A stretch of 64,000 bases of DNA from Acidimicrobiales bacterium (GTDB lineage Bacteria > Actinomycetota > Acidimicrobiia > Acidimicrobiales > MedAcidi-G1), in the NCBI GenBank assembly GCA_014237715.1, contig JAAZZG010000004.1:124001-188000 (forward strand), given 5' to 3'. How positions within the stretch are numbered: position 1 is the stretch's first letter; the number at the start of each line of letters is the position of its first letter. Under the pieces are notes generated by a model that worked only from the letters and a program-made list of their open reading frames with translations, was not told the origin of the DNA and ran no database searches. Made by a program: the position numbers and the translations under genes. Shown here piece after piece: positions 1 to 64,000 of the stretch.

Positions 1-1142
1 ACGCCGAACTCCTTGTCGGAGTCCTCGAGGCCGTTGAGCAGTGTGGTCATGATGCGGGCACCGGTCATGCCGAACGGATGGCCCAGGGCAATGGCCCCAC
101 CGTTCACGTTCAGCTTGTCTAGGTCGATACCGACCTCGTCGGCCGACGGCAGGACCTGAGCAGCGAAGGCCTCGTTGATCTCGAACAGGTCGATGTCGGC
201 GGCGGTCATGCCGGCCCTGCTGAGAGCTTGACGGATGGCTTCGATGGGGCCGAGGCCCATGATCTCGGGGCTGAGAGCCGACACGCCGGACGAGATGATC
301 CGGGCCAACGGTTTGATGCCCAACTCGGCAGCTCGGGTGTCGCTCATGACGACCACCGCGGCGGCGCCGTCGTTGAGCGGACAGGCGTTGCCGGCCGTGA
401 CGGTGCCGTCGGGGCGGAATACCGGCGAGAGCTGGGATACCTTCTCGTAGGTGGTGCCGGCCCGGATGCCGTCGTCGGAGCTGAATACCGAGCCATCGGG
501 CAGGGTGTAGGGCGTGATCTCACGTTCGAAGAAGCCGCGGACCTGAGCGGCCTCGGCGCGGTTCTGGGAACGGACGCCCCACTCGTCCTGGGCCTGACGG
601 GATACGCCCTTGTGCTCGGCCACGTTCTCGGCTGTCTGGCCCATGGCGATGTAGATGTCGGGCAAACCGTCGGGATCGGCCCAGGCGCCCGTGCCCTCAC
701 CGGTCCGACCCGCGGTCCGGGCTTCGGCGTCGGCGAAACGGGCGTTGTGGGAGCCGGTGTCCGCTGCACCGAACTGGAAGCGGCTGACGCACTCCACGCC
801 ACCGGAGACGAAGGCGTCACCCTCGCCGGCCCGGATGGCATGGGCGGCCATGCGGATCGTCTGGAGCGACGATGAGCAGTACCGGTTCACAGTGGTGCCC
901 GGCGCGTCGAGGCCGGCCAGCAGGCTGGCCACCCGACCCAGGTTGTAGCCCTGCTCGCCGCCCGGCTGGGCGGTACCCCAGATGACGTCCTCGATCTGGT
1001 CACGAGGCAGTTCGGGCACCTTGGAGAGCACGTCGTCGATGATGAAGGCGGACAGGTCGTCGGGACGGGCCTCGACGAGGCCGCCCTTTCCGGCCCGCCC
1101 GATGGCGGTGCGACTGGTGGCGACGATGACGGCTTCAGCCAT
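1..1142 (-). CDS. Thiolase (acetyl-CoA C-acyltransferase), 3' end cut by window edge
   Basis: This is a type II thiolase, which cleaves 3-ketoacyl-CoA with CoA in beta-oxidation-like pathways, or runs the reverse condensation. The ATG at 1142 follows an AGGAGC ribosome site. The product starts [20 protein letters not shown]. The acyl-accepting nucleophile is Cys89 in [16 protein letters not shown] and the [16 protein letters not shown] segment with the active-site His lie near the window start. The C-terminal CxG motif lies beyond the edge, so the gene is partial here. The neighbouring CoA-transferases, MaoC hydratase and SDRs suggest a catabolic role. The substrate chain cannot be inferred. 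Confidence 0.93.
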
Positions 1143-1278
1143 GGGACTGGGCTCCTGCTCGATGGGGATCGGGTCCGGTGGGTTACCGGCCGGCAAGCCG
1201 ATTCTACCCGTGGCCTTGGGTGCCGGCCCCAGCCGGGCTGGACCGTTGCGATGGGGACCGGATTGCGTGCCTTCGGGC

Positions 1279-1935
1279 TCAGGCCCGCCGGACCAGCGTC
1301 AGCCCGTCGCCGACGGACAGCATGACCACCTCGACCCGGTCGTCGGCGACGATCCGGTCGTTGAGCGTCCGAAGCGCCACGGTGTCGTCGTCGTGGGCCG
1401 TCGGGTCGAGCACCTTGCCGGCCCACAGGACATTGTCGATGGCCAACAGGCCGTGAGGTGAGAGGCGGGGGACGAGTTCCTCGTAGTAGGCGAGGTAACC
1501 GGTCTTGTCGGCATCGATGAAGGCGAAGTCCACCACCGCGTCGCCCAGCCCCTTCAGTGTCTGAAGCGCCGGGGCGATGACCAGGTCGATCCGGTCGTCG
1601 ATACCGGCCATGGCCCAGTGGGTCCGGGCGATAGCCGTCCACTCGTCGGACACGTCACAACACAAAAGGCGAGCGCCGGGAGGCAACGCTCGGGCAATGG
1701 CCAACGACGACGAGCCGGTGAAGGTCCCGACCTCGACCGCCAGAGTGGGGCGGATGGCCTGCACCAGCGTGGAGAGCAGAGCGGCCTGGTCGTCGGCCAC
1801 CTGCATCCGGGCCCACGGACCGAGTGCTGCTGTTGCCTCGGTGAGCGACCGACGGACCGGGTCGGCTGGAGTGGTGTGGGCGATGACGTAGTCGTGGAGT
1901 GCGTCATCCAGAAAGAAGGATCGATGGTCGGCCAT
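1279..1935 (-). CDS. O-methyltransferase, caffeoyl-CoA OMT family
   Basis: A predicted cytosolic SAM-dependent O-methyltransferase of 218 residues, normal for this family. The SAM-binding motif VEVGTFTGSSSLAIA and the metal/substrate region DFAFIDADKTGYLAYYEELV are clear, and IDNVLWAGKV follows. The frame stays open to 2025, but the ATG at 1935 is preferred: it follows GAGGAAG and gives the family's usual N-terminus (MADHRSFFLDD). It starts 10 bases after the amidohydrolase stop, so the two are probably cotranscribed. The substrate is unknown; relatives methylate catechol-like and other hydroxyl groups. Confidence 0.9.
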   Translation of the reverse strand: MADHRSFFLDDALHDYVIAHTTPADPVRRSLTEATAALGPWARMQVADDQAALLSTLVQAIRPTLAVEVGTFTGSSSLAIARALPPGARLLCCDVSDEWTAIARTHWAMAGIDDRIDLVIAPALQTLKGLGDAVVDFAFIDADKTGYLAYYEELVPRLSPHGLLAIDNVLWAGKVLDPTAHDDDTVALRTLNDRIVADDRVEVVMLSVGDGLTLVRRA

Positions 1936-1945
1936 ATGCGCTTCC

Positions 1946-3670
1946 TCAGCGACTGTCGGTACCGCTACGCAGCACCCGTCCGGGACGGTATTTGGTGAAC
2001 GCTCCGTCGGCCACCACGGGCACACCGGCTACCAGAACGTCGTCGATACCGGTGGCGCCGGCGTAGAGGCGGGCCGCTCCGCCGGGGAGATCGGGGCGCA
2101 TGGCGACCGGGTCGGAGTCCACGGTGGCCTCGTCGATCAGGATCACGTCGGCGTGGGCACCCTCGACGAGGCGGCCACGGTCCACCAGGCCGTACAGGTC
2201 GGCCTGGACGGCGGTCATCCGGTGGATTGCCTCCTCCAGGGACAGCAGCCCATGCTGGCGGACCGGCTCAGCGAGAACCCGGGTGGGGTAGTTGAAGGTG
2301 GCCAGCAGGTCGAGGTGGGCTCCGGCGTCCGATGCGCCTATGACCGCCCGGCCATCGCGCCAGATGTCGACCCGGGCCTGCCAGTCGGCAACAGACGCCG
2401 GTACGTCGGGCCGTCCAAACGAGGTCAGGAGGTCGTCGGCCAGACAGATGTCGAGTAGGGCGTCGAACGCGCCACAACCCCGCTCCGCAGCGATGTCGGC
2501 CACCGTACGACCATCGCACCCGTCGTTCTCAGGCGCCACGGTATCGAAGATGGTCATGGCGCCCCAGTTGGCCAGCCGTCGGAACGGATGGTCGCCCTGA
2601 GCCAGATCGTCGAGGCGTCGGCGTTCGGCCGGGTCGGCCAGTACCCGCTTCTTCTCCTCGTGGGGGAGGAACATGACCTCGGCCCAGCCGGGGATGGCGT
2701 CCAGCACGAAACCGCTGGCCATCGAGAAGCGGGCGGCGATGACCATGGGGATGGTGAGGGCCACCACTCGGCCGCCCCGTTCGGCTGCGTAGGACGATGC
2801 CTCCAACTTCTCGAAACATTCGTCGACGGTGGAGGCGGTGACCTGCATGACGTTCCAGTTGACCTGGCGGCCGCCGGCGGCCAGCGACATGTCGCAGAGC
2901 AGGGATTTCGATTCGTCGTCCGTTGGCCCGCCTGCAGCGGCCAGCATCTCGAGGCTGGTGCCGGGGTGGTCGACGAGCACCGAGCAGAGGGCGAGTACTT
3001 CGTCCCGGGAGGCGTGCCGACTGGGAACCGGTCGCCCCTCGGCGTCATTGTGGGTAGTCGACCATGTCGACGAGAAACCCATGGCGCCAGCCGACAGGCC
3101 GTCGCTGAGCAGCGTGGCCATGGCCTCCAACTCCGCATCGGTGGCCTCGCGTCTGGTGGCTTCGTCGCCCATGACCACCCGTCGTATAGCCGAGTGGCCG
3201 ACCTTGAAGCCGGCGTTGACAGCCAGTAGCGGGTCGACGGCATCGAGGTACTCGGCGGTGGTCCGCCAGTTCCACGGCACGCCTTCGCGGAGCGATTCCA
3301 AGGGCATGCCCTCGACGCGCGAGAGCATCCGCATGAGGTACTCGCCGTCGGCCGGATTGTCGGACAGCGGCGCGATGGTGAAGCCACAGTTCCCCCCGAT
3401 GACCGTGGTGACCCCGTGCAGAGGTGATGGGCTAAGCGTGCCGTCCCAGAAGACTTGGGCGTCGTAGTGGGTGTGGACGTCGATGAACCCCGGACAGACA
3501 GCCCGCCCATCGGCCTCCAGGACGGTACGGGCCGCCTCGTCGGGTGATGTGCCCCCAATGTCGGGGCCGATGGCGGTGATTCGACCGTCGGTGATGGCCA
3601 CGTTGGCCAGTCGGCGCTCGTCGCCCGTTCCGTCGACTACCCAACCACCCCGGATCAACATGTCGTACAT
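1946..3670 (-). CDS. N-acyl-D-amino-acid deacylase family amidohydrolase
   Basis: A metal-dependent amidohydrolase of 574 residues with the D-aminoacylase architecture: an N-terminal beta-sandwich strand set (MLIRGGWVVDGTGD), the metal-binding PGFIDVHTHYDAQ, and the GVTTVIGGNCGFTIAPL segment typical of the family. SDAGAHLD near residue 450 supplies a further metal or catalytic Asp. Family members hydrolyse N-acyl-D-amino acids or related cyclic amides. The real substrate is not readable from sequence. The ATG at 3670 faces the aldehyde dehydrogenase gene across an intergenic region that holds a 15-base palindromic operator. The O-methyltransferase follows 10 bases downstream. Confidence 0.88.
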   Translation of the reverse strand: MYDMLIRGGWVVDGTGDERRLANVAITDGRITAIGPDIGGTSPDEAARTVLEADGRAVCPGFIDVHTHYDAQVFWDGTLSPSPLHGVTTVIGGNCGFTIAPLSDNPADGEYLMRMLSRVEGMPLESLREGVPWNWRTTAEYLDAVDPLLAVNAGFKVGHSAIRRVVMGDEATRREATDAELEAMATLLSDGLSAGAMGFSSTWSTTHNDAEGRPVPSRHASRDEVLALCSVLVDHPGTSLEMLAAAGGPTDDESKSLLCDMSLAAGGRQVNWNVMQVTASTVDECFEKLEASSYAAERGGRVVALTIPMVIAARFSMASGFVLDAIPGWAEVMFLPHEEKKRVLADPAERRRLDDLAQGDHPFRRLANWGAMTIFDTVAPENDGCDGRTVADIAAERGCGAFDALLDICLADDLLTSFGRPDVPASVADWQARVDIWRDGRAVIGASDAGAHLDLLATFNYPTRVLAEPVRQHGLLSLEEAIHRMTAVQADLYGLVDRGRLVEGAHADVILIDEATVDSDPVAMRPDLPGGAARLYAGATGIDDVLVAGVPVVADGAFTKYRPGRVLRSGTDSR

Positions 3671-3739
3671 GGCTCGGGACCGTAGTCAGCATGCCGGTGG
3701 GGGACCGCACGCGGCCCATCGGTACGATGGCCGTACGAC

Positions 3740-3754
3740 CTGACGGACCGTCAG
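3740..3754. promoter_or_regulatory. Palindromic operator CTGACGGACCGTCAG, copy 1
   Basis: A perfect odd-length palindrome (7-base arms around a central A) in the 145-base gap between the divergent amidohydrolase (start 3670) and aldehyde dehydrogenase (start 3816). The identical 15 bases recur at 21798-21812 and 30134-30148, each time in a promoter region. The size and symmetry fit a TetR-family dimer site. The regulator is not in the window. Confidence 0.75.
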
Positions 3755-3815
3755 AGGCGATCGGAACGGTTGCCGGGAACAGGTTCCGGGAACAGGCAGC
3801 AGGAGGCCAGCACCC

Positions 3816-5288
3816 ATGGGTGACGTCAGGACCATCGACCCCCAGGAGCAGTGGCGCCTCCTCATCGGCGGCGAGTGGACGGCCACCGCGTCGACCTACG
3901 AGATCATCGACCCCAACACCACCAACGTGGTGGGACACGCCCCCGACGCCACGGTGGCCGACACCGAGGCGGCGATCGCCGCGGCGAAGGCTGCTCTGCC
4001 CGGGTGGGCGGCCACATCACCCGCCGAGCGGGGCGCCATGCTCCAGCGTCTGGCAGACGTACTCCGCGTTCAGGCCCCGACCTGGTCGGCACTGGTCCAG
4101 GCCGAGACCGGGGCCACCATCAACGTCGCCGAGACCATGCAGGTCGGCCCGAACCTGGCTGACCGCTACGCCCAGTACGCCATTCCCCGTCACCTCGATC
4201 GTGCCGAGTTGCCGGTCACCCAGGCGGCCTCGGCCCTCGGGCCGGCGGGGCTGGTTGGTGCCGCGGTGTACCGCCGGCCGGTCGGCGTGGTGGCGTGCAT
4301 CACCTCGTACAACTTCCCGCTGGTAAACGTGGCCGGCAAGCTGGCCCCGGCGCTAGCCATGGGCAACACCTGCATCATCAAGCCCGCTCCCCAGGATCCT
4401 CTGGCAGTCCTGCGTCTCGGAGAGGCCGTAGTTGAGGCGGGCCTACCCCCGGGAGTGGTCAACGTCCTGACCTCAGCGGGGACCGAGGCGCCGGCCGCGC
4501 TCGTTTCCTCGCCCGACGTGCAGATGGTGAGCTTCACCGGTTCGTCGGCGGTGGGTGCGCGGATCATGGCCGACGGTGCTTCGTCCATGACCCGGGTCCT
4601 CATGGAGCTGGGTGGTAAGGGCGCCTTGGTGATGACCGACGACGCGGACGTGAGCAAGGCCGTGGGCGCCATCGCCAGCGTGTGGGGCTTCCACAGCGGC
4701 CAGATATGCACTGCGCCCACCCGGGTGATCTGCCACCGCAGCAAGGTCGATGAACTGGTGTCCACGCTGGGTGCGGTGGCCGGGATGCTGAAGGTGGGCG
4801 ACGCCACCGAGCGCGACACCCTGGTCGGCCCGCTGGTCAGTGAGGCACAGCGCGACAGCGTCGAGTCCTTCATCCGCGGTGGCGTCAAGGCCGGGGCCAC
4901 CCTGGTGTGTGGTGGTGAGCGGCCGGACCTGCCGGGCTACTTCGTGGCGCCCACGTTGTTGGCTGATTGCACGGCCGACATGCACGCCGTGCGCGAGGAG
5001 GCCTTCGGTCCGGTGGTGGTCGTCCTGGCCCACGACGGCGACGACGAGGCGGTGAAACTGGCCAACGACTCGGACTACGGGCTCTACAGCTACGTCTACA
5101 GCGGCGACAACGCCCGGGCTCTGCAAATTGCCCAGCAAATCCAGACCGGCAACGTGGCGCTGAACAGCGTGGTCCCGCATCCTGATGCCCCGTTCGGCGG
5201 CTTCAAACGCTCCGGCATCGGCCGTGACCGCGGCATCGCCGGACTCGAGGCCTACAGCGAGGTGCAGTCGATCTCCTGGCTGGCGTGA
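3816..5288 (+). CDS. Aldehyde dehydrogenase (NAD(P)-dependent, aryl/aliphatic aldehyde type)
   Basis: A full-length (490 residues) aldehyde dehydrogenase that oxidises an aldehyde to the acid. The cofactor-binding ITSYNFPLVNVAGKLAPALAMGN and FTGSSAVGARI, the catalytic Glu in LMELGGKGALV, and the catalytic Cys in SGQICTAPTRV are all present. C-terminal EEAFGPV and APFGGFKRSGIGRDRG are standard. It resembles benzaldehyde or vanillin dehydrogenase-type enzymes more than betaine aldehyde enzymes, but the substrate is not determined. The ATG at 3816 follows a purine-rich AGCAGGAGG. The operator palindrome lies 62 bases upstream, which makes this gene a candidate member of the same regulon as the SDR and ipd genes. 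Confidence 0.92.
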   Translation: MGDVRTIDPQEQWRLLIGGEWTATASTYEIIDPNTTNVVGHAPDATVADTEAAIAAAKAALPGWAATSPAERGAMLQRLADVLRVQAPTWSALVQAETGATINVAETMQVGPNLADRYAQYAIPRHLDRAELPVTQAASALGPAGLVGAAVYRRPVGVVACITSYNFPLVNVAGKLAPALAMGNTCIIKPAPQDPLAVLRLGEAVVEAGLPPGVVNVLTSAGTEAPAALVSSPDVQMVSFTGSSAVGARIMADGASSMTRVLMELGGKGALVMTDDADVSKAVGAIASVWGFHSGQICTAPTRVICHRSKVDELVSTLGAVAGMLKVGDATERDTLVGPLVSEAQRDSVESFIRGGVKAGATLVCGGERPDLPGYFVAPTLLADCTADMHAVREEAFGPVVVVLAHDGDDEAVKLANDSDYGLYSYVYSGDNARALQIAQQIQTGNVALNSVVPHPDAPFGGFKRSGIGRDRGIAGLEAYSEVQSISWLA

Positions 5289-5410
5289 TCCCGGTGGCTT
5301 GGTGGGTGGCTGGTCGCTTGATGTGGGGTCGGTAACCGGCGGCGACCGGTGTCGTGCTGGGCGCTGTTGAGCGGCCATACTCATCTGGGTGGACGACCAG
5401 CTGAGTACAA

Positions 5411-5860
5411 ATGCTTGACGTTGGAACGAAGGCACCAGACTTCTCGGCGCCCGACCAGGACGGCGAGTTGGTAACGCTAGACAGCCTCCGTGGGCACTGG
5501 GTGGCTCTGTGGTGGTACCCAATGGCGTCCACCCCCGGTTGAACGGTCCAGGGCGGGGGGTTCCGTGACCGAACCCCGGAGTTAGAGGAGGCCGGTGTCG
5601 TGGTGCTGGGTGTCAGTTTTGACACCGTCGAGGCGCAGAAGCACTTCGCCGACGACCAGGGGTTTCCCTACCGCCTGCTGGCCGACACCACTAAGGAGGT
5701 TGGGCAGGCCTATGAAGTGGAGGCCGAATACGGCTTGCCGCTGCGGGTTACGTATCTAATCGACCCTGAGGGAACGATTATGCGCGTCTACGACCTTAAG
5801 GGCCAGGACCTGGAGGCCCACGCCGGCATGGTCTTGGACGACGTTCGAACCCTGTCCTGA
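5411..5860 (+). CDS. Selenocysteine-containing peroxiredoxin (Bcp/PrxQ-like), in-frame TGA at 5540-5542
   Basis: Read through one TGA, this is a complete 149-residue thiol peroxidase. MLDVGTKAPDFSAPDQDGEL and VALWWYPMASTPG precede the TGA at codon 44; TVQGGGFRD, VVVLGVSFD and LRVTYLIDPEGTI follow in the same frame. The family's catalytic motif is PxxxTxxC with a TPGC core. Here the peroxidatic Cys is the TGA, giving PMASTPG-U-T. The resolving Cys five residues later is Gly, and the protein has no Cys at all, so the Sec would be the only redox residue. The seven-base-pair hairpin at 5557-5577 fits a bacterial SECIS. The alternative is a nonsense mutation in a dying gene, but the downstream frame and motifs show no decay. 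The enzyme would reduce peroxides in the cytosol. It lies between the aldehyde dehydrogenase and a CoA-transferase on the same strand. Confidence 0.87.
5557..5577 (+). promoter_or_regulatory. Candidate bacterial SECIS hairpin of the peroxiredoxin
   Basis: GGGGTTC (5557-5563) pairs perfectly with GAACCCC (5571-5577) around the 7-base loop CGTGACC. The loop begins 21 bases after the TGA and has a G in its second position. This meets the usual bacterial SECIS description: spacing of roughly 16-37 bases, an upper stem of at least four pairs, and G among the first two loop bases. An overlapping alternative stem, CGGTC (5544-5548) with GACCG (5567-5571), is also possible. Folding was done by eye. 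Confidence 0.6.
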
Positions 5861-5883
5861 AGTCTCCTGGCCTGGCTGAGGAG

Positions 5884-7110
5884 ATGGTGACCGCTCCGCT
5901 GGCTGGGCTGTCGGTGGTGGAGGGTACGGCCTTCGTGGCGGCGCCGTCAGGTGGTATGACGTTGGCCCAGCTGGGGGCCGACGTGATTCGGTTCGATCAG
6001 GTGGGAGGCGGTATCGACCACCGACGCTGGCCGCTCACCGTTGACGGCGTCAGCCTCTACTGGAACGGTCTGAACAAGGGGAAGCGGTCGCTGGCCGTTG
6101 ACCTCCGGGACGGTGAGGTCACGGAACTGCTCACCGAGCTGATCGCCGGCGCGGGAAACTTCCTGACCAACTTCCCTGCTCGGGGCTGGATGGATCCCGA
6201 GCGCCTGACGACCAGAAGTCGCGAACTGGGCCACGACGACCTGGTGATGGTGGTGGTCACCGGAAGCCACGACGGCACCACGGCGCTGGACTACACGGTC
6301 AACTGCGCGGTGGGCTATCCGAGTCTCACCGGACACCCCGACGACCCCCGCCCGGTCAACAACGTGGTCCCGGCATGGGACCTGGTGTGCGGGCAGATGG
6401 CAGCCACCGGTCTGTTGGCCGCTGACCGGCGTCGACGATTGGGTGGTGGCGGGGGCTTGGTCACCATTGCCCTGGCCGACGTAGCCCTAGCCACGGTGGG
6501 TGCCCTCGGCAACCTGGCCGAGGCTCAGGTCAACGGCACCGAACGCGACCGGGTGGGCAACGCCATCTATGGGGCCTTCGGCCGTGACTTCGTGACCAGT
6601 GACGGTCGGCGGGCCATGGTGGTGGCAATCACAGCCAAGCAGTGGTCGGGTCTTCAGGCTGCCACCGGGACGGCTGATGTGGTGGCGGCGCTGGCCGACG
6701 AGTTGGAGGTCGACCTCGGTGACGAGGGGGAGCGCTATCTCGTCACGGACCGGTTGTGTGCCCTGTTCGAGCCCTGGTTCGCCGCCCGGACGTTGACCGA
6801 GGTGGCGGCCGCACTCGACGAACACGAGGTGTGCTGGGGTCCGTACCGCTCGGTGGTCCAGATGGTGGCCGAGGATCCACGTGCCTCGACGGAGAACCCG
6901 CTGTTTGCCGAACTGGACCAGCCCGGGGTGGGGCGTCACCTCGTGCCCGGTTCGCCACTGGCTTTCGGGGGAGCGGACGCCGTGGGTCGTGGTGCCATGG
7001 TGGCGCCACGGCTCGGCCAGCACACCGAGGAGATCCTGACCGGCGAGCTGGGCCTCTCGGCCGGTGCGCTGGGTGCCCTGGTGGACCGGGGGGCCGTGGC
7101 CCTCGGCTAG
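5884..7110 (+). CDS. Class III (CaiB/BaiF) CoA-transferase
   Basis: A 408-residue family III acyl-CoA:carboxylate CoA-transferase or racemase. The N-terminal LAGLSVVEGTAFVAAPSGGM and the CoA-binding segment LYWNGLNKGKRSLAVDLRDG are typical. The aspartate in VVPAWDLVCGQMAATGLLAA is the probable acyl-anhydride-forming residue. It starts 23 bases after the selenoprotein, with a GAGGAG directly before the ATG, so the GTG at 5887 may be the true start. It ends in a 4-base tail-to-tail overlap with the MaoC-like gene. The donor and acceptor acids are unknown. The surrounding catabolic genes make activation of a degradation intermediate the likeliest role. Confidence 0.88.
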   Translation: MVTAPLAGLSVVEGTAFVAAPSGGMTLAQLGADVIRFDQVGGGIDHRRWPLTVDGVSLYWNGLNKGKRSLAVDLRDGEVTELLTELIAGAGNFLTNFPARGWMDPERLTTRSRELGHDDLVMVVVTGSHDGTTALDYTVNCAVGYPSLTGHPDDPRPVNNVVPAWDLVCGQMAATGLLAADRRRRLGGGGGLVTIALADVALATVGALGNLAEAQVNGTERDRVGNAIYGAFGRDFVTSDGRRAMVVAITAKQWSGLQAATGTADVVAALADELEVDLGDEGERYLVTDRLCALFEPWFAARTLTEVAAALDEHEVCWGPYRSVVQMVAEDPRASTENPLFAELDQPGVGRHLVPGSPLAFGGADAVGRGAMVAPRLGQHTEEILTGELGLSAGALGALVDRGAVALG

Positions 7111-8120
7111 GCGCCCCAGGTGACGAGGCGCCAGTCCAGTACGAGCTCAGACGATCCGTTGGACCGTTGTGCGTCAACCACGGTCTGCAGTGCCCGTAGG
7201 CGTCCGCCGGCAGCAGGTTGCTCGTCGAGCAGCGTGTGTCGGAATGACAGCACATCGCCTTCGAATACCGGTGCCGGGTGGTCGCATGACTGCCAGCCCA
7301 GGACGGTGGCAGTGTCGGGGAGCAGTCTGGTTAGGGATGCCTGGGCCAGGCCGATGGTGTGGCCGCCGTAGACCAGTCGTCGTCCGCCGGGGCCGAGCGA
7401 CGGGTCGCGGTGAACCGGAGCGAGGTTCTGGGTGAGCCGTGCCAGCTCCGGGGCGCTGGTCACCGTGTCCCGCATGGGATCCATGACCGGTGTGCCGCGG
7501 GTCCAGGTCGACGTGGTTGCCGCAGCGGTCCGCAATGGGGCGGTGTCCCAGCCATCCGGGATCAGGTCGTTCCAGGCAGCTAGGTCGATGTTGGGGTCGG
7601 CTTCGCCGAGGTCGTCATCGTGAGCCGTGACGGCCTCGGGGTTGCGGAACCGGAGCATGGCGCAGCGCTCGTAGTCGGCGACCGTGGCACCGTCGTCGAG
7701 ACAGGTGGTCCGGATGCCGAGCAGGACCAGCCCGCGTGCCGGCCGGTCGTCTCGGCGCGAGAGTTCCCGCATGCCGCGGATGGTGACGTTGCTCTGCAGC
7801 GTCTCACCATGGCGGACCGTTCGGCGGAGGGCCACTCCGCGATAGAAGAGGTTGGCGATGACCGTTCGGGTGGCCACAGTGCTCTGTCCGATCGACACGT
7901 GGAGTACCAGGGCCGGATTGACGAGGGTGCCCGGTCGACCGGTGACGGCCTCGGCCAGCGGCCGGCTCAGCGAGGTGGCCAGCGGGTCGCCGCAGATGGC
8001 CTGATAGGCGGCGGCCTCGCCGGAGCCGATGGTGACTGCTGGTGCGGGATCGAAGACCTGATCCACGGACAACTCTTCGAAGTACGGGCCGTCCTGGTGT
8101 TTGGGTGTTTGATCCTGCAC
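7107..8120 (-). CDS. MaoC-family double-hotdog hydratase, mesaconyl-CoA hydratase-like
   Basis: A protein of 337 residues with two hotdog units. The start GPYFEELSVDQVFDPAPAVT and AICGDPLATSLS resemble mesaconyl-CoA hydratase (Mch) and related MaoC dehydratases. The second half carries VYGGHTIGLAQASLTRLLP and PVFEGDVLSFRHTL, typical of the second hotdog domain. Such enzymes add water to 2-enoyl-CoA thioesters. The exact substrate is not defined here. No close partner gene is on the same strand; the CoA-transferase converges on it and overlaps by four bases. Confidence 0.75.
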   Translation of the reverse strand: MQDQTPKHQDGPYFEELSVDQVFDPAPAVTIGSGEAAAYQAICGDPLATSLSRPLAEAVTGRPGTLVNPALVLHVSIGQSTVATRTVIANLFYRGVALRRTVRHGETLQSNVTIRGMRELSRRDDRPARGLVLLGIRTTCLDDGATVADYERCAMLRFRNPEAVTAHDDDLGEADPNIDLAAWNDLIPDGWDTAPLRTAAATTSTWTRGTPVMDPMRDTVTSAPELARLTQNLAPVHRDPSLGPGGRRLVYGGHTIGLAQASLTRLLPDTATVLGWQSCDHPAPVFEGDVLSFRHTLLDEQPAAGGRLRALQTVVDAQRSNGSSELVLDWRLVTWGA

Positions 8121-8492
8121 CTGTGCAGCCTGTCAGCCTGACGGGTCTCATGGGGAGACCGGTGATTCGTTCATTGTTGATCCATGGGCCGTTCCAAGGG
8201 CTGCTACCGGTGAGTAACTCTCGTAGTTACTACCCGGTGGTCATCGTGAGGAGGTATCCAAAGATGAGAGTTCTATCATTTAGATAGATAGGTAGGTTCT
8301 CTAACAATCATCGCGAAACACTGGAGCGCGGCGCCGCCTGTTTCTACCATCGCGAAGCGGCCTGGTGAAGGGCGCGTCACACAACGAGCAGTCGGATCGC
8401 GGGACGCCGGAGGGGCGAACGGGTGAGCGGGAGGGGCAACCAGCCCCATCTCCGGAACCCGGGCCTCAGATGGGTTCCGAAGGGAGCACACC
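8121..8492. other. 372-base intergenic region upstream of whiB
   Basis: No protein is supported here. The stretch 8210-8350 is clearly more AT-rich than its surroundings. It holds a long hairpin (8206-8238), a short GATA-like run (TAGATAGATAGGTAG near 8283-8297) and a 9-base direct repeat CATCGCGAA (near 8310 and 8349). It probably contains the promoters of whiB and of the divergent MaoC-like gene. whiB has an AGGGAG ribosome site 8 bases before its ATG. No convincing -35/-10 pair was identified. Confidence 0.6.
8206..8238. repeat. Inverted repeat with 14-base arms upstream of whiB
   Basis: The arms 8206-8219 (ACCGGTGAGTAACT) and 8225-8238 (AGTTACTACCCGGT) pair at 12 of 14 positions, with a 2x2 internal mismatch and the 5-base loop CTCGT. 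No T-run follows, so an ordinary Rho-independent terminator is unlikely. It could be a protein-binding site or a structured leader for whiB, 255 bases from its ATG. Confidence 0.65.
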
Positions 8493-8831
8493 ATGTCAGA
8501 TGCAGCGGCGAACCTGTACGTCGACTCACAGGAGATGCGGTGGGTGGACGACGTCCTCTGCCGGGACAAGAGCGACCTGTTCTTCGCCCCCTTCGCCGAG
8601 CGTCCCGAGGCCCGGGTCCGGCGCGAGGCCCGAGCAGCGCAACTCTGCGCTGCCTGCCCGGCCATGGAATCCTGCAAGCAGCATGCCCGCGAGAACCGCG
8701 AGCTCGGATTCTGGGGTGGCGAGTCGGAGGCCGAACGGGCCACGGCCGGCTTTGCTCCTACCACACCGATCATCGGTCGACGGCAGGTGGCCGCCCGTCG
8801 AGCCGCCGCGGCACTGGCTGAGGTCGGCTGA
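8493..8831 (+). CDS. WhiB-family iron-sulfur transcriptional regulator
   Basis: A 112-residue Wbl protein, a family essentially restricted to Actinobacteria and their phages. The four cluster ligands are Cys23, Cys52, Cys55 and Cys61 (the last three in CAACPAMESC). The turn motif is GFWGGESEAER, and the tail is Arg/Ala-rich. Wbl proteins carry a 4Fe-4S cluster, usually act with the housekeeping sigma factor, and regulate growth, division or redox responses. The start is supported by AGGGAG ahead of the ATG. It is monocistronic: the next gene is convergent. Which Wbl subclass it belongs to cannot be decided from this window. Confidence 0.96.
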   Translation: MSDAAANLYVDSQEMRWVDDVLCRDKSDLFFAPFAERPEARVRREARAAQLCAACPAMESCKQHARENRELGFWGGESEAERATAGFAPTTPIIGRRQVAARRAAAALAEVG

Positions 8832-8875
8832 CTCTTTTCCTGAACGACGGGTTTCGCGGGCCACGAGCCCCGCGA

Positions 8876-9661
8876 CTACAGGCCCCGGAACCCTCCGCCG
8901 TCGACGACCACCGTCTGACCGGTCACGTGGCGGGACAGATCCCCGGCCAGGAACACCGCCACCGGACCCACGTCATCGACTGGGTCGCCGATTCGGCCCA
9001 GCGGCGCCCGGGCTACCAACCGTTCGCCCAGTGACGGGTCGTGGCGGATAGCACCGGCCAGCGCAGGGGTCATGGCCACCGGCGCGATGCAGTTGACCCG
9101 GATTCCGTCTGGGCCCCATTCAGCGGCCAGTCCCTTGGCGAATCCCCGTTGGGCGGCCTTGGCCATGGCGTAGAGCGGGCGGGCTTCGCTCCCCTCCATG
9201 CCGGCTGCCGAGGTCAGTAGGACGAGTGACCCGCCGGTCGCCTGCAGGTGGGGATGGGCAATGCGGGCACAGTCGTAGGACGCCCGGACCGACGTGGCAG
9301 CCAGTGTGGCCCAGCCCTCGTTGGTGGCTTCCTCCAACGGACCGACGGCCGAGCCATCCAGCGCGTTGTGGATGAGGCAGTCCAGCCGACCCAGCTTCTC
9401 CGCTGTGGAGAGCACTGCAGCGGCGATCTCGGCGGGCACCGTCACGTCACACCGGACCCAGGAAGCCTGCAGGCCCTCAGCTCGAAGCCCGACAGCGGCG
9501 GCTTCGCCCGTCTCGGATCGTCGGCTGGCCAGGACCACCGATGCGCCGTGGCGGGCCATGGCGGTGGCGAGGCCCAGGCCTATGCCGGCTCCGCCGCCGG
9601 TGACCAGAGCCACCCGTCCGTCCAGCAGCCCGGCGCCCGATGGTGAGGTCGACGCGTTCAC
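8876..9661 (-). CDS. Short-chain dehydrogenase/reductase, FabG-like, catalytic partner of adjacent SDR
   Basis: A classical SDR of 261 residues with intact machinery: VALVTGGGAGIGLGLA for NAD(P), the catalytic serine region LVLLTSAAG, YAMAK as the YxxxK pair, and the C-terminal VTGQTVVVDGGGF. It starts with GTG at 9661, whose GTGA overlaps the stop of the preceding SDR-like gene, so the two are translationally coupled. It is expected to oxidise or reduce a hydroxyacyl-CoA or alcohol. The coupling to a degenerate SDR suggests a heteromeric enzyme. Confidence 0.88.
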   Translation of the reverse strand: MNASTSPSGAGLLDGRVALVTGGGAGIGLGLATAMARHGASVVLASRRSETGEAAAVGLRAEGLQASWVRCDVTVPAEIAAAVLSTAEKLGRLDCLIHNALDGSAVGPLEEATNEGWATLAATSVRASYDCARIAHPHLQATGGSLVLLTSAAGMEGSEARPLYAMAKAAQRGFAKGLAAEWGPDGIRVNCIAPVAMTPALAGAIRHDPSLGERLVARAPLGRIGDPVDDVGPVAVFLAGDLSRHVTGQTVVVDGGGFRGL

Positions 9662-10356
9662 GGGGCCATCCAGGAACCGCCGTCGGCCACCAGTGTCCCG
9701 CCGGTGGCGAATCGGCTCCTGGGGTCGGCCAGCAGGTCGACCAGAGAGGCCACGTCGGTGGTCACGTCACCCGGCCCTCCGAGTGCCGGTGGGGACAATG
9801 ATCCCTCGTCGGGCGGTCCCGATCCGTCGAAGAGAAGCGTTGGTGACACGGCCAGCACGGCAGTGGTGCACGACGATCCCCACTGCCTGGCCGCTCCCTT
9901 GGCCAGTGCCCGGATGCCCTCGCCGGCAGCGCTGACGCCCACGAATCCGGCGCTTCCACCCAGCGCCGTCGTGGGGAGTATCCACACCAGTCGGCGGGGC
10001 CCGCTTTCAGGCCCAGGGTCGCCCAGATCGACAAGGTTGCCGACGGCCCGGGCCACGCCGATGGCCTCCACCATCGGGGCCTCACACGCCGCGGCCCAGG
10101 CATCCGGCTCCTGGTCGTTGATGGCTACCGGGCCATCGGTGACCGCCGGGACATGGACCACCAGATCGGGAACGCCCAGCAGGCCGACGGCTGCTCGAAG
10201 GCCCGGTTCGACGGCGTCGAGCTCCGGGGACTCCCCAGCGGAGACCGACCGATCCCGGTCCGGCTCGACCGTGGCGGTGGCGTGGCCGCGGGCGTCGAGT
10301 CCTTCGACGAGGGCGTCGACGAACGGGCCTGATCCGATAAGCAGGGTCCGGATCAG
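9658..10356 (-). CDS. Degenerate SDR-like protein (lost catalytic motifs), coupled to active SDR
   Basis: The open frame runs from just after glutamate dehydrogenase to 9658. The first GTG is at 10161, but that start would remove the N-terminal Rossmann unit. The frame reads back through LLIGSGPFVDALVEGLDARG to about 10356, where a CTG overlaps the preceding TGA; the start is therefore uncertain. The C-terminus GGTLVADGGSWMAP and the helix IRALAKGAARQWG are clearly SDR. The glycine motif is reduced to IGSG, and the YxxxK residues are replaced (VSAAGEG), so catalysis is unlikely. Pairs of inactive and active SDRs forming heterotetramers are known (BbsCD of anaerobic toluene degradation). It may play that structural role for the SDR that overlaps its end. 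Confidence 0.65.
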   Translation of the reverse strand: MIRTLLIGSGPFVDALVEGLDARGHATATVEPDRDRSVSAGESPELDAVEPGLRAAVGLLGVPDLVVHVPAVTDGPVAINDQEPDAWAAACEAPMVEAIGVARAVGNLVDLGDPGPESGPRRLVWILPTTALGGSAGFVGVSAAGEGIRALAKGAARQWGSSCTTAVLAVSPTLLFDGSGPPDEGSLSPPALGGPGDVTTDVASLVDLLADPRSRFATGGTLVADGGSWMAP

Positions 10357-11621
10357 GGGAAGATGCCCCGCTGCCCGTAGACCACCTGAAGGCGCCGCAG
10401 CGCCACCGCGTAGGCGGCGTCCCGACGCGAACTCACCTCGAGTTCGGCCCGCAGGTCAACCACGGCGTCACACGCCTTCCACAGGGTCTCACGCAACCTG
10501 AAGTCCACGTCGTCCAGGTCCCAGCGTTCGGCCGACCGGTTCTGCAGCCACTCGAAGTATGAGACCACGACACCACCGGCGTTGACGAGGATGTCGGGCA
10601 GTACGTCGATGTCCCGTTGGGCGAGGATTTTCTCGGCATCCGGCGTCGTTGGCCCGTTAGCTGCCTCGACGATGACCTTGGCCTGGATCCGGCCCGCGTT
10701 GTCTGCGGTGATCTGGTTCTCGAGGGCGGCGGGGACGACGATGTCGGCCGGCACGGTCCAGAAGTCATCGGTGTCGATCCACATGCCACCCGGAAATCCA
10801 GCCACCGAGCCTCGCTCGCTGACCCAGTCGGTCAACTCGAAGGCGTCGATGCCGTCCTCGTCGGCCACTGTGCCGGCATGGTCGGACACGGCCACCACCC
10901 TGGCGCCGTGCACCTGGAGGATGCGGGCCGTGGCACTGCCCACGTTGCCGAAGCCCTGGATGCTGACGGTGGCGCCTGCCAGGTCGAAGCCGACCTCGTC
11001 GGCCCAGTGCTGGAGGCAGAACACCACGCCCTGGCCGGTGGCCTTTTCGCGTCCCGGGCTTCCGCCGGTCTCCAGCGTCTTGCCGGTCACGATGCGCTTG
11101 ACGTTCTGACGCTCGGTGACGCCGGTGGAATTGGCGTAGGTGTCCATCATCCAGACCATCGACTGGGCGTTGGACCCCAGGTCGGGCGCCGGAATGTCGT
11201 GGTCGGGACCGATGTTGCCGCCCAGAGCGTGGGTGAAGCGTCGGACGACCCGCTCCAGCTCGTCGGGCTCGAGTCCGCCGGGGTCGAACGAGATGCCGCC
11301 CTTGGCTCCGCCGAACGGGATGTCACACAGAGCCGACTTCCACGTCATCCACGAAGCCAGGGCCTTGACCTCGTCGAGGTCGACCATGGGGTGGAATCGG
11401 ACTCCGCCCTTGTAGGGACCCAGCAGATTGGAATGTTGGATGCGGTAGCCCCGGAAAACCCGGTAGGTCCCGTCGTTGAGACGCACCGGGAAGTTCACGA
11501 TGATCTCGTTCTTGGGCTGGGAGAGGATCGACCGCAGATCGTCGGAGAGGTCGATCAGGTCGGCGCCACGATTGAACTGGTCCAGCGCGGTGGCGAACAG
11601 GCTGGTTTGGGAATCGGACAT
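10353..11621 (-). CDS. gdhA: Glutamate dehydrogenase (Glu/Leu/Phe/Val dehydrogenase family)
   Basis: A 422-residue glutamate dehydrogenase of the hexameric short type, interconverting glutamate with 2-oxoglutarate and ammonia. YKGGVRFHP, the catalytic Lys segment GGAKGGISFDP, and DIPAPDLGS are intact. The Rossmann part has VSIQGFGNVGSATA. The ATG at 11621 follows GGAGGG. The closing YGQRGIFP and total length match the family. The SDR pair follows immediately downstream with overlapping ends, so an operon is likely. Coenzyme preference (NAD or NADP) is not assigned. Confidence 0.93.
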   Translation of the reverse strand: MSDSQTSLFATALDQFNRGADLIDLSDDLRSILSQPKNEIIVNFPVRLNDGTYRVFRGYRIQHSNLLGPYKGGVRFHPMVDLDEVKALASWMTWKSALCDIPFGGAKGGISFDPGGLEPDELERVVRRFTHALGGNIGPDHDIPAPDLGSNAQSMVWMMDTYANSTGVTERQNVKRIVTGKTLETGGSPGREKATGQGVVFCLQHWADEVGFDLAGATVSIQGFGNVGSATARILQVHGARVVAVSDHAGTVADEDGIDAFELTDWVSERGSVAGFPGGMWIDTDDFWTVPADIVVPAALENQITADNAGRIQAKVIVEAANGPTTPDAEKILAQRDIDVLPDILVNAGGVVVSYFEWLQNRSAERWDLDDVDFRLRETLWKACDAVVDLRAELEVSSRRDAAYAVALRRLQVVYGQRGIFP

Positions 11622-11679
11622 GGGGAGACCCTCCGGGTCTGACGAGGATCGCCGTTGACCCCCGGGCTCTCCGGCGACG

Positions 11680-14079
11680 CTAGCGGCCCCGGACTCGCCC
11701 CATCAGGAGAAGAGCGGTGATCCGCGGTGCGACGGCCACCAGCAGGCCACCGGCGGCCATGCAGATCGCCGCCGTCAACCAGACCGAGCCGGATGGGACG
11801 ACCAACTCGAAGTAGTCGCGTGCGAACGGCCACGCCATAGTCACCGCGTAGAGCCCACCCATGGCGGCGGCCAGGGCCAACTTCCAGGGGCGGAGCGGTC
11901 GACTGATCCCCAGGAGGATGGCTAGCCCCACCCCGAGAAGGGTCAGGGTGGCTGCAGTGCGGGCCTCGGCCAACGAGGCATCCGACCGGCGAACCACCTC
12001 GTAACAGACGAACGTGGCAGCCGACGCGGCCACCCCGGCGGGCAGGGACCATCGCAGGACCCGGGGGAGGAAGCCGGGCCGCACCAGGGAGTCGTCGGGC
12101 GCCAGCGCCAGGAAGAAACCGGGAAGGCCGATCGACACGGTGCCGATGAGGGTGAGCTGCTTGGGTAGGAACGGGAACGGCACGCCGAACAGTCCGACGA
12201 GGACGGTCAGCAGCACGGCGTAGGTGGCCTTGGTGAGGAAGAGGTTGGCCACCCGCTCGATGTTGTTAATAACCCGACGGCCCTCGGCCACCACCCGGGG
12301 CAGCGTCGAGAACCGATCGTCGAGGAGCACCAGCTGGGCGACAGCCCGGGACGCCGAACTCCCGGAGCCCATGGCGATTCCCATGTCGGCATCCTTGAGG
12401 GCCAGGACGTCGTTGACACCATCGCCCGTCATGGCCACCGTCCGGCCACGGGACTGCAGGGCGCGGACCATGGCCTGCTTCTGGTGGGGCGTAACCCGTC
12501 CGAACACCGAGCGGTCAACCAGGTCGCCGGTCAGGGCCTCAGCCAGCATTTCGGGGTCGTCGGGCAGGGTGCGGGCATCCACACCTTCCTCGGCACCGGG
12601 AATACCGGCACGTCGGGCCACGGCAGCCACGGTGGCCGGATGGTCGCCCGAGATGACCTTCAGGTCCAGACCCTGTTCGACGAACCAGGCGAGGATCTCC
12701 GGCACCTCGGCCTTGACTGTGTCGGTGAGCAACACCAGGCACAGGGGAAGTCGGGCTGACGGGAGTTCGTCGGTGGGGGCGTCGGGGTCGTAACTCGATC
12801 GGGTCACGACGAGGACCCGGTGTCCGTCATCGGCCAGTTCGGCTACCCGGTCACGAGCCACGGACCACTCGCCGACGGGTAGTAGCACGTCGGGGGCGCC
12901 CAGATGGTGGACGACCCGAGAGGCATCATCGAGCCCGAGGGGAGCGAAGGTCGCGGCAGCCCACTTCCGGGCTGAGGAGAACGGCACGGCGTCGATCACC
13001 GTCCAGCCGGGGTTGGGCAGGGCAGTGGCCAGTGCGGCCAGAGTGGGATTGGGTGACGGGTCGGTGCCCGCCATGGCACCGACGGCTGCCGCAGCATCGG
13101 CGGCCGTAGTCGCGCCGATGACCTCCAGGTCGGCCAGGGAGATCTCGCCGGTGGTGATGGTGCCCGTCTTGTCGAGGCACAGGGTGTCGACCCGGGCCAA
13201 GAGTTCGACCGAGGCCAACTCTCGAGCCAGTGCCCGACGCCGGGCGAGGGCGATCACCCCGACGATGAACGAGAGGCTGGTGAGGAGCACCAGGCCATCG
13301 GGGACCATGGCCACCGCTGCGGCCACCGTGCCTCGCAAGGCTTCCTGCCACAGGTCCTCGGTGACCAGCAGGCGCAGAAGCAACAGCCCGGCGGCCGGGG
13401 GAATAACCATGGTCAGCCAACGAAGGACTAGGTCCACTCCGGATCGCAGCTCGCTGCCCACCAAGGTGAAGCGCCGGGCCTCCTCGGCCAGAGTGGCGGC
13501 GTACGAACCGCTTCCGATGTGGGTGGCCCGGTAGAGGCCCGAGCCGGCCGAGACGAAACTCCCGGAGAGCACCTCGTCGCCGACCGCCTTATCCACCGGA
13601 TCGGCCTCTCCGGTCAGGAGCGACTCGTCGACCTCTAGCCCGGCAGCATCGACCACAGTGCCGTCGACCACCACCTGATCGCCGGGAGATAGCAACAGCA
13701 GGTCGTCGGCCACCACGCCGGAGACCGCGAGGTCAAGGGTGCCACCGTCACGGATCACCCGAGCCCTCGGTGCCGACAACACGGTCAGTTCAGTGAGAGT
13801 CCGTCGCGCTTTGAGTTCCTGGAGGGTTCCGATCACGCTGTTGGAGATGATGACGCCGGCGAACAGGGCGTCGCCCGGGAAGCCGGCCACCAGGATCAGC
13901 ACGAGGAGCGCCCCCATGATGGCGTTGACGGGAGTGAGGACGTTGGCTCGGAGGATTTCGCCGGTGGTGCGAACCGGCGCGTCGGGCACGTTGTTGACCA
14001 GGCCACCGGCCACTCGGTCGGCCACCTCCCCGGCGGTCAGTCCGTTGGTCAGGTCCTGCATGGCCGTCTCAGCATCCAC
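11680..14079 (-). CDS. P-type cation-transporting ATPase, CtpE-like
   Basis: A 799-residue membrane pump starting at GTG 14079. The actuator motif LLTGEADPV, the transmembrane PDGLVLLTS segment before the phosphorylation site, the phosphorylated Asp in DKTGTITTGE, and the hinge GDGVNDVLALKDADMGIAMG are all present. About ten hydrophobic spans are placed as in P2/P3-type pumps. Length and the membrane motif PDGLVLLTS resemble mycobacterial CtpE, described as a calcium transporter. The N-terminal heavy-metal domain and CPC motif of copper/zinc pumps are absent. The ion specificity is inferred, not proven. No regulator or partner gene is adjacent. Confidence 0.9.
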   Translation of the reverse strand: MDAETAMQDLTNGLTAGEVADRVAGGLVNNVPDAPVRTTGEILRANVLTPVNAIMGALLVLILVAGFPGDALFAGVIISNSVIGTLQELKARRTLTELTVLSAPRARVIRDGGTLDLAVSGVVADDLLLLSPGDQVVVDGTVVDAAGLEVDESLLTGEADPVDKAVGDEVLSGSFVSAGSGLYRATHIGSGSYAATLAEEARRFTLVGSELRSGVDLVLRWLTMVIPPAAGLLLLRLLVTEDLWQEALRGTVAAAVAMVPDGLVLLTSLSFIVGVIALARRRALARELASVELLARVDTLCLDKTGTITTGEISLADLEVIGATTAADAAAAVGAMAGTDPSPNPTLAALATALPNPGWTVIDAVPFSSARKWAAATFAPLGLDDASRVVHHLGAPDVLLPVGEWSVARDRVAELADDGHRVLVVTRSSYDPDAPTDELPSARLPLCLVLLTDTVKAEVPEILAWFVEQGLDLKVISGDHPATVAAVARRAGIPGAEEGVDARTLPDDPEMLAEALTGDLVDRSVFGRVTPHQKQAMVRALQSRGRTVAMTGDGVNDVLALKDADMGIAMGSGSSASRAVAQLVLLDDRFSTLPRVVAEGRRVINNIERVANLFLTKATYAVLLTVLVGLFGVPFPFLPKQLTLIGTVSIGLPGFFLALAPDDSLVRPGFLPRVLRWSLPAGVAASAATFVCYEVVRRSDASLAEARTAATLTLLGVGLAILLGISRPLRPWKLALAAAMGGLYAVTMAWPFARDYFELVVPSGSVWLTAAICMAAGGLLVAVAPRITALLLMGRVRGR

Positions 14080-14175
14080 GAGCGCCGATGGTACGCGGAC
14101 GCCCCGGGATTGGCTGCGCCGGAATTGGAAGACTTGGGAGATAAGGCCTTGGGTGGCGGGTCTGATGCCCGGCGA

Positions 14176-14952
14176 TCAGGTTCGGGTGTCGGTGAATACA
14201 TAGCCATTTTCGACGAGGGTGAGGCGGTGGCGGGGTCCCTCGATGGAAGGGTCGTTGACCTCGTACCCGGCGTCGCCGGTCCACATGGCAACCGGTCCGT
14301 CATCGGTCCGGGCCATGTGCGTCTCGTAGAACGGTGGATCCTCTGCGTCGAGGACCTCGAGGGCCTCGGCCACCGTGGCAAACGACGTCAGGCGGTGCAG
14401 AGTCATCCATGTCGGTGGAGCCAGTTCGATGTCGCCGCAGTCGCGTCGGTCCAGGGCGTCGATGGGACGCATCCACTCGTGTTCGATGATCTCGCCGTCG
14501 TCGATGGCAACCGCCGAGACCGGACCCTCATGGCGCGCCGCGAAGAAGAAGGTGGCGAACCGTTTCGGCATGACGGGAGGCGGAACCCAGTGGGCGAACC
14601 AGACGAATGCCGCCGGATCCACGGCGACCGATGCCTCTTCAGCTGCCTCGCGGGCCGCAGCAGCTGCCGCAGTAGCCAGTTCGTCGGTCGCCCCGTCATC
14701 GCAGACGACTTGATCGGAAGCATCGATCTTCCCGCCGGGAAAGACCCACATGCCACCGAAGGCGATCTGGGAGTTCTTGCGGAGCATGAGGGCCTCGATG
14801 CCCGCATCCCCGTCGCTCAGCACCACCACGGTGGCTGCCGGGATTAGCACGGAATCACCGTGCTCGGCGTGGTGCCTCGCATAGGCGTCGTAACGCCGGT
14901 GGTCGCGGTGATGGCCGGCGTCGTCGCTGATCGAGGCGTCGGTGCCGGTCAT
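14176..14952 (-). CDS. Nudix hydrolase (NUDT7/19-like)
   Basis: A 258-residue hydrolase that cleaves a nucleoside diphosphate linked to another moiety. The Nudix box is split by an insertion: GGMWVFPGGKIDASD, then after about 20 residues AAAREAAEEASVAV with the metal-binding REAAEE. This longer spacing and the C-terminal extension are typical of CoA- or acyl-CoA-cleaving NUDT7/19-type enzymes. Its ATG overlaps the stop of the upstream CoA-transferase by four bases, which fits a role in CoA ester metabolism, but no substrate is proven. Confidence 0.85.
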   Translation of the reverse strand: MTGTDASISDDAGHHRDHRRYDAYARHHAEHGDSVLIPAATVVVLSDGDAGIEALMLRKNSQIAFGGMWVFPGGKIDASDQVVCDDGATDELATAAAAAAREAAEEASVAVDPAAFVWFAHWVPPPVMPKRFATFFFAARHEGPVSAVAIDDGEIIEHEWMRPIDALDRRDCGDIELAPPTWMTLHRLTSFATVAEALEVLDAEDPPFYETHMARTDDGPVAMWTGDAGYEVNDPSIEGPRHRLTLVENGYVFTDTRT

Positions 14953-16136
14953 CGGATCACCCCGGCCGCCCGGAGTTCGTCGATCCGCTCACCCCGTCCG
15001 GTCTCGGTGATCACCTCGTCGGAATGCTGGCCGAGGGTGGGTGCGCCGGGTTCCCGGAGTACCGCCGGGGTTCCGTGGAACCGGGCCGGCACCCGATGGT
15101 GGCGGACCCGACCAGCCGCCGGATGGTCGAACTCGGTAAACAGGCCGTTGGCCACCACCTGGGGATCGTCGATCACCTCCTCGACAGCTCGCACCAAGCC
15201 GAACGGCACCTGATTGTCGTCCAGGCGGGTTTCGGCCTCGGCGACGGTCATGCGGGTGGCGTTTACGCGGACCTCCCGGTGGACGGCCATCGACTTGTGG
15301 CGGTTGGCTGCCCGGTCGCGGATGGTGGCCAGATCGGGGTCCGAGCTGTCGACCCGCAAGGCCCGTGCCAGCCCGTGGAACTCGTCGTCGGCGGGGACGG
15401 CGATCGCCGCGAATCCGCCATCGAAGGCAAACGGTGTGTTGTTGGCTGCCACCGACTGGGGCCCCGAGTGGTCGCCCTCCAGGATGACCTCGTGGTCGGC
15501 GCCGTCTACGAAGAGGAAGGCAATGGAGGCATCCAGCATCGACAGTTCGATGTGCTGGCCCCCCGCTCCGCGCTCGCGGGCGAACAGGGCGGCGGTAATT
15601 GCCTGACAGGCGGTGTAGGCGGTGATCTTGTCGCACACCAGTTGTTTGAGGAACCGGGGCTGGTCGTCGTTCAGGCCGGTCTGGTTGGCGGCTAGACCGG
15701 AATGCGCCTGGATCACCGTGTCGTAGACCCTTCGGTGGCTGTACGGGCCGTCGGGGCCGAAGCCGGTCAAGTCGGCGTAGACGATGTCGGGTCTGATGGC
15801 CGCTACCTCGTCGTAGGTGATGCCGAGCCGCTCGGCGACACCGGGCCGGAAGTTCTGGACGAGCACGTCGGCCTCGGAAATGAGGTCATCCAGGATGGCC
15901 TGACCCTCGGCCTGTCGCAGGTCGAGCACCAGCGACCGCTTTCCCCGGTTGGCCACCTGGAACATGGCCGAGATGCCACCGACCGTCGATCCGAGCCATC
16001 GCACGACGTCGCCGTCCGGAGCCTGTTCGACCTTGATGCAATCGGCACCTTGGTCGACGAGCATTCCTGCTGCCAGGGGGCCGGTTAGGGCGACGGAGAG
16101 ATCGACGATTCGAATGCCGTCGAGGGGGCCGGGCAT
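14949..16136 (-). CDS. Class III (CaiB/BaiF) CoA-transferase
   Basis: A family III CoA-transferase of 395 residues from the ATG at 16136 (MPGPLDGIRIVDLSVALTGP). A GTG at 16202 would add 22 unconserved residues and is rejected. MFQVANRGKRSLVLDLR and VLVQNFRPGVAERLGITYD are classic family segments. KITAYTACQAITAALFARER and QHIELSMLDA follow. The probable nucleophile Asp is in RVYDTVIQAHSGLAANQTG or close by. It would transfer CoA between carboxylic acids in a degradation pathway. The Nudix gene starts inside its stop codon, so the two are coupled. The SDR on the other strand diverges from the same 119-base gap. Confidence 0.88.
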   Translation of the reverse strand: MPGPLDGIRIVDLSVALTGPLAAGMLVDQGADCIKVEQAPDGDVVRWLGSTVGGISAMFQVANRGKRSLVLDLRQAEGQAILDDLISEADVLVQNFRPGVAERLGITYDEVAAIRPDIVYADLTGFGPDGPYSHRRVYDTVIQAHSGLAANQTGLNDDQPRFLKQLVCDKITAYTACQAITAALFARERGAGGQHIELSMLDASIAFLFVDGADHEVILEGDHSGPQSVAANNTPFAFDGGFAAIAVPADDEFHGLARALRVDSSDPDLATIRDRAANRHKSMAVHREVRVNATRMTVAEAETRLDDNQVPFGLVRAVEEVIDDPQVVANGLFTEFDHPAAGRVRHHRVPARFHGTPAVLREPGAPTLGQHSDEVITETGRGERIDELRAAGVIR

Positions 16137-16255
16137 GGGGTGACGGTAGTCGGGGTGCTGCTTGGGGGAGCAGCCGGAGACGGCCCGGACGGCTGGCGAC
16201 ACCTACGGTGCCCGTCGATGGCGGCTGTCGCGATGCCGTTCGGAGGGAGCAACCG

Positions 16256-17086
16256 ATGATCGAGGACCTGGATGGCCGGGTGGCCGTGGTGACCGGAGCA
16301 GCGTCGGGCATCGGCCTGGCCATGGTCGAGGCGTTTCTCGACCAGGGCATGTCGGTCGTGCTCTCCGACGTGGACGAATCTGCACTGGCCGTCCAGGTCG
16401 ACCGGTTGGCGGCTGCCGTCGGGTCGACCGACCGGGTCAGCGGCATGGTGTGCGACGTGGCCGACGCGGATGCTGTCACCGCCCTGGCTGACACAGCGTG
16501 GAGCCGTCACGGTGGCGTTCACGTGTTATGCAACAACGCGGGGGTCGGCCCGGCAGGCGCCATGTTGGACACCACGGCGTCGGAGTGGCGATGGACCTTC
16601 GAGGTCAACGTGCTGGGCGTGGCCCATGGCGTCCTTGCCTTCGCCCCACGGATGGTCGATGCCGGGGTCGGGCACATCGTGAACGTGGCTTCCCAGGCCG
16701 GTCTGATGACCACCGCGTTCCTCGGCATGTACGCGTCCAGCAAGCACGCGGTGGTGGGCCTGTCCGAGGCGCTCTACCGGGAGCTGGAACCCTCGCCGGT
16801 CGGCGTGTCGTGCCTGTGTCCCGAACTGGTGTCGACGGCCATCTTCGACGTGGCCCGTGTGCGGCCCGACTGGGTCGACGTTCATGAGACCAGTGAGGCC
16901 ACCCAGGGTTCGCTGGCCGAGATACTGGGTGAACGGGGGATCAGCACCGGACTGGTCGCTGACCGGGTGGTCGACGCGGTTCGCGACGGCCGGTTCTGGG
17001 TGTTCACCCACGACGTCACGGTGCCCGTAGCGGCTCGACGGTTCGAGGACCTTCAGGCAGGACGGAACCCGACGGACGCTCCCTGA
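16256..17086 (+). CDS. Short-chain dehydrogenase/reductase
   Basis: A classical SDR, 276 residues from the ATG at 16256, which sits 5 bases after a strong GGAGGGAGC. An upstream ATG at 16208 lacks such support. VAVVTGAASGIGLAM binds the cofactor, CNNAGVGPAG is the NNAG motif, VNVASQAG carries the Ser, and YASSKHAV supplies YxxxK. The C-terminal part (ELVSTAIFDVARVRPDW) resembles actinobacterial SDRs with a longer substrate loop and lacks the usual DGG end. The substrate is unknown. It is transcribed away from the CoA-transferase and Nudix pair. Confidence 0.87.
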   Translation: MIEDLDGRVAVVTGAASGIGLAMVEAFLDQGMSVVLSDVDESALAVQVDRLAAAVGSTDRVSGMVCDVADADAVTALADTAWSRHGGVHVLCNNAGVGPAGAMLDTTASEWRWTFEVNVLGVAHGVLAFAPRMVDAGVGHIVNVASQAGLMTTAFLGMYASSKHAVVGLSEALYRELEPSPVGVSCLCPELVSTAIFDVARVRPDWVDVHETSEATQGSLAEILGERGISTGLVADRVVDAVRDGRFWVFTHDVTVPVAARRFEDLQAGRNPTDAP

Positions 17087-17158
17087 CCGGCCTGGATTCC
17101 CAGTCAAGGCTGTGCCTGTTCCCCAGCCACCCAGCCCGGATCTAGAGAAAGCGTCGAA

Positions 17159-17575
17159 TCAGAAGGGAGTCCGGTCGAACCAGGCGCTCTCCTCGCGTAG
17201 GCAGCGGCTTCGCCACCCCTCGGCGGTCCGGACGAGGTCGTGGTGGTACCACCCGCCGGTGAACCAGGTTTCGCCGCCCGGCAGGCGCATCGGATTGTTG
17301 AACATGGCGGTCACCGTGGCCGAGTTGCCGTCGACAACCACGTCGACGTTGGAAACCAGATGCTGGGTCATCTCGAACATCTCCAGCGAGGTCGACAGGA
17401 ACTCGACGACCTCCTCGAGGTTCCCGGCGATCCCGCCGGCCGAGGTGTAGTCGATCACGGCGTCGGCGGTGAAGACGCTGCGGTAGCCGTCCCAGTCGCG
17501 ACTGTCCACCGCAGTGGCGTACCGGGTGAGGAGGTCCCCGATAGCGATTCGGTCGGCGAGAGCCTGCAGGTCCAT
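17159..17575 (-). CDS. SnoaL/NTF2-like fold protein
   Basis: A 138-residue protein of the SnoaL-like (NTF2) alpha-beta-barrel group. IGDLLTRYATAVDSRDWDGY and VFTADAVIDYTSAGG are the family's standard opening. MTQHLVSNVDVVVDGNSATV and a conserved Trp-rich strand (WFTGGWYHHDLVRTAEGWRI-like) follow. Members include dehydratases, isomerases and ring hydroxylase small subunits, so no reaction can be claimed. It lies divergently next to a cytochrome P450, with 75 bases between the starts, which suggests shared control and a role in the same steroid or aromatic pathway. Confidence 0.8.
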   Translation of the reverse strand: MDLQALADRIAIGDLLTRYATAVDSRDWDGYRSVFTADAVIDYTSAGGIAGNLEEVVEFLSTSLEMFEMTQHLVSNVDVVVDGNSATVTAMFNNPMRLPGGETWFTGGWYHHDLVRTAEGWRSRCLREESAWFDRTPF

Positions 17576-17650
17576 GGGGGAAACCTAGAACTGAGATCGG
17601 ATGGATGCCGGATCGGGCCCGGGCCCAATCCCGTGCCTATGGTCTCGCCC

Positions 17651-18922
17651 ATGATGAACACCTCTGCCACCGGGCGCCCGCTCGAAGACCTCCACCTATC
17701 GCGGATCGACCCGCTCTGGTCCGGCCCGATGGAGGAGCGACTGGACGGCTTCTCGGCGTTGCGTCGCCACGACCCGATCCGGTTCTTCGCCGAGGAGGGC
17801 AACGAGTACCTGGCCGCCGGCCCGGGTTACTGGGCGGTCACCCGCCATGCCGACGTGGTGGAGGCCAGCCGCCGTCCCGACGCTTTCTGCTCGGGCGAGG
17901 GAACCAACATCCCCGACCTCCCGCCGGAGTTCCGGGAGTTCTTTGGATCGATGATCAACATGGACGACCCCCGGCACGCTCGATTACGAAAGATCGTCTC
18001 CGCTGGGTTCACCCCACGGATGATGCGGTCCCTGGAGGACAGGGTGGTGTCCACGGCCAGCGGGATCGTGGATCGAGTGGCCGGACTCGGCTCGTGTGAC
18101 TTCGTGACCGAGGTGGCGGCCCGGCTTCCGCTGGTGGTGATCTGCGACATGATGGGCATCGCTGCCGATCGCCATGACGAGGTGTTTGACCTTTCCAACA
18201 TCGTGCTCAGCCAGGGCGACCCCGAGTACATCCCGGAGGGCTCTAACCCGTTGGAGGCCTTCCTGGCCGCCGGGGCGGGGCTGTCGGCCATCATGCAGGA
18301 GACGGCCGCGGACCGACGGGGCGGCGACGGTGAGGATCTCACCTCACTGCTGGTAAACGCCGAGGTGGATGGCGAGCGACTCACCACCGAGGAACTGTCC
18401 GCCTTCTTCGTCCTGTTGTGCGTGGCCGGCAACGAGACGACCCGCAACGCCATCTCGTGGGGTCTCCACTACCTGACCACCAACCCGGATCAGCGGGACC
18501 GGTGGTTGGCTGACATCGACGGGGTCACGTCCACCGCGGTGGACGAGATCGTCCGGATGTCCAGCCCGGTGATCCACTTCCGCCGCACGGCGACTGCCGA
18601 TGGGGTTCGGCTCGGCGACCAGGAGTTCAAGGCCGGCGAGAAACTGGTGCTCTGGTATGCCTCGGCCAACCGGGACGAGACGGTGTTCGTCGATCCGGAC
18701 CGCTTTGACGTGACCCGGGACCCCAATCCGCACGTGGGCTTCGGTGGCCCGGGACCCCACTTCTGTCTGGGCGCCCATCTGGCCCGCCGTGAGGTCGGGG
18801 TGATGTTCCGGGAACTGCTGACCCGTCTGCCCGACATCCACGCCACCACCGAGCCCGACCGTCTGCGATCCAACTTCGTTAACGGCATCAAGCACCTCCC
18901 CTGCGCGTTCACTCCGGCGTAA
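17651..18922 (+). CDS. Cytochrome P450
   Basis: A soluble bacterial P450 of 423 residues from the ATG at 17651. The frame is open back to 17240, but that part is antisense to the SnoaL gene and not P450-like. The I-helix oxygen motif is LLCVAGNETTRNAIS, the K-helix ExxR is EIVR, and the haem-binding loop is GFGGPGPHFCLGAHLAR with the proximal Cys. MDDPRHARLRKIVSAGFTP is the usual C-helix segment. It resembles mycobacterial CYP125/142/124-type enzymes that hydroxylate sterol side chains or branched lipids, but the family assignment needs alignment. It needs a ferredoxin and a reductase encoded elsewhere. Confidence 0.92.
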   Translation: MMNTSATGRPLEDLHLSRIDPLWSGPMEERLDGFSALRRHDPIRFFAEEGNEYLAAGPGYWAVTRHADVVEASRRPDAFCSGEGTNIPDLPPEFREFFGSMINMDDPRHARLRKIVSAGFTPRMMRSLEDRVVSTASGIVDRVAGLGSCDFVTEVAARLPLVVICDMMGIAADRHDEVFDLSNIVLSQGDPEYIPEGSNPLEAFLAAGAGLSAIMQETAADRRGGDGEDLTSLLVNAEVDGERLTTEELSAFFVLLCVAGNETTRNAISWGLHYLTTNPDQRDRWLADIDGVTSTAVDEIVRMSSPVIHFRRTATADGVRLGDQEFKAGEKLVLWYASANRDETVFVDPDRFDVTRDPNPHVGFGGPGPHFCLGAHLARREVGVMFRELLTRLPDIHATTEPDRLRSNFVNGIKHLPCAFTPA

Positions 18923-18952
18923 CTGCCCGGCGCCCGTGCTCAGGGCGGGTAG

Positions 18953-19873
18953 TCAACCGCCGGTGGAGCCGGTGCGGGCTTCGAGGGTGGCGATCATGCC
19001 GTCGCGCCAGTCGATGGAGCACGGTCCGGTGAGGGAATGGCGCTTGGTGGGGTCCGCAGCGCTCCCCGGTTGTCCGCCCGGGAGGTCGTACCGGGCGATC
19101 TCAGGATCCACGCCGAGGTGGGCACCGAACGCCGCCGTCCAGTCCTCGGCGGTCACCATGTCGTCTCCGCACCAGTTAACAATCGTGGCCGGGGTCGATG
19201 CGGCATCGAGGAGGGCGGCCACCTGGCGAGCCATGTCCTCCTCGTGGATGGGGCTGTAGGCGTTCGGTCCGGGCTCGCGTAGCCACACGGTCTGGCCGGC
19301 GGCGACCCAGTCCCCGTGGTACGCGGGCAGGCCACCGTTCGGGCCATAGCTGGCGTTGATCCGGGCAATGGTGGTGGGAAGGTCGAGCACGCGGGCCATG
19401 GTCCGGGCCACAGCTTCCTGAGAGACCTTGGAGACACCGTAGGTCGGGCTGTGGGGAGCGGTCGGATCACCCAACGGGTCGGTCTCGGTGTAGCGGTGCA
19501 GCGGATCCTCGTTGGCCCGGTACACCGAGTTGGTCGAGGCGATGAGAGCAGCTTCGGCGTGCTGACAGTGGGCCATGAGCAGGCCGGTGGCCTCGGCGTT
19601 GGCCCGGATGGCCCGATCGTGGTCGTCGGCCTTTCCCTGCCAGGCCGCGAAGTGGACCAGATGGGTGAAGTCGTCGGGCAGCCCGCTGAGGTCCCCGGAC
19701 GCCAGATCAGCTACGTGGGTCCGCACCCCGATGGATTCGGCACGTTCCTGGCTTCCATCGGCCGAGAAGCGGGCCACGCCCCACACATCGTTGTCCTCCG
19801 CCAGGAAGCGGGCGACAGGATGCCCGATCTGGCCCGTCAGCCCGGTCACGAGGATCCTGCGGTCGCTCAGCAT
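18953..19873 (-). CDS. NAD-dependent epimerase/dehydratase (extended SDR)
   Basis: An extended-type SDR of 306 residues. RILVTGLTGQIGHPVARFLA is the TGxxGxxG cofactor motif, THLVHFAAW the second conserved segment, and SPTYGVSKVSQEAV contains the YxxxK pair. Relatives act on nucleotide sugars or reduce hydroxy and keto groups in secondary metabolism. Nothing here identifies the substrate. It follows the beta-propeller protein by 10 bases on the same strand, so they are probably cotranscribed. It converges with the P450. Confidence 0.83.
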   Translation of the reverse strand: MLSDRRILVTGLTGQIGHPVARFLAEDNDVWGVARFSADGSQERAESIGVRTHVADLASGDLSGLPDDFTHLVHFAAWQGKADDHDRAIRANAEATGLLMAHCQHAEAALIASTNSVYRANEDPLHRYTETDPLGDPTAPHSPTYGVSKVSQEAVARTMARVLDLPTTIARINASYGPNGGLPAYHGDWVAAGQTVWLREPGPNAYSPIHEEDMARQVAALLDAASTPATIVNWCGDDMVTAEDWTAAFGAHLGVDPEIARYDLPGGQPGSAADPTKRHSLTGPCSIDWRDGMIATLEARTGSTGG

Positions 19874-19883
19874 GTCAGGGAAC

Positions 19884-20852
19884 CTACGTCGCGTCGTCCA
19901 GTCGGGTCACGCCGAGCGAGAACTCTCCGGCCGCTGCGTAGAACAGCCATCGTCCGGCCGCATCGGGATCGTCGTCAACTGATACGTCGAGGACATAGGG
20001 GTCGCGGAGACCGTGCTGGGGTTGGAAGGACGGCCCCCGTGGCGTGGGCTCGACCGCCAGCCCGGCGCCCTCCCAGGCCTCCGTAGGCCTGAGGACCTCG
20101 ACGGGTGGGGTCGGTCTCCAGTTCGTCCAGTCGTCGAGGAGGTCGACGGTGGTCCGCAGGATCTGTTCTGGTGCGGAGCGGGCCCGGGTGAACCAGATCA
20201 ACAGTCGGTGCCCTTCGACCATCAGACCGGAATGACGGACCTCGTCGTCGTCGAACAACGACGGCCCAACCTCGAATCCGTCGAGGCCGTCGACCGAACG
20301 GCACAGGCCGGACGGCATGGATAGGCCGTACCAGTGTCCGCGCCACCGGAACGCACGGTGGTACGACGGCGAGATCGCCCGCTCGGCATCCGTGGGGTGG
20401 AAGCGAAGGCCGTCGGTTGAGGTGGCGACGAGCGTGTGCTGGTCCATGGTCGGGTAGCGACCCCATGACGGGAGGTGGCCGGCCACCGCCTCGGTCAAGT
20501 GCCCGTGGAAGTACATCCGCAGCGTCCGTTCTTCGTGGTCCACATGGACATCCGGTGAGGCGACGTGCCGTCGGGGGTCAGTCACATCCATGGCCGTCCT
20601 GACATCGTCGACGTGGAGGACGTCGGTCGACACGATCCGCCATGGACCGGTGGGGTGGTCTGCCGTGGCCAGGCGGATGGAGGCCCCCCAGTGGTGGGCG
20701 AAGTAGAGCAGGTAGCGGTCGAGCGGCTCGCCGGCCGAGTGGGGGAGCCAGTGTGGGGTGCGAATCACCGACGGCCCCTGAACGTTGAAGTTGCCGTGTT
20801 CGGTGGGCAGGTCGGGATGGTCCCGGGGGACGATCACATACCGTTCGTGCAT
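19884..20852 (-). CDS. Beta-propeller protein resembling GH43/GH32 glycoside hydrolases, function unknown
   Basis: I do not recognise a specific family. The 322 residues contain repeated strand-turn units with motifs such as YLLYFAHHWGASIRLA, MYFHGHL and SFQPQHGLRDPYVLDV, and the ending GRWLFYAAAGEFSLGVT. These look like the five-bladed propeller of GH43/GH32-type enzymes, where RDPYV often carries a catalytic or structural Asp. No signal peptide is visible, so it is probably cytosolic. It precedes the epimerase by 10 bases, which suggests work on a sugar or glycoside. Confidence in a real gene is high; confidence in enzyme class is low. Confidence 0.7.
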   Translation of the reverse strand: MHERYVIVPRDHPDLPTEHGNFNVQGPSVIRTPHWLPHSAGEPLDRYLLYFAHHWGASIRLATADHPTGPWRIVSTDVLHVDDVRTAMDVTDPRRHVASPDVHVDHEERTLRMYFHGHLTEAVAGHLPSWGRYPTMDQHTLVATSTDGLRFHPTDAERAISPSYHRAFRWRGHWYGLSMPSGLCRSVDGLDGFEVGPSLFDDDEVRHSGLMVEGHRLLIWFTRARSAPEQILRTTVDLLDDWTNWRPTPPVEVLRPTEAWEGAGLAVEPTPRGPSFQPQHGLRDPYVLDVSVDDDPDAAGRWLFYAAAGEFSLGVTRLDDAT

Positions 20853-20939
20853 CGATGGGGCTTCCGGAGCGGTGGATGGGGCAGGCTGTCAGTCGCCGGT
20901 TCTCTGTGTGCCGGGAACCGTAGGAGAGAGGTCGACAGG

Positions 20940-21716
20940 ATGTTGGATCGGGATGGGGTGGCGGCGCTGCACGACCTGACGGGTCGGGTGGCTGTAGTGA
21001 CGGGAGGAAGTCGGGGCATCGGGCTCGCCGTGGCCCACGCCTTCGCGGCCCAGGGTGCCCGGGTGGTGGTCTCTAGCCGGAAGGCTGAGGCTTGTGGCGA
21101 GGCGGTGGCCTCCATCCGTGCCGCCGGGGGCGAGGCGATCGCCGTGCCCGCCCATGTAGGGGACCTTCATGACCTGGAGCGACTGGTCGCTAGCACGGTG
21201 GACGCCTTCGGAGGGATCGACGTGCTGGTCAACAACGCAGCCAACCCGCTGGCCCAGCCCATCGGATCGATCACTGCGGACGCCTACGCCAAGTCGTTCG
21301 ACGTCAACGTCCGGGGGCCGCTGTTCTTGTTCCAGGCGTGCCTTCCCCACCTGTTGGAATCGGACCATGCCGCGGTGGTCAACGTGATCTCTGCGGCCGC
21401 CTTCTTGCACACTCCGGGGGGCTCGTTGTACGGGGCGGCCAAGGCTGCGCTGCTGCACTTCACGCGGTCGATGGCCGCCGAGTACGCCCTGTCGGGAATC
21501 AGGGTCAACGCGCTGGCCCCCGGGCCGACCGACACGACAATGGTCCGCAACACCGGCGAGGCGGGGGCGGCGTCCATGGCCCGCTCGACCCGGCTGGGCC
21601 GCCTAGCCGATGCCGACGAGATGGTGGGCGCCGTGCTCTACATGGCGTCCGACGCATCGAGCTTCATGACCGGGCAGTGCATGACCGTCGATGGCGGACT
21701 GGTGCCCGCCCGCTGA
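20940..21716 (+). CDS. Short-chain dehydrogenase/reductase, FabG-like
   Basis: A classical SDR of 258 residues from the ATG at 20940, behind GGAGAGAGG. The frame opens earlier at 20565 but that part is antisense to another gene. VAVVTGGSRGIGLAVA, VNNAANPL (NNAG variant), NVISAAAFLHTPGGSLYGAAKAAL with Ser and YxxxK, and SSFMTGQCMTVDGGLVPAR make a complete catalytic set. It is probably a 3-oxoacyl or hydroxyacyl reductase of lipid or steroid catabolism. A 14-base tandem repeat begins at its stop codon. The next gene carries its own operator, so this gene may be expressed separately. Confidence 0.87.
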   Translation: MLDRDGVAALHDLTGRVAVVTGGSRGIGLAVAHAFAAQGARVVVSSRKAEACGEAVASIRAAGGEAIAVPAHVGDLHDLERLVASTVDAFGGIDVLVNNAANPLAQPIGSITADAYAKSFDVNVRGPLFLFQACLPHLLESDHAAVVNVISAAAFLHTPGGSLYGAAKAALLHFTRSMAAEYALSGIRVNALAPGPTDTTMVRNTGEAGAASMARSTRLGRLADADEMVGAVLYMASDASSFMTGQCMTVDGGLVPAR

Positions 21717-21758
21717 GGTCGGCCCGCTGAGGTCGGCCCGCTGAGGTCGGCCCGCTGA
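21709..21758. repeat. 14-base tandem repeat, about 3.5 copies, starting at an SDR stop codon
   Basis: The unit CCCGCTGAGGTCGG is repeated head to tail three and a half times without a mismatch. The first TGA (21714-21716) is the stop of the SDR; further TGAs recur every 14 bases. Because 14 is not a multiple of three, each copy places a TGA in a different frame. The tract lies between the SDR stop and the operator at 21798. Confidence 0.85.
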
Positions 21759-21797
21759 ACACACCGCCGTCGACCCTCGGTAGGGTGGCGACCGAAT

Positions 21798-21812
21798 CTG
21801 ACGGACCGTCAG
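21798..21812. promoter_or_regulatory. Palindromic operator CTGACGGACCGTCAG, copy 2
   Basis: The perfect 15-base palindrome lies 33 bases before the ATG at 21846. It shares an extended AAT/G flank with the copy at 30134, so the two agree over 19 bases. Its position near the start suggests repression of the SDR-ipdF pair by a TetR-type dimer. Confidence 0.75.
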
Positions 21813-21845
21813 GAATGAGATGGTCCATGAGCCCTCGGAGTACCC

Positions 21846-22808
21846 ATGTCACTGGACGGCGTCGCCCACCTCGCAGGAAAGAACATCGCCGTCACCGGTG
21901 CCGGCAACGGGATCGGCCGGGCCATCGCCCTGGCCTGTGCCGCCGAGGGCGCAAACGTGGTGGTGGCCGACTACGGCGTCTCTATTGAGGGCAGCGACCC
22001 GTCCAGCGACGTCGCCGATGCCGTCGTGGCCGAGATCGTCTCGGCGGGTGGCACGGCCATCGCCGTGGCGGGCGACGTCTCCCAGATGGAGGTCGGCCAG
22101 CGGATCGTCGACACGGCGTTGGAGGCCTGGGGCAGCATCGACGGGGTGGTCTGCGTGGCCGGCATCGTGCGCGAGCGGATGCTGTTCAACATGAGCGAGG
22201 ACGAGTTCGACCACGTGGTCGGTGTCCATCTAAAGGGCCACTTCACGCTCTACAAGGCGGCCGCGGCGGTCATGCGGAAGCAGGAGACCGGCGGCAGCCT
22301 CGTCGGCTTCACGTCCGGAGCCTTCGTGGCATCGACGGCCCAGGCCAACTACTCGGCGGCCAAGGGCGGCATCGTCTCGCTGACTCGAAGTGCGGCCTTC
22401 GCCCTCCGGAAGTACGGCGTGAACGCGAACTGCATCGCCCCGGCGGCCATGACCCGCATGTCGGAAAACGTGCCGTTCGAGATCGAGGCTGGCAGCCCCG
22501 AAGCCATCGCCCCGCTGGCTGTCTGGCTCATGTCGGACGCAGCTCGTGACGTGACGGCCCAGATCTACACCTGCACCGGCAAGCGCATCGCCGTGTGGAA
22601 TCAACCCGCCGAGATCCGCCACATGTGGGCTGATGACGGCGCATCGTTCAGCGTCGACGAGATCGCCGAGAAGCTCCCCGCCACCATTGGCGACGAAGAG
22701 ATGCCGATGTTCGCCGATCTGGAGCGGCGCATGAAGGAGATGGCTCAGGCCAAGGAACGGGCCGAGAAACAGGCCCCGGAACAGGACGCTCCGGCCTCTC
22801 AGGCCTGA
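21846..22808 (+). CDS. Short-chain dehydrogenase with C-terminal extension, MFE-2/hydroxysteroid type
   Basis: A 320-residue SDR with the longer loop after the second strand seen in 17-beta-hydroxysteroid dehydrogenase 4 (MFE-2) and mycobacterial Rv3548c-like proteins. IAVTGAGNGIGRAIALA, VVVADYGVSIEG, VCVAGIVRERMLFNMSEDEF, HLKGHFTLYKAAA and YSAAKGGIVSLTRSAA with YxxxK are present. About 60 C-terminal residues rich in Glu, Lys and Ala form a charged tail beyond the fold. It should oxidise a 3-hydroxyacyl-CoA or hydroxysteroid. The operator palindrome precedes it, and an ipdF-like gene starts 31 bases after it. Confidence 0.88.
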   Translation: MSLDGVAHLAGKNIAVTGAGNGIGRAIALACAAEGANVVVADYGVSIEGSDPSSDVADAVVAEIVSAGGTAIAVAGDVSQMEVGQRIVDTALEAWGSIDGVVCVAGIVRERMLFNMSEDEFDHVVGVHLKGHFTLYKAAAAVMRKQETGGSLVGFTSGAFVASTAQANYSAAKGGIVSLTRSAAFALRKYGVNANCIAPAAMTRMSENVPFEIEAGSPEAIAPLAVWLMSDAARDVTAQIYTCTGKRIAVWNQPAEIRHMWADDGASFSVDEIAEKLPATIGDEEMPMFADLERRMKEMAQAKERAEKQAPEQDAPASQA

Positions 22809-22839
22809 TCGCGCCAGTCGCCGGATCTAGCCTCCTGCC

Positions 22840-23616
22840 ATGGATGCTCCTGAGTACGTACCTGGCCATGACCTGTTGGCCGATCGGATCGTCGTGGTCA
22901 CCGCGGCGGCCGGCGCCGGTATCGGCTTCGCCGTGGCGAAGAAGGCCGTGGAGGAGGGGGCGACCGTCGTCATCTCCGATGTCCACGAGCGGCGCCTGGA
23001 CGAGGCGGCCGACGTGTTGGCCGAACTGTCCGGCGACCGTCCGGTCACCAGCCTGTGTGACGTCCGTGACGAGAACCAGGTGCAGGGACTGTTGGACGCC
23101 GCCGTGGCCGCACACGGCCGCATTGACGTCATGGTCAACAACGCCGGCCTCGGCGGCGACACCCCGCTGGTCGAGATGCAGGATGACGAGTGGGAACGGG
23201 TCCTGGACATCACCCTCACCGGGGCGATGCGCTGCACCCGGGCCGCCATGCGGATCATGGGCGAACAGGGCCACGGGGTGATCGTCAACAACGCCTCGGT
23301 GCTGGGTTGGCGGGCCCAGGCAGGCCAGAGCCACTACGCGGCCGCCAAGGCCGGGGTGATGGCCCTCACCCGGTGCGCGGCCATCGAGGGCGTCGAGTCA
23401 GGCGTCCGGATCAACTGCGTGGCCCCCAGCTTCGCCACCCACCCGTTCCTGACCCGGACGAGTAGCGAGGAACTGCTCGCCGAGCTGGCCGCCAGCGAGG
23501 CCTACGGGCGGGGCGCCGAGCCGTGGGAGGTAGCCAACGTGGTCGTCTTCCTGGCCAGCGACTACTCGTCGTACATGACCGGCGAGGTCGTGTCGGTCTC
23601 CAGCCAGCGCGCCTGA
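22840..23616 (+). CDS. ipdF: IpdF-like steroid C/D-ring reductase (SDR)
   Basis: A 258-residue SDR that closely recalls mycobacterial IpdF (Rv3559c). It has the unusual cofactor motif VVVTAAAGAGIGFAVAKKAV, then VMVNNAGLGGDTPLVEMQDD, NNASVLGWRAQAGQSHYAAA with YxxxK, GVMALTRCAAIE, and the ending ASDYSSYMTGEVVSVSSQRA. IpdF reduces a 5-oxo-HIC-CoA intermediate when the last two steroid rings are broken down. The identification rests on remembered motif similarity; no search was run. It follows the operator-controlled SDR with a 31-base gap. The ipdABC genes lie 6.5 kb further on, under an identical operator. Confidence 0.78.
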   Translation: MDAPEYVPGHDLLADRIVVVTAAAGAGIGFAVAKKAVEEGATVVISDVHERRLDEAADVLAELSGDRPVTSLCDVRDENQVQGLLDAAVAAHGRIDVMVNNAGLGGDTPLVEMQDDEWERVLDITLTGAMRCTRAAMRIMGEQGHGVIVNNASVLGWRAQAGQSHYAAAKAGVMALTRCAAIEGVESGVRINCVAPSFATHPFLTRTSSEELLAELAASEAYGRGAEPWEVANVVVFLASDYSSYMTGEVVSVSSQRA

Positions 23617-23617
23617 T

Positions 23618-24607
23618 TCAGACCAGGCGCCAGTCAGCCTTCCAGTCTGAGCTGGCACCACCGTCGTCTTCCGGATCGGTTTCGGCGACTGCCCGACCGG
23701 CCCGGGACAGGGCGAGGAGGTGGGCGTAGACCACGGCGGCTGCCGCCTTGTGGAGCTTTTCATCCACGTCGGCGTAGAGCTCGGCGACGATCGACTCGAT
23801 CCCCCTGGGGCCGGCACCGAGGGCATCGACAATCTGGCCCTCACGCATCTCCCGATGGTCGATCAGCGCCGCGACGTAGCGGCTCGGGTCAGTGATGGCC
23901 GGTCCGTGGGTGGGTCGGTAGAGGGTCTCGGGGCGGTCCAGGAGCCGACGGAGGTTGGCTAGGTAGTCGTTCAGATCGCCGTCGGGCGCCGGGACGACGG
24001 TGGTTGACCAACCCATGACGTGATCGCCAGTGAACAGGGTCGCTTCCTCCCGGAGGGCGAAGCACAGGTGGTTCGAGATGTGGCCCGGGGTGTGAAGCGC
24101 CTCGAAAGTGAACCCTTCGCCGGTGATGACGTCGCCGTCGGAGGTGACCACGTCGGGCACGAAGTTCCGGTCGCCTGCGCCTTCTCCATCCTCGGACTCG
24201 GGTTCCTCGCCGGCCTCAATGGCCTTTCGGACCCGTTCGTCGTAAGCGCGGATGGCCTCCACCGGATGGGGGCCGAAGCCGTACGAGGTAGCCCCGGTGG
24301 CCTCCTGCACGGCGGCGGTGGCCGGGGAGTGGTCCGGGTGGGTGTGGGTAATGAGCAGGTGGGTGACCCGCTGGCCCTCGACGGCCTCTAGGAGGGCCGC
24401 CACATGGTCGTCGTCGGCCGGCCCCGGGTCGATGATGGCGACGTTCCCGTTCGGGTTCGCGCTCGGTGCGGGCCCAATGATGAACGTGCCCGATCCGTGG
24501 TAGGTGAACTTCGACGGATTGCGGGCCACCACCCGGCGCACGAGTGGCGAGAGCTGCTCCACCTCCCCGTAGGGAGGGGCGTCCTCGTACCGGAACTCGG
24601 GGGGCAT
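23618..24607 (-). CDS. Metallo-beta-lactamase-fold hydrolase, LACTB2-like
   Basis: A 329-residue MBL-fold metallohydrolase. The zinc motif is LITHTHPDHSPAT, followed by LHTPGHISNHLCF, LFTGDHVMGWSTTVV and a C-terminal HREMREGQIVDAL helix region. The last is the winged-helix-like tail of LACTB2/ST-type proteins, which hydrolyse thioesters or RNA. An acidic patch (EEPESEDGEGAGD) is inserted between two fold strands. It ends two bases beyond the convergent ipdF-like gene. The substrate is unknown. Confidence 0.85.
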   Translation of the reverse strand: MPPEFRYEDAPPYGEVEQLSPLVRRVVARNPSKFTYHGSGTFIIGPAPSANPNGNVAIIDPGPADDDHVAALLEAVEGQRVTHLLITHTHPDHSPATAAVQEATGATSYGFGPHPVEAIRAYDERVRKAIEAGEEPESEDGEGAGDRNFVPDVVTSDGDVITGEGFTFEALHTPGHISNHLCFALREEATLFTGDHVMGWSTTVVPAPDGDLNDYLANLRRLLDRPETLYRPTHGPAITDPSRYVAALIDHREMREGQIVDALGAGPRGIESIVAELYADVDEKLHKAAAAVVYAHLLALSRAGRAVAETDPEDDGGASSDWKADWRLV

Positions 24608-24715
24608 GGCGGCATCCTGCCCGATGGACGGCCCCGTCGCGAACTTCGGTCCCGGCCGGTGGCCTGGTTGACGTCCCGGAGACCGAGGTTCAGCGGGCGT
24701 GGTTCAGGAACCCGA

Positions 24716-26503
24716 TCAGGTGGCGCACTCGGACTCGCCGATCTCGGCCACGTATGGACCGGTCTCGTCGTAATCCACATAGAACTCGGGACCCTCGTCG
24801 GGGGTGGGGAACTGGTCCAGATCCTTGAGTCCGGCCGCCACCTCGGCAACGCCGCCCGAGCGGTTCATCCAATCGATGAACTTCTCGCCGGCCTGTCGCT
24901 CGTCGGTGAATCGTCGGACGACCCGGACCGTGGCCTCGGCGGCGTTCTTTGCTGGGAGGCGCAAGGCCTTCTGGCCGAAGTGGATCTGTTCCTGGCCGAC
25001 GTAGCCGCCGAGCAGCATCTGGTAGCCGGGAGCCGGCTGGCCGTGGGCCCGGCGCTCGGCGCCGAAGAAGCCGATGTCGGCCGTGTGGTGCTGGCCACAA
25101 CTGTTGGTGCAGCCCGAGATGTTCATTCGCACGCCGCCCACCTCGGCCAGCCCGGCCTCGTCAAGTGCCGTTCCGATGGCGCTGGCCAACCCACGGCTCT
25201 GGGTGACGGCCAGGTTGCAGGTGTCTGCGCCCGGGCAGGCCACGACGTCGCGGGACAACTCGGCCCCGGCCTTGGCCATGTCGGCAGCCACCAGTCGTTC
25301 GTACAGGGCGGGGAGCTGCCCCTCGGCGAGGTCCCTCAGCACGAGGTTCTGGCGGTTGGTGACCCGTACGTCGACGTCGAACTCGCGGATCATTGAGGCC
25401 ACGGAACGGAACTGGGCTGACGTGACATCACCCAGTTCGCACCATGCGTAGGCCGACACGGTGCCGTTGGCGGCGCCCCGGACCACGTTGGCCTCCATCC
25501 AGCGGTCGAAGTCGGACTTCATCCCGAGGGTCACCGGGGTGCCCTGACCCATGGCCGTCGGGGTGACGCCCGCGGCTACGCCTGCCGGGTCGTCGCCCCA
25601 CTCGGCGACTACCTCGGGGACGCCCCCCGGCCAGGTGGCCGAGGCGGGAAGGAGCTTGCGGATGGCCACCACGCGGCGACGCACCTCGTCGATCCCCAAC
25701 TGGTCGACGACCCACTTCAGACGGGCCCGGAGCTTGTTGTCGCGGTTGCCGGTCTGCTCGAAGACCCGGAGGACCGACTCAATGGTGGCCAGCAGGTCCT
25801 CGCGGGGGGTGAAGTCCTCGAGGACCAGGGCCGGAAACGGCGTGGTGCCGAGTCCGCCGGCGATGTATATCCGGAAGCCCCGCTCGACGCTGCCGTCCTC
25901 GAAGGTCCGGCTAGCGGCGATGACGCCCACGTCGTTGAACATGGCCTGACCGCAGTCGGTGTCACAGCCCGAGAAGTTGATCTTGAACTTGCGGGGGAGT
26001 CGCTGGCCCAGCGGGTTGCGGACAAAGTGCCGGTAGGCGGCTTCGGCCCACGGGGTCACGTCGAGGATCTCCAGGGGACAGGCGCCGGCCAGGTGGCAAC
26101 CCTGGACGTTGCGGACGGTGTCGCCGCAGGCCTCCCGGGTGGTCAGGCCGACCTCGGCCATCCGGCGCATGACCTCGGGGATCTCGGTGAGCTCAACGAA
26201 GTGGAACTGGATGTTCTGCCGGGTGGTGATGTGGCCCCAGCCGCGGCTGTGGTCGTCGACAACGTCGGCCAGCAGGTCGAGTTGGTCGGCGGTCATGGCG
26301 CCATACGGGACCTTGACTCGGACCATCTGGTTGGTACCGCCTTGGCGCTGGCCGTAGATGCCGTTGTTGAGGCGGAAGACGCGAAAGACGTCCTCCTCGA
26401 CGCGACCGGCCTGATAGCCGTCCAGCATTTCCTCGAACTTGGCGATGTCGGCCGCCATCTCGGGGTCGATCTGTCGGGTGGGGGTCTCTTCGGTGAGGCT
26501 CAT
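24716..26503 (-). CDS. Ferredoxin-dependent nitrite/sulfite reductase
   Basis: A 595-residue siroheme and 4Fe-4S enzyme that makes a six-electron reduction of nitrite or sulfite. The cluster/siroheme cysteines are in CPGADTCNLAVTQSRGLA and MNISGCTNSCGQHHTADIGF. The conserved substrate/siroheme region includes CHLAGACPLEI and GCDTDCGQAMFNDVGVI. Two ferredoxin-like repeats surround them, as in NirA/Sir. The genes for siroheme synthesis lie directly upstream, with a cysH remnant at the operon head, favouring sulfite over nitrite. Sequence reading alone does not settle which. The start ATG at 26503 follows SumT by 20 bases. Confidence 0.9.
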   Translation of the reverse strand: MSLTEETPTRQIDPEMAADIAKFEEMLDGYQAGRVEEDVFRVFRLNNGIYGQRQGGTNQMVRVKVPYGAMTADQLDLLADVVDDHSRGWGHITTRQNIQFHFVELTEIPEVMRRMAEVGLTTREACGDTVRNVQGCHLAGACPLEILDVTPWAEAAYRHFVRNPLGQRLPRKFKINFSGCDTDCGQAMFNDVGVIAASRTFEDGSVERGFRIYIAGGLGTTPFPALVLEDFTPREDLLATIESVLRVFEQTGNRDNKLRARLKWVVDQLGIDEVRRRVVAIRKLLPASATWPGGVPEVVAEWGDDPAGVAAGVTPTAMGQGTPVTLGMKSDFDRWMEANVVRGAANGTVSAYAWCELGDVTSAQFRSVASMIREFDVDVRVTNRQNLVLRDLAEGQLPALYERLVAADMAKAGAELSRDVVACPGADTCNLAVTQSRGLASAIGTALDEAGLAEVGGVRMNISGCTNSCGQHHTADIGFFGAERRAHGQPAPGYQMLLGGYVGQEQIHFGQKALRLPAKNAAEATVRVVRRFTDERQAGEKFIDWMNRSGGVAEVAAGLKDLDQFPTPDEGPEFYVDYDETGPYVAEIGESECAT

Positions 26504-26523
26504 CGGGGCTCTTATCTGGCGGG

Positions 26524-27338
<815 letters not shown>

Positions 27339-27342
<4 letters not shown>

Positions 27343-27968
27343 GCGGGCGACTCCAACAGGCCGAGGGCGGTCCGGAGATGGAGGCGGGCGCTGTCCAGGT
27401 CGCCGGACCGGACCAGGTCCAGAAGGTCGTCGTCGAGCGCCACTTCCCAGCGAGGGGATTCGGACGTTCCGTTGGCCGCCCGTAGTTCGTCGCGGGCCTC
27501 GGAGGCCAAGGAGACCACGGTGGCGTGTTCGGGGCCGACCGCGGTATCGATGGTGCGACGCAGCCAGGCGGCGACGGCTGGGCTACGGCCGTTGGTCGAC
27601 ACCGTGACCTGAAGGTCCTCGCGGGTAGTCACCGCAGGAAGGGTGAACGAACAGTGTTCGGGGTCGTCCGCGCTGTTCAGCCATACGTCGGCGGCCTCTG
27701 CGTCCCAGAAAACCTGACCATCGACCGTCGGGTCGCCGGTAGCCGTGACAGCCAGTCGGTACGAGGCCACCTCGCCCCGGCAGTAGGGCCGCTGGTGCCA
27801 GCGAACCCGGTGTTCGTCGGCGATCTCGTCGACGGCGTCGGGGGCCACCACGGTGATCTGTGCGCCGGCGGCCAGCAGACCCCGGACCTTGCGGGCGGCC
27901 ACCTGGCCGCCACCGACCACTAGGGCGCGGCGGCCGGTCAGGTCGAGATTGACCGGATACGGGCTCAC
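27339..27968 (-). CDS. Precorrin-2 dehydrogenase / sirohydrochlorin ferrochelatase (Met8/CysG-N)
   Basis: A 209-residue NAD-dependent enzyme that oxidises precorrin-2 to sirohydrochlorin and may insert iron. NLDLTGRRALVVGGGQVAARKVRGLLAAGA is the Rossmann opening. VWLNSADDPEHCSFTLPAV and LQVTVSTNGRSPAVAAWLRR are family segments; the conserved Asp needed for catalysis falls in SADDPE. It is a stand-alone version of the CysG N-terminal half. It starts at GTG 27968 within the stop of the cysH remnant (GTGA). The SUMT gene starts inside its own stop, so the series is translationally coupled. Confidence 0.9.
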
Positions 27969-28285
27969 CGGATTGGCGCTGGCAGGCGAGTTGGCGTTCG
28001 CCGGTTCAGTCCGCGTTCCGTCTTGCCGGGCCTGGTCCAGCGGCTACTCCAGGGGTCGTCGTGGTCGGTTGGGCGCTCGGTGCAGGGCCAGGATCCCACC
28101 GAGGCGCACCCTTGGTCGAGCAGGTCATTGCGGAGTACGTCGTTTCGGAAGACCTCCATCGGGTAGACGCCCTCGAAGCGGGCATTGGGGGCGTCGAGGT
28201 CAGGGATGCACGGGTATACGGGTGTGCCGTGTAGCCGGAGGAGGACAGGGGTGTCCGTAGCGGGCGGCATCGTGGTGGAGAGCAT
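27965..28285 (-). pseudogene. cysH: C-terminal remnant of PAPS/APS reductase (cysH)
   Basis: The 106-codon frame has no known N-terminal domain, but its second half matches the end of assimilatory PAPS/APS reductase. NDLLDQGCASVGSWPCT stands for the usual DQGYxSIGCxPCT, and WSSRWTRPGKTERGL for RSGRWxGxxKTECGLH. The catalytic Cys of KTECGLH is now Arg (a TGC to CGC change), the final His is Asn, and one Cys of the CxPC site is Ser. The PP-loop ATPase-fold half is missing upstream. The fragment still overlaps the next gene by four bases, so it may be translated merely to couple expression. It could be a repurposed small protein, but decay is the simpler reading. Confidence 0.6.
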
Positions 28286-28389
28286 GAGCGCAGCTGGAAA
28301 CCTGAGTGGTCTAGTCGGGATTGATGGCCAACCTATCGAGGCCCCGCGCTGGAAACACCACTAATATGATCGGAATAGTCGGATTTAGG

Positions 28390-28413
28390 AGATCCTTGCC
28401 ATTGCAGGGATCT
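28390..28413. repeat. Inverted repeat in the divergent gap before the siroheme operon
   Basis: AGATCCTTGC (28390-28399) and GCAGGGATCT (28404-28413) pair at 9 of 10 positions around a 4-base loop. It lies in the 202-base AT-richer gap (28286-28487) between the cysH remnant/siroheme operon and a small gene on the other strand. No T-run follows. It may be an operator or a short hairpin; nothing else was recognised in this gap. Confidence 0.5.
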
Positions 28414-28487
28414 TCATCGTGGGGATCGGCGAACGGATCACGCCGTCCGCGGCGATCCGATTTCGGAAACTGATGCAGACTGGTCCC

Positions 28488-28751
28488 ATGCGTCGCTCAA
28501 TCGATGACTACCCATTTGAAGAATCGGATTATCCACCGGACTACGAGGGTGACGAACTCACCCCCATCTCGTGGGCCGTGGGCATCAGCGACGACTACGC
28601 GGACGCCGAGCCACGGGTGATGTTGACCGTCGAGGAGGTCGGTCGCCCCGGACAGGGTCTCGTCGGGCACCTGTCTCCGGACATCGCCCGCCGTCTACGG
28701 GCCGCCATCCGCGACGCCCTGGCCGAGATCGGCGAGGAGCCGGGCCGCTAG
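28488..28751 (+). CDS. Small acidic conserved-looking protein, unknown function
   Basis: An 87-residue protein starting MRRSIDDYPFEESDYPPDYE. The ATG at 28473 in the same frame would add five residues. The sequence is strongly acidic, soluble, and without Cys or a signal peptide. ISWAVGISDDYADAEPRVML is followed by a predicted C-terminal helix (PDIARRLRAAIRDALAEIGE). I do not recognise a family. No good ribosome site precedes either ATG, and the upstream sequence is AT-rich, so a leaderless transcript is possible. It ends 11 bases from the convergent SET-domain gene. Confidence 0.65.
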   Translation: MRRSIDDYPFEESDYPPDYEGDELTPISWAVGISDDYADAEPRVMLTVEEVGRPGQGLVGHLSPDIARRLRAAIRDALAEIGEEPGR

Positions 28752-28762
28752 GTAATGGGTCG

Positions 28763-29275
28763 TCAGGTCTGGCTTCGGCGGATTCTGGCGGCTACGTGTT
28801 CCACGAAGAACCCGTCGTACCGGGCCTGGACGGCAGGGAGCCGCCAGTCGTCACCGGTGACGGTGCCCCGACACGCCGCCGTTCCGCAGCCACACTCCAG
28901 GCGGTAGTCGTCGGTTCGGGCCGTGCCGTAGTCATGACACAACTCCTCGTCGGCCGCGATGTCGCGCATGGCCACGTAGACCACCTGGCCACGGAAGCCG
29001 ACGTTGGCGTCACACGAGTGGTTGATTCGAATGGACGTCTCGTCCACCTCGGTGGCCGTACGGGGCGACAGGTAGAGGTCGTCGGCGATCTGAAGGCTCT
29101 GGTCGCCGATCTCGGCAGTGAGGCGAACCACCTCCGCGTGGTCGACGATGTGGCCGGCTTTTACGGCTACGACCTCCCCGGCGGCAATCGGTTCAAGGGC
29201 AAACACCCCGAGGCCGGCCACTGATCCGTCGCGGACCTCAACCTTGGGCGAACGCCAACAGCGGATGGGAGCCAC
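28763..29275 (-). CDS. SET-domain protein methyltransferase-like protein
   Basis: A 170-residue SET-domain protein from the GTG at 29275. The frame runs further back, but only into the preceding SDR gene. VRDGSVAGLGVFALEPIAAGEVV is the SET-N opening, SIRINHSCDANVGF the SAM-binding NHS motif, IAADEELCHDYG the conserved DYG motif, and CGCGTAACRG a post-SET cysteine cluster likely to bind zinc. Such lone SET proteins in bacteria are presumed lysine methyltransferases, but their targets are mostly unknown. It starts eight bases after the SDR stop on the same strand, so it may share the SDR's promoter and the operator at 30134. Confidence 0.85.
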   Translation of the reverse strand: MAPIRCWRSPKVEVRDGSVAGLGVFALEPIAAGEVVAVKAGHIVDHAEVVRLTAEIGDQSLQIADDLYLSPRTATEVDETSIRINHSCDANVGFRGQVVYVAMRDIAADEELCHDYGTARTDDYRLECGCGTAACRGTVTGDDWRLPAVQARYDGFFVEHVAARIRRSQT

Positions 29276-29283
29276 GGGTCCGG

Positions 29284-30099
29284 TCAGGCGCGCGCTGCGC
29301 CCAGGTAGGCCGGGCCCTCGCCCCCGCCGTGAACCTCCACGGAGGTGCCGGTGACCCACCGGGCCAATGGTGAGGCCAGAGCGAGGCAGATGTCGGCCAC
29401 ATCGGCTGGCTCACCCAGCCGACCGGCTGGGAGGTTGGCGGCCACTGCGGCCTGCCCCTCGTCGTCACCGTAAAAGGCGGCGGCCTCGTCGGTGACGATC
29501 ATCCCGACAGTGATGGCCACCACCCGGATGGCCGGTCCCCACTCATGGGCCAGCGTCCGGGTCATGTTCTCGAGACCGGCCTTGGCCGCCCCGTAGGCCA
29601 CGCCGAGTGGGTTGGGTCGCGTCCCACTCACCGACGAGATGTTGATGATCACTCCGCCACCGTCCTGGGTGGACATCGTGGGGTGCACGGCCTGGCAGAA
29701 CGTCATGGGCGCTGTGAGGTTCAGCGCGATGATCTTCTCGTTGAAGCGGGGCGACACGGTGGCCGAATCGGCCGGTGGTGCGCCACCGGCGTTGTTCACC
29801 AGCACATCGACTCGTCCCGACCTCTCCACAGTCGCGGCCACTACAGCGGCTACCTGCTCAGGATCACGTACGTCTGCCACCACGAAGGCGGCCTCCCGGG
29901 ATCCGTCTGTCGAGGTGATGGGCTCGTCAGGCGCGCTCCTCGCGCAGGTGACGACATCAGCTCCGGCATCGAGGAACGTGGCGGTGATCACACGACCCAG
30001 GCCCCGTGACCCGCCGGTGACCACCACCGACCGACCGGTGAAGTCCAGCGGGTCGGACGACTGGGTCGGAGGGGTCGGCGAGGGGGCCACGGAACGCAC
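29284..30099 (-). CDS. Short-chain dehydrogenase, divergent partner of the ipd operon
   Basis: A classical SDR of about 272 residues. The start is uncertain: GTG at 30099 or 30090 is preferred over the TTG at 30132. SVVVTGGSRGLGRVITATF, VLVNNAGGAPPADSATV, INISSVSGTRPNPLGVAYGA with Ser and YxxxK, and a C-terminal end in VTGTSVEVHGGG without the usual DGG are visible. It stands back to back with ipdA across an 88-base gap that contains the third operator palindrome. In mycobacteria, SDR genes Rv3548c/Rv3549c occupy a comparable place beside echA20-ipdA-ipdB, so a steroid-ring role is likely. Confidence 0.83.
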   Translation of the reverse strand: MRSVAPSPTPPTQSSDPLDFTGRSVVVTGGSRGLGRVITATFLDAGADVVTCARSAPDEPITSTDGSREAAFVVADVRDPEQVAAVVAATVERSGRVDVLVNNAGGAPPADSATVSPRFNEKIIALNLTAPMTFCQAVHPTMSTQDGGGVIINISSVSGTRPNPLGVAYGAAKAGLENMTRTLAHEWGPAIRVVAITVGMIVTDEAAAFYGDDEGQAAVAANLPAGRLGEPADVADICLALASPLARWVTGTSVEVHGGGEGPAYLGAARA

Positions 30100-30133
30100 G
30101 CTAACCGCCGGCCATCGTGACGGATCACACAAT

Positions 30134-30148
30134 CTGACGGACCGTCAG
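30134..30148. promoter_or_regulatory. Palindromic operator CTGACGGACCGTCAG, copy 3
   Basis: The perfect 15-base palindrome lies 39 bases before the ipdA GTG and 34 bases from the divergent SDR start, so one bound repressor could silence both directions. It agrees with copy 2 over 19 bases including flanks. Confidence 0.78.
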
Positions 30149-30187
30149 GGTTTCCGTGGCGGTCCCGACTCGCCTACCGTTGGCCGG

Positions 30188-31120
30188 GTGACTCCTCCCA
30201 GCCAACGCTCTTATGCACCCTCGACGCTTCCCGCCCCCGACGGACGCCCGGACAAGCGGATGACCGAGGACGACGTCGTCGCCCGGCTGTCCAGCGGTAT
30301 GACCATCGGCATCGGAGGCTGGGGCTCACGCCGCAAGCCCATGTCGCTGGTCCGGGCCATCGCCCGCAGCGAACTCACCGACCTGACCATCGTCTGCTAC
30401 GGCGGCCCCGAGGTAGGGATCCTCTCGACACTCGGCAAGGTCCGGCGGGCCGTCTACGGCTTCGTGTCGCTCGACTCCATCCCGTTGGAACCACACTTCC
30501 GCCAGGCCCGCCAGCAGGGGACCATCGAGGTCACGGAACTGGACGAGGGAGCCTTCTACCTCGGCCTCCTGGCGGCCGCCCATCGGGTGCCCTTTTATCC
30601 GACACGGGCCGGACTGGGCAGCGACATGATGCTGATGAACCCCGATCTGGCCACCGTCACCTCGCCCTATCCGGACGCCGACGGTGTCCACGAGGACCTG
30701 GTGGCCATTCCGGCCTTCCAGTTGGATGCCTCCCTGATCCACATGAACCGGGCCGATGCGGCCGGAAACGGCCAGTTCCTCGGTCCCGACCTCTACTTCG
30801 ATGACCTGTTCGCCAAGGCGGCGACGTCCACCTACCTGTCGTGCGAGAAGGTGATCGCAACCGGCGACCTGCTCGCCGAGGGATCCCTCCACACCCTCAA
30901 GATTCCACGGCTCTTCGTGGATGGCGTCGTCGAGTCGCCCCGGGGCGCCCACTTCACCGAATGCCCACCCGACTACGGGCGCGACGAGGCGTTCCAGCGG
31001 GTGTACGCGGCCACCGCCAAGGATCCCGAGGCGTGGCGGGCCTTCGTGGATCGCTGGTTGGAGGCGCCCAGTCACGCCGAGTACCTCGAGCGGCTTGATG
31101 CCGAGGGAGAGGGGGCCTGA
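30188..31120 (+). CDS. ipdA: IpdA-like CoA-transferase-fold hydrolase, alpha subunit (steroid ring opening)
   Basis: A 310-residue alpha subunit of the class I CoA-transferase fold, matching mycobacterial IpdA (Rv3551) in PDKRMTEDDVVARLSSGMTI, GIGGWGSRRKPMSLVRAI, VCYGGPEVGIL, YGFVSLDSIP and HFTECPPDYGRDEAFQR. IpdAB hydrolyses the carbon ring of COCHEA-CoA, opening the last ring of the steroid nucleus. The PDKR motif lies before the internal ATG at 30260, so the GTG at 30188 is the better start. ipdB begins one base after the stop. The operator lies immediately upstream. Confidence 0.87.
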   Translation: MTPPSQRSYAPSTLPAPDGRPDKRMTEDDVVARLSSGMTIGIGGWGSRRKPMSLVRAIARSELTDLTIVCYGGPEVGILSTLGKVRRAVYGFVSLDSIPLEPHFRQARQQGTIEVTELDEGAFYLGLLAAAHRVPFYPTRAGLGSDMMLMNPDLATVTSPYPDADGVHEDLVAIPAFQLDASLIHMNRADAAGNGQFLGPDLYFDDLFAKAATSTYLSCEKVIATGDLLAEGSLHTLKIPRLFVDGVVESPRGAHFTECPPDYGRDEAFQRVYAATAKDPEAWRAFVDRWLEAPSHAEYLERLDAEGEGA

Positions 31121-31121
31121 G

Positions 31122-31928
31122 ATGGCCGACCTCAAGCCCGACGCCAACCAACCAGAAGAGGCGACCATCGACGAGATCTGTGCGGTGGCCATTGCCGAGG
31201 CCTTTCGTGGTGACGGCGAGATCCTCTGCAACCCGATCGGCACCACGCCGATCATCGGTGGACGACTGGCCAGAGCCACCTTCGAACCGGCCATGGTGAT
31301 GACCGACGCCGTGTCGGTGCTGGCCGCCAACCCGTTGCCGGTGGGTGACGACAACGCCGAACGCCTGGTCGAGGCCTGGATGCCCTACCGCGACATGTTC
31401 GACGTGGTCTGGTCAGGTCGCCGCCACATAGTCATGGGCGCCAGCCAGATCGATGCCCACGGCAACCAGAACCTGGCGGCCATCGGTGACTGGCGACGGC
31501 CCAAGGCTCAGCTCCTGGGCCTGCGTGGCGCACCGGGCAACCTGATCAACCACGCCACCACCTACTGGGTTCCCAACCACTCGACCCGATCGTTCGTGCT
31601 CAGCGTGGACGTGGTGTCGGGTCCGGGCTACGACCGGGTGGCACCCCTGTCGGCAGCCATCCGGGCCAGCCACGAGATCCGCCGGGTGGTATCCAACCTG
31701 GCCGTGATGGACTTCGAATCCAGTGGATCGGGCGATGAGCCCCGCCGGATGCGGCTGCGATCGGTGCATCCCGGCGTGACGGTCGATGAGGTGGTCGAGG
31801 CCACCGGCTTCGAGCTGGCCGTGCCCGACGAGGTCCCCGAGAGTCGACTGCCGACCGGCGAGGAACTCCACCTCATCCGTGAGGTGCTCGACCCCCAGGG
31901 CTACCGCAAGGCCGAGTTCGGCGGTTGA
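31122..31928 (+). CDS. ipdB: IpdB-like CoA-transferase-fold hydrolase, beta subunit
   Basis: The 268-residue beta subunit partner of IpdA. It starts at the ATG at 31122, one base after the ipdA stop. FRGDGEILCNPIGTTPIIGG, VMTDAVSVLAANPLP, FDVVWSGRRHIVMGASQID, GNQNLAAIGDW and LLGLRGAPGNLINHATTYWV are characteristic of the IpdB/Rv3552 group. The two subunits form the ring-opening hydrolase, which retains the fold of glutaconate CoA-transferases. Expression is coupled to ipdA, and ipdC follows two bases after the stop. The assignment comes from motif recall and the conserved A-B-C order. Confidence 0.88.
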   Translation: MADLKPDANQPEEATIDEICAVAIAEAFRGDGEILCNPIGTTPIIGGRLARATFEPAMVMTDAVSVLAANPLPVGDDNAERLVEAWMPYRDMFDVVWSGRRHIVMGASQIDAHGNQNLAAIGDWRRPKAQLLGLRGAPGNLINHATTYWVPNHSTRSFVLSVDVVSGPGYDRVAPLSAAIRASHEIRRVVSNLAVMDFESSGSGDEPRRMRLRSVHPGVTVDEVVEATGFELAVPDEVPESRLPTGEELHLIREVLDPQGYRKAEFGG

Positions 31929-31930
31929 CC

Positions 31931-33049
31931 ATGGAGTGGCCGAACTCGGATCCCACGCCGGCTGACCGGCGCCTGCACACCCCGTTCTGTGACCTGGTCG
32001 GAGTCCGGTATCCGATCGTCCAGACGGGCATGGGCTGGGTGGCCGGCTCACGGCTGACGGCGGCCACTGCACAGGCCGGCGGGCTGGGAATCATCGCCGC
32101 AGCCCCCATGACGTACGACCAGATGGTCGACGCCATTGCCGAGGTCCGTGCCGCCACCGACGAACCGTTCGGGGTGAACCTACGGACCGACGCCGCCGAC
32201 GTGGATCGACGGGTCGATTGCCTGATCGCTGAAGGCGTGCGGGTGGCCTCGTTCGCCCAGGCTCCGGGGCAGGCCATCGTGGAACGCCTCAAGGAGGCCG
32301 GGGTGGTCGTCATCCCGACCATCGGCGCGGCCCGCCATGCCGCAAAGGTCGCCGAATGGGGTGTGGACGCGGTGATTGCCCAGGGCGCCGAGGGCGGTGG
32401 ACATACCGGTCTGGTGCCCACCTCGATCCTCGTCCCCCAGGTGCTCGACGCCCTAGAGGGCAGCGGCGTGGCCCTGGTGGCCGCCGGTGGATTCACCGAC
32501 GGGCGTGGCCTGGCTGCCGCCCTGGCCTGGGGTGCAGACGCGGTGGCCATGGGCACCCGCTTCCTGCTCACTACCGACAGCGACGTCCCCGACGAGGTCA
32601 AGTCCGTGTACCTGGCCACGCCGGTCACCGGAACGGTGGTCACCCGGGCCGTCGACGGTGCGCCGCAACGGGTGGTGGCCACCGACGTGGTGGCCCGACT
32701 GGAGCGGTCCCGCGTGCTGGCCTTCCCTAGGGCAGCCCTGAACGCCCTCCGGTTCCGACGACTCACGTCCACCCCGCTACGCGAGCTGCTGGCCGAGGGG
32801 CTACGCATGAAGCGATCGTCGGAGATGACGTGGAGCCAGGTGGCCATGGCCGCCAACGCCCCGATGCTGACCCGGGCCACCATGGTCGAGGGCCGCTCCG
32901 AGGTGGGGATCCTCCCGACCGGTCAGGGGGTTGGCGCCATTGCCGAACTCCCGACGTGTGCCGAGTTGATCGACCGCACGGTGGCCGAGGCCACCGCGGC
33001 CCTTGATCGGTTGACCGGCCGGGGAGTCGACCCGGCTGTGGGGGAGTGA
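31931..33049 (+). CDS. ipdC: IpdC-like FMN oxidoreductase (nitronate monooxygenase fold)
   Basis: A 372-residue TIM-barrel flavoprotein of the 2-nitropropane dioxygenase family. CDLVGVRYPIVQTGMGWVAG, TAQAGGLGIIAAAPMTYDQM, VDAVIAQGAEGGGHTG and AAGGFTDGRGLAAALAWGAD bind FMN. Standing directly after ipdAB it matches IpdC (Rv3553), a reductase acting on a bicyclic-ring CoA intermediate of steroid C/D-ring breakdown. It starts at ATG 31931, two bases after the ipdB stop; a TTG at 31925 is less likely. The acyl-CoA dehydrogenase follows in 4-base overlap or 5-base spacing, depending on its start. Confidence 0.83.
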   Translation: MEWPNSDPTPADRRLHTPFCDLVGVRYPIVQTGMGWVAGSRLTAATAQAGGLGIIAAAPMTYDQMVDAIAEVRAATDEPFGVNLRTDAADVDRRVDCLIAEGVRVASFAQAPGQAIVERLKEAGVVVIPTIGAARHAAKVAEWGVDAVIAQGAEGGGHTGLVPTSILVPQVLDALEGSGVALVAAGGFTDGRGLAAALAWGADAVAMGTRFLLTTDSDVPDEVKSVYLATPVTGTVVTRAVDGAPQRVVATDVVARLERSRVLAFPRAALNALRFRRLTSTPLRELLAEGLRMKRSSEMTWSQVAMAANAPMLTRATMVEGRSEVGILPTGQGVGAIAELPTCAELIDRTVAEATAALDRLTGRGVDPAVGE

Positions 33050-33054
33050 CCACC

Positions 33055-34224
33055 ATGGACCTCGACTTCACACCCGGCCAGATGGCCTTCCGTGACGAGG
33101 TGCGGGGCTGGCTGGCCGAAAACCTCCCCGCCGAACCGCTTCCCTCCCTGGACACCCCGGAGGGATTTGAGCTCCACCGCGAATGGGAGGGCGTGCTGCA
33201 CGAGGCTCGCTGGTCGGTGGTGGCGTGGCCCGAGGCCTACGGCGGTCGGGACGCCGGCCTCGTGGAGTGGCTGCTGTTCGAAGAGGAGTACTACCGGTCG
33301 GGCGCACCGGGTCGGGTCAACACCAACGGGATCAGCCTCCTGGGGCCGACCCTGTACGCCTTCGGGACGGCGAAACAACAGGACCGCTTCCTGCCCCGGA
33401 TGGCCTCCGGAGAGGAGATCTGGGCCCAGGGCTGGTCGGAGCCCGACTCGGGAAGCGACCTGGCGTCCATCTCCACCAAGGGCATCCGCGACGGTGAGTG
33501 GTTCGTGCTGGACGGTCAGAAGACGTGGTGTTCGCGTGGCGCATGGGCCGATTGGATGTTCTGCATCGTGCGGACCGACCCCGACTCCGAACGCCACCGC
33601 GGCCTCTCGTACCTGTTGGTACCAGCCGACGCCGAAGGCCTCGAGCGGCGTCCGGTCGGTCGTCTCGACGGCGAGCCGGCGTTCGCCGAACTGTTCTTCG
33701 ACGGGTGCCGGGTGCACGAGTCGAACCTCCTGGGCGGCGAGGGTGAGGGTTGGAACGTCGCCATGGCCACCACGTCCAGCGAGCGGGGCCTGAACCTCCG
33801 GGCGCCCGGCCGATTCCTGGCCGCAGCGGACCGTCTGGCCGACCTCTACCGTGAGTTGTTGGAGACAGGATCTTCCGACGAGGGCCTGTTGGACGAGGTG
33901 GTCCGGGCATGGATCGGCGCACAGGCCTACCGGTGGCAGACGTACCGCACGGCCGCCCACCTGACGGGCGGTGGCGAACTGGGTGCGGCATCGTCGATGG
34001 GCAAGGTCTTCTGGTCCGAGTTGGACGTCGAGTTGCACGCCACAGCGCTGCGCCTGCTCGGTGAGCGGGGCGAGCTGGTCGACGCGCCGGCCGGACCGGA
34101 ATTGCCGGGGGCCGACTGGATGTCGGGCTACCTGTTCAGCTTGTCGGGTCCGATCTACGCCGGCACCAACGAGATCCAGCGCAACATCATCGCCGAGCGG
34201 GTGCTCGGCCTCCCTCGGAAGTAG
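33055..34224 (+). CDS. Acyl-CoA dehydrogenase, FadE30/IpdE1-like
   Basis: A full-size (389 residues) FAD-dependent acyl-CoA dehydrogenase. LDFTPGQMAFRDEVRGWLAE opens it. WAQGWSEPDSGSDLASISTK is the FAD/substrate segment, FVLDGQKTWCSRGAWADWMF the next conserved block, and GTNEIQRNIIAERVLGLPRK the C-terminal signature. In mycobacteria the IpdE1-IpdE2 (FadE30-FadE33) heterodimer desaturates a C/D-ring CoA intermediate. Position after ipdC and a second, weaker ACAD next to it support the same arrangement. The ATG at 33055 is preferred over the GTG at 33046 that overlaps ipdC. Confidence 0.87.
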   Translation: MDLDFTPGQMAFRDEVRGWLAENLPAEPLPSLDTPEGFELHREWEGVLHEARWSVVAWPEAYGGRDAGLVEWLLFEEEYYRSGAPGRVNTNGISLLGPTLYAFGTAKQQDRFLPRMASGEEIWAQGWSEPDSGSDLASISTKGIRDGEWFVLDGQKTWCSRGAWADWMFCIVRTDPDSERHRGLSYLLVPADAEGLERRPVGRLDGEPAFAELFFDGCRVHESNLLGGEGEGWNVAMATTSSERGLNLRAPGRFLAAADRLADLYRELLETGSSDEGLLDEVVRAWIGAQAYRWQTYRTAAHLTGGGELGAASSMGKVFWSELDVELHATALRLLGERGELVDAPAGPELPGADWMSGYLFSLSGPIYAGTNEIQRNIIAERVLGLPRK

Positions 34225-34234
34225 CGGCACCACT

Positions 34235-35299
34235 ATGGACTTCACGCTGGGCGGGGACCGGACGCTATTCGCGGAGACCCTGCGAAACATTCTCGACGAC
34301 GTCTGCACCGCAGACGCCGTCCGGGCCTCGTGGAATGACCCGGCGGGGGCCGTCGACGGGCTCTGGGCGACATTGGCCGAGACTGGCGTCCTGGGACTCG
34401 CCGCGCCCGAGGCCCATGGTGGTCTGGGGATGGACGAGGTCGACCAGGTGCTCCTGCTTGAGGAACTGGGCCGGGCGGCCTGCCCGGACCCGGTGGTCGA
34501 ACACTCAGCGGTCGCCGTGCCGTTGCTCCGTGACCTGGCATCCACCGCCCTGCAGGAGGAGTGGCTGGGCCGGGCCGTCGAGGGTTCGGCGGTGCTCACC
34601 GCCGGCTCGCCGGCTGGCGACCCAGGGCGGCCTCTGGTGTTGGCTGGTGCTCGGGCGGACCTGGTGATCCTCGTCGTCGACGGAGCGCTCCACGCCGTAC
34701 CGGCCGCCTCGGTCTCGGGTCAGGCTCGCTACAGCGTCGACGGCTCCCGACGCCTGACCGAGGTCATCGTGGACGTATCGGCCGACACCCTGGTATCCGT
34801 CGATCCTGAGGCCGTGTCCGCGCTGTGGGACCGGGGTTCTTGGGCCGCGGCGGCTCAGGCCGTGGGGGTGGCCCAGCGGCTGCTCGACCTGACGGTGGCC
34901 TACGTGTCCGAACGGGAGCAGTTCGGTCGACCGGTCGGAGTGAACCAGGCCGTCAAGCACCACTGTTCGAACATGGCCATCGCCATTGAGTTCGCCCGCC
35001 CCATGGTGCAGACCGCCGCCTGGGCACTTTCCACCGGTCGGATGCCGGAAGGGACAGTGCCACCGGGGGCGACCGACGGCGGTCCGTCGACCGCGGCGTC
35101 CATGGCCAAGGCCCTGGCATCAGAAGCCGTCGACCTCGCCTGCCGCTCGGCGCTGCAGTGCCACGGAGCCATCGGCTACACGATCGAATACGACCTGCAG
35201 CTCTGGTTGAAGCGGGGCTGGGCCCTATCCGCGTCGTGGGGCGATGCCCGCCGCCACCGTCGTCGTATCGCTCACGGTCTGGGACTGGTCTCCGCATGA
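34235..35299 (+). CDS. Acyl-CoA dehydrogenase-like partner, FadE33/IpdE2-like
   Basis: A 354-residue acyl-CoA dehydrogenase homolog, shorter and more divergent than the preceding one. LAAPEAHGGLGMDEVDQVLL, AVGVAQRLLDLTVAYVSERE, QFGRPVGVNQAVKHHCSNMA and SALQCHGAIGYTIEYDLQLW are recognisable. The central FAD/substrate block is weak. Small divergent ACADs of this kind form alpha2-beta2 heterotetramers with a neighbour in steroid catabolism. The start ATG at 34235 lies 10 bases after the first ACAD. The frame itself opens much earlier, inside that gene. Confidence 0.85.
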   Translation: MDFTLGGDRTLFAETLRNILDDVCTADAVRASWNDPAGAVDGLWATLAETGVLGLAAPEAHGGLGMDEVDQVLLLEELGRAACPDPVVEHSAVAVPLLRDLASTALQEEWLGRAVEGSAVLTAGSPAGDPGRPLVLAGARADLVILVVDGALHAVPAASVSGQARYSVDGSRRLTEVIVDVSADTLVSVDPEAVSALWDRGSWAAAAQAVGVAQRLLDLTVAYVSEREQFGRPVGVNQAVKHHCSNMAIAIEFARPMVQTAAWALSTGRMPEGTVPPGATDGGPSTAASMAKALASEAVDLACRSALQCHGAIGYTIEYDLQLWLKRGWALSASWGDARRHRRRIAHGLGLVSA

Positions 35300-35309
35300 C
35301 GGCCCAGCG

Positions 35310-35993
35310 ATGACGGCGTCGCCTGATGATTCCTGTCGGGAGGCCGGCGTTGACCTGGCCGACGAGGTGCGGGCTCTGGTCGCTGATGTGAATCGCCTCG
35401 CTCCCGGTGTCGACGGCCTTTTGGAGGCTCGTCGGTTGGTGTCCGAGGCCCGACAGATGCTCGAGGGTCCGGTGCGCCGCCGTTGGTACGAGGTTCCGGT
35501 CGATGAGATCGACGAGGACTTGGAAGCCCGGTTGCGGACCGAAGCGGGCGACCACAGTCTCTTCCGGGGTCGCCGCAACCCCTTGGCGCCGCCACTGGTG
35601 GTGTCCAGCGAATCCGACGATGACGGCCCTTTCGTGACGGGCTCGGTCCGTCTCGACCGATGCCGGGAGGGGCCACCGGAACGCCTCCACGGTGGTTATC
35701 TGGCCGGTCTGTTCGATGACGTGCTGAGCGGAGTCCCATCGCTCGTTGACATGGGGCCGACGGTCACGGCCCGACTGGCCATCCGTTACCGACGCGCCAC
35801 GCCGCTCGACGTCGACCTCCGGTTCGAGGCGCGGGTGGTTCGTCATTCCGGACGGCGCCTGGTGGCTCGTGCACGCTGCGTGGCCCCCGGCGGGGACCGG
35901 GCGACGGCCGAGGCCGAGGCACTCTTCGTAGCCGTGCCGGCCCGCTCCCAGGAAGGGCGTCCCGGGGAGGGCAGCCTCCGGGGGGACGGGTGA
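35310..35993 (+). CDS. Hotdog-fold thioesterase superfamily protein
   Basis: A 227-residue protein whose C-terminal half is a PaaI/4HBT hotdog domain: PPERLHGGYLAGLFDDVLSG carries the HGG catalytic segment. The strands PTVTARLAIRYRRATPLDVD and RLVARARCVAPGGDRATAEA follow. An N-terminal helical region of about 100 residues (ALVADVNRLAPGVDGLLEAR) is unusual for the family. It probably hydrolyses an acyl-CoA. The ATG at 35310 is ten bases after the ACAD stop. The following phosphatase begins inside its stop (GTGA). Confidence 0.78.
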   Translation: MTASPDDSCREAGVDLADEVRALVADVNRLAPGVDGLLEARRLVSEARQMLEGPVRRRWYEVPVDEIDEDLEARLRTEAGDHSLFRGRRNPLAPPLVVSSESDDDGPFVTGSVRLDRCREGPPERLHGGYLAGLFDDVLSGVPSLVDMGPTVTARLAIRYRRATPLDVDLRFEARVVRHSGRRLVARARCVAPGGDRATAEAEALFVAVPARSQEGRPGEGSLRGDG

Positions 35994-36508
35994 CTCAGCC
36001 CACTGTCCTGTTCCTGTGCACGGGCAACGCTGCCCGGTCAGTCATGGCCCGGGCGATGTTCGCCGAGCGGGCCCCCGACTGGCGGGCCGTGGGTGCGGGC
36101 ACGCTGGTGTTCGAGGGGCTTCCCATGAGCCAACGGACCCGCAACGCGCTGGCCGACCACGGTCTGGCCGACCCTGATCACCGGAGTCGACAGTTCGGCG
36201 CCGACCACGAGGATGCGGACCTCGTGGTGACCATGGAGCCCTCGCACGTAGCCTGGATTCGTCGAAATCACCCCGAGGTGGCTGGGCGGACGGCATCGTT
36301 GCCCCGACTGGTTCGTGACCTTCCAGTGGGCGATGCCGCCGACCTGGCGGCCCGGGTGGAGGCGTTGGCCCTGGCCGAGGTGGAGGTCGGCGACTGGGAA
36401 GAGGTCGTCGATCCTGCGTCAGGTGAACAGGTCGACTTCGATGTCTGCGCGGCGACGCTCAGCGCCCTCGTCGACACCCTGGTGGATCGCCTGGGCCCCT
36501 GCAGGTGA
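35990..36508 (+). CDS. Low-molecular-weight protein tyrosine phosphatase / arsenate reductase family
   Basis: A 172-residue protein with the LMW-PTP P-loop LFLCTGNAARSVMARAMFAE, in which the Cys and Arg of CxxxxxR(S) are nucleophile and phosphate binder. DADLVVTMEPSHVAWIR corresponds to the second conserved block, with a probable acid in VDLP-like ARLVRDLPVGDAADL. Members dephosphorylate tyrosine or reduce arsenate; the choice is not clear here, and no arsenic genes are adjacent. It starts at GTG 35990 and ends in a GTGA overlap with azlC, so it is translated with the operon. Confidence 0.8.
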   Translation: MTQPTVLFLCTGNAARSVMARAMFAERAPDWRAVGAGTLVFEGLPMSQRTRNALADHGLADPDHRSRQFGADHEDADLVVTMEPSHVAWIRRNHPEVAGRTASLPRLVRDLPVGDAADLAARVEALALAEVEVGDWEEVVDPASGEQVDFDVCAATLSALVDTLVDRLGPCR

Positions 36509-37221
36509 ACGCCTCGGCGATCCTTCTGTGGCGCATGCCGTCCCACCGGCGGGACGGCTTCCTACTGGCTGCAGCCTGCTTCCTTATCGGCATCACCTTC
36601 GGCGTGTTCGCCGACTCCTCGGGCCTGGGGCTCGGCCAGGCCGCGGCGCTCTCGGTCTTCACCTTCACCGGGGCCTCGCAGTTCGCCCTCCTCTCGGTGG
36701 TGGCCGGTGGCGGGACGGCAGTCGCCGCGGTGGGTGGTGCCCTACTGATCGGCGCCCGCAACGGCCTGTACGGACCGTCGATCGCTCCGCTGCTTCAAGG
36801 TGGGCGTGTCCGTCGGGCCTTATCGGCCCATTTTGTAATCGACGAGACCACGGCCATGGCCACCGCTCAGGATGATCCGACGCTGGCCCGGGAGGCCTTC
36901 TGGACTACCGGCCTCTGGCTATTCGCCTTCTGGAACGTCGGGACGGTGCTGGGCGTGGTGGCCGGCAGCGCATTGGACGATCCGGGGGCGCTCGGTCTGG
37001 ACGCAGCGTTCCCGGCAGCCTTCGTGGCGCTGCTGGTCCCGCATCTGCGGACTCGTCCGGGTCAGGTCACCGCCCTGTTGGGTGGTGCCATCGCGCTGGT
37101 GGCCACACCGGTCGCAGCAGCGGGGCTGCCCATGCTCCTCGCAGCGTTAGCCGTCCCCGTCGGGATGTCGTTGCAGCGTCGGGCGATCCGTAGCCGGACG
37201 AGCGGCCGAGGCATGCCGTGA
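36505..37221 (+). CDS. AzlC-family branched-chain amino acid exporter, large subunit
   Basis: A 238-residue membrane protein with about seven spans. ACFLIGITFGVFADSSGLGL, LSVFTFTGASQFALLSVVAG, LLIGARNGLYGPSIAPLL and HFVIDETTAMATAQDD are AzlC hallmarks. With AzlD it forms a two-subunit exporter of branched-chain amino acids or analogues. It starts at GTG 36505 inside the phosphatase stop. Its own stop overlaps the azlD GTG, so the pair is made in step. Confidence 0.9.
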   Translation: MNASAILLWRMPSHRRDGFLLAAACFLIGITFGVFADSSGLGLGQAAALSVFTFTGASQFALLSVVAGGGTAVAAVGGALLIGARNGLYGPSIAPLLQGGRVRRALSAHFVIDETTAMATAQDDPTLAREAFWTTGLWLFAFWNVGTVLGVVAGSALDDPGALGLDAAFPAAFVALLVPHLRTRPGQVTALLGGAIALVATPVAAAGLPMLLAALAVPVGMSLQRRAIRSRTSGRGMP

Positions 37222-37514
37222 GTTGGGCGGCCATCCTCACCCTGTCCGGAGGGTGCTACCTCGCCAAGTTGACCGGGGTGATGGCGGGGGACCGCTTCGC
37301 CACAGTGCTGGCGCCAGTGACGACGCTGTTACCGGCTGCCCTTTTCTCAGCCATCGTCGTGCTCATGACGGTGGCCGACGATTCCACCCTGGTGATCGAT
37401 GCCCGCCTGGCCGGAGTGGCGGTGGCCATCGTGGCCGTCATCCGTCGGGCACCGTTCGCAGTCGTGGTGGCACTGGCCATGTTGGCCACCGCGGGGATCC
37501 GTCTCCTGAGCTGA
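37218..37514 (+). CDS. AzlD-domain small membrane subunit
   Basis: A 98-residue membrane protein with three or four spans. AAILTLSGGCYLAKLTGVMA, VTTLLPAALFSAIVVLMTVA and VAVAIVAVIRRAPFAVVVAL are typical of AzlD. It functions only with the preceding AzlC as export partner. It starts at GTG 37218 in a 4-base overlap. The frame after it is unrelated, and the next gene starts 83 bases later. Confidence 0.87.
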   Translation: MSWAAILTLSGGCYLAKLTGVMAGDRFATVLAPVTTLLPAALFSAIVVLMTVADDSTLVIDARLAGVAVAIVAVIRRAPFAVVVALAMLATAGIRLLS

Positions 37515-37597
37515 TCGGACCGCGACCGGAACTAGTTCCCGACGCGCGGCGCCCTGCCACGACAGGTGCTTCCCGTCGGTCTACGTTCATCAACGTG

Positions 37598-38317
37598 ATG
37601 GCCGGACCGAAGAAGGAACCGGGAACGGACCCGGTGGAGGTCGCTGACGTCTCCGGTATCTCGGCGTCCGTGCGGCGGTCGTTGCTCCTGCCCCGGCCCC
37701 GGTGGCGTGGGGTCATGCACCGATTGGCCGTGCCGTGCTCCCTAGCGGGAGGTGTCGTGCTGGTGGCCTCAGCTTCGGGGGGGCGCGACCGGACGGGTGC
37801 CGCGGTGTTCGTCATGGGTGCCGTGTTGATGTTCTCGGCCAGCAGCCTCGTCCACCTGCGCCGCTGGTCGATCCCCACGTGGGAGGTCCTGTTCCGCATC
37901 GACCACGGTGCGATCTTCGTCCTCATAGCGGCCAGCGCCACCCCGATCGGGTTGAGCGCACTCGATGGCCGGTCGGCCACCCTGCTGCTCTGGGCGGTGT
38001 GGATCGGTGCCGCGGTCGGCGTCGGAGTCCGAGTGCTGCCGTTTCATCCGCCGAAGGGCCTAATGAACACCTTGTTCATCGTCCTGGGCTGGGTGCCCAT
38101 CGTGGTGGCGCCCGACCTGATCCGGGCCCTGAGCCTCACCGAACTGCTCCTGGTGGTCGCCGAGGGACTCCTGTACAGCGGCGGTGCATTGATGTTGGGA
38201 GCCCGCTGGCCTGATCCGTCGCCCGAGGTGTTCGGCTACCACGAGGTCTGGCACACGCTGGTGACCATCGCGGTGGCGCTCCACTTCGTGGTGGTGGGCC
38301 TCCTCGTCGCCGGATGA
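37598..38317 (+). CDS. Hemolysin III/PAQR-family membrane protein
   Basis: A seven-span membrane protein of 239 residues of the HlyIII/YqfA family, distantly related to adiponectin receptors. The metal-binding pattern is intact: SSLVH near the second span, RIDHGAIFVLIAASATPIG, and GYHEVWHTLVTIAVALHF at the end. The role in bacteria is unsettled; a zinc-dependent hydrolase of lipids has been proposed for the family. The frame extends back to 37223, but the ATG at 37598 is the first start that gives a normal N-terminus. It overlaps the lipoprotein by four bases. Confidence 0.9.
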   Translation: MAGPKKEPGTDPVEVADVSGISASVRRSLLLPRPRWRGVMHRLAVPCSLAGGVVLVASASGGRDRTGAAVFVMGAVLMFSASSLVHLRRWSIPTWEVLFRIDHGAIFVLIAASATPIGLSALDGRSATLLLWAVWIGAAVGVGVRVLPFHPPKGLMNTLFIVLGWVPIVVAPDLIRALSLTELLLVVAEGLLYSGGALMLGARWPDPSPEVFGYHEVWHTLVTIAVALHFVVVGLLVAG

Positions 38318-38739
38318 CCCGGACGCACCGTGGGGCCGCCCGGAATAGGCGACTCCGCGTGGTGGTCGCCCTCTCGGTGGTTGCCCTCTCAGTGGCTGGC
38401 CTGGTGACGGGCTGTGGGGACGAGCCGGTCTCCGATCCCCGGCGGGCCACCACGTGCGCCGGGCTGGTGGAGGCCGGCCGGGTCACCGCGGAAGCGGTGC
38501 TCGACCTCCTCGGTGACCGGTCGCTGGCCGACCTGATGGAGGACGACCCCGACGAGCCATTCGCCGAGGTGGACCGCGTCCTCCGGGCCGAGGCGTTCGC
38601 CGAGCGGGCCGAGGCACTGGGTTGTGGTGCAGCGGAACTCGTCCGGCGGGCCTGCACCTCCTATCAGGGACTCTCTGCCCAGGCCCGGGGTGAGGCGGGC
38701 CGGGAGTTCCTGGCCCCCTACTTCGCGGCCTGTGACTGA
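38314..38739 (+). CDS. Small secreted lipoprotein, unknown function
   Basis: A 141-residue protein with an Arg-rich N-terminus, a hydrophobic stretch (VVVALSVVALSVAGLVTGC), and a lipobox ending at the Cys of LVTGC. It should be exported and lipid-anchored. The mature part is acidic and helical (GDRSLADLMEDDPDEPFAEV), with four further cysteines that could form two disulfides. I recognise no family. Its ATG lies in the stop of the HlyIII gene. A second GTG for the next gene overlaps its own stop. Confidence 0.72.
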   Translation: MTRTHRGAARNRRLRVVVALSVVALSVAGLVTGCGDEPVSDPRRATTCAGLVEAGRVTAEAVLDLLGDRSLADLMEDDPDEPFAEVDRVLRAEAFAERAEALGCGAAELVRRACTSYQGLSAQARGEAGREFLAPYFAACD

Positions 38740-38758
38740 TCTGGGCGAGACTGGGCTG

Positions 38759-40279
38759 GTGACGACCGACCCCGACGCCTGGGAGCCCCTGCTCGACGAC
38801 CTCCACGGGCGACGCACGGCTGCCAGGGCCATGGGTGGCAAGGATCGTCTGGCCCGACACCGTGACAAGGATGGCGGTGATCGACTCGACGCCCGGGCCC
38901 GGATCGACTACCTGCTCGACGATGGCTCGTTCCGCGAGATCGGCACGCTGGTCGAACCCCCGGGCGACGTCGCTCCGGCCGACGGGATCGTCACCGGATC
39001 GGGGACCATTGACGGCCGGCCCGTGATGATCGGCTCCGAGGACTTCACCGTGCTGGGAGGTTCCATCGGCTCGGGGAGCACTGCCAAGCGGTACCGCATT
39101 GCAGAGTTGGCCGAGCGGGACCGGATGCCGCTGGTCATGTTGTTGGAGGGCGCCGGTCACAGGCCTCCGGGTACTGGTGTCGAACCGGGTCGTGTACCGA
39201 CCGATCTGCATCAGCAGGCCCGACTCTCCGGCCGTGTTCCACTGGTGACCGGCATCCTGGGTCCGTCGGCCGGCCACGGTGCGCTGGTGGCGCCCTTGTC
39301 GGACTACTCGGTCATGACCCGCGACGCCGCGGTGTTCACCGCCGGGCCGCCCGTGGTGAAGTCCGCCCTGGGCGAGGACGTCTCGGCTGACGAACTGGGC
39401 GGTCCGGACGTGGCGGTGGCCAGCGGCCTCGTCCATGACGTTGCCGAGTCCGATCGTGATGCCCTGGACCGGATCGCGACATGGCTGTCGTTCTTCCCGA
39501 CCAGTGCCTGGTCGTACCCGCTGCGCCGCGAGGGTGGCGACACCTGCCGCCGGGCGGTGGACGAACTCGTGGACCTGATTCCCCGGCGGTCCACCCGCGG
39601 CTACGACATTCGGCCGGTCATCGAGCGCCTCATGGACGACGGCGAGTTCGTCGAGATCCAGGCCGGGTTTGGTGCATCCATCGTCTGTGGACTGGCCCAC
39701 CTCGGGGGAGACCCGGTGGCCGTGGTGGCCAACCAGCCGGCGGTGCGGGCCGGCACCATTGACGTGGCGGCCGCCGACAAGGCGGCCCACTTCATCCAGG
39801 TGGCCGACTCGTTCCACCTGCCGCTGGTCTTCCTGACCGACAACCCCGGAGTGTTGGCCGGTACAGCCTCGGAACGGGCCGGGATCCTGCGGGCCGGTGC
39901 CCGGATGTTCGCCGCCCAGACCCAAGCCCGCACGGTCAAGGTCCAAGCCACCCTCCGCAAGGCCTACGGGTTCGGTTCCCTGGCCATGTCGATGGTTTCC
40001 TTTGACGGACAGACAGTGTCGGTCGCCCTCCCGGGGGTGACCCTGGGGGCCATGGGTGCCCGTAGCGCGGGCGAAGCGGTGGGCGCCGACGAGGCGACCG
40101 CGGAGGCCATCTCGAAGGCTGAGGCCAACGCCGTCTACCGCTCGGCGTCCCGATTGGGCTTTGACGAGGTGGTGGCGCCGGGCGAGTTGCGAGACGTCCT
40201 GCTGGATGCCGTGGCACGTGGGGTGTCCCGACGCCAGAAGGCTGCTGAGCCCACCGCCCGGACGGCCATCACTCCCTGA
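38759..40279 (+). CDS. Acyl-CoA carboxylase carboxyltransferase (beta) subunit
   Basis: The 506-residue carboxyltransferase subunit of an acetyl/propionyl-CoA-type carboxylase, which moves CO2 from carboxybiotin to an acyl-CoA. LLDDGSFREIGTLVEPPGD opens the first crotonase-like domain; MIGSEDFTVLGGSIGSGSTA and GFGASIVCGLAHLGGDPVAV, LVFLTDNPGVLAGTASERAG, and KAYGFGSLAMS follow. The biotin-carrying alpha subunit is not nearby. The GTG at 38759 is chosen; another GTG at 38732 overlaps the lipoprotein. Sequence does not distinguish acetyl, propionyl and longer substrates. Confidence 0.88.
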   Translation: MTTDPDAWEPLLDDLHGRRTAARAMGGKDRLARHRDKDGGDRLDARARIDYLLDDGSFREIGTLVEPPGDVAPADGIVTGSGTIDGRPVMIGSEDFTVLGGSIGSGSTAKRYRIAELAERDRMPLVMLLEGAGHRPPGTGVEPGRVPTDLHQQARLSGRVPLVTGILGPSAGHGALVAPLSDYSVMTRDAAVFTAGPPVVKSALGEDVSADELGGPDVAVASGLVHDVAESDRDALDRIATWLSFFPTSAWSYPLRREGGDTCRRAVDELVDLIPRRSTRGYDIRPVIERLMDDGEFVEIQAGFGASIVCGLAHLGGDPVAVVANQPAVRAGTIDVAAADKAAHFIQVADSFHLPLVFLTDNPGVLAGTASERAGILRAGARMFAAQTQARTVKVQATLRKAYGFGSLAMSMVSFDGQTVSVALPGVTLGAMGARSAGEAVGADEATAEAISKAEANAVYRSASRLGFDEVVAPGELRDVLLDAVARGVSRRQKAAEPTARTAITP

Positions 40280-40381
40280 TCGCCAGATCCGGATGATCGG
40301 CAATATCCGGTCGGGATCAGGTTCTCGAGATGGCAGGCTGGCCCAGTCTCGGAACCGTCCCGTACCTCCCCAGGAAGACCC

Positions 40382-41581
40382 ATGAGCATCGAACGCCTTT
40401 CTCGCCGCATCACCGCCATCGCCGAATCGGCCACCATGGCCGTCGATTCCAAGGCCAAGGCCCTGAAGGCGGCTGGTGAGCCGGTCATCGGGTTTGGTGC
40501 CGGCGAGCCGGACTTCGCCACGCCTGACCACATCGTGGCCGCCGCGGTGGCCGCCTGTCAGGACCCGACCAGTCACAAGTACACCCCGGCCGGTGGCCTC
40601 CCTGCCCTCAAGGAGGCCCTGGTCGACAAGACTGAGCGGGACTCCGGCTGGCGCCCTGAGGCAGCGCGGATCCTCGTCACCAACGGCGGAAAGCACGCCG
40701 TGTACAACACGTGCGCCGCAGTGCTGAACCCCGGCGACGAGGTGCTCCTCCCGGCGCCCTACTGGACGACCTACCCGGAGTCCATTGCCCTGGCCGGCGC
40801 CACGCCCGTGCCCCTGTCGACCGACACCGACTCGGGTTTCCGAGTCACCGTCGACCAGTTGGAGGCAGCCCGCACCCCGAACACCAAGGCGTTGTTCTTC
40901 GTGTCTCCGTCCAACCCGACGGGGGCCGTCTACCCGGCGGACGAGATCACCGCCATCGGCCGTTGGGCCGTCGAGCACGGCATCTGGGTGTTTGCCGACG
41001 AGATCTACGAGCACCTGACCTACGACGACCACGTGCATTATTCGATGCGGGCACTCGTCCCCGAGATCGACAGCCACTTCGTAGCCATCAACGGCGTGGC
41101 CAAGACCTACGCCATGACCGGATGGCGGACCGGATGGATGATCGGACCGACCGACCTGATCAAGGCGGCTGGCAACCTCCAGTCGCACGCCACCAGCAAC
41201 GTGGCCAACGTATCCCAGCGCGCCGCGCTGGCTGCCGTCTCCGGCGACCTCACGGCCGTCGACGAGATGCGGGCGTCGTTCGATCGTCGCCGCCGGACCA
41301 TGACCGACATGCTCCGGGCCATCGACGGGGTCGACCTGCTTACGCCCCAAGGCGCCTTCTACGCCTTCCCCGACCTGACGGCCTTCCTCGGCCGGGAGAT
41401 TGGTGGGCGGGTCCCCACCACCACGTCGGCGTTGGCGGCCATCATCCTCGACGAGGCCAAGGTGGCCATCGTGCCGGGCGAGGCATTCGGGGCTCCCGGC
41501 TACGCCCGACTGTCGTTCGCTCTGGGTGACGACGATCTGGTCGAAGGTCTGACCCGGATCGGCAACCTGCTGGCCGGTTGA
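40382..41581 (+). CDS. Pyridoxal-phosphate aminotransferase, class I/II (aspartate aminotransferase-like)
   Basis: A 399-residue fold-type I aminotransferase. [73 protein letters not shown] and [18 protein letters not shown] are present. The Lys in AKTYAMTG forms the Schiff base, and the Arg near the C-terminal YARLSFAL binds the carboxylate. This is the Ib aspartate aminotransferase group, transferring amino groups between aspartate or other amino acids and 2-oxoglutarate. The ATG at 40382 follows AGGAAG. The peptidase gene starts four bases after its stop, suggesting cotranscription. Confidence 0.92.
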
Positions 41582-41585
41582 TCTG

Positions 41586-43604
41586 GTGGAACTCTCGATA
41601 CGGCCCTATGGCGCCTGGCCGTCGCCCATCAGCGCGGAGCTCCTGGTAGCTGGAGCGGCAGGGCTGGGTGAGGTGGTCGTTGATGCCGGCCCCGACGGGA
41701 ACACCCTCGGTAGCAGCGTGTGGTGGGCGGAGTCCCGTCCCGACGAGGGCGGGCGGACCGTGGTGGTCCGGCGCGGTTCCGACGGAGTGGTGGCCGATGC
41801 GGTTCCGGCCGGGGTCGACGTCCGAACCGGGGTCCACGAATACGGCGGCGGTGCCTGGTGGGTGACCGACGGCGTGCTGGTGCACAGCGACCGTTCCGAT
41901 GAGCGTCTCGTCCGGCGGGAACCCGGTCGCCCTGACGTCGAACCGGTCATCCTCACCCCGGAGTCCGAGGTTGTCCGGGGCCTGCGTTACGCCGACGGGC
42001 GGATCACCCCGGATGGTCGGTGGTACGTCTGCGTCCGCGAGGCCCACATCGGGGATCCTCAGACAGGCGCCGATTCGGAACCGACCAACGAGCTGGTCGC
42101 TGTGGCCATGGACGGCTCCCAGCGGGTCGAGGTGCTGGTCTCGGGGCCCGACTTCGTGTCGTCGCCACGGGTCTCGCCCGACGGCGGCTGCCTGGCCTGG
42201 ATCCAGTGGAACCATCCCGACCTGCCGTGGGACGACACCGAACTCTGGTTAGGGGACCTGTCTTTCGATGCTTGTCTGAGCGGCGCCCGGAGGGTGGACC
42301 CTCCCTCGGAGACAGATGCCCATGAAGCGGGAGAGTCATTCTTCCAGCCGGAATGGCGGGCCGACGGCGTGCTGCACGTGGTTACCGACCGGGACGGCTG
42401 GTGGCACCTGTACCGGGTGAACCCAGACACAGACGCGCTGGAGCAGTTGACCTCCGGGGCCTTCGAAGTGGCCACCCCCCAGTGGGTGTTCGGACTGTCG
42501 CGCTATGCGCTGGTGGGAGACGACGTGTGGTTCGCCCGTCGGGAGGACGGGGTGGACCGTCTGGCCGTGCTTTCCTTCGACGGGTCAGCCGCAGAGGGGA
42601 ACGTCGTCGAGGTCGAACCGCTGTCGACCGGGACACCGGCCACGTCGATCGGGTCGCTGGCCGCGTTGGACGGCGGCGTGGCTCTGGTGGCGGCATCGTG
42701 GACCACCGAGCCCGCACTGGTGGCCGTCACCCGCTCTGGTGCCGAGGTGATCCGGGCGCCCCGTGACCTCGGCCTCGGCCCGGGATGGCTCCCGCTGCCC
42801 GAACAGGTCATGTTCCCCACCTCGGGCGACGAGCAGGCCCACGCCATCGTGTATCCGCCGACCAGCCCCGACCACCACGGGCCGGTCGACGAGCGGCCCC
42901 CGCTGATCGTGCTCGTCCATGGCGGGCCGACCGGCTCGGTGCGAACCCAACTGCAACTGGCCATCGCCTACTGGACCAGTCGGGGCTTCGCGGTAACTGA
43001 TGTCGACTACCGGGGCTCCACGGGGTACGGCCGGCCCTACCGACACCGGCTTCGCGGCGGATGGGGGGTGCTCGACGTCGAGGACTGCGTGGCTGCGGCC
43101 CGGTACCTGTCGTCGAGCAGTCGCCCGTCGGCCGGTCGGGTGGACGGCGACCGATTGGCCATTCGGGGCGGGAGCGCCGGTGGGTTCACCGTGCTGGCCG
43201 CCCTGACCTTCCACGACGTCTTCGCCGCGGGGGCCAGCCGCTACGGGGTGGCCGACCTGGCCGCGTTGGCCGCTGACACCCACAAGTTCGAGGCCCGCTA
43301 TCTGGATCGGCTGGTCGGGCGGTGGCCCGAAGACGAGGCGGTCTACCGGAAGCGGTCGCCCATCCACCACGTGGACCGGCTCTCCACGCCCTTGCTGTTG
43401 TTGCAGGGATCCGAGGACCGTGTGGTCCCTCCCGCCCAGGCCCACGCCATGGCCGATGCGCTGGCGAGTCGCGGCGTGCCCTTCGAGTTGATCGAGTTCC
43501 CGGACGAGGGTCACGGATTCCGAAAGGCGGCCAACGTGGTCCGGGCGTTGGAGGCCGAGCTGGCCTTCTTCGCCGATCGGTTCGGATTCCACATCACCGA
43601 CTGA
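41586..43604 (+). CDS. S9 prolyl oligopeptidase-family serine peptidase
   Basis: A 672-residue cytosolic peptidase with an N-terminal beta-propeller (about residues 1-400) and a C-terminal alpha/beta-hydrolase (about 410-670). The nucleophile is in IRGGSAGGFTV, the Asp in QGSEDRVVPPAQ, and the His in DEGHGFRKAAN. VLVHGGPTGSVRTQLQ forms the oxyanion region. It has no signal peptide. It should trim short peptides, probably acylaminoacyl or dipeptidyl types. It is the last gene before the leucine region and sits four bases after the aminotransferase. Confidence 0.9.
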   Translation: MELSIRPYGAWPSPISAELLVAGAAGLGEVVVDAGPDGNTLGSSVWWAESRPDEGGRTVVVRRGSDGVVADAVPAGVDVRTGVHEYGGGAWWVTDGVLVHSDRSDERLVRREPGRPDVEPVILTPESEVVRGLRYADGRITPDGRWYVCVREAHIGDPQTGADSEPTNELVAVAMDGSQRVEVLVSGPDFVSSPRVSPDGGCLAWIQWNHPDLPWDDTELWLGDLSFDACLSGARRVDPPSETDAHEAGESFFQPEWRADGVLHVVTDRDGWWHLYRVNPDTDALEQLTSGAFEVATPQWVFGLSRYALVGDDVWFARREDGVDRLAVLSFDGSAAEGNVVEVEPLSTGTPATSIGSLAALDGGVALVAASWTTEPALVAVTRSGAEVIRAPRDLGLGPGWLPLPEQVMFPTSGDEQAHAIVYPPTSPDHHGPVDERPPLIVLVHGGPTGSVRTQLQLAIAYWTSRGFAVTDVDYRGSTGYGRPYRHRLRGGWGVLDVEDCVAAARYLSSSSRPSAGRVDGDRLAIRGGSAGGFTVLAALTFHDVFAAGASRYGVADLAALAADTHKFEARYLDRLVGRWPEDEAVYRKRSPIHHVDRLSTPLLLLQGSEDRVVPPAQAHAMADALASRGVPFELIEFPDEGHGFRKAANVVRALEAELAFFADRFGFHITD

Positions 43605-43642
43605 ACCCGGCGAGGGCACCGAGACGGCTACCTGACCGGAAC

Positions 43643-43662
43643 ATGTGCGACGGATCGCACAT
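43643..43662. repeat. Perfect inverted repeat ATGTGCGA-CGGA-TCGCACAT
   Basis: Two 8-base arms (43643-43650 and 43655-43662) pair without mismatch around the 4-base spacer CGGA. It lies 38 bases after the S9 peptidase stop and about 105 bases before the leucine leader promoter. It could be an operator dyad or a small terminator-like hairpin, but no T-run follows. Confidence 0.6.
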
Positions 43663-43767
43663 CGAAAGAACTGGGCCAGCGGGTTGCCCATCGTGCACCA
43701 TGGATCCATGGCGGCAATCCTGGATCCCATTGCTGGACTGGTGTGGCCCGTGGGTCGCTGAATGGGG

Positions 43768-43798
43768 TTGCAATCGGTCGAGCGGCCCCGTCTACACT
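43768..43798 (+). promoter_or_regulatory. Candidate promoter for the leucine leader peptide
   Basis: TTGCAA (43768-43773) and TACACT (43793-43798) are separated by 19 bases, slightly long. A start about seven bases after the -10 would fall at about 43805, only two bases before the leader-peptide ATG, so the leader transcript could be almost leaderless. Confidence 0.4.
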
Positions 43799-43806
43799 GA
43801 CCGGCG

Positions 43807-43842
43807 ATGCGACCGATCCTCAACCTCCTGCTGCTGACCTAG
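43807..43842 (+). CDS. leuL: Leucine-rich leader peptide (leuA attenuator)
   Basis: An 11-codon open frame reading MRPILNLLLLT and stopping at TAG. Five of its eleven residues are Leu, with three consecutive CTG codons just before the end. A perfect hairpin begins at the base after the stop, and a GC-rich stem with a T-run follows. Stalling of the ribosome at Leu codons when charged leucyl-tRNA is scarce would change which stems form, controlling the leuA gene 200 bases on. Leucine leader elements before leuA are known in actinobacteria. The gene symbol is given by analogy only. Confidence 0.8.
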   Translation: MRPILNLLLLT

Positions 43843-43869
43843 GGCGAACGCCTCACATACGCGTTCGCC
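43843..43869 (+). promoter_or_regulatory. Attenuator hairpin directly after the leucine leader peptide
   Basis: GGCGAACGC (43843-43851) and GCGTTCGCC (43861-43869) form a perfect nine-pair stem with a 9-base loop. The left arm touches the leader stop codon, where a ribosome finishing the peptide would cover it. That placement is typical of an anti-terminator or pause hairpin in attenuation. Confidence 0.75.
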
Positions 43870-43882
43870 CGAACCTCCTGCG

Positions 43883-43914
43883 CCCTCCGGGGCCGGGGGG
43901 TTTCCTGCTTTTCA
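43883..43914 (+). terminator. Candidate attenuator terminator before leuA
   Basis: CCCTCCGG (43883-43890) can pair with CCGGGGGG (43893-43900) in eight pairs including one G-U; the tight loop would open the inner pair. TTT, then CCTGCTTTT, follow at 43901-43912, a weak U-rich tail. It lies 40 bases after the leader stop, in the place expected of the regulated terminator. Confidence 0.55.
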
Positions 43915-43942
43915 GGGGCAGGGCTTCGCAGGGGCAGGGCTT
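43913..43942. repeat. Direct repeat CAGGGGCAGGGCTT in the leuA leader
   Basis: The 14 bases CAGGGGCAGGGCTT occur at 43913-43926 and 43929-43942, a 16-base period, right after the attenuator stem. They lie in the untranslated leader before leuA. G-rich runs of this kind might affect the fold of the leader; no function is assigned. Confidence 0.7.
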
Positions 43943-44049
43943 TTGGGAGCTGGGTCCCGATCGCATCCACCAGAACCACCACGAAAACGACAGAACACGA
44001 GACGGACGGGGTCGCCATCACGACGGCCCCTCGGAAACGAGTAGAAGCC

Positions 44050-45639
<1,590 letters not shown>

Positions 45640-45692
45640 GCAGCCCCAGCCGGCTCACTGGCACGGTGGTGGGGACCGTTAGGTTGCGCCCC

Positions 45693-46097
45693 ATGGCGGT
45701 CGGTACCGGTGCGGAGGGTTACGGCGTGTTTCCCCTCCGGTCGTTCCTCGACTTCGACATCCGGGATGGTCCGGACGGCGCCACCGTCGCGTTCCTGGAC
45801 GTGGATGACCGGCACCTCAATCCGAACGGGATCGTGCATGGTGGGGTCGTCTTCACCCTGGCGGACACGGCCATGGGTCGGGCCACGATGGCGGTGCTGG
45901 ATGACGGACAGACCTGTGCCTCGATCGAGGTCTCGGTCCGCTACCTGCGGCCCATCCCCGGGGGACGACTTGTCGCCACCACTTCGGTAATCAGGGCTGG
46001 AAGGCGAATCGTGCATCTGGAGTGCAGGGTCACCGTCGACGGAGACGAGCGGCCGGTAGCCGTGCTGCAGGGGTCGTTCGCCGTTCTGGAGGCCTGA
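45693..46097 (+). CDS. PaaI-type hotdog thioesterase
   Basis: A 134-residue single-hotdog thioesterase from the ATG at 45693; an in-frame ATG at 45666 adds nine poor residues. NPNGIVHGGVVFTLADTAMG contains the HGG catalytic loop with the Asp of the partner strand. SIEVSVRYLRPIPGGRLVAT and RRIVHLECRVTVDGDERPVA complete the fold. It should cleave an aryl- or acyl-CoA; the substrate is open. It follows leuA by 53 bases on the same strand but has no evident link with leucine synthesis. Confidence 0.85.
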   Translation: MAVGTGAEGYGVFPLRSFLDFDIRDGPDGATVAFLDVDDRHLNPNGIVHGGVVFTLADTAMGRATMAVLDDGQTCASIEVSVRYLRPIPGGRLVATTSVIRAGRRIVHLECRVTVDGDERPVAVLQGSFAVLEA

Positions 46098-46115
46098 TCC
46101 GGTTCAGGCCCCGGG

Positions 46116-48338
46116 TCAGCCGAGGGTGACGACCTGGCGGCGCTCCAGACCGTCCAGTGCGTTCTCCTGGACGCGCTGCCACGAGTAGGACCAGAGCATG
46201 TCGCCGATCACCAACGTGCGTTGGATGGGTCGGACGTTGCCGCCGTCGGGCCAGCACACCACGACGTCGCGGTCGGCGGGAAGCGTTTCCGGATCGACCC
46301 CGAACTCCTCGGCCCACCACTTGGATTCCTCGCGTGGCAGGGGCTCACACCAGTGGCCACGCATCGACGTGGGGGCGCCCGGGTCGCAGACCATGACCAC
46401 CGGAACGTCGCCGTCGACTGTCGATACCACGGGGCACGGGGGCACGGGTTCGACCATCTCGGCGTCGCGGTGGTCGATGCGACCCTCTTCGGTGATGCCG
46501 GAGTCAGATACCCGCAGCACGACCGCACCGTGCTCGTCGTTCCGCCAGTCTTCGAATGGCAGGACGGCCCGACCGTCCCACCACAGGAAGGCGTGGTGGT
46601 CCCATTCGGCCCCGCTGTGTCCGCCTCCCGGCGACCAGGTGGCCAGATCGACGGGGGCGTCCAGATCCGACACGTCGAACAGGGTGACCTTGGTGCCGGT
46701 GGTCCGTCCCTCGTCGGTGGCCTCCTGGCCGATGCCCAGGATCCGGTCCGGTCCCACGGGGTGGAGGTAGCCGGAGTAGCCGGTGATCTTCAACTCGCCG
46801 CGCACTTGTGGATCCGTGGGGTCCGACAGGTCGACGGTGTAGAAGGGGTCGGTCTGGCGGAACGTGACCACGTAGGCCACGTCGCCCACGTATCGCACGG
46901 CGAAGATCCGCTCGCCGCGACCCATGTCGCCCACCTGCCCGACTACTTCCAGCGCGCCATCGCGTCGGGCTAGGACCGACACCATCGACTCGGCGTCCTC
47001 GTCGAAGCGCCACGGGCCCCCGGTGGTCGAGGCCACCCGTAGGTGTCCATCGTGTTCGGACATGGAGAACTGGTTCAGCAGGTGGCCGGGGACCTCGCCC
47101 GAGCCGGTGTAGGCGGTCTGCGTCGGACCGGTCACGTCGAACTGGTGGATGGCCGTGTCCCAGTTGCGATCCCACCAGGAACGCTGCTGGTCGTCGGCCA
47201 GCACGTCGGGATCCACCCAGGCGTTGGTCGCCACGTAGAGGTGCTGGTTGCCGGCGTAGACGGTCGACCCCTCGGCAAGCACGGCGGTCGTGGCGGGTCG
47301 GGACAGCGGTTCGACCAGTGGAACGGTGATTACCGACAGGGTCGAGAAGCCGGCGAAGGTGGTGGGGCGGGACACGTTGGTGCACTCGTGCAGCGGCCCG
47401 TCGACCACCGTCCCGTCGGCCGACTCCAGGACGAAGTCGGGCATCCAGTCGGACAGGGTGGTCTCGGCCACCACCTCCCGGTTGAAGCGGCGAGCCCGCT
47501 CCTCGCCGTTGGAGTTCTGCGGGTACACGAAGGGCAGCTCGTCGGGCGGTGTGGAGACGACCACTCGGGCCGCGCCGCCGACCACACGGGTGGACACGTG
47601 GTAGCCCTCGACGGTGAGCACGTTGGCGATCTTCAGGTCGGTCGGATCCGACAGGTCGACCTCGATGAGGCTGGTCAGCGATCGCCATCCCCCCTCGGGC
47701 ACGAGGCTGGAGAAGGCCGGCCGTAGTTCGGGATCCCCTTCGATGTGCGTGTCGGCGATGAGCAGGGCCCGATCGCCGGACAGGAGCATCTGGCGGCTCC
47801 AGTGGCCCTTGATGCGAAGGGAGTCGGTCAACGTCGCAGTACCGCCTGCCACCGACACGTGGTGGAGTCGATCGTCCTCGATGACCAGGATCCGGCGGCC
47901 GTCGGTCTTGATGAGGTCAGGTTCGTCGATGCCCAGTTCCTGAACGTTGGTACCCGAGTAGTCCTGCCCTTCGACGAGAGTCTGGTCGGCGGTCCGGAGG
48001 CTGAACATCGGGGTCCCGCCACCCATCGAGTCTTCGGCCAGGGCCGCCGCCTCCAGCATCACCGGGCCGCCGTACCGGCCCCCATTCAAGCCGTAGGGGC
48101 CGACCCGTTCGTCGGCCTCGGCCTGCAGATGGACCAGCAACTCGTCACACGCCGTGAAGGCGACGAGGCCGGCCGTCAACTCGGTGCCCGACACGTCGAC
48201 CGCCCCGGTGGTCGTGGTGCGACCGCCGGACAGGCCGGGACCTTCGGGGTCCTGTGCACATGCGCCGGCCAGCAGCACCATCATCAAGGGGGCCAGGACG
48301 GCGCCTAGGAGGCGCCCCGCGGGGTGTGGGTGGGTCAC
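46116..48338 (-). CDS. Secreted beta-propeller lipoprotein (PF09826-like)
   Basis: A 740-residue exported protein. A hydrophobic stretch and the lipobox LLAGAC give a lipid-anchored N-terminus. Most of the chain consists of propeller strands, including VEGQDYSGTNVQELGIDEPD, LIKTDGRRILVIEDDRLHHV, VVGQVGDMGRGERIFAVRYV, VGDVAYVVTFRQTDPFYTVD, and GYSGYLHPVGPDRILGIGQE. These are hallmarks of the beta-propeller family often annotated as secreted protein with C-terminal beta-propeller domain. Function is unknown; a periplasmic binding or scaffolding role is likely. GTG 48338 overlaps the leuD stop as GTGA, so it is the better start; an ATG at 48356 also lies in frame. Confidence 0.85.
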   Translation of the reverse strand: MTHPHPAGRLLGAVLAPLMMVLLAGACAQDPEGPGLSGGRTTTTGAVDVSGTELTAGLVAFTACDELLVHLQAEADERVGPYGLNGGRYGGPVMLEAAALAEDSMGGGTPMFSLRTADQTLVEGQDYSGTNVQELGIDEPDLIKTDGRRILVIEDDRLHHVSVAGGTATLTDSLRIKGHWSRQMLLSGDRALLIADTHIEGDPELRPAFSSLVPEGGWRSLTSLIEVDLSDPTDLKIANVLTVEGYHVSTRVVGGAARVVVSTPPDELPFVYPQNSNGEERARRFNREVVAETTLSDWMPDFVLESADGTVVDGPLHECTNVSRPTTFAGFSTLSVITVPLVEPLSRPATTAVLAEGSTVYAGNQHLYVATNAWVDPDVLADDQQRSWWDRNWDTAIHQFDVTGPTQTAYTGSGEVPGHLLNQFSMSEHDGHLRVASTTGGPWRFDEDAESMVSVLARRDGALEVVGQVGDMGRGERIFAVRYVGDVAYVVTFRQTDPFYTVDLSDPTDPQVRGELKITGYSGYLHPVGPDRILGIGQEATDEGRTTGTKVTLFDVSDLDAPVDLATWSPGGGHSGAEWDHHAFLWWDGRAVLPFEDWRNDEHGAVVLRVSDSGITEEGRIDHRDAEMVEPVPPCPVVSTVDGDVPVVMVCDPGAPTSMRGHWCEPLPREESKWWAEEFGVDPETLPADRDVVVCWPDGGNVRPIQRTLVIGDMLWSYSWQRVQENALDGLERRQVVTLG

Positions 48339-48928
48339 GCCGTAGTGGGCAGCCATACCGGGCGAGTGGTTTCGTAGCCCTCGATGTCGGCTTCGTGGCG
48401 CAGAGAGATGCCGATGTCATCGAGTCCCTCGAGGAACCGCTCCCGGGTGGAGGGTTCCAGCGGAAACGAGCACGAGATCCCGGCATCCGGCGCTTCAAGC
48501 GTCAGAGCGGCCACGTCCACGGTGATGACTAGATCGGGGTCGGCCTCCACGGCGTCGAGCAGGGCGGCGCCCACCTCATCGGACACCTGGACCGGCACCA
48601 GGCCGTTCTTGGTGCAGTTGTTGCGGAAGATGTCGGCGAAACGGGGCGAGACCACGGCACCGAATCCGTACTGCTGGATGGCCCACACGGCGTGCTCGCG
48701 TGACGAGCCCGTCCCAAAGTTGGGGCCGGCCACCAGCACGACGGCCTCGGAGTAGCGCTCGTCGTTCAACACGAAGTTCCGGTCGTCGCGCCATTCGGAG
48801 AACAGGCCCTTGTCGAAACCGGTGCGTTCCACCCGCTTGAGCCAGTCGCTGGGGATGATCTGGTCGGTATCCACATCGGAGCGACGCAGTGGCACCCCGG
48901 TACCCGAGACGATCTGTACAGCTTCCAT
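48335..48928 (-). CDS. leuD: 3-isopropylmalate dehydratase small subunit
   Basis: The 197-residue small subunit of isopropylmalate isomerase. The ATG at 48928 follows AAGGGAGC; the frame opens upstream to 49084 but that part is unconserved and overlaps leuC. VPLRRSDVDTDQIIPSDWLK, FVLNDERYSEAVVLVAGPNF, GTGSSREHAVWAIQQYGFGA and VVSPRFADIFRNNCTKNG are standard. With LeuC it converts 2- to 3-isopropylmalate. It starts 25 bases after leuC, and its stop overlaps the beta-propeller lipoprotein start. Confidence 0.95.
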   Translation of the reverse strand: MEAVQIVSGTGVPLRRSDVDTDQIIPSDWLKRVERTGFDKGLFSEWRDDRNFVLNDERYSEAVVLVAGPNFGTGSSREHAVWAIQQYGFGAVVSPRFADIFRNNCTKNGLVPVQVSDEVGAALLDAVEADPDLVITVDVAALTLEAPDAGISCSFPLEPSTRERFLEGLDDIGISLRHEADIEGYETTRPVWLPTTA

Positions 48929-48953
48929 GGTCGTGCTCCCTTCTTGTTCCGGG

Positions 48954-50387
48954 TCAGGCCAGGTCGGCCGGCGAGGCGAACGTGCCGGCGATGGCGGTGG
49001 CCGCGGCGACGGCCGGCGATACCAGATGGGTACGACCACCCCGGCCCTGACGGCCCTCGAAGTTGCGGTTGCTAGTGCTGGCACAGCGTTCGCCGGCCAC
49101 CAACTTGTCGGGGTTCATGGCCAGGCACATCGAACAGCCGGGTTCCCGCCAGTCAAACCCGGCTTCGATGAACACCTCGGGCAGACCTTCGGCCTCGGCC
49201 TGGCCCTTGACGACCCACGAGCCGGGCACGACCAGGGTTCGGATGCCGTCCTTCACCTTGCGGCCCCGGACCACCTCGGCGGCCGCACGGAGGTCCTCGA
49301 TGCGGCTGTTGGTGCACGAGCCAATGAACACCGTGTCGACGGCCACGTCACGAATCGGCGTGCCGGCGGTGAGGCCCATGTAGTCGAGCGCTCGAGCCGC
49401 TGATTCCTGTTGACTGAGTTCGTCGAACGAGGACGGGTCGGGGACGTTGCCGTCCATACGCATGACCTGACCCGGGTTGGTCCCCCACGAGACCTGAGGG
49501 GTGATCTCGGCGCCATCGAGCACGATCTCATGGTCGAAGGTGGCGCCCTCGTCGGTGACCAGCGTTCGCCAGTCGGACACTGCGGCGTCCCAGGCAGCGC
49601 CCGCCGGGGCGTGGGGGCGCCCGGCCAGATACTCGAAGGTGGTGTCGTCGGGGGCGATCAGGCCGGCCTTGGCGCCCGCTTCGATGGACATGTTGCACAC
49701 CGTCATCCGTCCCTCCATGGAGAGGTTCCGGATCACCTCGCCCCGGTACTCGATGACCGAACCGATACCGCCGCCTGTACCCAGTCGCCCGACGATGGCC
49801 AAGATCACGTCCTTGGCCGTGGAACCTTCGGGAAGCGTGCCGTCCACGGTCACCGCCAGGGTGCCCGGGCGTTGCTGGGGGAGGGTCTGGGTGGCCAGGA
49901 CGTGTTCCACCTCGCTGGTCCCGATACCAAAGGCCAGGGCACCGAATGCCCCGTGGGTGCTGGTGTGGCTGTCGCCGCACACCACCGTCATGCCCGGCAG
50001 GGTGAGGCCCTTTTCAGGGCCGATGACATGGACGATGCCCTGGCCGGGGTCGCCCATCGGGTAGTTCTTCACCCCGAACTCGTCACAGTTGGCCCGCAGG
50101 GTCTCGATCTGGACACGGCTCACCGGATCGGCGATGGGCTGGTCGATGTCTGCGGTGGGGACGTTGTGGTCCTCGGTGGCAACCGTCAGCTCCGGGTGGC
50201 GGACCCGGCGTCCGGCCATGCGGAGCCCGTCGAAGGCCTGCGGGGAGGTGACCTCGTGGACCAGGTGGAGGTCGATGAACAGCAGGTCGGGTTGGCCGTC
50301 GGCGGCCCGAACGACATGGCGGTCCCAGACTTTTTGGCTGAGGGTCCTCGGTTCGCTGAGGGTTCTGGTGCTGTCGGAACCGGGCAT
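48954..50387 (-). CDS. leuC: 3-isopropylmalate dehydratase large subunit
   Basis: The 477-residue large subunit of isopropylmalate isomerase, an aconitase-family enzyme with a 4Fe-4S cluster held by Cys residues in [16 protein letters not shown] and [31 protein letters not shown] and the ending [20 protein letters not shown] bind substrate and cluster. The ATG at 50387 is preceded by AGGAGC. leuD follows 25 bases later. leuA is in the region but on the other strand; leuB is not in the window. Confidence 0.96.
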
Positions 50388-50470
50388 GGTTGCTCCTGGG
50401 CATGCCCGGCGCGTCGGCCGGGCGAGATCGGGTCCGCTCAGGATACGGGTTGGGTTGCAGGTGTCGGGGA

Positions 50471-51031
50471 TCAGGTGTCGCGGGAACGAGCCCGGTCGAT
50501 CAGGTTGAGGGCATCCTGCACGTCAAGTTCGCTGACGTCGGTCACCAGTGACCCGCCGGCGCTAATGGCCACTGCCGCCGGGTGGCCCAAGATCCCGAAC
50601 CGGAGATGCACCTCGCCGTCGTCGGCGATGTTGGGAAATCCGGTGATGCCCCACTCGGCGACCGTCTCCGTCGCTAAGTCCATCCGGTCAGCGGGAATGG
50701 TGGAGACGCCGATGACGGTGACGCCCGGAATGGTGCTCAGTTCGACGACCGCCGACCTCTCCCTTCGACACGTCACTCACGTGGGTGCCCAGAACCAGAA
50801 CAAGACGTCTTGGCCGGCCACGCTGGTTCCATCGAACGGCTCGCCGCCTACCAGGGTGGCCGTGAACTCCAGCTCGACCGGAATCTCGTACGGCACGGGT
50901 TCTGACTCGGACGCCCGAGACGACTCCGAGACCGCCCCGACATCGGTAGCTGGCGCAGTGTCGTGGGATCCGGATGTGCAGGCGGCAGCGAGGAGCGTCA
51001 GGGCCACGAAGATGCCGACGTCTCGTCTCAT
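50471..51031 (-). CDS. Selenocysteine-containing thioredoxin-fold lipoprotein (DsbE/Mpt53-like), in-frame TGA at 50777-50779
   Basis: Read through one TGA, the 186-residue product is an exported thioredoxin. [18 protein letters not shown] is a lipoprotein signal with acylated Cys18. [24 protein letters not shown], the TGA (codon 85), [15 protein letters not shown] and the cis-Pro loop [11 protein letters not shown] follow in one frame. The family motif is WAxWCxxC. Here it reads WAPT-U-VT-C, so the first active-site Cys is the TGA and the second is Cys88. Close relatives are the secreted disulfide enzymes Mpt53/DsbF and TlpA. A nonsense mutation is possible, but the second half keeps every expected feature. 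The 3' half alone could be read as a GTG-initiated 101-residue frame with no signal peptide, which makes less sense. The gene is monocistronic and divergent from lpd. Confidence 0.87.
50739..50758 (-). promoter_or_regulatory. Candidate bacterial SECIS hairpin of the thioredoxin
   Basis: In the mRNA sense, bases 19-24 after the TGA pair with bases 33-38 (five pairs plus one G-A mismatch) around an 8-base loop, GCGGTCGT, that begins with G. The spacing of 24 bases from the TGA fits the bacterial range. The stem is weaker than that of the peroxiredoxin, and a nearby alternative (GTCGA with TCGGC) exists. Eye-folded only. Confidence 0.4.
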
Positions 51032-51063
51032 GCTGCGACCCTAGGCGGGGTAACTTCACCGCT

Positions 51064-51153
51064 GTGAGTACGAGGATGTTGATCATCTCCGCGCTCCTGT
51101 GTGGCATGGCTCTCCTGGTGGCCTTCACCGTGCAGGTGGTGGTGGCCCCGTGA
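51064..51153 (+). CDS. 29-residue single-span membrane peptide coupled to lpd
   Basis: A GTG-initiated frame reading VSTRMLIISALLCGMALLVA and then FTVQVVVAP, with one continuous hydrophobic span of about 22 residues. Its stop TGA overlaps the GTG start of lpd as GTGA, the same coupling style used by many genuine pairs in this window. It lies only 32 bases from the divergent selenoprotein start. No family is recognised. It could be a true small membrane protein or a translational leader for lpd. An ATG four codons in is an alternative start. Confidence 0.5.
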   Translation: MSTRMLIISALLCGMALLVAFTVQVVVAP

Positions 51154-52622
51154 CCCGACCCCTGGTTCTGGGCCTCGGTGGGTCGTCGCTGGTTCAGCAC
51201 GACCTCGTTGTCATCGGTGGTGGCCCGGCGGGCTACGCGGCGGCCCTGTACGGCGCAGCTGCCGGCCTCGACGTCGGCCTGGTCGAGGAACACCTGCTGG
51301 GTGGCACCTGCCTTCACGTCGGGTGCATTCCGGCCAAGGAACTGCTGGAGACGGCCTCCGTGCTGCGAACCGTCCGCGACGCGGCCACCTTCGGGGTGGG
51401 CATCCCCGGGGCCGGTGAACACGAACCGGTTGTCGACCTGACGGTGAGCCAGGTCCGTAAGCAGAAGGTCATTGATGGGTTGGCCAAGGGAGTGGCGTCG
51501 CTCCTGAAAGGCCGGGACGTCACCGTCTATGACGGGACCGGTCGATTGAGTGCCGCCCACGTCGTGTCCATCGACCACGGTGAGGGAGACCCCACCCTGG
51601 TGGTGGCTGAGCACATCGTGCTGGCCACCGGGTCGTCGCCCCGCACCATCCCCGGCTTCGAGATCGACGGCACCCTCGTGGTGACCAGTGACGAGCTGCT
51701 GTCCATCGACCGGGTGCCCGCCCGGGTGGCCGTTATCGGCGGCGGGGCCATCGGCTGCGAGTTTGCTTCGATGCTCTCGGACTACGGGTCGGACGTCACG
51801 TTGCTGGAGGCTGCCCCAGAGATCCTGGTGGGATGCGATGCCGACGTGGCCACGGCCATCCGGCGGTCCTTCCGTCGGCGCAAGATCGACGTCCACGTCG
51901 GGACAGCGGTGCACGGCCACCGGCCGACTGACAACGGAGCCACCGTCGTGAGCCACGGGCCGATCGACTCCGACGATGAGTCGGTCGATTTGGAGGTGGA
52001 CTTGGTTGTGGTCTCGGTGGGTCGTCGGCCACGCGGAGACTCCGCTGGCCTGGTCGGCACCAGGGTCGTCGTCGACGAGCGCGGTTTCGTGGAGGTGGAC
52101 GATCGACTTCGCACCGGGGAGCCCGGCGTCTATGCGGTGGGTGACGTGGTGGCCACGCCGCAGCTGGCCCATGTGGGCTTCGCTGAGGGCATGTTCGTGG
52201 TGGGCGACCTGCTGGGCGAATCGCCGAAGCCCATCGACCCGTCTACCGTGCCGTGGTGCATCTACACCCACCCGGAGGTGGCATTCGCTGGGCTGACCGA
52301 AGCCGGGGCGATCGCCGCCGGCCACGACGTGGTGGTGAGCAGCCACCGGTACGTCTCCAACGGCCGGGCCTTGATCGTGGGTGAGACCGAGGGTCTGGTG
52401 AAGGTGGTGGCCGAGAAGGACGCCGACGGCCGGGCGGGACGGATCCTGGGCGTCCACATGGTCGGACCATGGGTCACCGAGCAACTCGGACAGGGCTATC
52501 TGGCCGTCAACTGGGAGGCCACGGTCGACGAGGTGGCGACCTTCATCCAACCCCACCCGACCCTCAGCGAACTCTTCGGCGAGACGGTGCTGTCGCTGAC
52601 CGGCCGCGCCCTTCACGGCTGA
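51150..52622 (+). CDS. lpdA: Dihydrolipoyl dehydrogenase
   Basis: The 490-residue E3 of 2-oxoacid dehydrogenase complexes, passing electrons from dihydrolipoamide to NAD. LVVIGGGPAGYAAALYGAAA binds FAD. The redox disulfide is Cys54-Cys59 in GGTCLHVGCIPAKELLETA. VAVIGGGAIGCEFASMLSDY binds NAD, and VYAVGDVVATPQLAHVGFAE is the second FAD block. WEATVDEVATFIQPHPTLSE holds the C-terminal His-Glu pair. It starts at GTG 51150 in overlap with the small peptide. The E2 gene follows by 18 bases. Confidence 0.95.
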   Translation: MTRPLVLGLGGSSLVQHDLVVIGGGPAGYAAALYGAAAGLDVGLVEEHLLGGTCLHVGCIPAKELLETASVLRTVRDAATFGVGIPGAGEHEPVVDLTVSQVRKQKVIDGLAKGVASLLKGRDVTVYDGTGRLSAAHVVSIDHGEGDPTLVVAEHIVLATGSSPRTIPGFEIDGTLVVTSDELLSIDRVPARVAVIGGGAIGCEFASMLSDYGSDVTLLEAAPEILVGCDADVATAIRRSFRRRKIDVHVGTAVHGHRPTDNGATVVSHGPIDSDDESVDLEVDLVVVSVGRRPRGDSAGLVGTRVVVDERGFVEVDDRLRTGEPGVYAVGDVVATPQLAHVGFAEGMFVVGDLLGESPKPIDPSTVPWCIYTHPEVAFAGLTEAGAIAAGHDVVVSSHRYVSNGRALIVGETEGLVKVVAEKDADGRAGRILGVHMVGPWVTEQLGQGYLAVNWEATVDEVATFIQPHPTLSELFGETVLSLTGRALHG

Positions 52623-52639
52623 TCAGCGGATCGATCGAC

Positions 52640-53950
52640 ATGGCCGACGTCTTCCTTCCGCAACTCGGTGAGACGATCACCGAGGGGACCATTACCCGCT
52701 GGTTCGTGGGCGTCGGTGACTCGGTGGCCGTCGACCAGCCTCTGTACGAGGTTTCCACCGACAAGGTCGACTCGGAGGTGCCGTCCCCGCTGGCTGGTGT
52801 GTTGGCCGAAATCGTGGCCGGTGAGGGAGCGCTTGTCGCCGTCGGAGCGCTCCTCTGCCGTGTCGATCCCGCGGGCTCCACCGCTGCTGCACCCGGGACG
52901 GTTTCGGACGTTGCCACCGGCCCGGCCGCTGCGTCTTCCCCAATGACATCGACCGAACCGGTGTCGTCGTCGGGATCATCGGCAGCCGACATCGGTGGTG
53001 GACTGGGCGGGGGTGTCGCATCGCCTGGGTCGACTGGGGTGGGGGCATCGGGGTCAGCCGGGAGCCGGGGGTCTGGAGGCAGTCGTGGGAGCGGACTGCT
53101 ATTGAGTCCGGTGGTGCGGAGGTTGTTGTCCGAGCATGGGGTGGATCCGGTCCGGGTGACGGGGACGGGGGTGGCCGGGCGCATCACCCGGGCTGACGTG
53201 GAGAGGTTCCTTCGGGACAACCCCGGCCGGGCCGAGCCGTTCGACGGGATCCGTCGGGCCACGGCGCGCCACATGGTGGCGTCCAAGGCCACGTCGCCCC
53301 ATGTGCTCACCGCCATGGAGGTCGACTACACGCCGGTCGACGTCGTCCGGCTGGCCGAAAAGGACGCGTGGCGTGCTGCCGAGGGCACCAGCCTCACCTA
53401 CCTGCCGTTCATCGTGTCGGCCCTGTGTGGAGCCCTGGCCGAATTTCCGCGGCTCAACGCCTCGGTGGGGGACGACGAACTCATCGTGCACGGCACCGTC
53501 AACCTCGCGGTGGCCGTCGATCTGGACTTCGAGGGGTTGGTGGCACCGGTGGTACGGGGTGTGGACGAGCGCTCCATCCAGGACGTGGCACGTTCGATCG
53601 TCGACGTGGCCACCCGGGCCCGTAGCCGGTCGTTGGTCCCTGACGACCTGGCCGGCGGGACGTTCACGGTGACCAACCCCGGGCAGTACGGCACGCTGTT
53701 CCAGTTCCCGATCATCAACCAGCCTCAGGTGGCCATCCTCTCGACGGACGGCATCGCCCGACGTCCCGCGGTGGTCGTCGACGATGACGGGCACGAGTCG
53801 ATCGAAGCCCGATCGATGGGTGTGCTGGCCCTTGCCTGGGACCACCGGGCATTTGACGGGGCCTACGCGGCGGCCTTCCTCCGGTCAATGAAGCAGACCC
53901 TGGAGGGAGCCGACTGGGCCGCTCGATGGGCGGTCGGCGCCGACCGGTGA
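52640..53950 (+). CDS. Dihydrolipoamide acyltransferase (E2) of a 2-oxoacid dehydrogenase
   Basis: A 436-residue E2 with one lipoyl domain (lipoylated Lys42 in VSTDKVDSEVPSPLAG), a Gly/Ser-rich flexible linker near residues 115-150, an E1/E3-binding domain (LLSPVVRRLLSEHGVDPVRV) and a catalytic domain whose C-terminal DHRAFDGAYAAAFL holds the active-site His. It could belong to the 2-oxoglutarate, branched-chain or pyruvate complex. Its place between lpd and lipB-lipA shows a lipoate-dependent complex but not which. E1 is not present here. The ATG at 52640 is 18 bases after lpd; the stop overlaps lipB-lipA. Confidence 0.92.
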   Translation: MADVFLPQLGETITEGTITRWFVGVGDSVAVDQPLYEVSTDKVDSEVPSPLAGVLAEIVAGEGALVAVGALLCRVDPAGSTAAAPGTVSDVATGPAAASSPMTSTEPVSSSGSSAADIGGGLGGGVASPGSTGVGASGSAGSRGSGGSRGSGLLLSPVVRRLLSEHGVDPVRVTGTGVAGRITRADVERFLRDNPGRAEPFDGIRRATARHMVASKATSPHVLTAMEVDYTPVDVVRLAEKDAWRAAEGTSLTYLPFIVSALCGALAEFPRLNASVGDDELIVHGTVNLAVAVDLDFEGLVAPVVRGVDERSIQDVARSIVDVATRARSRSLVPDDLAGGTFTVTNPGQYGTLFQFPIINQPQVAILSTDGIARRPAVVVDDDGHESIEARSMGVLALAWDHRAFDGAYAAAFLRSMKQTLEGADWAARWAVGADR

Positions 53951-55644
53951 CCACCACCAGGCCGTTTCGCGTCCGCTGGCTGGGACGGGTCCGCTACCGC
54001 GATGCGCTGGCCCTTCAACAGCGGATCCATGCCGAGGAACCGACTGCACCCCAGGACCACCTGCTCCTGCTGGAACACCACGCCGTCTACACGCTCGGCC
54101 TGCGGGCCACCCTCGACCACCTTCTGGCTCCGGCGAACGAGATCGACGCCGAGGTGGTGCAGGCCGACCGGGGCGGCGACATCACCTACCACGGACCCGG
54201 CCAACTGGTCGGCTACCCGATGCTCCACCTGGCAGGCAAGCGGGGAGGTGGGATGGCCGACACAGCGGCGTACGTGGCGTCCGTGGAGGAGGTGGTCATA
54301 GCGGTGTGTCGTGATCTGGGCCTGACCGACGTCGGTCGCCTCGACCGCTACCCGGGGGTGTGGGTGGAGCCTGCCGGACCCCGGCCCCGCAAGGTGGCGG
54401 CCATTGGGGTGAAGCTCACCCGGAGTCGGACCATGCACGGCTTCGCCCTGAACGTGGCGCCCGACTTGACCCACTTCGATCGGATGGTGCCGTGTGGAAT
54501 CACCGAGTTTGGGGTCACCTCCCTGGCTGCCGAGGGGATCGACGTGACCATGGCCGAGGTAGTGGACCGGGTGGCAGCCCGGGCGATCGAGCAGTGGGCG
54601 GCGGGCCCGGTCGATCGAGCCGACGTGGCGTGGCGCCGGTTCGCCGGGAAACCCGTAGATGGGGAGGCCGTCAACGGTGAACGAGACGGGGATCTCAGCC
54701 TGTTCAGTCGAGGGGCGGGGCCCGGTGAGGTTCCAGCCCCGGACGACGGACGGGTGGGCCGCAAGCCGTCGTGGATGCGGGTGCCGTTGGATGTCGGCCC
54801 CGGCTACCGACGTCTGAAGTCGTTGATGCGCGACCAGGGACTGACCACGGTATGCGAGGAGGCGGGCTGTCCGAATATCTCCGAGTGCTGGAACGACGGC
54901 ACGGCCACCTTCATGATCAACGGTGAACGTTGCACTCGGGCCTGCGGCTTCTGCCTCGTCGACACCCGAAGGCCCGACGCGCTCGATCCCGACGAGCCGC
55001 GTCGGGTGGCCGAGGCGGTCGTCGAGATGGGGCTGGCCCACGCGGTGGTCACCGCGGTGGCCCGTGACGACCTGGCTGACCACGGGGCCGGCGCCTTCGT
55101 GGCCACCATCGAGGCCATCCGCGGAGCCAGCCCGTCGACGGCCGTAGAGGTCTTGATCCCCGACTGTCGGGGTGACGTAGAGGCGCTCTCGAAAATCTTC
55201 GACGCCCGGCCCGACGTGTTGAACCACAACGTGGAGACCGTGGCTCGCTTGCAGAGGAGGGTCCGTCCGTCAGCGTCGTACGCCCGGAGTCTCTCGGTTC
55301 TGGCCCGGGCCGGAGCCTCCGGTCTGACCACCAAGTCGTCGATCATGGTGGGGATCGGCGAGACCGACGAGGAGGTCGACGGGTGCCTGGCCGACCTAGC
55401 CGCCGTGGGATGCGACATCGTGACCATCGGGCAGTACCTGCGGCCGACCACCACCCACCTGCCCATCGACCGGTGGGTCGAGCCTGACGTATTCGACCGC
55501 TGGAGCGACGTGGGGACGGCGCTGGGCATCGGTCACGTGGAGGCCGGCCCGCTCACCCGGTCCAGCTACCACGCACGGCAGGCGGCCCATGCGACACGGG
55601 CGGCGGGCGGACCGGTTCCCGTGGCCCTGTCAGTCGGACGCTGA
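53947..55644 (+). CDS. lipB-lipA: Fused octanoyltransferase-lipoyl synthase (LipB-LipA)
   Basis: A 565-residue fusion of the two lipoate-making enzymes. Residues 1 to about 235 are LipB: GGDITYHGPGQLVGYPMLHL, KVAAIGVKL with the Lys, and FDRMVPCGI with the acyl-accepting Cys. After a charged linker, residues from about 275 are LipA. The auxiliary cluster is CEEAGCPNISEC, and the radical-SAM cluster CTRACGFC; MVGIGETDEE and GQYLRPTTTHLPIDRWVEPD follow. No stop or frameshift separates the parts. LipB puts octanoate on the E2 and LipA inserts two sulfurs. Starting at GTG 53947 in GTGA overlap with the E2 gene, it makes the cofactor beside the enzyme that uses it. Confidence 0.92.
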   Translation: MTTTRPFRVRWLGRVRYRDALALQQRIHAEEPTAPQDHLLLLEHHAVYTLGLRATLDHLLAPANEIDAEVVQADRGGDITYHGPGQLVGYPMLHLAGKRGGGMADTAAYVASVEEVVIAVCRDLGLTDVGRLDRYPGVWVEPAGPRPRKVAAIGVKLTRSRTMHGFALNVAPDLTHFDRMVPCGITEFGVTSLAAEGIDVTMAEVVDRVAARAIEQWAAGPVDRADVAWRRFAGKPVDGEAVNGERDGDLSLFSRGAGPGEVPAPDDGRVGRKPSWMRVPLDVGPGYRRLKSLMRDQGLTTVCEEAGCPNISECWNDGTATFMINGERCTRACGFCLVDTRRPDALDPDEPRRVAEAVVEMGLAHAVVTAVARDDLADHGAGAFVATIEAIRGASPSTAVEVLIPDCRGDVEALSKIFDARPDVLNHNVETVARLQRRVRPSASYARSLSVLARAGASGLTTKSSIMVGIGETDEEVDGCLADLAAVGCDIVTIGQYLRPTTTHLPIDRWVEPDVFDRWSDVGTALGIGHVEAGPLTRSSYHARQAAHATRAAGGPVPVALSVGR

Positions 55645-55703
55645 TCTCTTGGTGAACGGGGCCGACGGGCGCTGCCCCCGATCTCGCCCCATAACCTGAC
55701 CGA

Positions 55704-56810
55704 GTGTTCCAGCAGCGCCTCGCCCAGGTCCGGGCCTCCATGGTTGACCGGGGAGTCGACGTCCTCCTCCTGTCCGTGGGTGCCGACCTTCCGTACTTCT
55801 GTGGGTACGAGGCCATGCCCCTGGAGCGCCTCACCATGCTGGTGGTGCCCCGTGACGGCGACGCCACCCTCGTCGTACCCCACCTCGAGGCACCCCGGGT
55901 CGTGGAACGGCCCGAAGTGTTCGACATGGTCACATGGCGTGACGGAGAGGACCCGATCGCCTTAGTGGCCGACCATCTGGTCGGCGTCGGCACGGCCGCG
56001 GTGGGCGACCAGATGTGGGCCGGCTTCGCCGTGGACCTGCTGACCGCCTGTCCCGACCTCCAACTAGGTAGGGCATCGGAGGTAACGGCGCCCATACGGA
56101 TGGTCAAGGACGCCGCTGAGATCGATGCCCTGCGCAACGCAGCGGCTGCCGTCGACCGGATCCTGGCCGACGTCCAGGCCGGCAAGATGCCCCTCGTGGG
56201 GCGGACCGAAGCCGACGTGGCCGCCCAGATCGCCCGCCAAATCATTGACGAGGGCCACCAGCGGGTGAATTTCACCATCGTGGCGACGGGCCCGAACGCG
56301 GCCAGCCCGCACCACGAGGCGGGTGACCGTGTCATCCGCGTTGGTGAATCGGTCCTGTTCGACATCGGTGGGACGATGGCCGGGCCCGACGGGGTGGGCT
56401 ACTGCTCCGACATCACCCGCTGCGTCCACGTTGGACCGCCGGCCAGCGGGTTCGCTGAGTTGTACGAGGTACTGCATTCCTCCCATGCAGCGGGCGTGGC
56501 CGCAGCCACGGTGGGCACGCCGTGCGCCGAGGTCGACGCTGCTGCCCGGAAGGTCATCGACGACGCCGGGTACGGCGAGTTCTTCGTGCACCGCACCGGC
56601 CACGGCATCGGGGTCGAGGCCCACGAGCACCCCAACATGGTGGCGGGCAACGACCTGCCCCTGGCTCCCGGCCACGCCTTTTCGGTCGAGCCGGGGATCT
56701 ACGTGCCCGGCGTGTGGGGCGCCCGCCTTGAGGACATCGTGGTGGCCACCGAAGACGGCCCGGACCCGCTAAACCGGATCGACCACGGGCTGGCCGTGGT
56801 CGACGGTTGA
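55704..56810 (+). CDS. M24 Xaa-Pro aminopeptidase-family metallopeptidase
   Basis: A 368-residue creatinase-fold peptidase with an N-terminal domain of about 130 residues and a pita-bread catalytic domain. The five metal ligands are visible: LFDIGGT, YCSDITR, HRTGHGIGVEAHEHP, FSVEPGIY and LEDIVVATE. It removes N-terminal residues before proline or acts on dipeptides. It begins at GTG 55704, 59 bases after lipB-lipA, and ends 22 bases before a membrane protein gene, so cotranscription is possible. It is cytosolic. Confidence 0.92.
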   Translation: MFQQRLAQVRASMVDRGVDVLLLSVGADLPYFCGYEAMPLERLTMLVVPRDGDATLVVPHLEAPRVVERPEVFDMVTWRDGEDPIALVADHLVGVGTAAVGDQMWAGFAVDLLTACPDLQLGRASEVTAPIRMVKDAAEIDALRNAAAAVDRILADVQAGKMPLVGRTEADVAAQIARQIIDEGHQRVNFTIVATGPNAASPHHEAGDRVIRVGESVLFDIGGTMAGPDGVGYCSDITRCVHVGPPASGFAELYEVLHSSHAAGVAAATVGTPCAEVDAAARKVIDDAGYGEFFVHRTGHGIGVEAHEHPNMVAGNDLPLAPGHAFSVEPGIYVPGVWGARLEDIVVATEDGPDPLNRIDHGLAVVDG

Positions 56811-56832
56811 CGGTAACCAGCACGGCCGACCG

Positions 56833-57681
56833 GTGATCGACCTCGACGCGGCGAGCGTGCTGCTGCAGTGGGCCACCGGCGGACTGTTCTTCCTGTGGGT
56901 GACCGGGCGACGCCGCGAGGTGGGCATCGGCTACGGCTGGACGATGCGCATCACCTTCGGGTTGATGGCCGCCGGATCGGTGGCCGTGGGGCTACTGCTC
57001 GATCCGCACCCGGTGCGGGAGGTGGCGGGCACCGGCGTGGTGCTGGCCACCACGGTGGCCATGGTCATCTCGGTGGTGCGTCGACATGCCGGAGTGTCCG
57101 GCCAGCGCGGCCTCGAGGAGCGCCGGACAGCCCGGGTGGCCGAGATGACCGGGATCGACCGGGATGCCCGAGCGTTCGACGACGGCCCCGAGTTTCCACC
57201 GCACCTCGATCTTGTGGCGCCGTTGGTCGGGTTGGTCGGCCTGGTGGCGGCCGGCCTGGCTGCTGGTGATCCGGCCGCCCTGTCGGTGGCCCGGATGCTG
57301 GTGGGGGCCGTGTTCCTCGGCGCGGTAAGCGACGCCATGCTCCTCGGCCACTGGTACCTGGTACAGCCCGGCCTGGCCCGCGGACCGTTGATCGAACTGG
57401 TCTGGTGGACGGGTCTGGCATGGCCATTCGAGCTGGCCGTCCTGTTGTGGCCGACCGGCATGGTTTCGGTGTTGAACGGCACTATCGCCGACGGATACAA
57501 CGGCCTCCTGGGATGGTTCTGGGTGGCGTCGACGGTGGGAACGTTGGCCCTCGTGGTGGCCACCCGGGCCGCCCTGCGGGAGCGCCAGTACTCGGCGGTC
57601 ATGGCGGCCACCGGGCTGTTGTACCTGGCCATCCTCACCGCCTTTGGCATGGACCTGGTGGCTCGGGCTGTCCTCTCCTGA
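56833..57681 (+). CDS. Polytopic membrane protein of unknown function
   Basis: A 282-residue membrane protein with about eight hydrophobic segments and one soluble loop (HAGVSGQRGLEERRTARVAE and on to about residue 118). GHWYLVQPGLARGPLIELVW lies in a conserved-looking loop or helix with His and Trp. I do not recognise the family. It starts at GTG 56833, 22 bases after the peptidase, and the adenosyltransferase follows 52 bases later. Neighbours give no firm function. Confidence 0.72.
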   Translation: MIDLDAASVLLQWATGGLFFLWVTGRRREVGIGYGWTMRITFGLMAAGSVAVGLLLDPHPVREVAGTGVVLATTVAMVISVVRRHAGVSGQRGLEERRTARVAEMTGIDRDARAFDDGPEFPPHLDLVAPLVGLVGLVAAGLAAGDPAALSVARMLVGAVFLGAVSDAMLLGHWYLVQPGLARGPLIELVWWTGLAWPFELAVLLWPTGMVSVLNGTIADGYNGLLGWFWVASTVGTLALVVATRAALRERQYSAVMAATGLLYLAILTAFGMDLVARAVLS

Positions 57682-57733
57682 GGTGCCGCATTTCTTCTGG
57701 GGAAACAGCCCGACCGGTAGGGTTCGCGACCTG

Positions 57734-58324
57734 ATGACCGAAACACGCGTGTACACCCGGCGAGGCGACGACGGTACGACAGGCCTGCTGTACGGCGGGC
57801 GGGTGGCCAAGGACTCGCCGGCGCCCATGGCCTACGGCGACGTAGACGAGGCCCAGGCGGCCATCGGGCTGGCCCGGGCGGCCTCCGGCCCGGAGATGGG
57901 CGCCATCCTCGTCGGCCTGGAGCGGGACCTCTGGTTGGTCATGGCCGAACTGGCCTGCAATCCCGAGAAGATCGTCCAACTGGGCGAGTCGGGGTCGCGA
58001 CCCACGCCAGACATGGTCACAGCGTTGGAAGACCTCATTGACGACGTGGCGGATCGGTTCGAACCGCCGACCGAGTTCGTGGCGCCCGGCGAAGACGAGG
58101 TGTCGGCCCGTCTCGACGTGGCCCGCACGGTGTGCCGCCGTGCCGAACGTTCGGCCTTGTCGGCCAGCGTCGAGGGGTCGTCGGTAGTGCCGTACCTCAA
58201 CCGCCTCTCCGACCTCCTGTGGACTCTGGCCCGGTGGCAGGAGGCCGACAGCGCGGAGGGTGGTTCGCTCACTGTCCGCTCCATTGAAGGCCGCTCGATC
58301 GAAGGCCTCTCCACGCCCGACTGA
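57734..58324 (+). CDS. PduO-type cob(I)alamin adenosyltransferase
   Basis: A 196-residue enzyme that transfers adenosyl from ATP to reduced cobalamin to make coenzyme B12. TRRGDDGTTGLLYGGRVAKD is the ATP-binding motif; ARTVCRRAERSALSA and YLNRLSDLLWTLARWQEAD hold the conserved Arg and Asn residues. The frame extends to 57644, but the ATG at 57734 gives the family's exact N-terminus (TETRVYTRRG). The last 15 residues contain two near-identical repeats, RSIEG and RSIEGLS. It indicates adenosylcobalamin-dependent enzymes elsewhere in the genome. Confidence 0.93.
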   Translation: MTETRVYTRRGDDGTTGLLYGGRVAKDSPAPMAYGDVDEAQAAIGLARAASGPEMGAILVGLERDLWLVMAELACNPEKIVQLGESGSRPTPDMVTALEDLIDDVADRFEPPTEFVAPGEDEVSARLDVARTVCRRAERSALSASVEGSSVVPYLNRLSDLLWTLARWQEADSAEGGSLTVRSIEGRSIEGLSTPD

Positions 58325-58357
58325 CATTCGCCCCGATCCGATTCCCCGAGGAAGACC

Positions 58358-59842
58358 ATGACCGTCACGTTCACACCCCCCCAGTTCTCCACGGCCCGTC
58401 GCGCTCCCGCTCGGGCCGAGGTGGTGGCCCACGGAATAACCATCGAACGGCTGGCCGATGGAGACCCGCTGCCGTCGGGCCTCGATCGAGCGGATCTAGG
58501 CCGTCTCGGTTTCGAGGCCAAGGCCGGGCAGGTCCAGGTCGTGCCGTCCGACGGCCGTCTGGTGGCTGCCGTGGGCCTCGGTGGCATCGACGAACTGGGC
58601 ACCGACGGACTCCGACGGGCGGCTGCCGCGCTGGGTCGTGCCGCACGGACTCGTCGATCATTGGCCACCGACCTGGCGTCGGTGGTGGCCACCACTAACG
58701 GACTGACCGAGGCTGATGGTGTTGCCGCGGTGGTCGAGGGTCTGACCTTGGCCCTTTACCGGTTCGGCTACCGATCGGCCGACGACAAGGGAGCGGCATC
58801 GGACCGACTCGCCCGGGTGTCGATCGTGGGAAGCACCGCGGCGGGCGTGAGGACGTCGATGGAACGGGCCGAAGCGGTTGTCGGCGGCGTGGTGCTGGCC
58901 CGCGACCTGGTCAACGAACCGGGCGGCAGCCTGACGGCGCCGAAGTTCGCCAATCGGGTGCGACGCATGGCCCGCGACCGGGGGTTGACCGTCAAGGTGC
59001 TGGACGAGGCGGCCATCCGTCGTGCACGCCTCGGTGGCCTGCTCGGCGTGAACCGGGGCTCCACCCATCCGCCCCGTTTCGTCGAGCTCACCTACACGCC
59101 CAAGGGCCGCCCGAAGGGCACCCTGGCCCTGGTCGGCAAGGGGATCACCTTCGACGCCGGCGGGCTGTCCATCAAGTCCGGTCAAGGAATGATGGACATG
59201 AAGATGGACATGGGCGGTGCGGCCGCGGTGGTGGGTGCCATGTCGGTCCTGCCGACCGTGGCCCCCCGGTGCCGGGTCCGGGCCTACCTCCCGATGACCG
59301 ACAACATGCTGGGCGGGGATGCCACCCGACCGGGCGACGTTCTGACCATCCGAAACGGCAAAACCATCGAGGTACTCAACACGGACGCCGAGGGCCGTCT
59401 CGTGCTGGCCGACGCACTGTCGATGGCCTCAGAAGCGAAGCCCGACGCCATTGTCGACCTGGCCACGCTCACCGGTGCCTGCATGGTCGCCCTCGGTCCG
59501 AGGATCGCCGGGTTGATGGGTCGCGGTGATGGCTTTCTCGAACAGGTCGAGGCGGCGTCGTCGCGGACCGGCGAACGGGTGTGGCGCCTGCCGCTTCCCG
59601 ACGACTACCGCCGCATGGTCGACTCCCCGGTCGCCGACATGAAGAACATCGGCGGGCCATACGGCGGGGCGATCACCGCCGGGCTCATCCTCGACGAGTT
59701 CGTGGCCGAGGGCATCGACTGGGCGCATCTGGACATCGCCGGCCCGGCGTTCACCGACGCCGACGATGCCGAGGTGGTCCGGGGTGGCACCGGTTTCGGT
59801 GTGCGCCTGTTGGTCGACCTAGCCAGATCCTTCACGGCCTGA
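58358..59842 (+). CDS. pepA: Leucyl aminopeptidase (M17)
   Basis: A 494-residue cytosolic dizinc aminopeptidase. DLVNEPGGSLTAPKF, LVGKGITFDAGGLSIKSGQG with metal-binding Lys and Asp, MKMDMGGAAAVVG, and NTDAEGRLVLADALS with the final Asp/Glu ligands and Arg are complete. GPRIAGLMGR and HLDIAGPAFTD close the catalytic domain. It frees N-terminal residues from peptides and is common in actinobacteria. The ATG at 58358 follows GAGGAAG. It converges with nothing; the sirtuin follows 22 bases on. Confidence 0.94.
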   Translation: MTVTFTPPQFSTARRAPARAEVVAHGITIERLADGDPLPSGLDRADLGRLGFEAKAGQVQVVPSDGRLVAAVGLGGIDELGTDGLRRAAAALGRAARTRRSLATDLASVVATTNGLTEADGVAAVVEGLTLALYRFGYRSADDKGAASDRLARVSIVGSTAAGVRTSMERAEAVVGGVVLARDLVNEPGGSLTAPKFANRVRRMARDRGLTVKVLDEAAIRRARLGGLLGVNRGSTHPPRFVELTYTPKGRPKGTLALVGKGITFDAGGLSIKSGQGMMDMKMDMGGAAAVVGAMSVLPTVAPRCRVRAYLPMTDNMLGGDATRPGDVLTIRNGKTIEVLNTDAEGRLVLADALSMASEAKPDAIVDLATLTGACMVALGPRIAGLMGRGDGFLEQVEAASSRTGERVWRLPLPDDYRRMVDSPVADMKNIGGPYGGAITAGLILDEFVAEGIDWAHLDIAGPAFTDADDAEVVRGGTGFGVRLLVDLARSFTA

Positions 59843-59864
59843 CCTGATCGAAGAGGATCGGCCG

Positions 59865-60644
59865 ATGACGGATGCATCCGAGGGGCCCGGGAAAGAGACG
59901 ATCGATGCGGCGTTGCTGGTCGCCGCGGCGGGATCGGTTGCCGTGCTGACCGGAGCGGGGATCTCGACGGACAGCGGTATTCCGGACTTCCGGGGACCGC
60001 AGGGCGTGTGGACCCTGAACCCCGAGGCCGAACGGGCATCGAACATCGACGTGTACCTGGCCGAGCCTGAGGTCCGGAAGGCCAACTGGCGGGTCATGGC
60101 CGGCGGGATGTGGGACGGGGTGGAACCGAACCTCGGGCACCGCGCGCTGGTCGACTTTGATCGGCGGGGTGGGCTGCACACGCTGGTGACCCAGAACGTG
60201 GACGGCCTCCACCTCATGGCCGGGACCGACCCGGAGCGCATCGTCGAGGTCCACGGAACGGTTCGACGGTCGATGTGCCTGGAGTGCGGCGTGCAGGACG
60301 ACATCGAGGTGGTCCTGAAGCGGGTTCGCTCCGGCGAGGAAGACCCTCGGTGCCCGAGGGGGTTCTGTGGCGGCCTGTTGAAGCGGGCCACCGTGAGCTT
60401 CGGCCAGGCGCTTTTCGAGGGCGACCTGGACCGGTCACTGGCCGCGGCGGCCGACGCCGACCTCCTGTTGGCCGTGGGATCGACGCTGGCCGTCGGTCCG
60501 GTGAACCTGATGGTTCCGACGGCCGTACAGGCCGGTCGGACGGTGGTCGTGGTGAACGGTTCGCCGACCGACATGGACGATCTGGCCGATGTGGTGGTCC
60601 GGGGGTCGATCAGCGAACTGCTGCCGACCATCCTCGGTTCATGA
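59865..60644 (+). CDS. SIR2-family NAD-dependent protein deacylase
   Basis: A 259-residue sirtuin. VLTGAGISTDSGIPDFRGPQ, TQNVDGLHLMAG, VEVHGT with the catalytic His, and LLLAVGSTLAVGP with NAD contacts are present. The zinc cysteines are spaced unusually: CLEC is a normal pair, but the second pair is CPRGFC (C-x4-C) rather than CxxC. It removes acetyl or other acyl groups from lysine, using NAD, and may control acyl-CoA synthetases. The start ATG at 59865 is 22 bases after pepA. Confidence 0.9.
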   Translation: MTDASEGPGKETIDAALLVAAAGSVAVLTGAGISTDSGIPDFRGPQGVWTLNPEAERASNIDVYLAEPEVRKANWRVMAGGMWDGVEPNLGHRALVDFDRRGGLHTLVTQNVDGLHLMAGTDPERIVEVHGTVRRSMCLECGVQDDIEVVLKRVRSGEEDPRCPRGFCGGLLKRATVSFGQALFEGDLDRSLAAAADADLLLAVGSTLAVGPVNLMVPTAVQAGRTVVVVNGSPTDMDDLADVVVRGSISELLPTILGS

Positions 60645-60700
60645 CGCGATCGGCGAACCGCCCGGTGGTCGAATCCCGACCAGATCGGTAGGATTTTGGA

Positions 60701-61876
60701 ATGGCTACCTTTCGAGATCTCCTGCGGGACGCTAAGTCCCGGATAACTGAGACCGACCCGGCGGGCGCTGAGGCGTTGCTGGCAGCCGGCCACCTCCTCC
60801 TCGACGTCCGCGAGCCCGACGAGTTCGAGCAGGGGGCGGTTCCCGGCTCGGTCCACATCCCGCGGGGCAACCTCGAGGCCAGCATCGAGAGTCGGGTCGA
60901 CGACCGGGACCAGCCACTCGTCGTCATGTGTGCCGGCGGGGTCCGCTCGGCGTTCGCCGCCGACACCCTCCAACAGCTGGGCTACACCGACGTGGTCTCC
61001 ATGGACGGCGGCTTCAACCGTTGGAAGGACGAGGGCCGCGACTGGCGCACCCCGCGCACCCTGAGTCCCGACCAGCGAAACCGCTACCAGCGCCACGTGC
61101 TCCTGCCCGAGGTGGGCGAGGAGGGCCAGCTGAAGTTGCTGGACGCCAGCGTCCTGCTGCTGGGAGCCGGCGGTCTGGGTTCTCCGGCCGCCCTGTACCT
61201 GGCCGCCGCCGGGGTGGGACGGATCGGCATCGTCGACATGGACGTGGTCGACGAGTCGAATCTCCAGCGCCAGATCCTCCACAACCTGGACCGGATCGGC
61301 GAACGCAAGGTCGACTCGGCCAAGAAGACCCTCACCGCGATCAACCCGGACGTCGACGTCGTCACCTACGACGTTCGCCTCGGCGCCGACAACATCATGG
61401 ACATCCTCGCCGGGTACGACGTGGTGATCGACGGAGCCGACAACTTCCCCAGCCGCTACCTGCTCAACGACGCCTCGGTGAAGCTCGGCGTGCCGGTGGT
61501 GCACGGTTCCATCTTCCGCTTCGAGGGCCAGGTCACGGTGTTCGACCCCCGGGATGGGGTCACCTACCGGGACATGCTCCCCGAGCCGCCCCCGGCCGAG
61601 TTCGCCCCGAGTTGTGCCGAGGCCGGAGTGCTGGGCGTGCTGCCGGGCATTGTCGGCTCGATCCAGGCGCTGGAGGCCATCAAGCTGATCCTCGGCCTGG
61701 GCGAGGGCCTGTCCGGCCGCCTGGTGGCCTTCGACGCCATGGACATGTCGTTTCGGGAGTACCGACTGCAAAAGGACCCGTCCCTCGAGGTGACCTGGGA
61801 GAACCGGGACCGCATCGAGATCGCTGAGCTGGACGGCCTCTGCATGCCGAAGGTGGCTGCCCCGCACGAAAGCTGA
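60701..61876 (+). CDS. Rhodanese-ThiF/MoeB fusion (sulfur carrier adenylyltransferase)
   Basis: A 391-residue fusion in the order rhodanese (about 1-115; active-site Cys in VVMCAGGVRSAF) then ThiF/MoeB adenylyltransferase (about 120-391). LLGAGGLGSPAALYLAAAGV binds ATP, and APSCAEAGVLGVLPGIVG has the catalytic Cys. In the usual MoeB/MoeZ the rhodanese follows the ThiF part. The zinc CxxC before PEPPP is absent here (TYRDMLPEPPP), as in MoeZ-type enzymes. It activates a sulfur carrier for molybdopterin, thiamine or cysteine formation and supplies the sulfur. The ATG at 60701 has a fair ribosome site. Confidence 0.9.
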   Translation: MATFRDLLRDAKSRITETDPAGAEALLAAGHLLLDVREPDEFEQGAVPGSVHIPRGNLEASIESRVDDRDQPLVVMCAGGVRSAFAADTLQQLGYTDVVSMDGGFNRWKDEGRDWRTPRTLSPDQRNRYQRHVLLPEVGEEGQLKLLDASVLLLGAGGLGSPAALYLAAAGVGRIGIVDMDVVDESNLQRQILHNLDRIGERKVDSAKKTLTAINPDVDVVTYDVRLGADNIMDILAGYDVVIDGADNFPSRYLLNDASVKLGVPVVHGSIFRFEGQVTVFDPRDGVTYRDMLPEPPPAEFAPSCAEAGVLGVLPGIVGSIQALEAIKLILGLGEGLSGRLVAFDAMDMSFREYRLQKDPSLEVTWENRDRIEIAELDGLCMPKVAAPHES

Positions 61877-61943
61877 CCTGCTTCTGGAGCGTCGGGCAAC
61901 CGGCGCGTCGGGGTTGGCGCCAGGTGCTGCGAGACTCGCCCCG

Positions 61944-63224
61944 ATGACCTCGATAGCCATCATCGGGACCGGCTATGTCGGGCTGACCAGCGGCGCGTGT
62001 TTCGCCCGTCTGGGCCACGACGTGGCGTGTGTCGACGTCGATGCCGACAAGGTGGCCCGGTTGTCCGCCGGAGACGTTCCGATCGTGGAGGAGGGCTTGG
62101 ACGCCCTGGTGGCAGAGGGCCTGGGGTCCGGTCGGTTGCGATTCACCACCGATGTGGCCGAAGGGGTCGCTGATCGTGCGGTGGTCTTTCTCTGCGTCCC
62201 CACGCCCCATTCTCCCGACGGGTCGGTCGACCTGTCCTACGTCGAAGCAGCAGCGTCGTCCCTGGGTCCGCTGCTGACGCCGGGGGCCGTGGTCGTAAAC
62301 AAGTCGACCGTGCCGGTGGGGACGACCCGGGTGGTGGAGCGGCTTCTGGATCGCGATGACGTCACGGTGGCCTCCAACCCAGAGTTCCTGCGTGAGGGGA
62401 GCGCAGTGGCTGACTTCCTGAGGCCAGATCGGATCGTGGTCGGCGCCGATGACGAGCGGTCATGTGAGGTGGTTCGTTCCCTCTACGACGACGTCGACGC
62501 ACCGGTGGTGATCACCGACCCGGCGTCGGCTGAGACCATCAAGTACGCGGCCAACGCCTTTCTCGTCACCAAGCTCTCGTTCGCCAACGCCATCGCTGCG
62601 GTCTGCGAGGGGGTGGGCGCCGACATCGACGACGTGGTCCTCGGGCTCGGGTACGACGCCAGGATCGGGGCCAGTCACCTCCGACCCGGTCCCGGCTGGG
62701 GCGGCAGCTGCTTTCCCAAGGATTCCCGGGCCCTCATCCACCAGGCCGGGCAGGCCGGCTACGACTTCCGGTTCCTGGACAGTGCCCTCGAGGTGAACCT
62801 CCAGCAGTTCGAACGGATGGTGGACAAGGTTCGGCGGGCCGTGGGCGGAGACCTGGAGGGTCGGACGGTGGCCGTCTGGGGGCTCACCTTCAAGGCGGGC
62901 ACCGACGACCTCCGTGATTCTCCGGCTCTGGAGATCGTCGAGCGGCTGCTGGCTGGCGGGGCGAGACTACGGGCCCATGATCCCACGGTGTCCGAGTGGC
63001 GGCCTCCGATTCCCGATGCCGTCGAACTGTTCGACGACCCGGTGACGGCCTGTCGGGATGCCGATGTGCTGGTCGTGCTCACCGAGTGGCCGTCATTCGT
63101 CTCGGTCGACCCGGTGGCGGTGGTCGACGTGATGGTCCGTCGGGCCGTAGTCGACACCCGCAACCTCCTCCAGCCCGGGCCGTGGCGCGAGTTGGGCTGC
63201 GGGTTCGAGGGCGTCGGCCGTTAA
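61944..63224 (+). CDS. UDP-glucose/GDP-mannose dehydrogenase family
   Basis: A 426-residue NAD-dependent UDP-sugar 6-dehydrogenase from the ATG at 61944; an upstream start at 61914 precedes the glycine motif by 11 residues and is less likely. SIAIIGTGYVGLTSGACFAR, VFLCVPTPHSPDGSVDLSYV, VNKSTVPVGTT, NPEFLREGSAVADFLRPDRI, and GPGWGGSCFPKDSRALIH with the catalytic Cys are complete. It makes UDP-glucuronate or a related sugar acid for envelope polysaccharides. The flippase gene 30 bases downstream supports that role. Confidence 0.92.
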   Translation: MTSIAIIGTGYVGLTSGACFARLGHDVACVDVDADKVARLSAGDVPIVEEGLDALVAEGLGSGRLRFTTDVAEGVADRAVVFLCVPTPHSPDGSVDLSYVEAAASSLGPLLTPGAVVVNKSTVPVGTTRVVERLLDRDDVTVASNPEFLREGSAVADFLRPDRIVVGADDERSCEVVRSLYDDVDAPVVITDPASAETIKYAANAFLVTKLSFANAIAAVCEGVGADIDDVVLGLGYDARIGASHLRPGPGWGGSCFPKDSRALIHQAGQAGYDFRFLDSALEVNLQQFERMVDKVRRAVGGDLEGRTVAVWGLTFKAGTDDLRDSPALEIVERLLAGGARLRAHDPTVSEWRPPIPDAVELFDDPVTACRDADVLVVLTEWPSFVSVDPVAVVDVMVRRAVVDTRNLLQPGPWRELGCGFEGVGR

Positions 63225-63254
63225 CCACATGGCCGACACGTACCTACCCGGCCG

Positions 63255-64000
63255 ATGAGGCGCGTCCTGGATCGGCTCCCTGAGGGCACCGTGGCCGTCG
63301 GTGGCGGCCTAGTCGTGAACGGCCTTACCGCATACATGTTCATCACCCTGGCGTCACGCGACCTTGGTGCCGAGGCGTACTCGCCGGTCGGACTCTTGTG
63401 GGCGCTGAGCTTCCTGCTCGGTCCGGGGTTCTTCCAGCCGTTGGAACAGGAGACGACCCGGGTCATCGCCAGCCATCCCTCAGATCCGCCCCGCCTGGTC
63501 GTCGGGCCGGCCGCCATTATGGGCGGCTCACTGGCCCTGGGCCTTGTCGTGGTGGCCCTGGTGGCCGCACCCTGGATGGTCGACGGCCTTTTTGCCGGCC
63601 ACGGGGTGCTGCTGGTAGGCCTCCTGCTGGTGCTGGTCGGCCTGGGAGCCGGTCACCTGGCCCGCGGCATGCTGGCCGGCCTGAACCGATTCGGCGGTTA
63701 CGCCCGCTACTTCATTGGAGACGGCGTCGGCCGCCTGGCCCTGGTGGGTGTGCTCGGCTTGGTGCTGACCGACGAGGTGGCGATCTACGGCCTGGCTATC
63801 GGCGGTGCGCCGTTCCTGGGGGTGGCCGCCGCGTTGGCCGGTCGACGGTCGGACGGCGCTCGGTGCCCGGACCCGGCTGCCGAGGTCGGGCCAGTCCCGG
63901 TAGCCGAAGGGACCGTCAACCGTCGGGGTGGCCTGGCAGCCCTGGCCCCCGCCATGGGTGCCCTGCTGGTGGCCTCTGTGTCTACGGCCATCGTGCTCAA
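63255..64000 (+). CDS. Polysaccharide flippase (MOP/Wzx-like), 3' end cut by window edge
   Basis: The first 248 residues of a membrane protein with repeated hydrophobic spans: AVGGGLVVNGLTAYMFITLA, YSPVGLLWALSFLLGPGFFQ, PLEQETTRVIA, IMGGSLALGLVVVALVAAPW and LLLVLVGLGAGHLARGMLAG. The early GPGFFQPLEQETTR and GLNRFGGYARYF loops are typical of O-antigen/teichuronic flippases of the MOP group. It should move lipid-linked sugar across the membrane. The end and total length are not visible. The ATG at 63255 is 30 bases after the sugar dehydrogenase. Confidence 0.82.
   Translation, partial: MRRVLDRLPEGTVAVGGGLVVNGLTAYMFITLASRDLGAEAYSPVGLLWALSFLLGPGFFQPLEQETTRVIASHPSDPPRLVVGPAAIMGGSLALGLVVVALVAAPWMVDGLFAGHGVLLVGLLLVLVGLGAGHLARGMLAGLNRFGGYARYFIGDGVGRLALVGVLGLVLTDEVAIYGLAIGGAPFLGVAAALAGRRSDGARCPDPAAEVGPVPVAEGTVNRRGGLAALAPAMGALLVASVSTAIVL

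Follow-up and report, generated by a model that had tools for sequence, protein, structure and literature searches.

The closest described relatives of the protein reported here, in both sequence and fold, are DsbF (PDB 3ios) and DsbE/MPT53 (1lu4) of Mycobacterium tuberculosis. Each is an exported protein of one thioredoxin domain with a beta-hairpin at its N-terminus, an architecture shared by our protein, both have been described as oxidants in vitro that do not reduce insulin, and both are thought to be paired with DsbD or Rv2877c (PMC3853704). Thioredoxin-like selenoproteins with a UxxC active site have also been catalogued: PMC13188914 includes UxxC forms as 'Thiol-disulfide isomerase-like' (cd02966) and 'Redoxin family' (PF08534), and both UxxC and UxxU forms as 'Prx-like thiol:disulfide oxidoreductase' (PF00578), and further UxxC entries appear in PMC9312934, PMC1088965 and PMC2398784. 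The catalogued groups cd02966, PF00578 and PF08534 match our protein in fold class and motif, as judged from their descriptions (PMC13188914), and the main text of that review contains none of the terms 'actinobact', 'actinomyc' or 'lipoprotein'. Two models in NCBIfam come near. NF041057, 'Rcas_1661 family thioredoxin-like (seleno)lipoprotein', matched one of 29 aligned members of our family (E 3.4e-5) and did not match the protein itself at E up to 1, which leaves its cut-off unreached; NF041054, WAxxUGC_long (ResA-like selenoprotein), gave 15.4 bits against a cut-off of 300 bits, and its motif is UGC, whereas our protein has UVTC. None of the seven NCBIfam models listed for the protein reached its own cut-off.

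The 64,000-nucleotide stretch of DNA analysed here (the window) carries a gene for a DsbF/Mpt53-like putative selenocysteine (Sec) lipoprotein on the minus strand at 50471..51031, encoding 186 residues including U85 and ending with the stop TGA at 50473-50471. Read from 51031 to 50471, a single frame contains a lipoprotein signal peptide (50978..51031, with the lipobox Cys as residue 18, codon 50980-50978), the strand FWFWAPT, an in-frame TGA (50777..50779), the residues VTC, and a complete C-terminal half of the thioredoxin fold, in which His150-Pro151 (50579..50584) form the cis-Pro loop. The TGA, assigned to Sec85 from the frame and from relatives, occupies the site of the N-terminal active-site Cys, and the TGT at 50768..50770 encodes Cys88, the resolving Cys of UxxC according to the frame and the aligned members; 98 further residues follow Cys88 before the stop. 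The plus-strand frame across 50471-51031 is interrupted by three stops. Since plain ORF calling reports just a 101-aa fragment after the TGA, a gene of this kind is easily overlooked. The first-pass annotation, made from the letters of the window, had given exactly this interval without naming the strand, and the one-frame succession that it described, from lipoprotein signal to the C-terminal half with its cis-Pro, was found on the minus strand, with residue 151 as the cis-Pro. A relaxed lipobox pattern was present in 25 of the 29 aligned members, the window protein among them, and a stricter Gram-positive pattern in 11, not including the window protein; in two of the 29 rows the N-terminus is missing or contains an ambiguous base.

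Pfam recognised the window protein weakly (AhpC-TSA, E 5.5e-4, under the gathering score), and the best sequence matches in PDB were DsbF 3ios (E 6.8e-16) and MPT53 1lu4 (E 1.8e-14). An AlphaFold2 model, built with Cys replacing Sec and with 33 Cys homologues, had a mean pLDDT of 87.9; from residue 51 onwards, the block means lay at 92-98. Foldseek ranked 3ios (TM 0.90) and 1lu4 (TM 0.81) first, followed by ResA and TlpA, with TM normalised by target length. The Mpt53/DsbF/TlpA-type family proposed in the first-pass annotation is thus borne out by both searches, with DsbF and MPT53 at the top of each. DsbF and MPT53 carry FWxP..C..C, and the window protein has the same arrangement except for Sec in place of the first Cys, so that UxxC keeps the CxxC spacing of the two redox residues. 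Pro151 is present in 29 of 29 aligned members; the residue before it is Gln in DsbF and MPT53 and in 17 of the 29 members, and His in the window protein. Cys-containing redoxins of actinobacteria (Mycolicibacterium, Nonomuraea and others; loci L048-L127) show 27-37% identity to the window protein (33 aligned) and have an invariant FWFWAP.C..C, with Cys exactly at the position of Sec85. The 80 named Cys loci are actinobacterial, going by their record titles; the profile scan behind them wrote Sec as Cys and returned Cys forms only, and the Sec forms were therefore drawn from other genomes.

The machinery for Sec insertion was found in the genome from which the window derives, a 2.33-Mb assembly in 75 contigs estimated to be 92.6% complete. 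It carries selA (328 bits) followed directly by selB (TIGR00475, 268 bits, over the cut-off), whose product contains the SelB winged-helix domain in Pfam, as well as a tRNA-Sec with anticodon TCA and selD (352 bits). The selD gene has an in-frame TGA of its own, within the motif GAGUGCK, and is itself a selenoprotein gene. SelA was detected in 45 of the 48 genomes of the taxonomic family; the three in which it was not found (G010, G011 and G028, 69, 85 and 88% complete) all bear the thioredoxin gene. An orthologue of the window gene was present in 36 of the 48 genomes, with 39-99% identity and exactly one in-frame TGA each, and the Sec form was the only form found. The remaining 12 genomes yielded no orthologue, though SelA was present in all 12; beyond the 36, four genomes gave weak matches only, without a TGA. 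At base level, 30 loci were checked, six other genomes of the 36 lying outside that check, and the TGA stood at WFWxPx-U-xxC in all 30, the window's included, which agrees with the earlier placement of the TGA at the first active-site Cys with the second Cys kept. Alignment of 29 of the proteins showed FWFW.P.U..C and cis-Pro151 among the invariant residues. Nine more loci were examined, and seven had the TGA at the site, four of these from genomes outside the class; GGTC occurred at the same offset (see below) in five of the seven and was absent from two. The loci of the wider order combine best matches with loci picked largely for TGA content, so the relative frequency of Sec and Cys forms in the order is not to be read from them.

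Downstream of the UGA and within the coding sequence, a SECIS-like hairpin lies at 50740..50757 on the minus strand, assigned from covariation and from the contrast between Sec and Cys copies. It has a GGUC loop (50750-50747) 26 nt downstream of the UGA and an upper stem of 5 bp with one G-U pair, and loop, upper stem and spacing correspond to the structural description of bSECIS elements in PMC13188914. Folding of the window sequence alone gave z +0.34 over 50 nt, with another structure preferred over the hairpin, and -5.8 kcal/mol (z -1.25) over 21 nt. With the stem enforced, the best local energy was -7.3 kcal/mol, just short of the limit of -7.5 kcal/mol or lower used as a filter in bSECIS searches (PMC13188914), a limit passed by 54 of 61 Sec copies. 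No Rfam match was obtained for either the window or the gene stretch. As single-sequence folding failed as proof of a SECIS element, a comparative test was applied to 61 Sec sequences (taken from matches with E no higher than 1e-6, with identical stretches collapsed into one) in a gap-free alignment from the TGA to +47, 59 of which are distinct in that region. Five covariation measures were used. In the hairpin, 89% of pair cells were paired, double-change cells numbered 70 against a shuffled mean of 23, and the covariation score was 0.517 against 0.155 for shuffled alignments and higher than in any of the six slid versions; the count of pairs changed on both sides, five of six, did not exceed the shuffles (mean 4.0; 93 of 500 reached five). 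The combination of a 4-bp stem and GGUC was present in 49 of the 61 Sec copies, being absent from the other 12, and in one of 89 Cys homologues. Considered without the stem, a GGUC loop at this offset was shared by 27 of 28 Sec copies from the family and by 31 of 33 from the rest of the order; among Cys copies it was found in one of eight from the order and in 13 of 81 from named actinobacteria.

Taken together, the active-site TGA is very probably a Sec codon. An assembly in 75 contigs, 92.6% complete, is a setting in which a pseudogene or an assembly or read error might turn a Cys codon into TGA, and the first-pass annotation had named such an error, or the absence of selB and tRNA-Sec, as what would overturn its selenoprotein claim. 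The same TGA, however, recurs at all 30 loci across 39-99% identity and was also read in G178 (L155) and G356 (L172), each a single-contig genome, seven of eight pairs have dN/dS values of 0.14-0.43 past the TGA (dS of the eighth is not computable), and the hairpin covaries, so an error or decayed gene is extremely improbable and was rejected on the recurrence of the TGA in independent genomes. Reassignment of TGA to an ordinary amino acid, or readthrough without selenium, would likewise account for a frame that stays open beyond the TGA, but we consider it very improbable: 25 of the 30 loci, with that of the window among them, also use TGA to terminate the gene, the Sec machinery is complete, and the TGA sits exactly where homologues have their catalytic Cys, and reassignment was rejected on these three grounds. 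The earlier selenoprotein claim is supported by the presence of the Sec machinery, by a TGA that is fixed, by the covarying hairpin and by purifying selection past the TGA.

The other selenoprotein gene noted in the window at first pass most likely encodes a PrxQ/BCP-like peroxiredoxin. It lies at 5411-5857 on the plus strand, with a TGA at 5540-5542 at the peroxidatic Cys (STPGUT) and an AhpC-TSA match at E 2e-36; Sec peroxiredoxins are a known family (PMC1088965). Nearby, a 98-nt tRNA-Ile called by ARAGORN at 8712-8809 on the minus strand is likely false. It lies opposite a WhiB gene (8493-8831, plus strand), and Pfam found no match in two other frames of the 8712-8809 region. WhiB is an actinobacterial family, and its presence, together with the named relatives, points to Actinomycetota as the phylum of the window genome.

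Divergent from the Sec gene, the window holds lpd, encoding a dihydrolipoamide dehydrogenase-like protein (51099..52622, plus strand, from Pfam; the exact start is uncertain), a gene for an E2 acyltransferase, and a LipB-LipA gene, together spanning 51099-55644 on the plus strand. The last is one 572-aa ORF at 53926-55644 with a LipB-like ligase and a lipoyl synthase (LIAS_N, radical SAM), an apparent LipB-LipA fusion. In the larger loci L160-L199, a divergent lpd (at least 45% identity) lay within 2.1 kb of 16 of 28 UxxC genes, in eight families of the order, and 7.3 kb away from one more; it neighboured none of ten UxxU genes and one of eight CxxC genes, and this single CxxC gene stands in tandem with a UxxC gene. 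No functional connection is evident between lipoate enzymes of the cytosol and an exported thioredoxin. On the other side, a large lipoprotein-like gene is found at 46116-48356 on the minus strand. It contains a Beta_propel domain (PF09826), its start overlaps the end of leuD, and its homologues share the neighbourhood in some other family genomes.

Sec and Cys copies differ in their association with a membrane partner. A same-strand gene of the DsbD_TM/CcdA type accompanied 66 of the 80 named Cys loci and four of seven Cys loci of the order (70 of 87), whereas no CcdA gene was found within roughly 4.5 kb in any of 34 distinct Sec loci (26 UxxC, 9 UxxU); two CcdA proteins used as tblastn queries likewise had no match there. 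The identity of the CcdA neighbour was checked by Pfam on one representative, and the counts are approximate: gene calls came from a simple script applied to about 4.5 kb, a distance that some contigs do not span in full. The Sec copies examined thus differ from M. tuberculosis DsbF and DsbE, with their presumed partners DsbD or Rv2877c (PMC3853704), in having no DsbD/CcdA neighbour. The window genome has one DsbD_TM/CcdA protein that we could find, encoded next to a gene for a Cys-containing TlpA-like lipoprotein (L200, L201). Two COX1 matches fall on the same contig, one COX1 gene being 6-7 kb away, and CcdA and the TlpA-like lipoprotein perhaps form an oxidase-assembly thiol pathway. VKOR was not found in this 92.6%-complete assembly. 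To our knowledge, an adjacent DsbD/CcdA partner is not a defining feature of DsbF/Mpt53-type exported thioredoxins.

For a quick tree, the active-site residues of 97 domains were masked. It grouped the Sec copies of the family together (support 97) and, separately, the UxxU copies (support 99); the deeper branching order is unsure, as the alignment had 133 columns, 28 of 81 named Cys rows were included, and 37 of the 94 inner branches are open. Genome G252 (L151, L170) carries a Cys copy and a Sec copy in tandem, which fell into one small clade with support 100; the Cys copy is without the GGUC loop, and the pair is a possible case of a Sec/Cys switch. Ten sibling genes in families f18 and f28 of the order (L180-L188) have a TGA at both active-site positions, giving UxxU (e.g. 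WAPWUPFUR; an example is L182, on the minus strand). All ten have one GGUC loop, 26 nt past the first UGA and 17 nt past the second, and they are without the cis-Pro (e.g. QRTYV compared with QPA in UxxC forms). The two Sec residues of UxxU may form a diselenide or bind a metal; the motif has already been catalogued for other families (PMC9312934, PMC13188914).

We propose that the window protein is a Sec-containing thiol-disulfide oxidoreductase that acts outside the membrane, a reading to which we assign a probability of about 0.9 and which leaves the direction of electron transfer aside. Its direct basis is the gene structure, the Sec machinery, the fixed TGA and the covarying hairpin, together with the predicted fold. 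SelB and Sec-tRNA would read the UGA by means of the hairpin just downstream in the coding sequence, and the exported protein, judging from its signal, would be lipid-anchored outside the membrane. There, the Sec85 selenolate would attack a disulfide, or a substrate thiol would attack oxidised Sec85-Cys88, and Cys88 would resolve the intermediate through a Se-S bond, as the fold and known thioredoxin chemistry suggest.

On direction, our analysis tilts somewhat towards oxidation, at slightly better than even odds, because the Cys relatives oxidise in vitro and no CcdA gene lies beside the Sec copies. A reductant would differ from this in direction and partner only: an unlinked transporter of the CcdA type, the one beside the Cys TlpA-like gene, would keep the selenoprotein reduced, and the protein would act on disulfides, sulfoxides or peroxides outside the cytoplasm. 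In favour of such a role, fast reduction is promoted by Sec in the attacking position, one DsbD_TM/CcdA protein was found in the genome, and CcdA stands beside most Cys homologues. Against it, no CcdA gene was found in the roughly 4.5 kb searched at the 34 Sec loci, the CcdA of this genome is already adjoined by a Cys TlpA-like gene, and the studied Cys relatives behave as oxidants in vitro (PMC3853704). We therefore hold the reducing direction to be the less probable one, with a share of around a third. More speculatively, the replacement of the attacking Cys by Sec might free the oxidoreductase from a membrane partner. Peroxide would oxidise Sec85, Cys88 would close a Se-S bond, and disulfides would be made in exported proteins without CcdA or VKOR, in a selenium-driven pathway of aerobic Actinobacteria, and the UxxU sibling clade would have gone further towards a diselenide or metal site; we regard this extended scheme as unlikely.

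The kind of protein is already known, as UxxC thioredoxin-like selenoproteins have been catalogued and NF041057 names a (seleno)lipoprotein family. The description of the protein as rare among lipoproteins at first pass accordingly stands in part: that model already covers (seleno)lipoproteins, and genes of this type with a TGA turn up repeatedly within the order as well as outside the class. Within the literature searched, what looks new is the spread in Actinomycetota together with the differing neighbourhood; no paper on an actinobacterial thioredoxin-like selenolipoprotein was found among the matches listed in open-licence literature, as judged from titles and the beginnings of abstracts. 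SelA and SelB have been reported to co-occur in most bins of sponge symbionts, from various phyla (PMC5649159). According to section 10 of the 2026 review, aerobic bacteria rarely keep selenoproteins (PMC13188914). The window genome contains haem-copper oxidase genes, which suggests that the bacterium is an aerobe, and the rarity in aerobes contrasts with an exported selenoprotein that is found, in its Sec form only, in 36 of the 48 genomes of this family. As Sec and Cys versions differ in their gene neighbourhood, the family offers a natural experiment on what Sec buys a thioredoxin outside the membrane.
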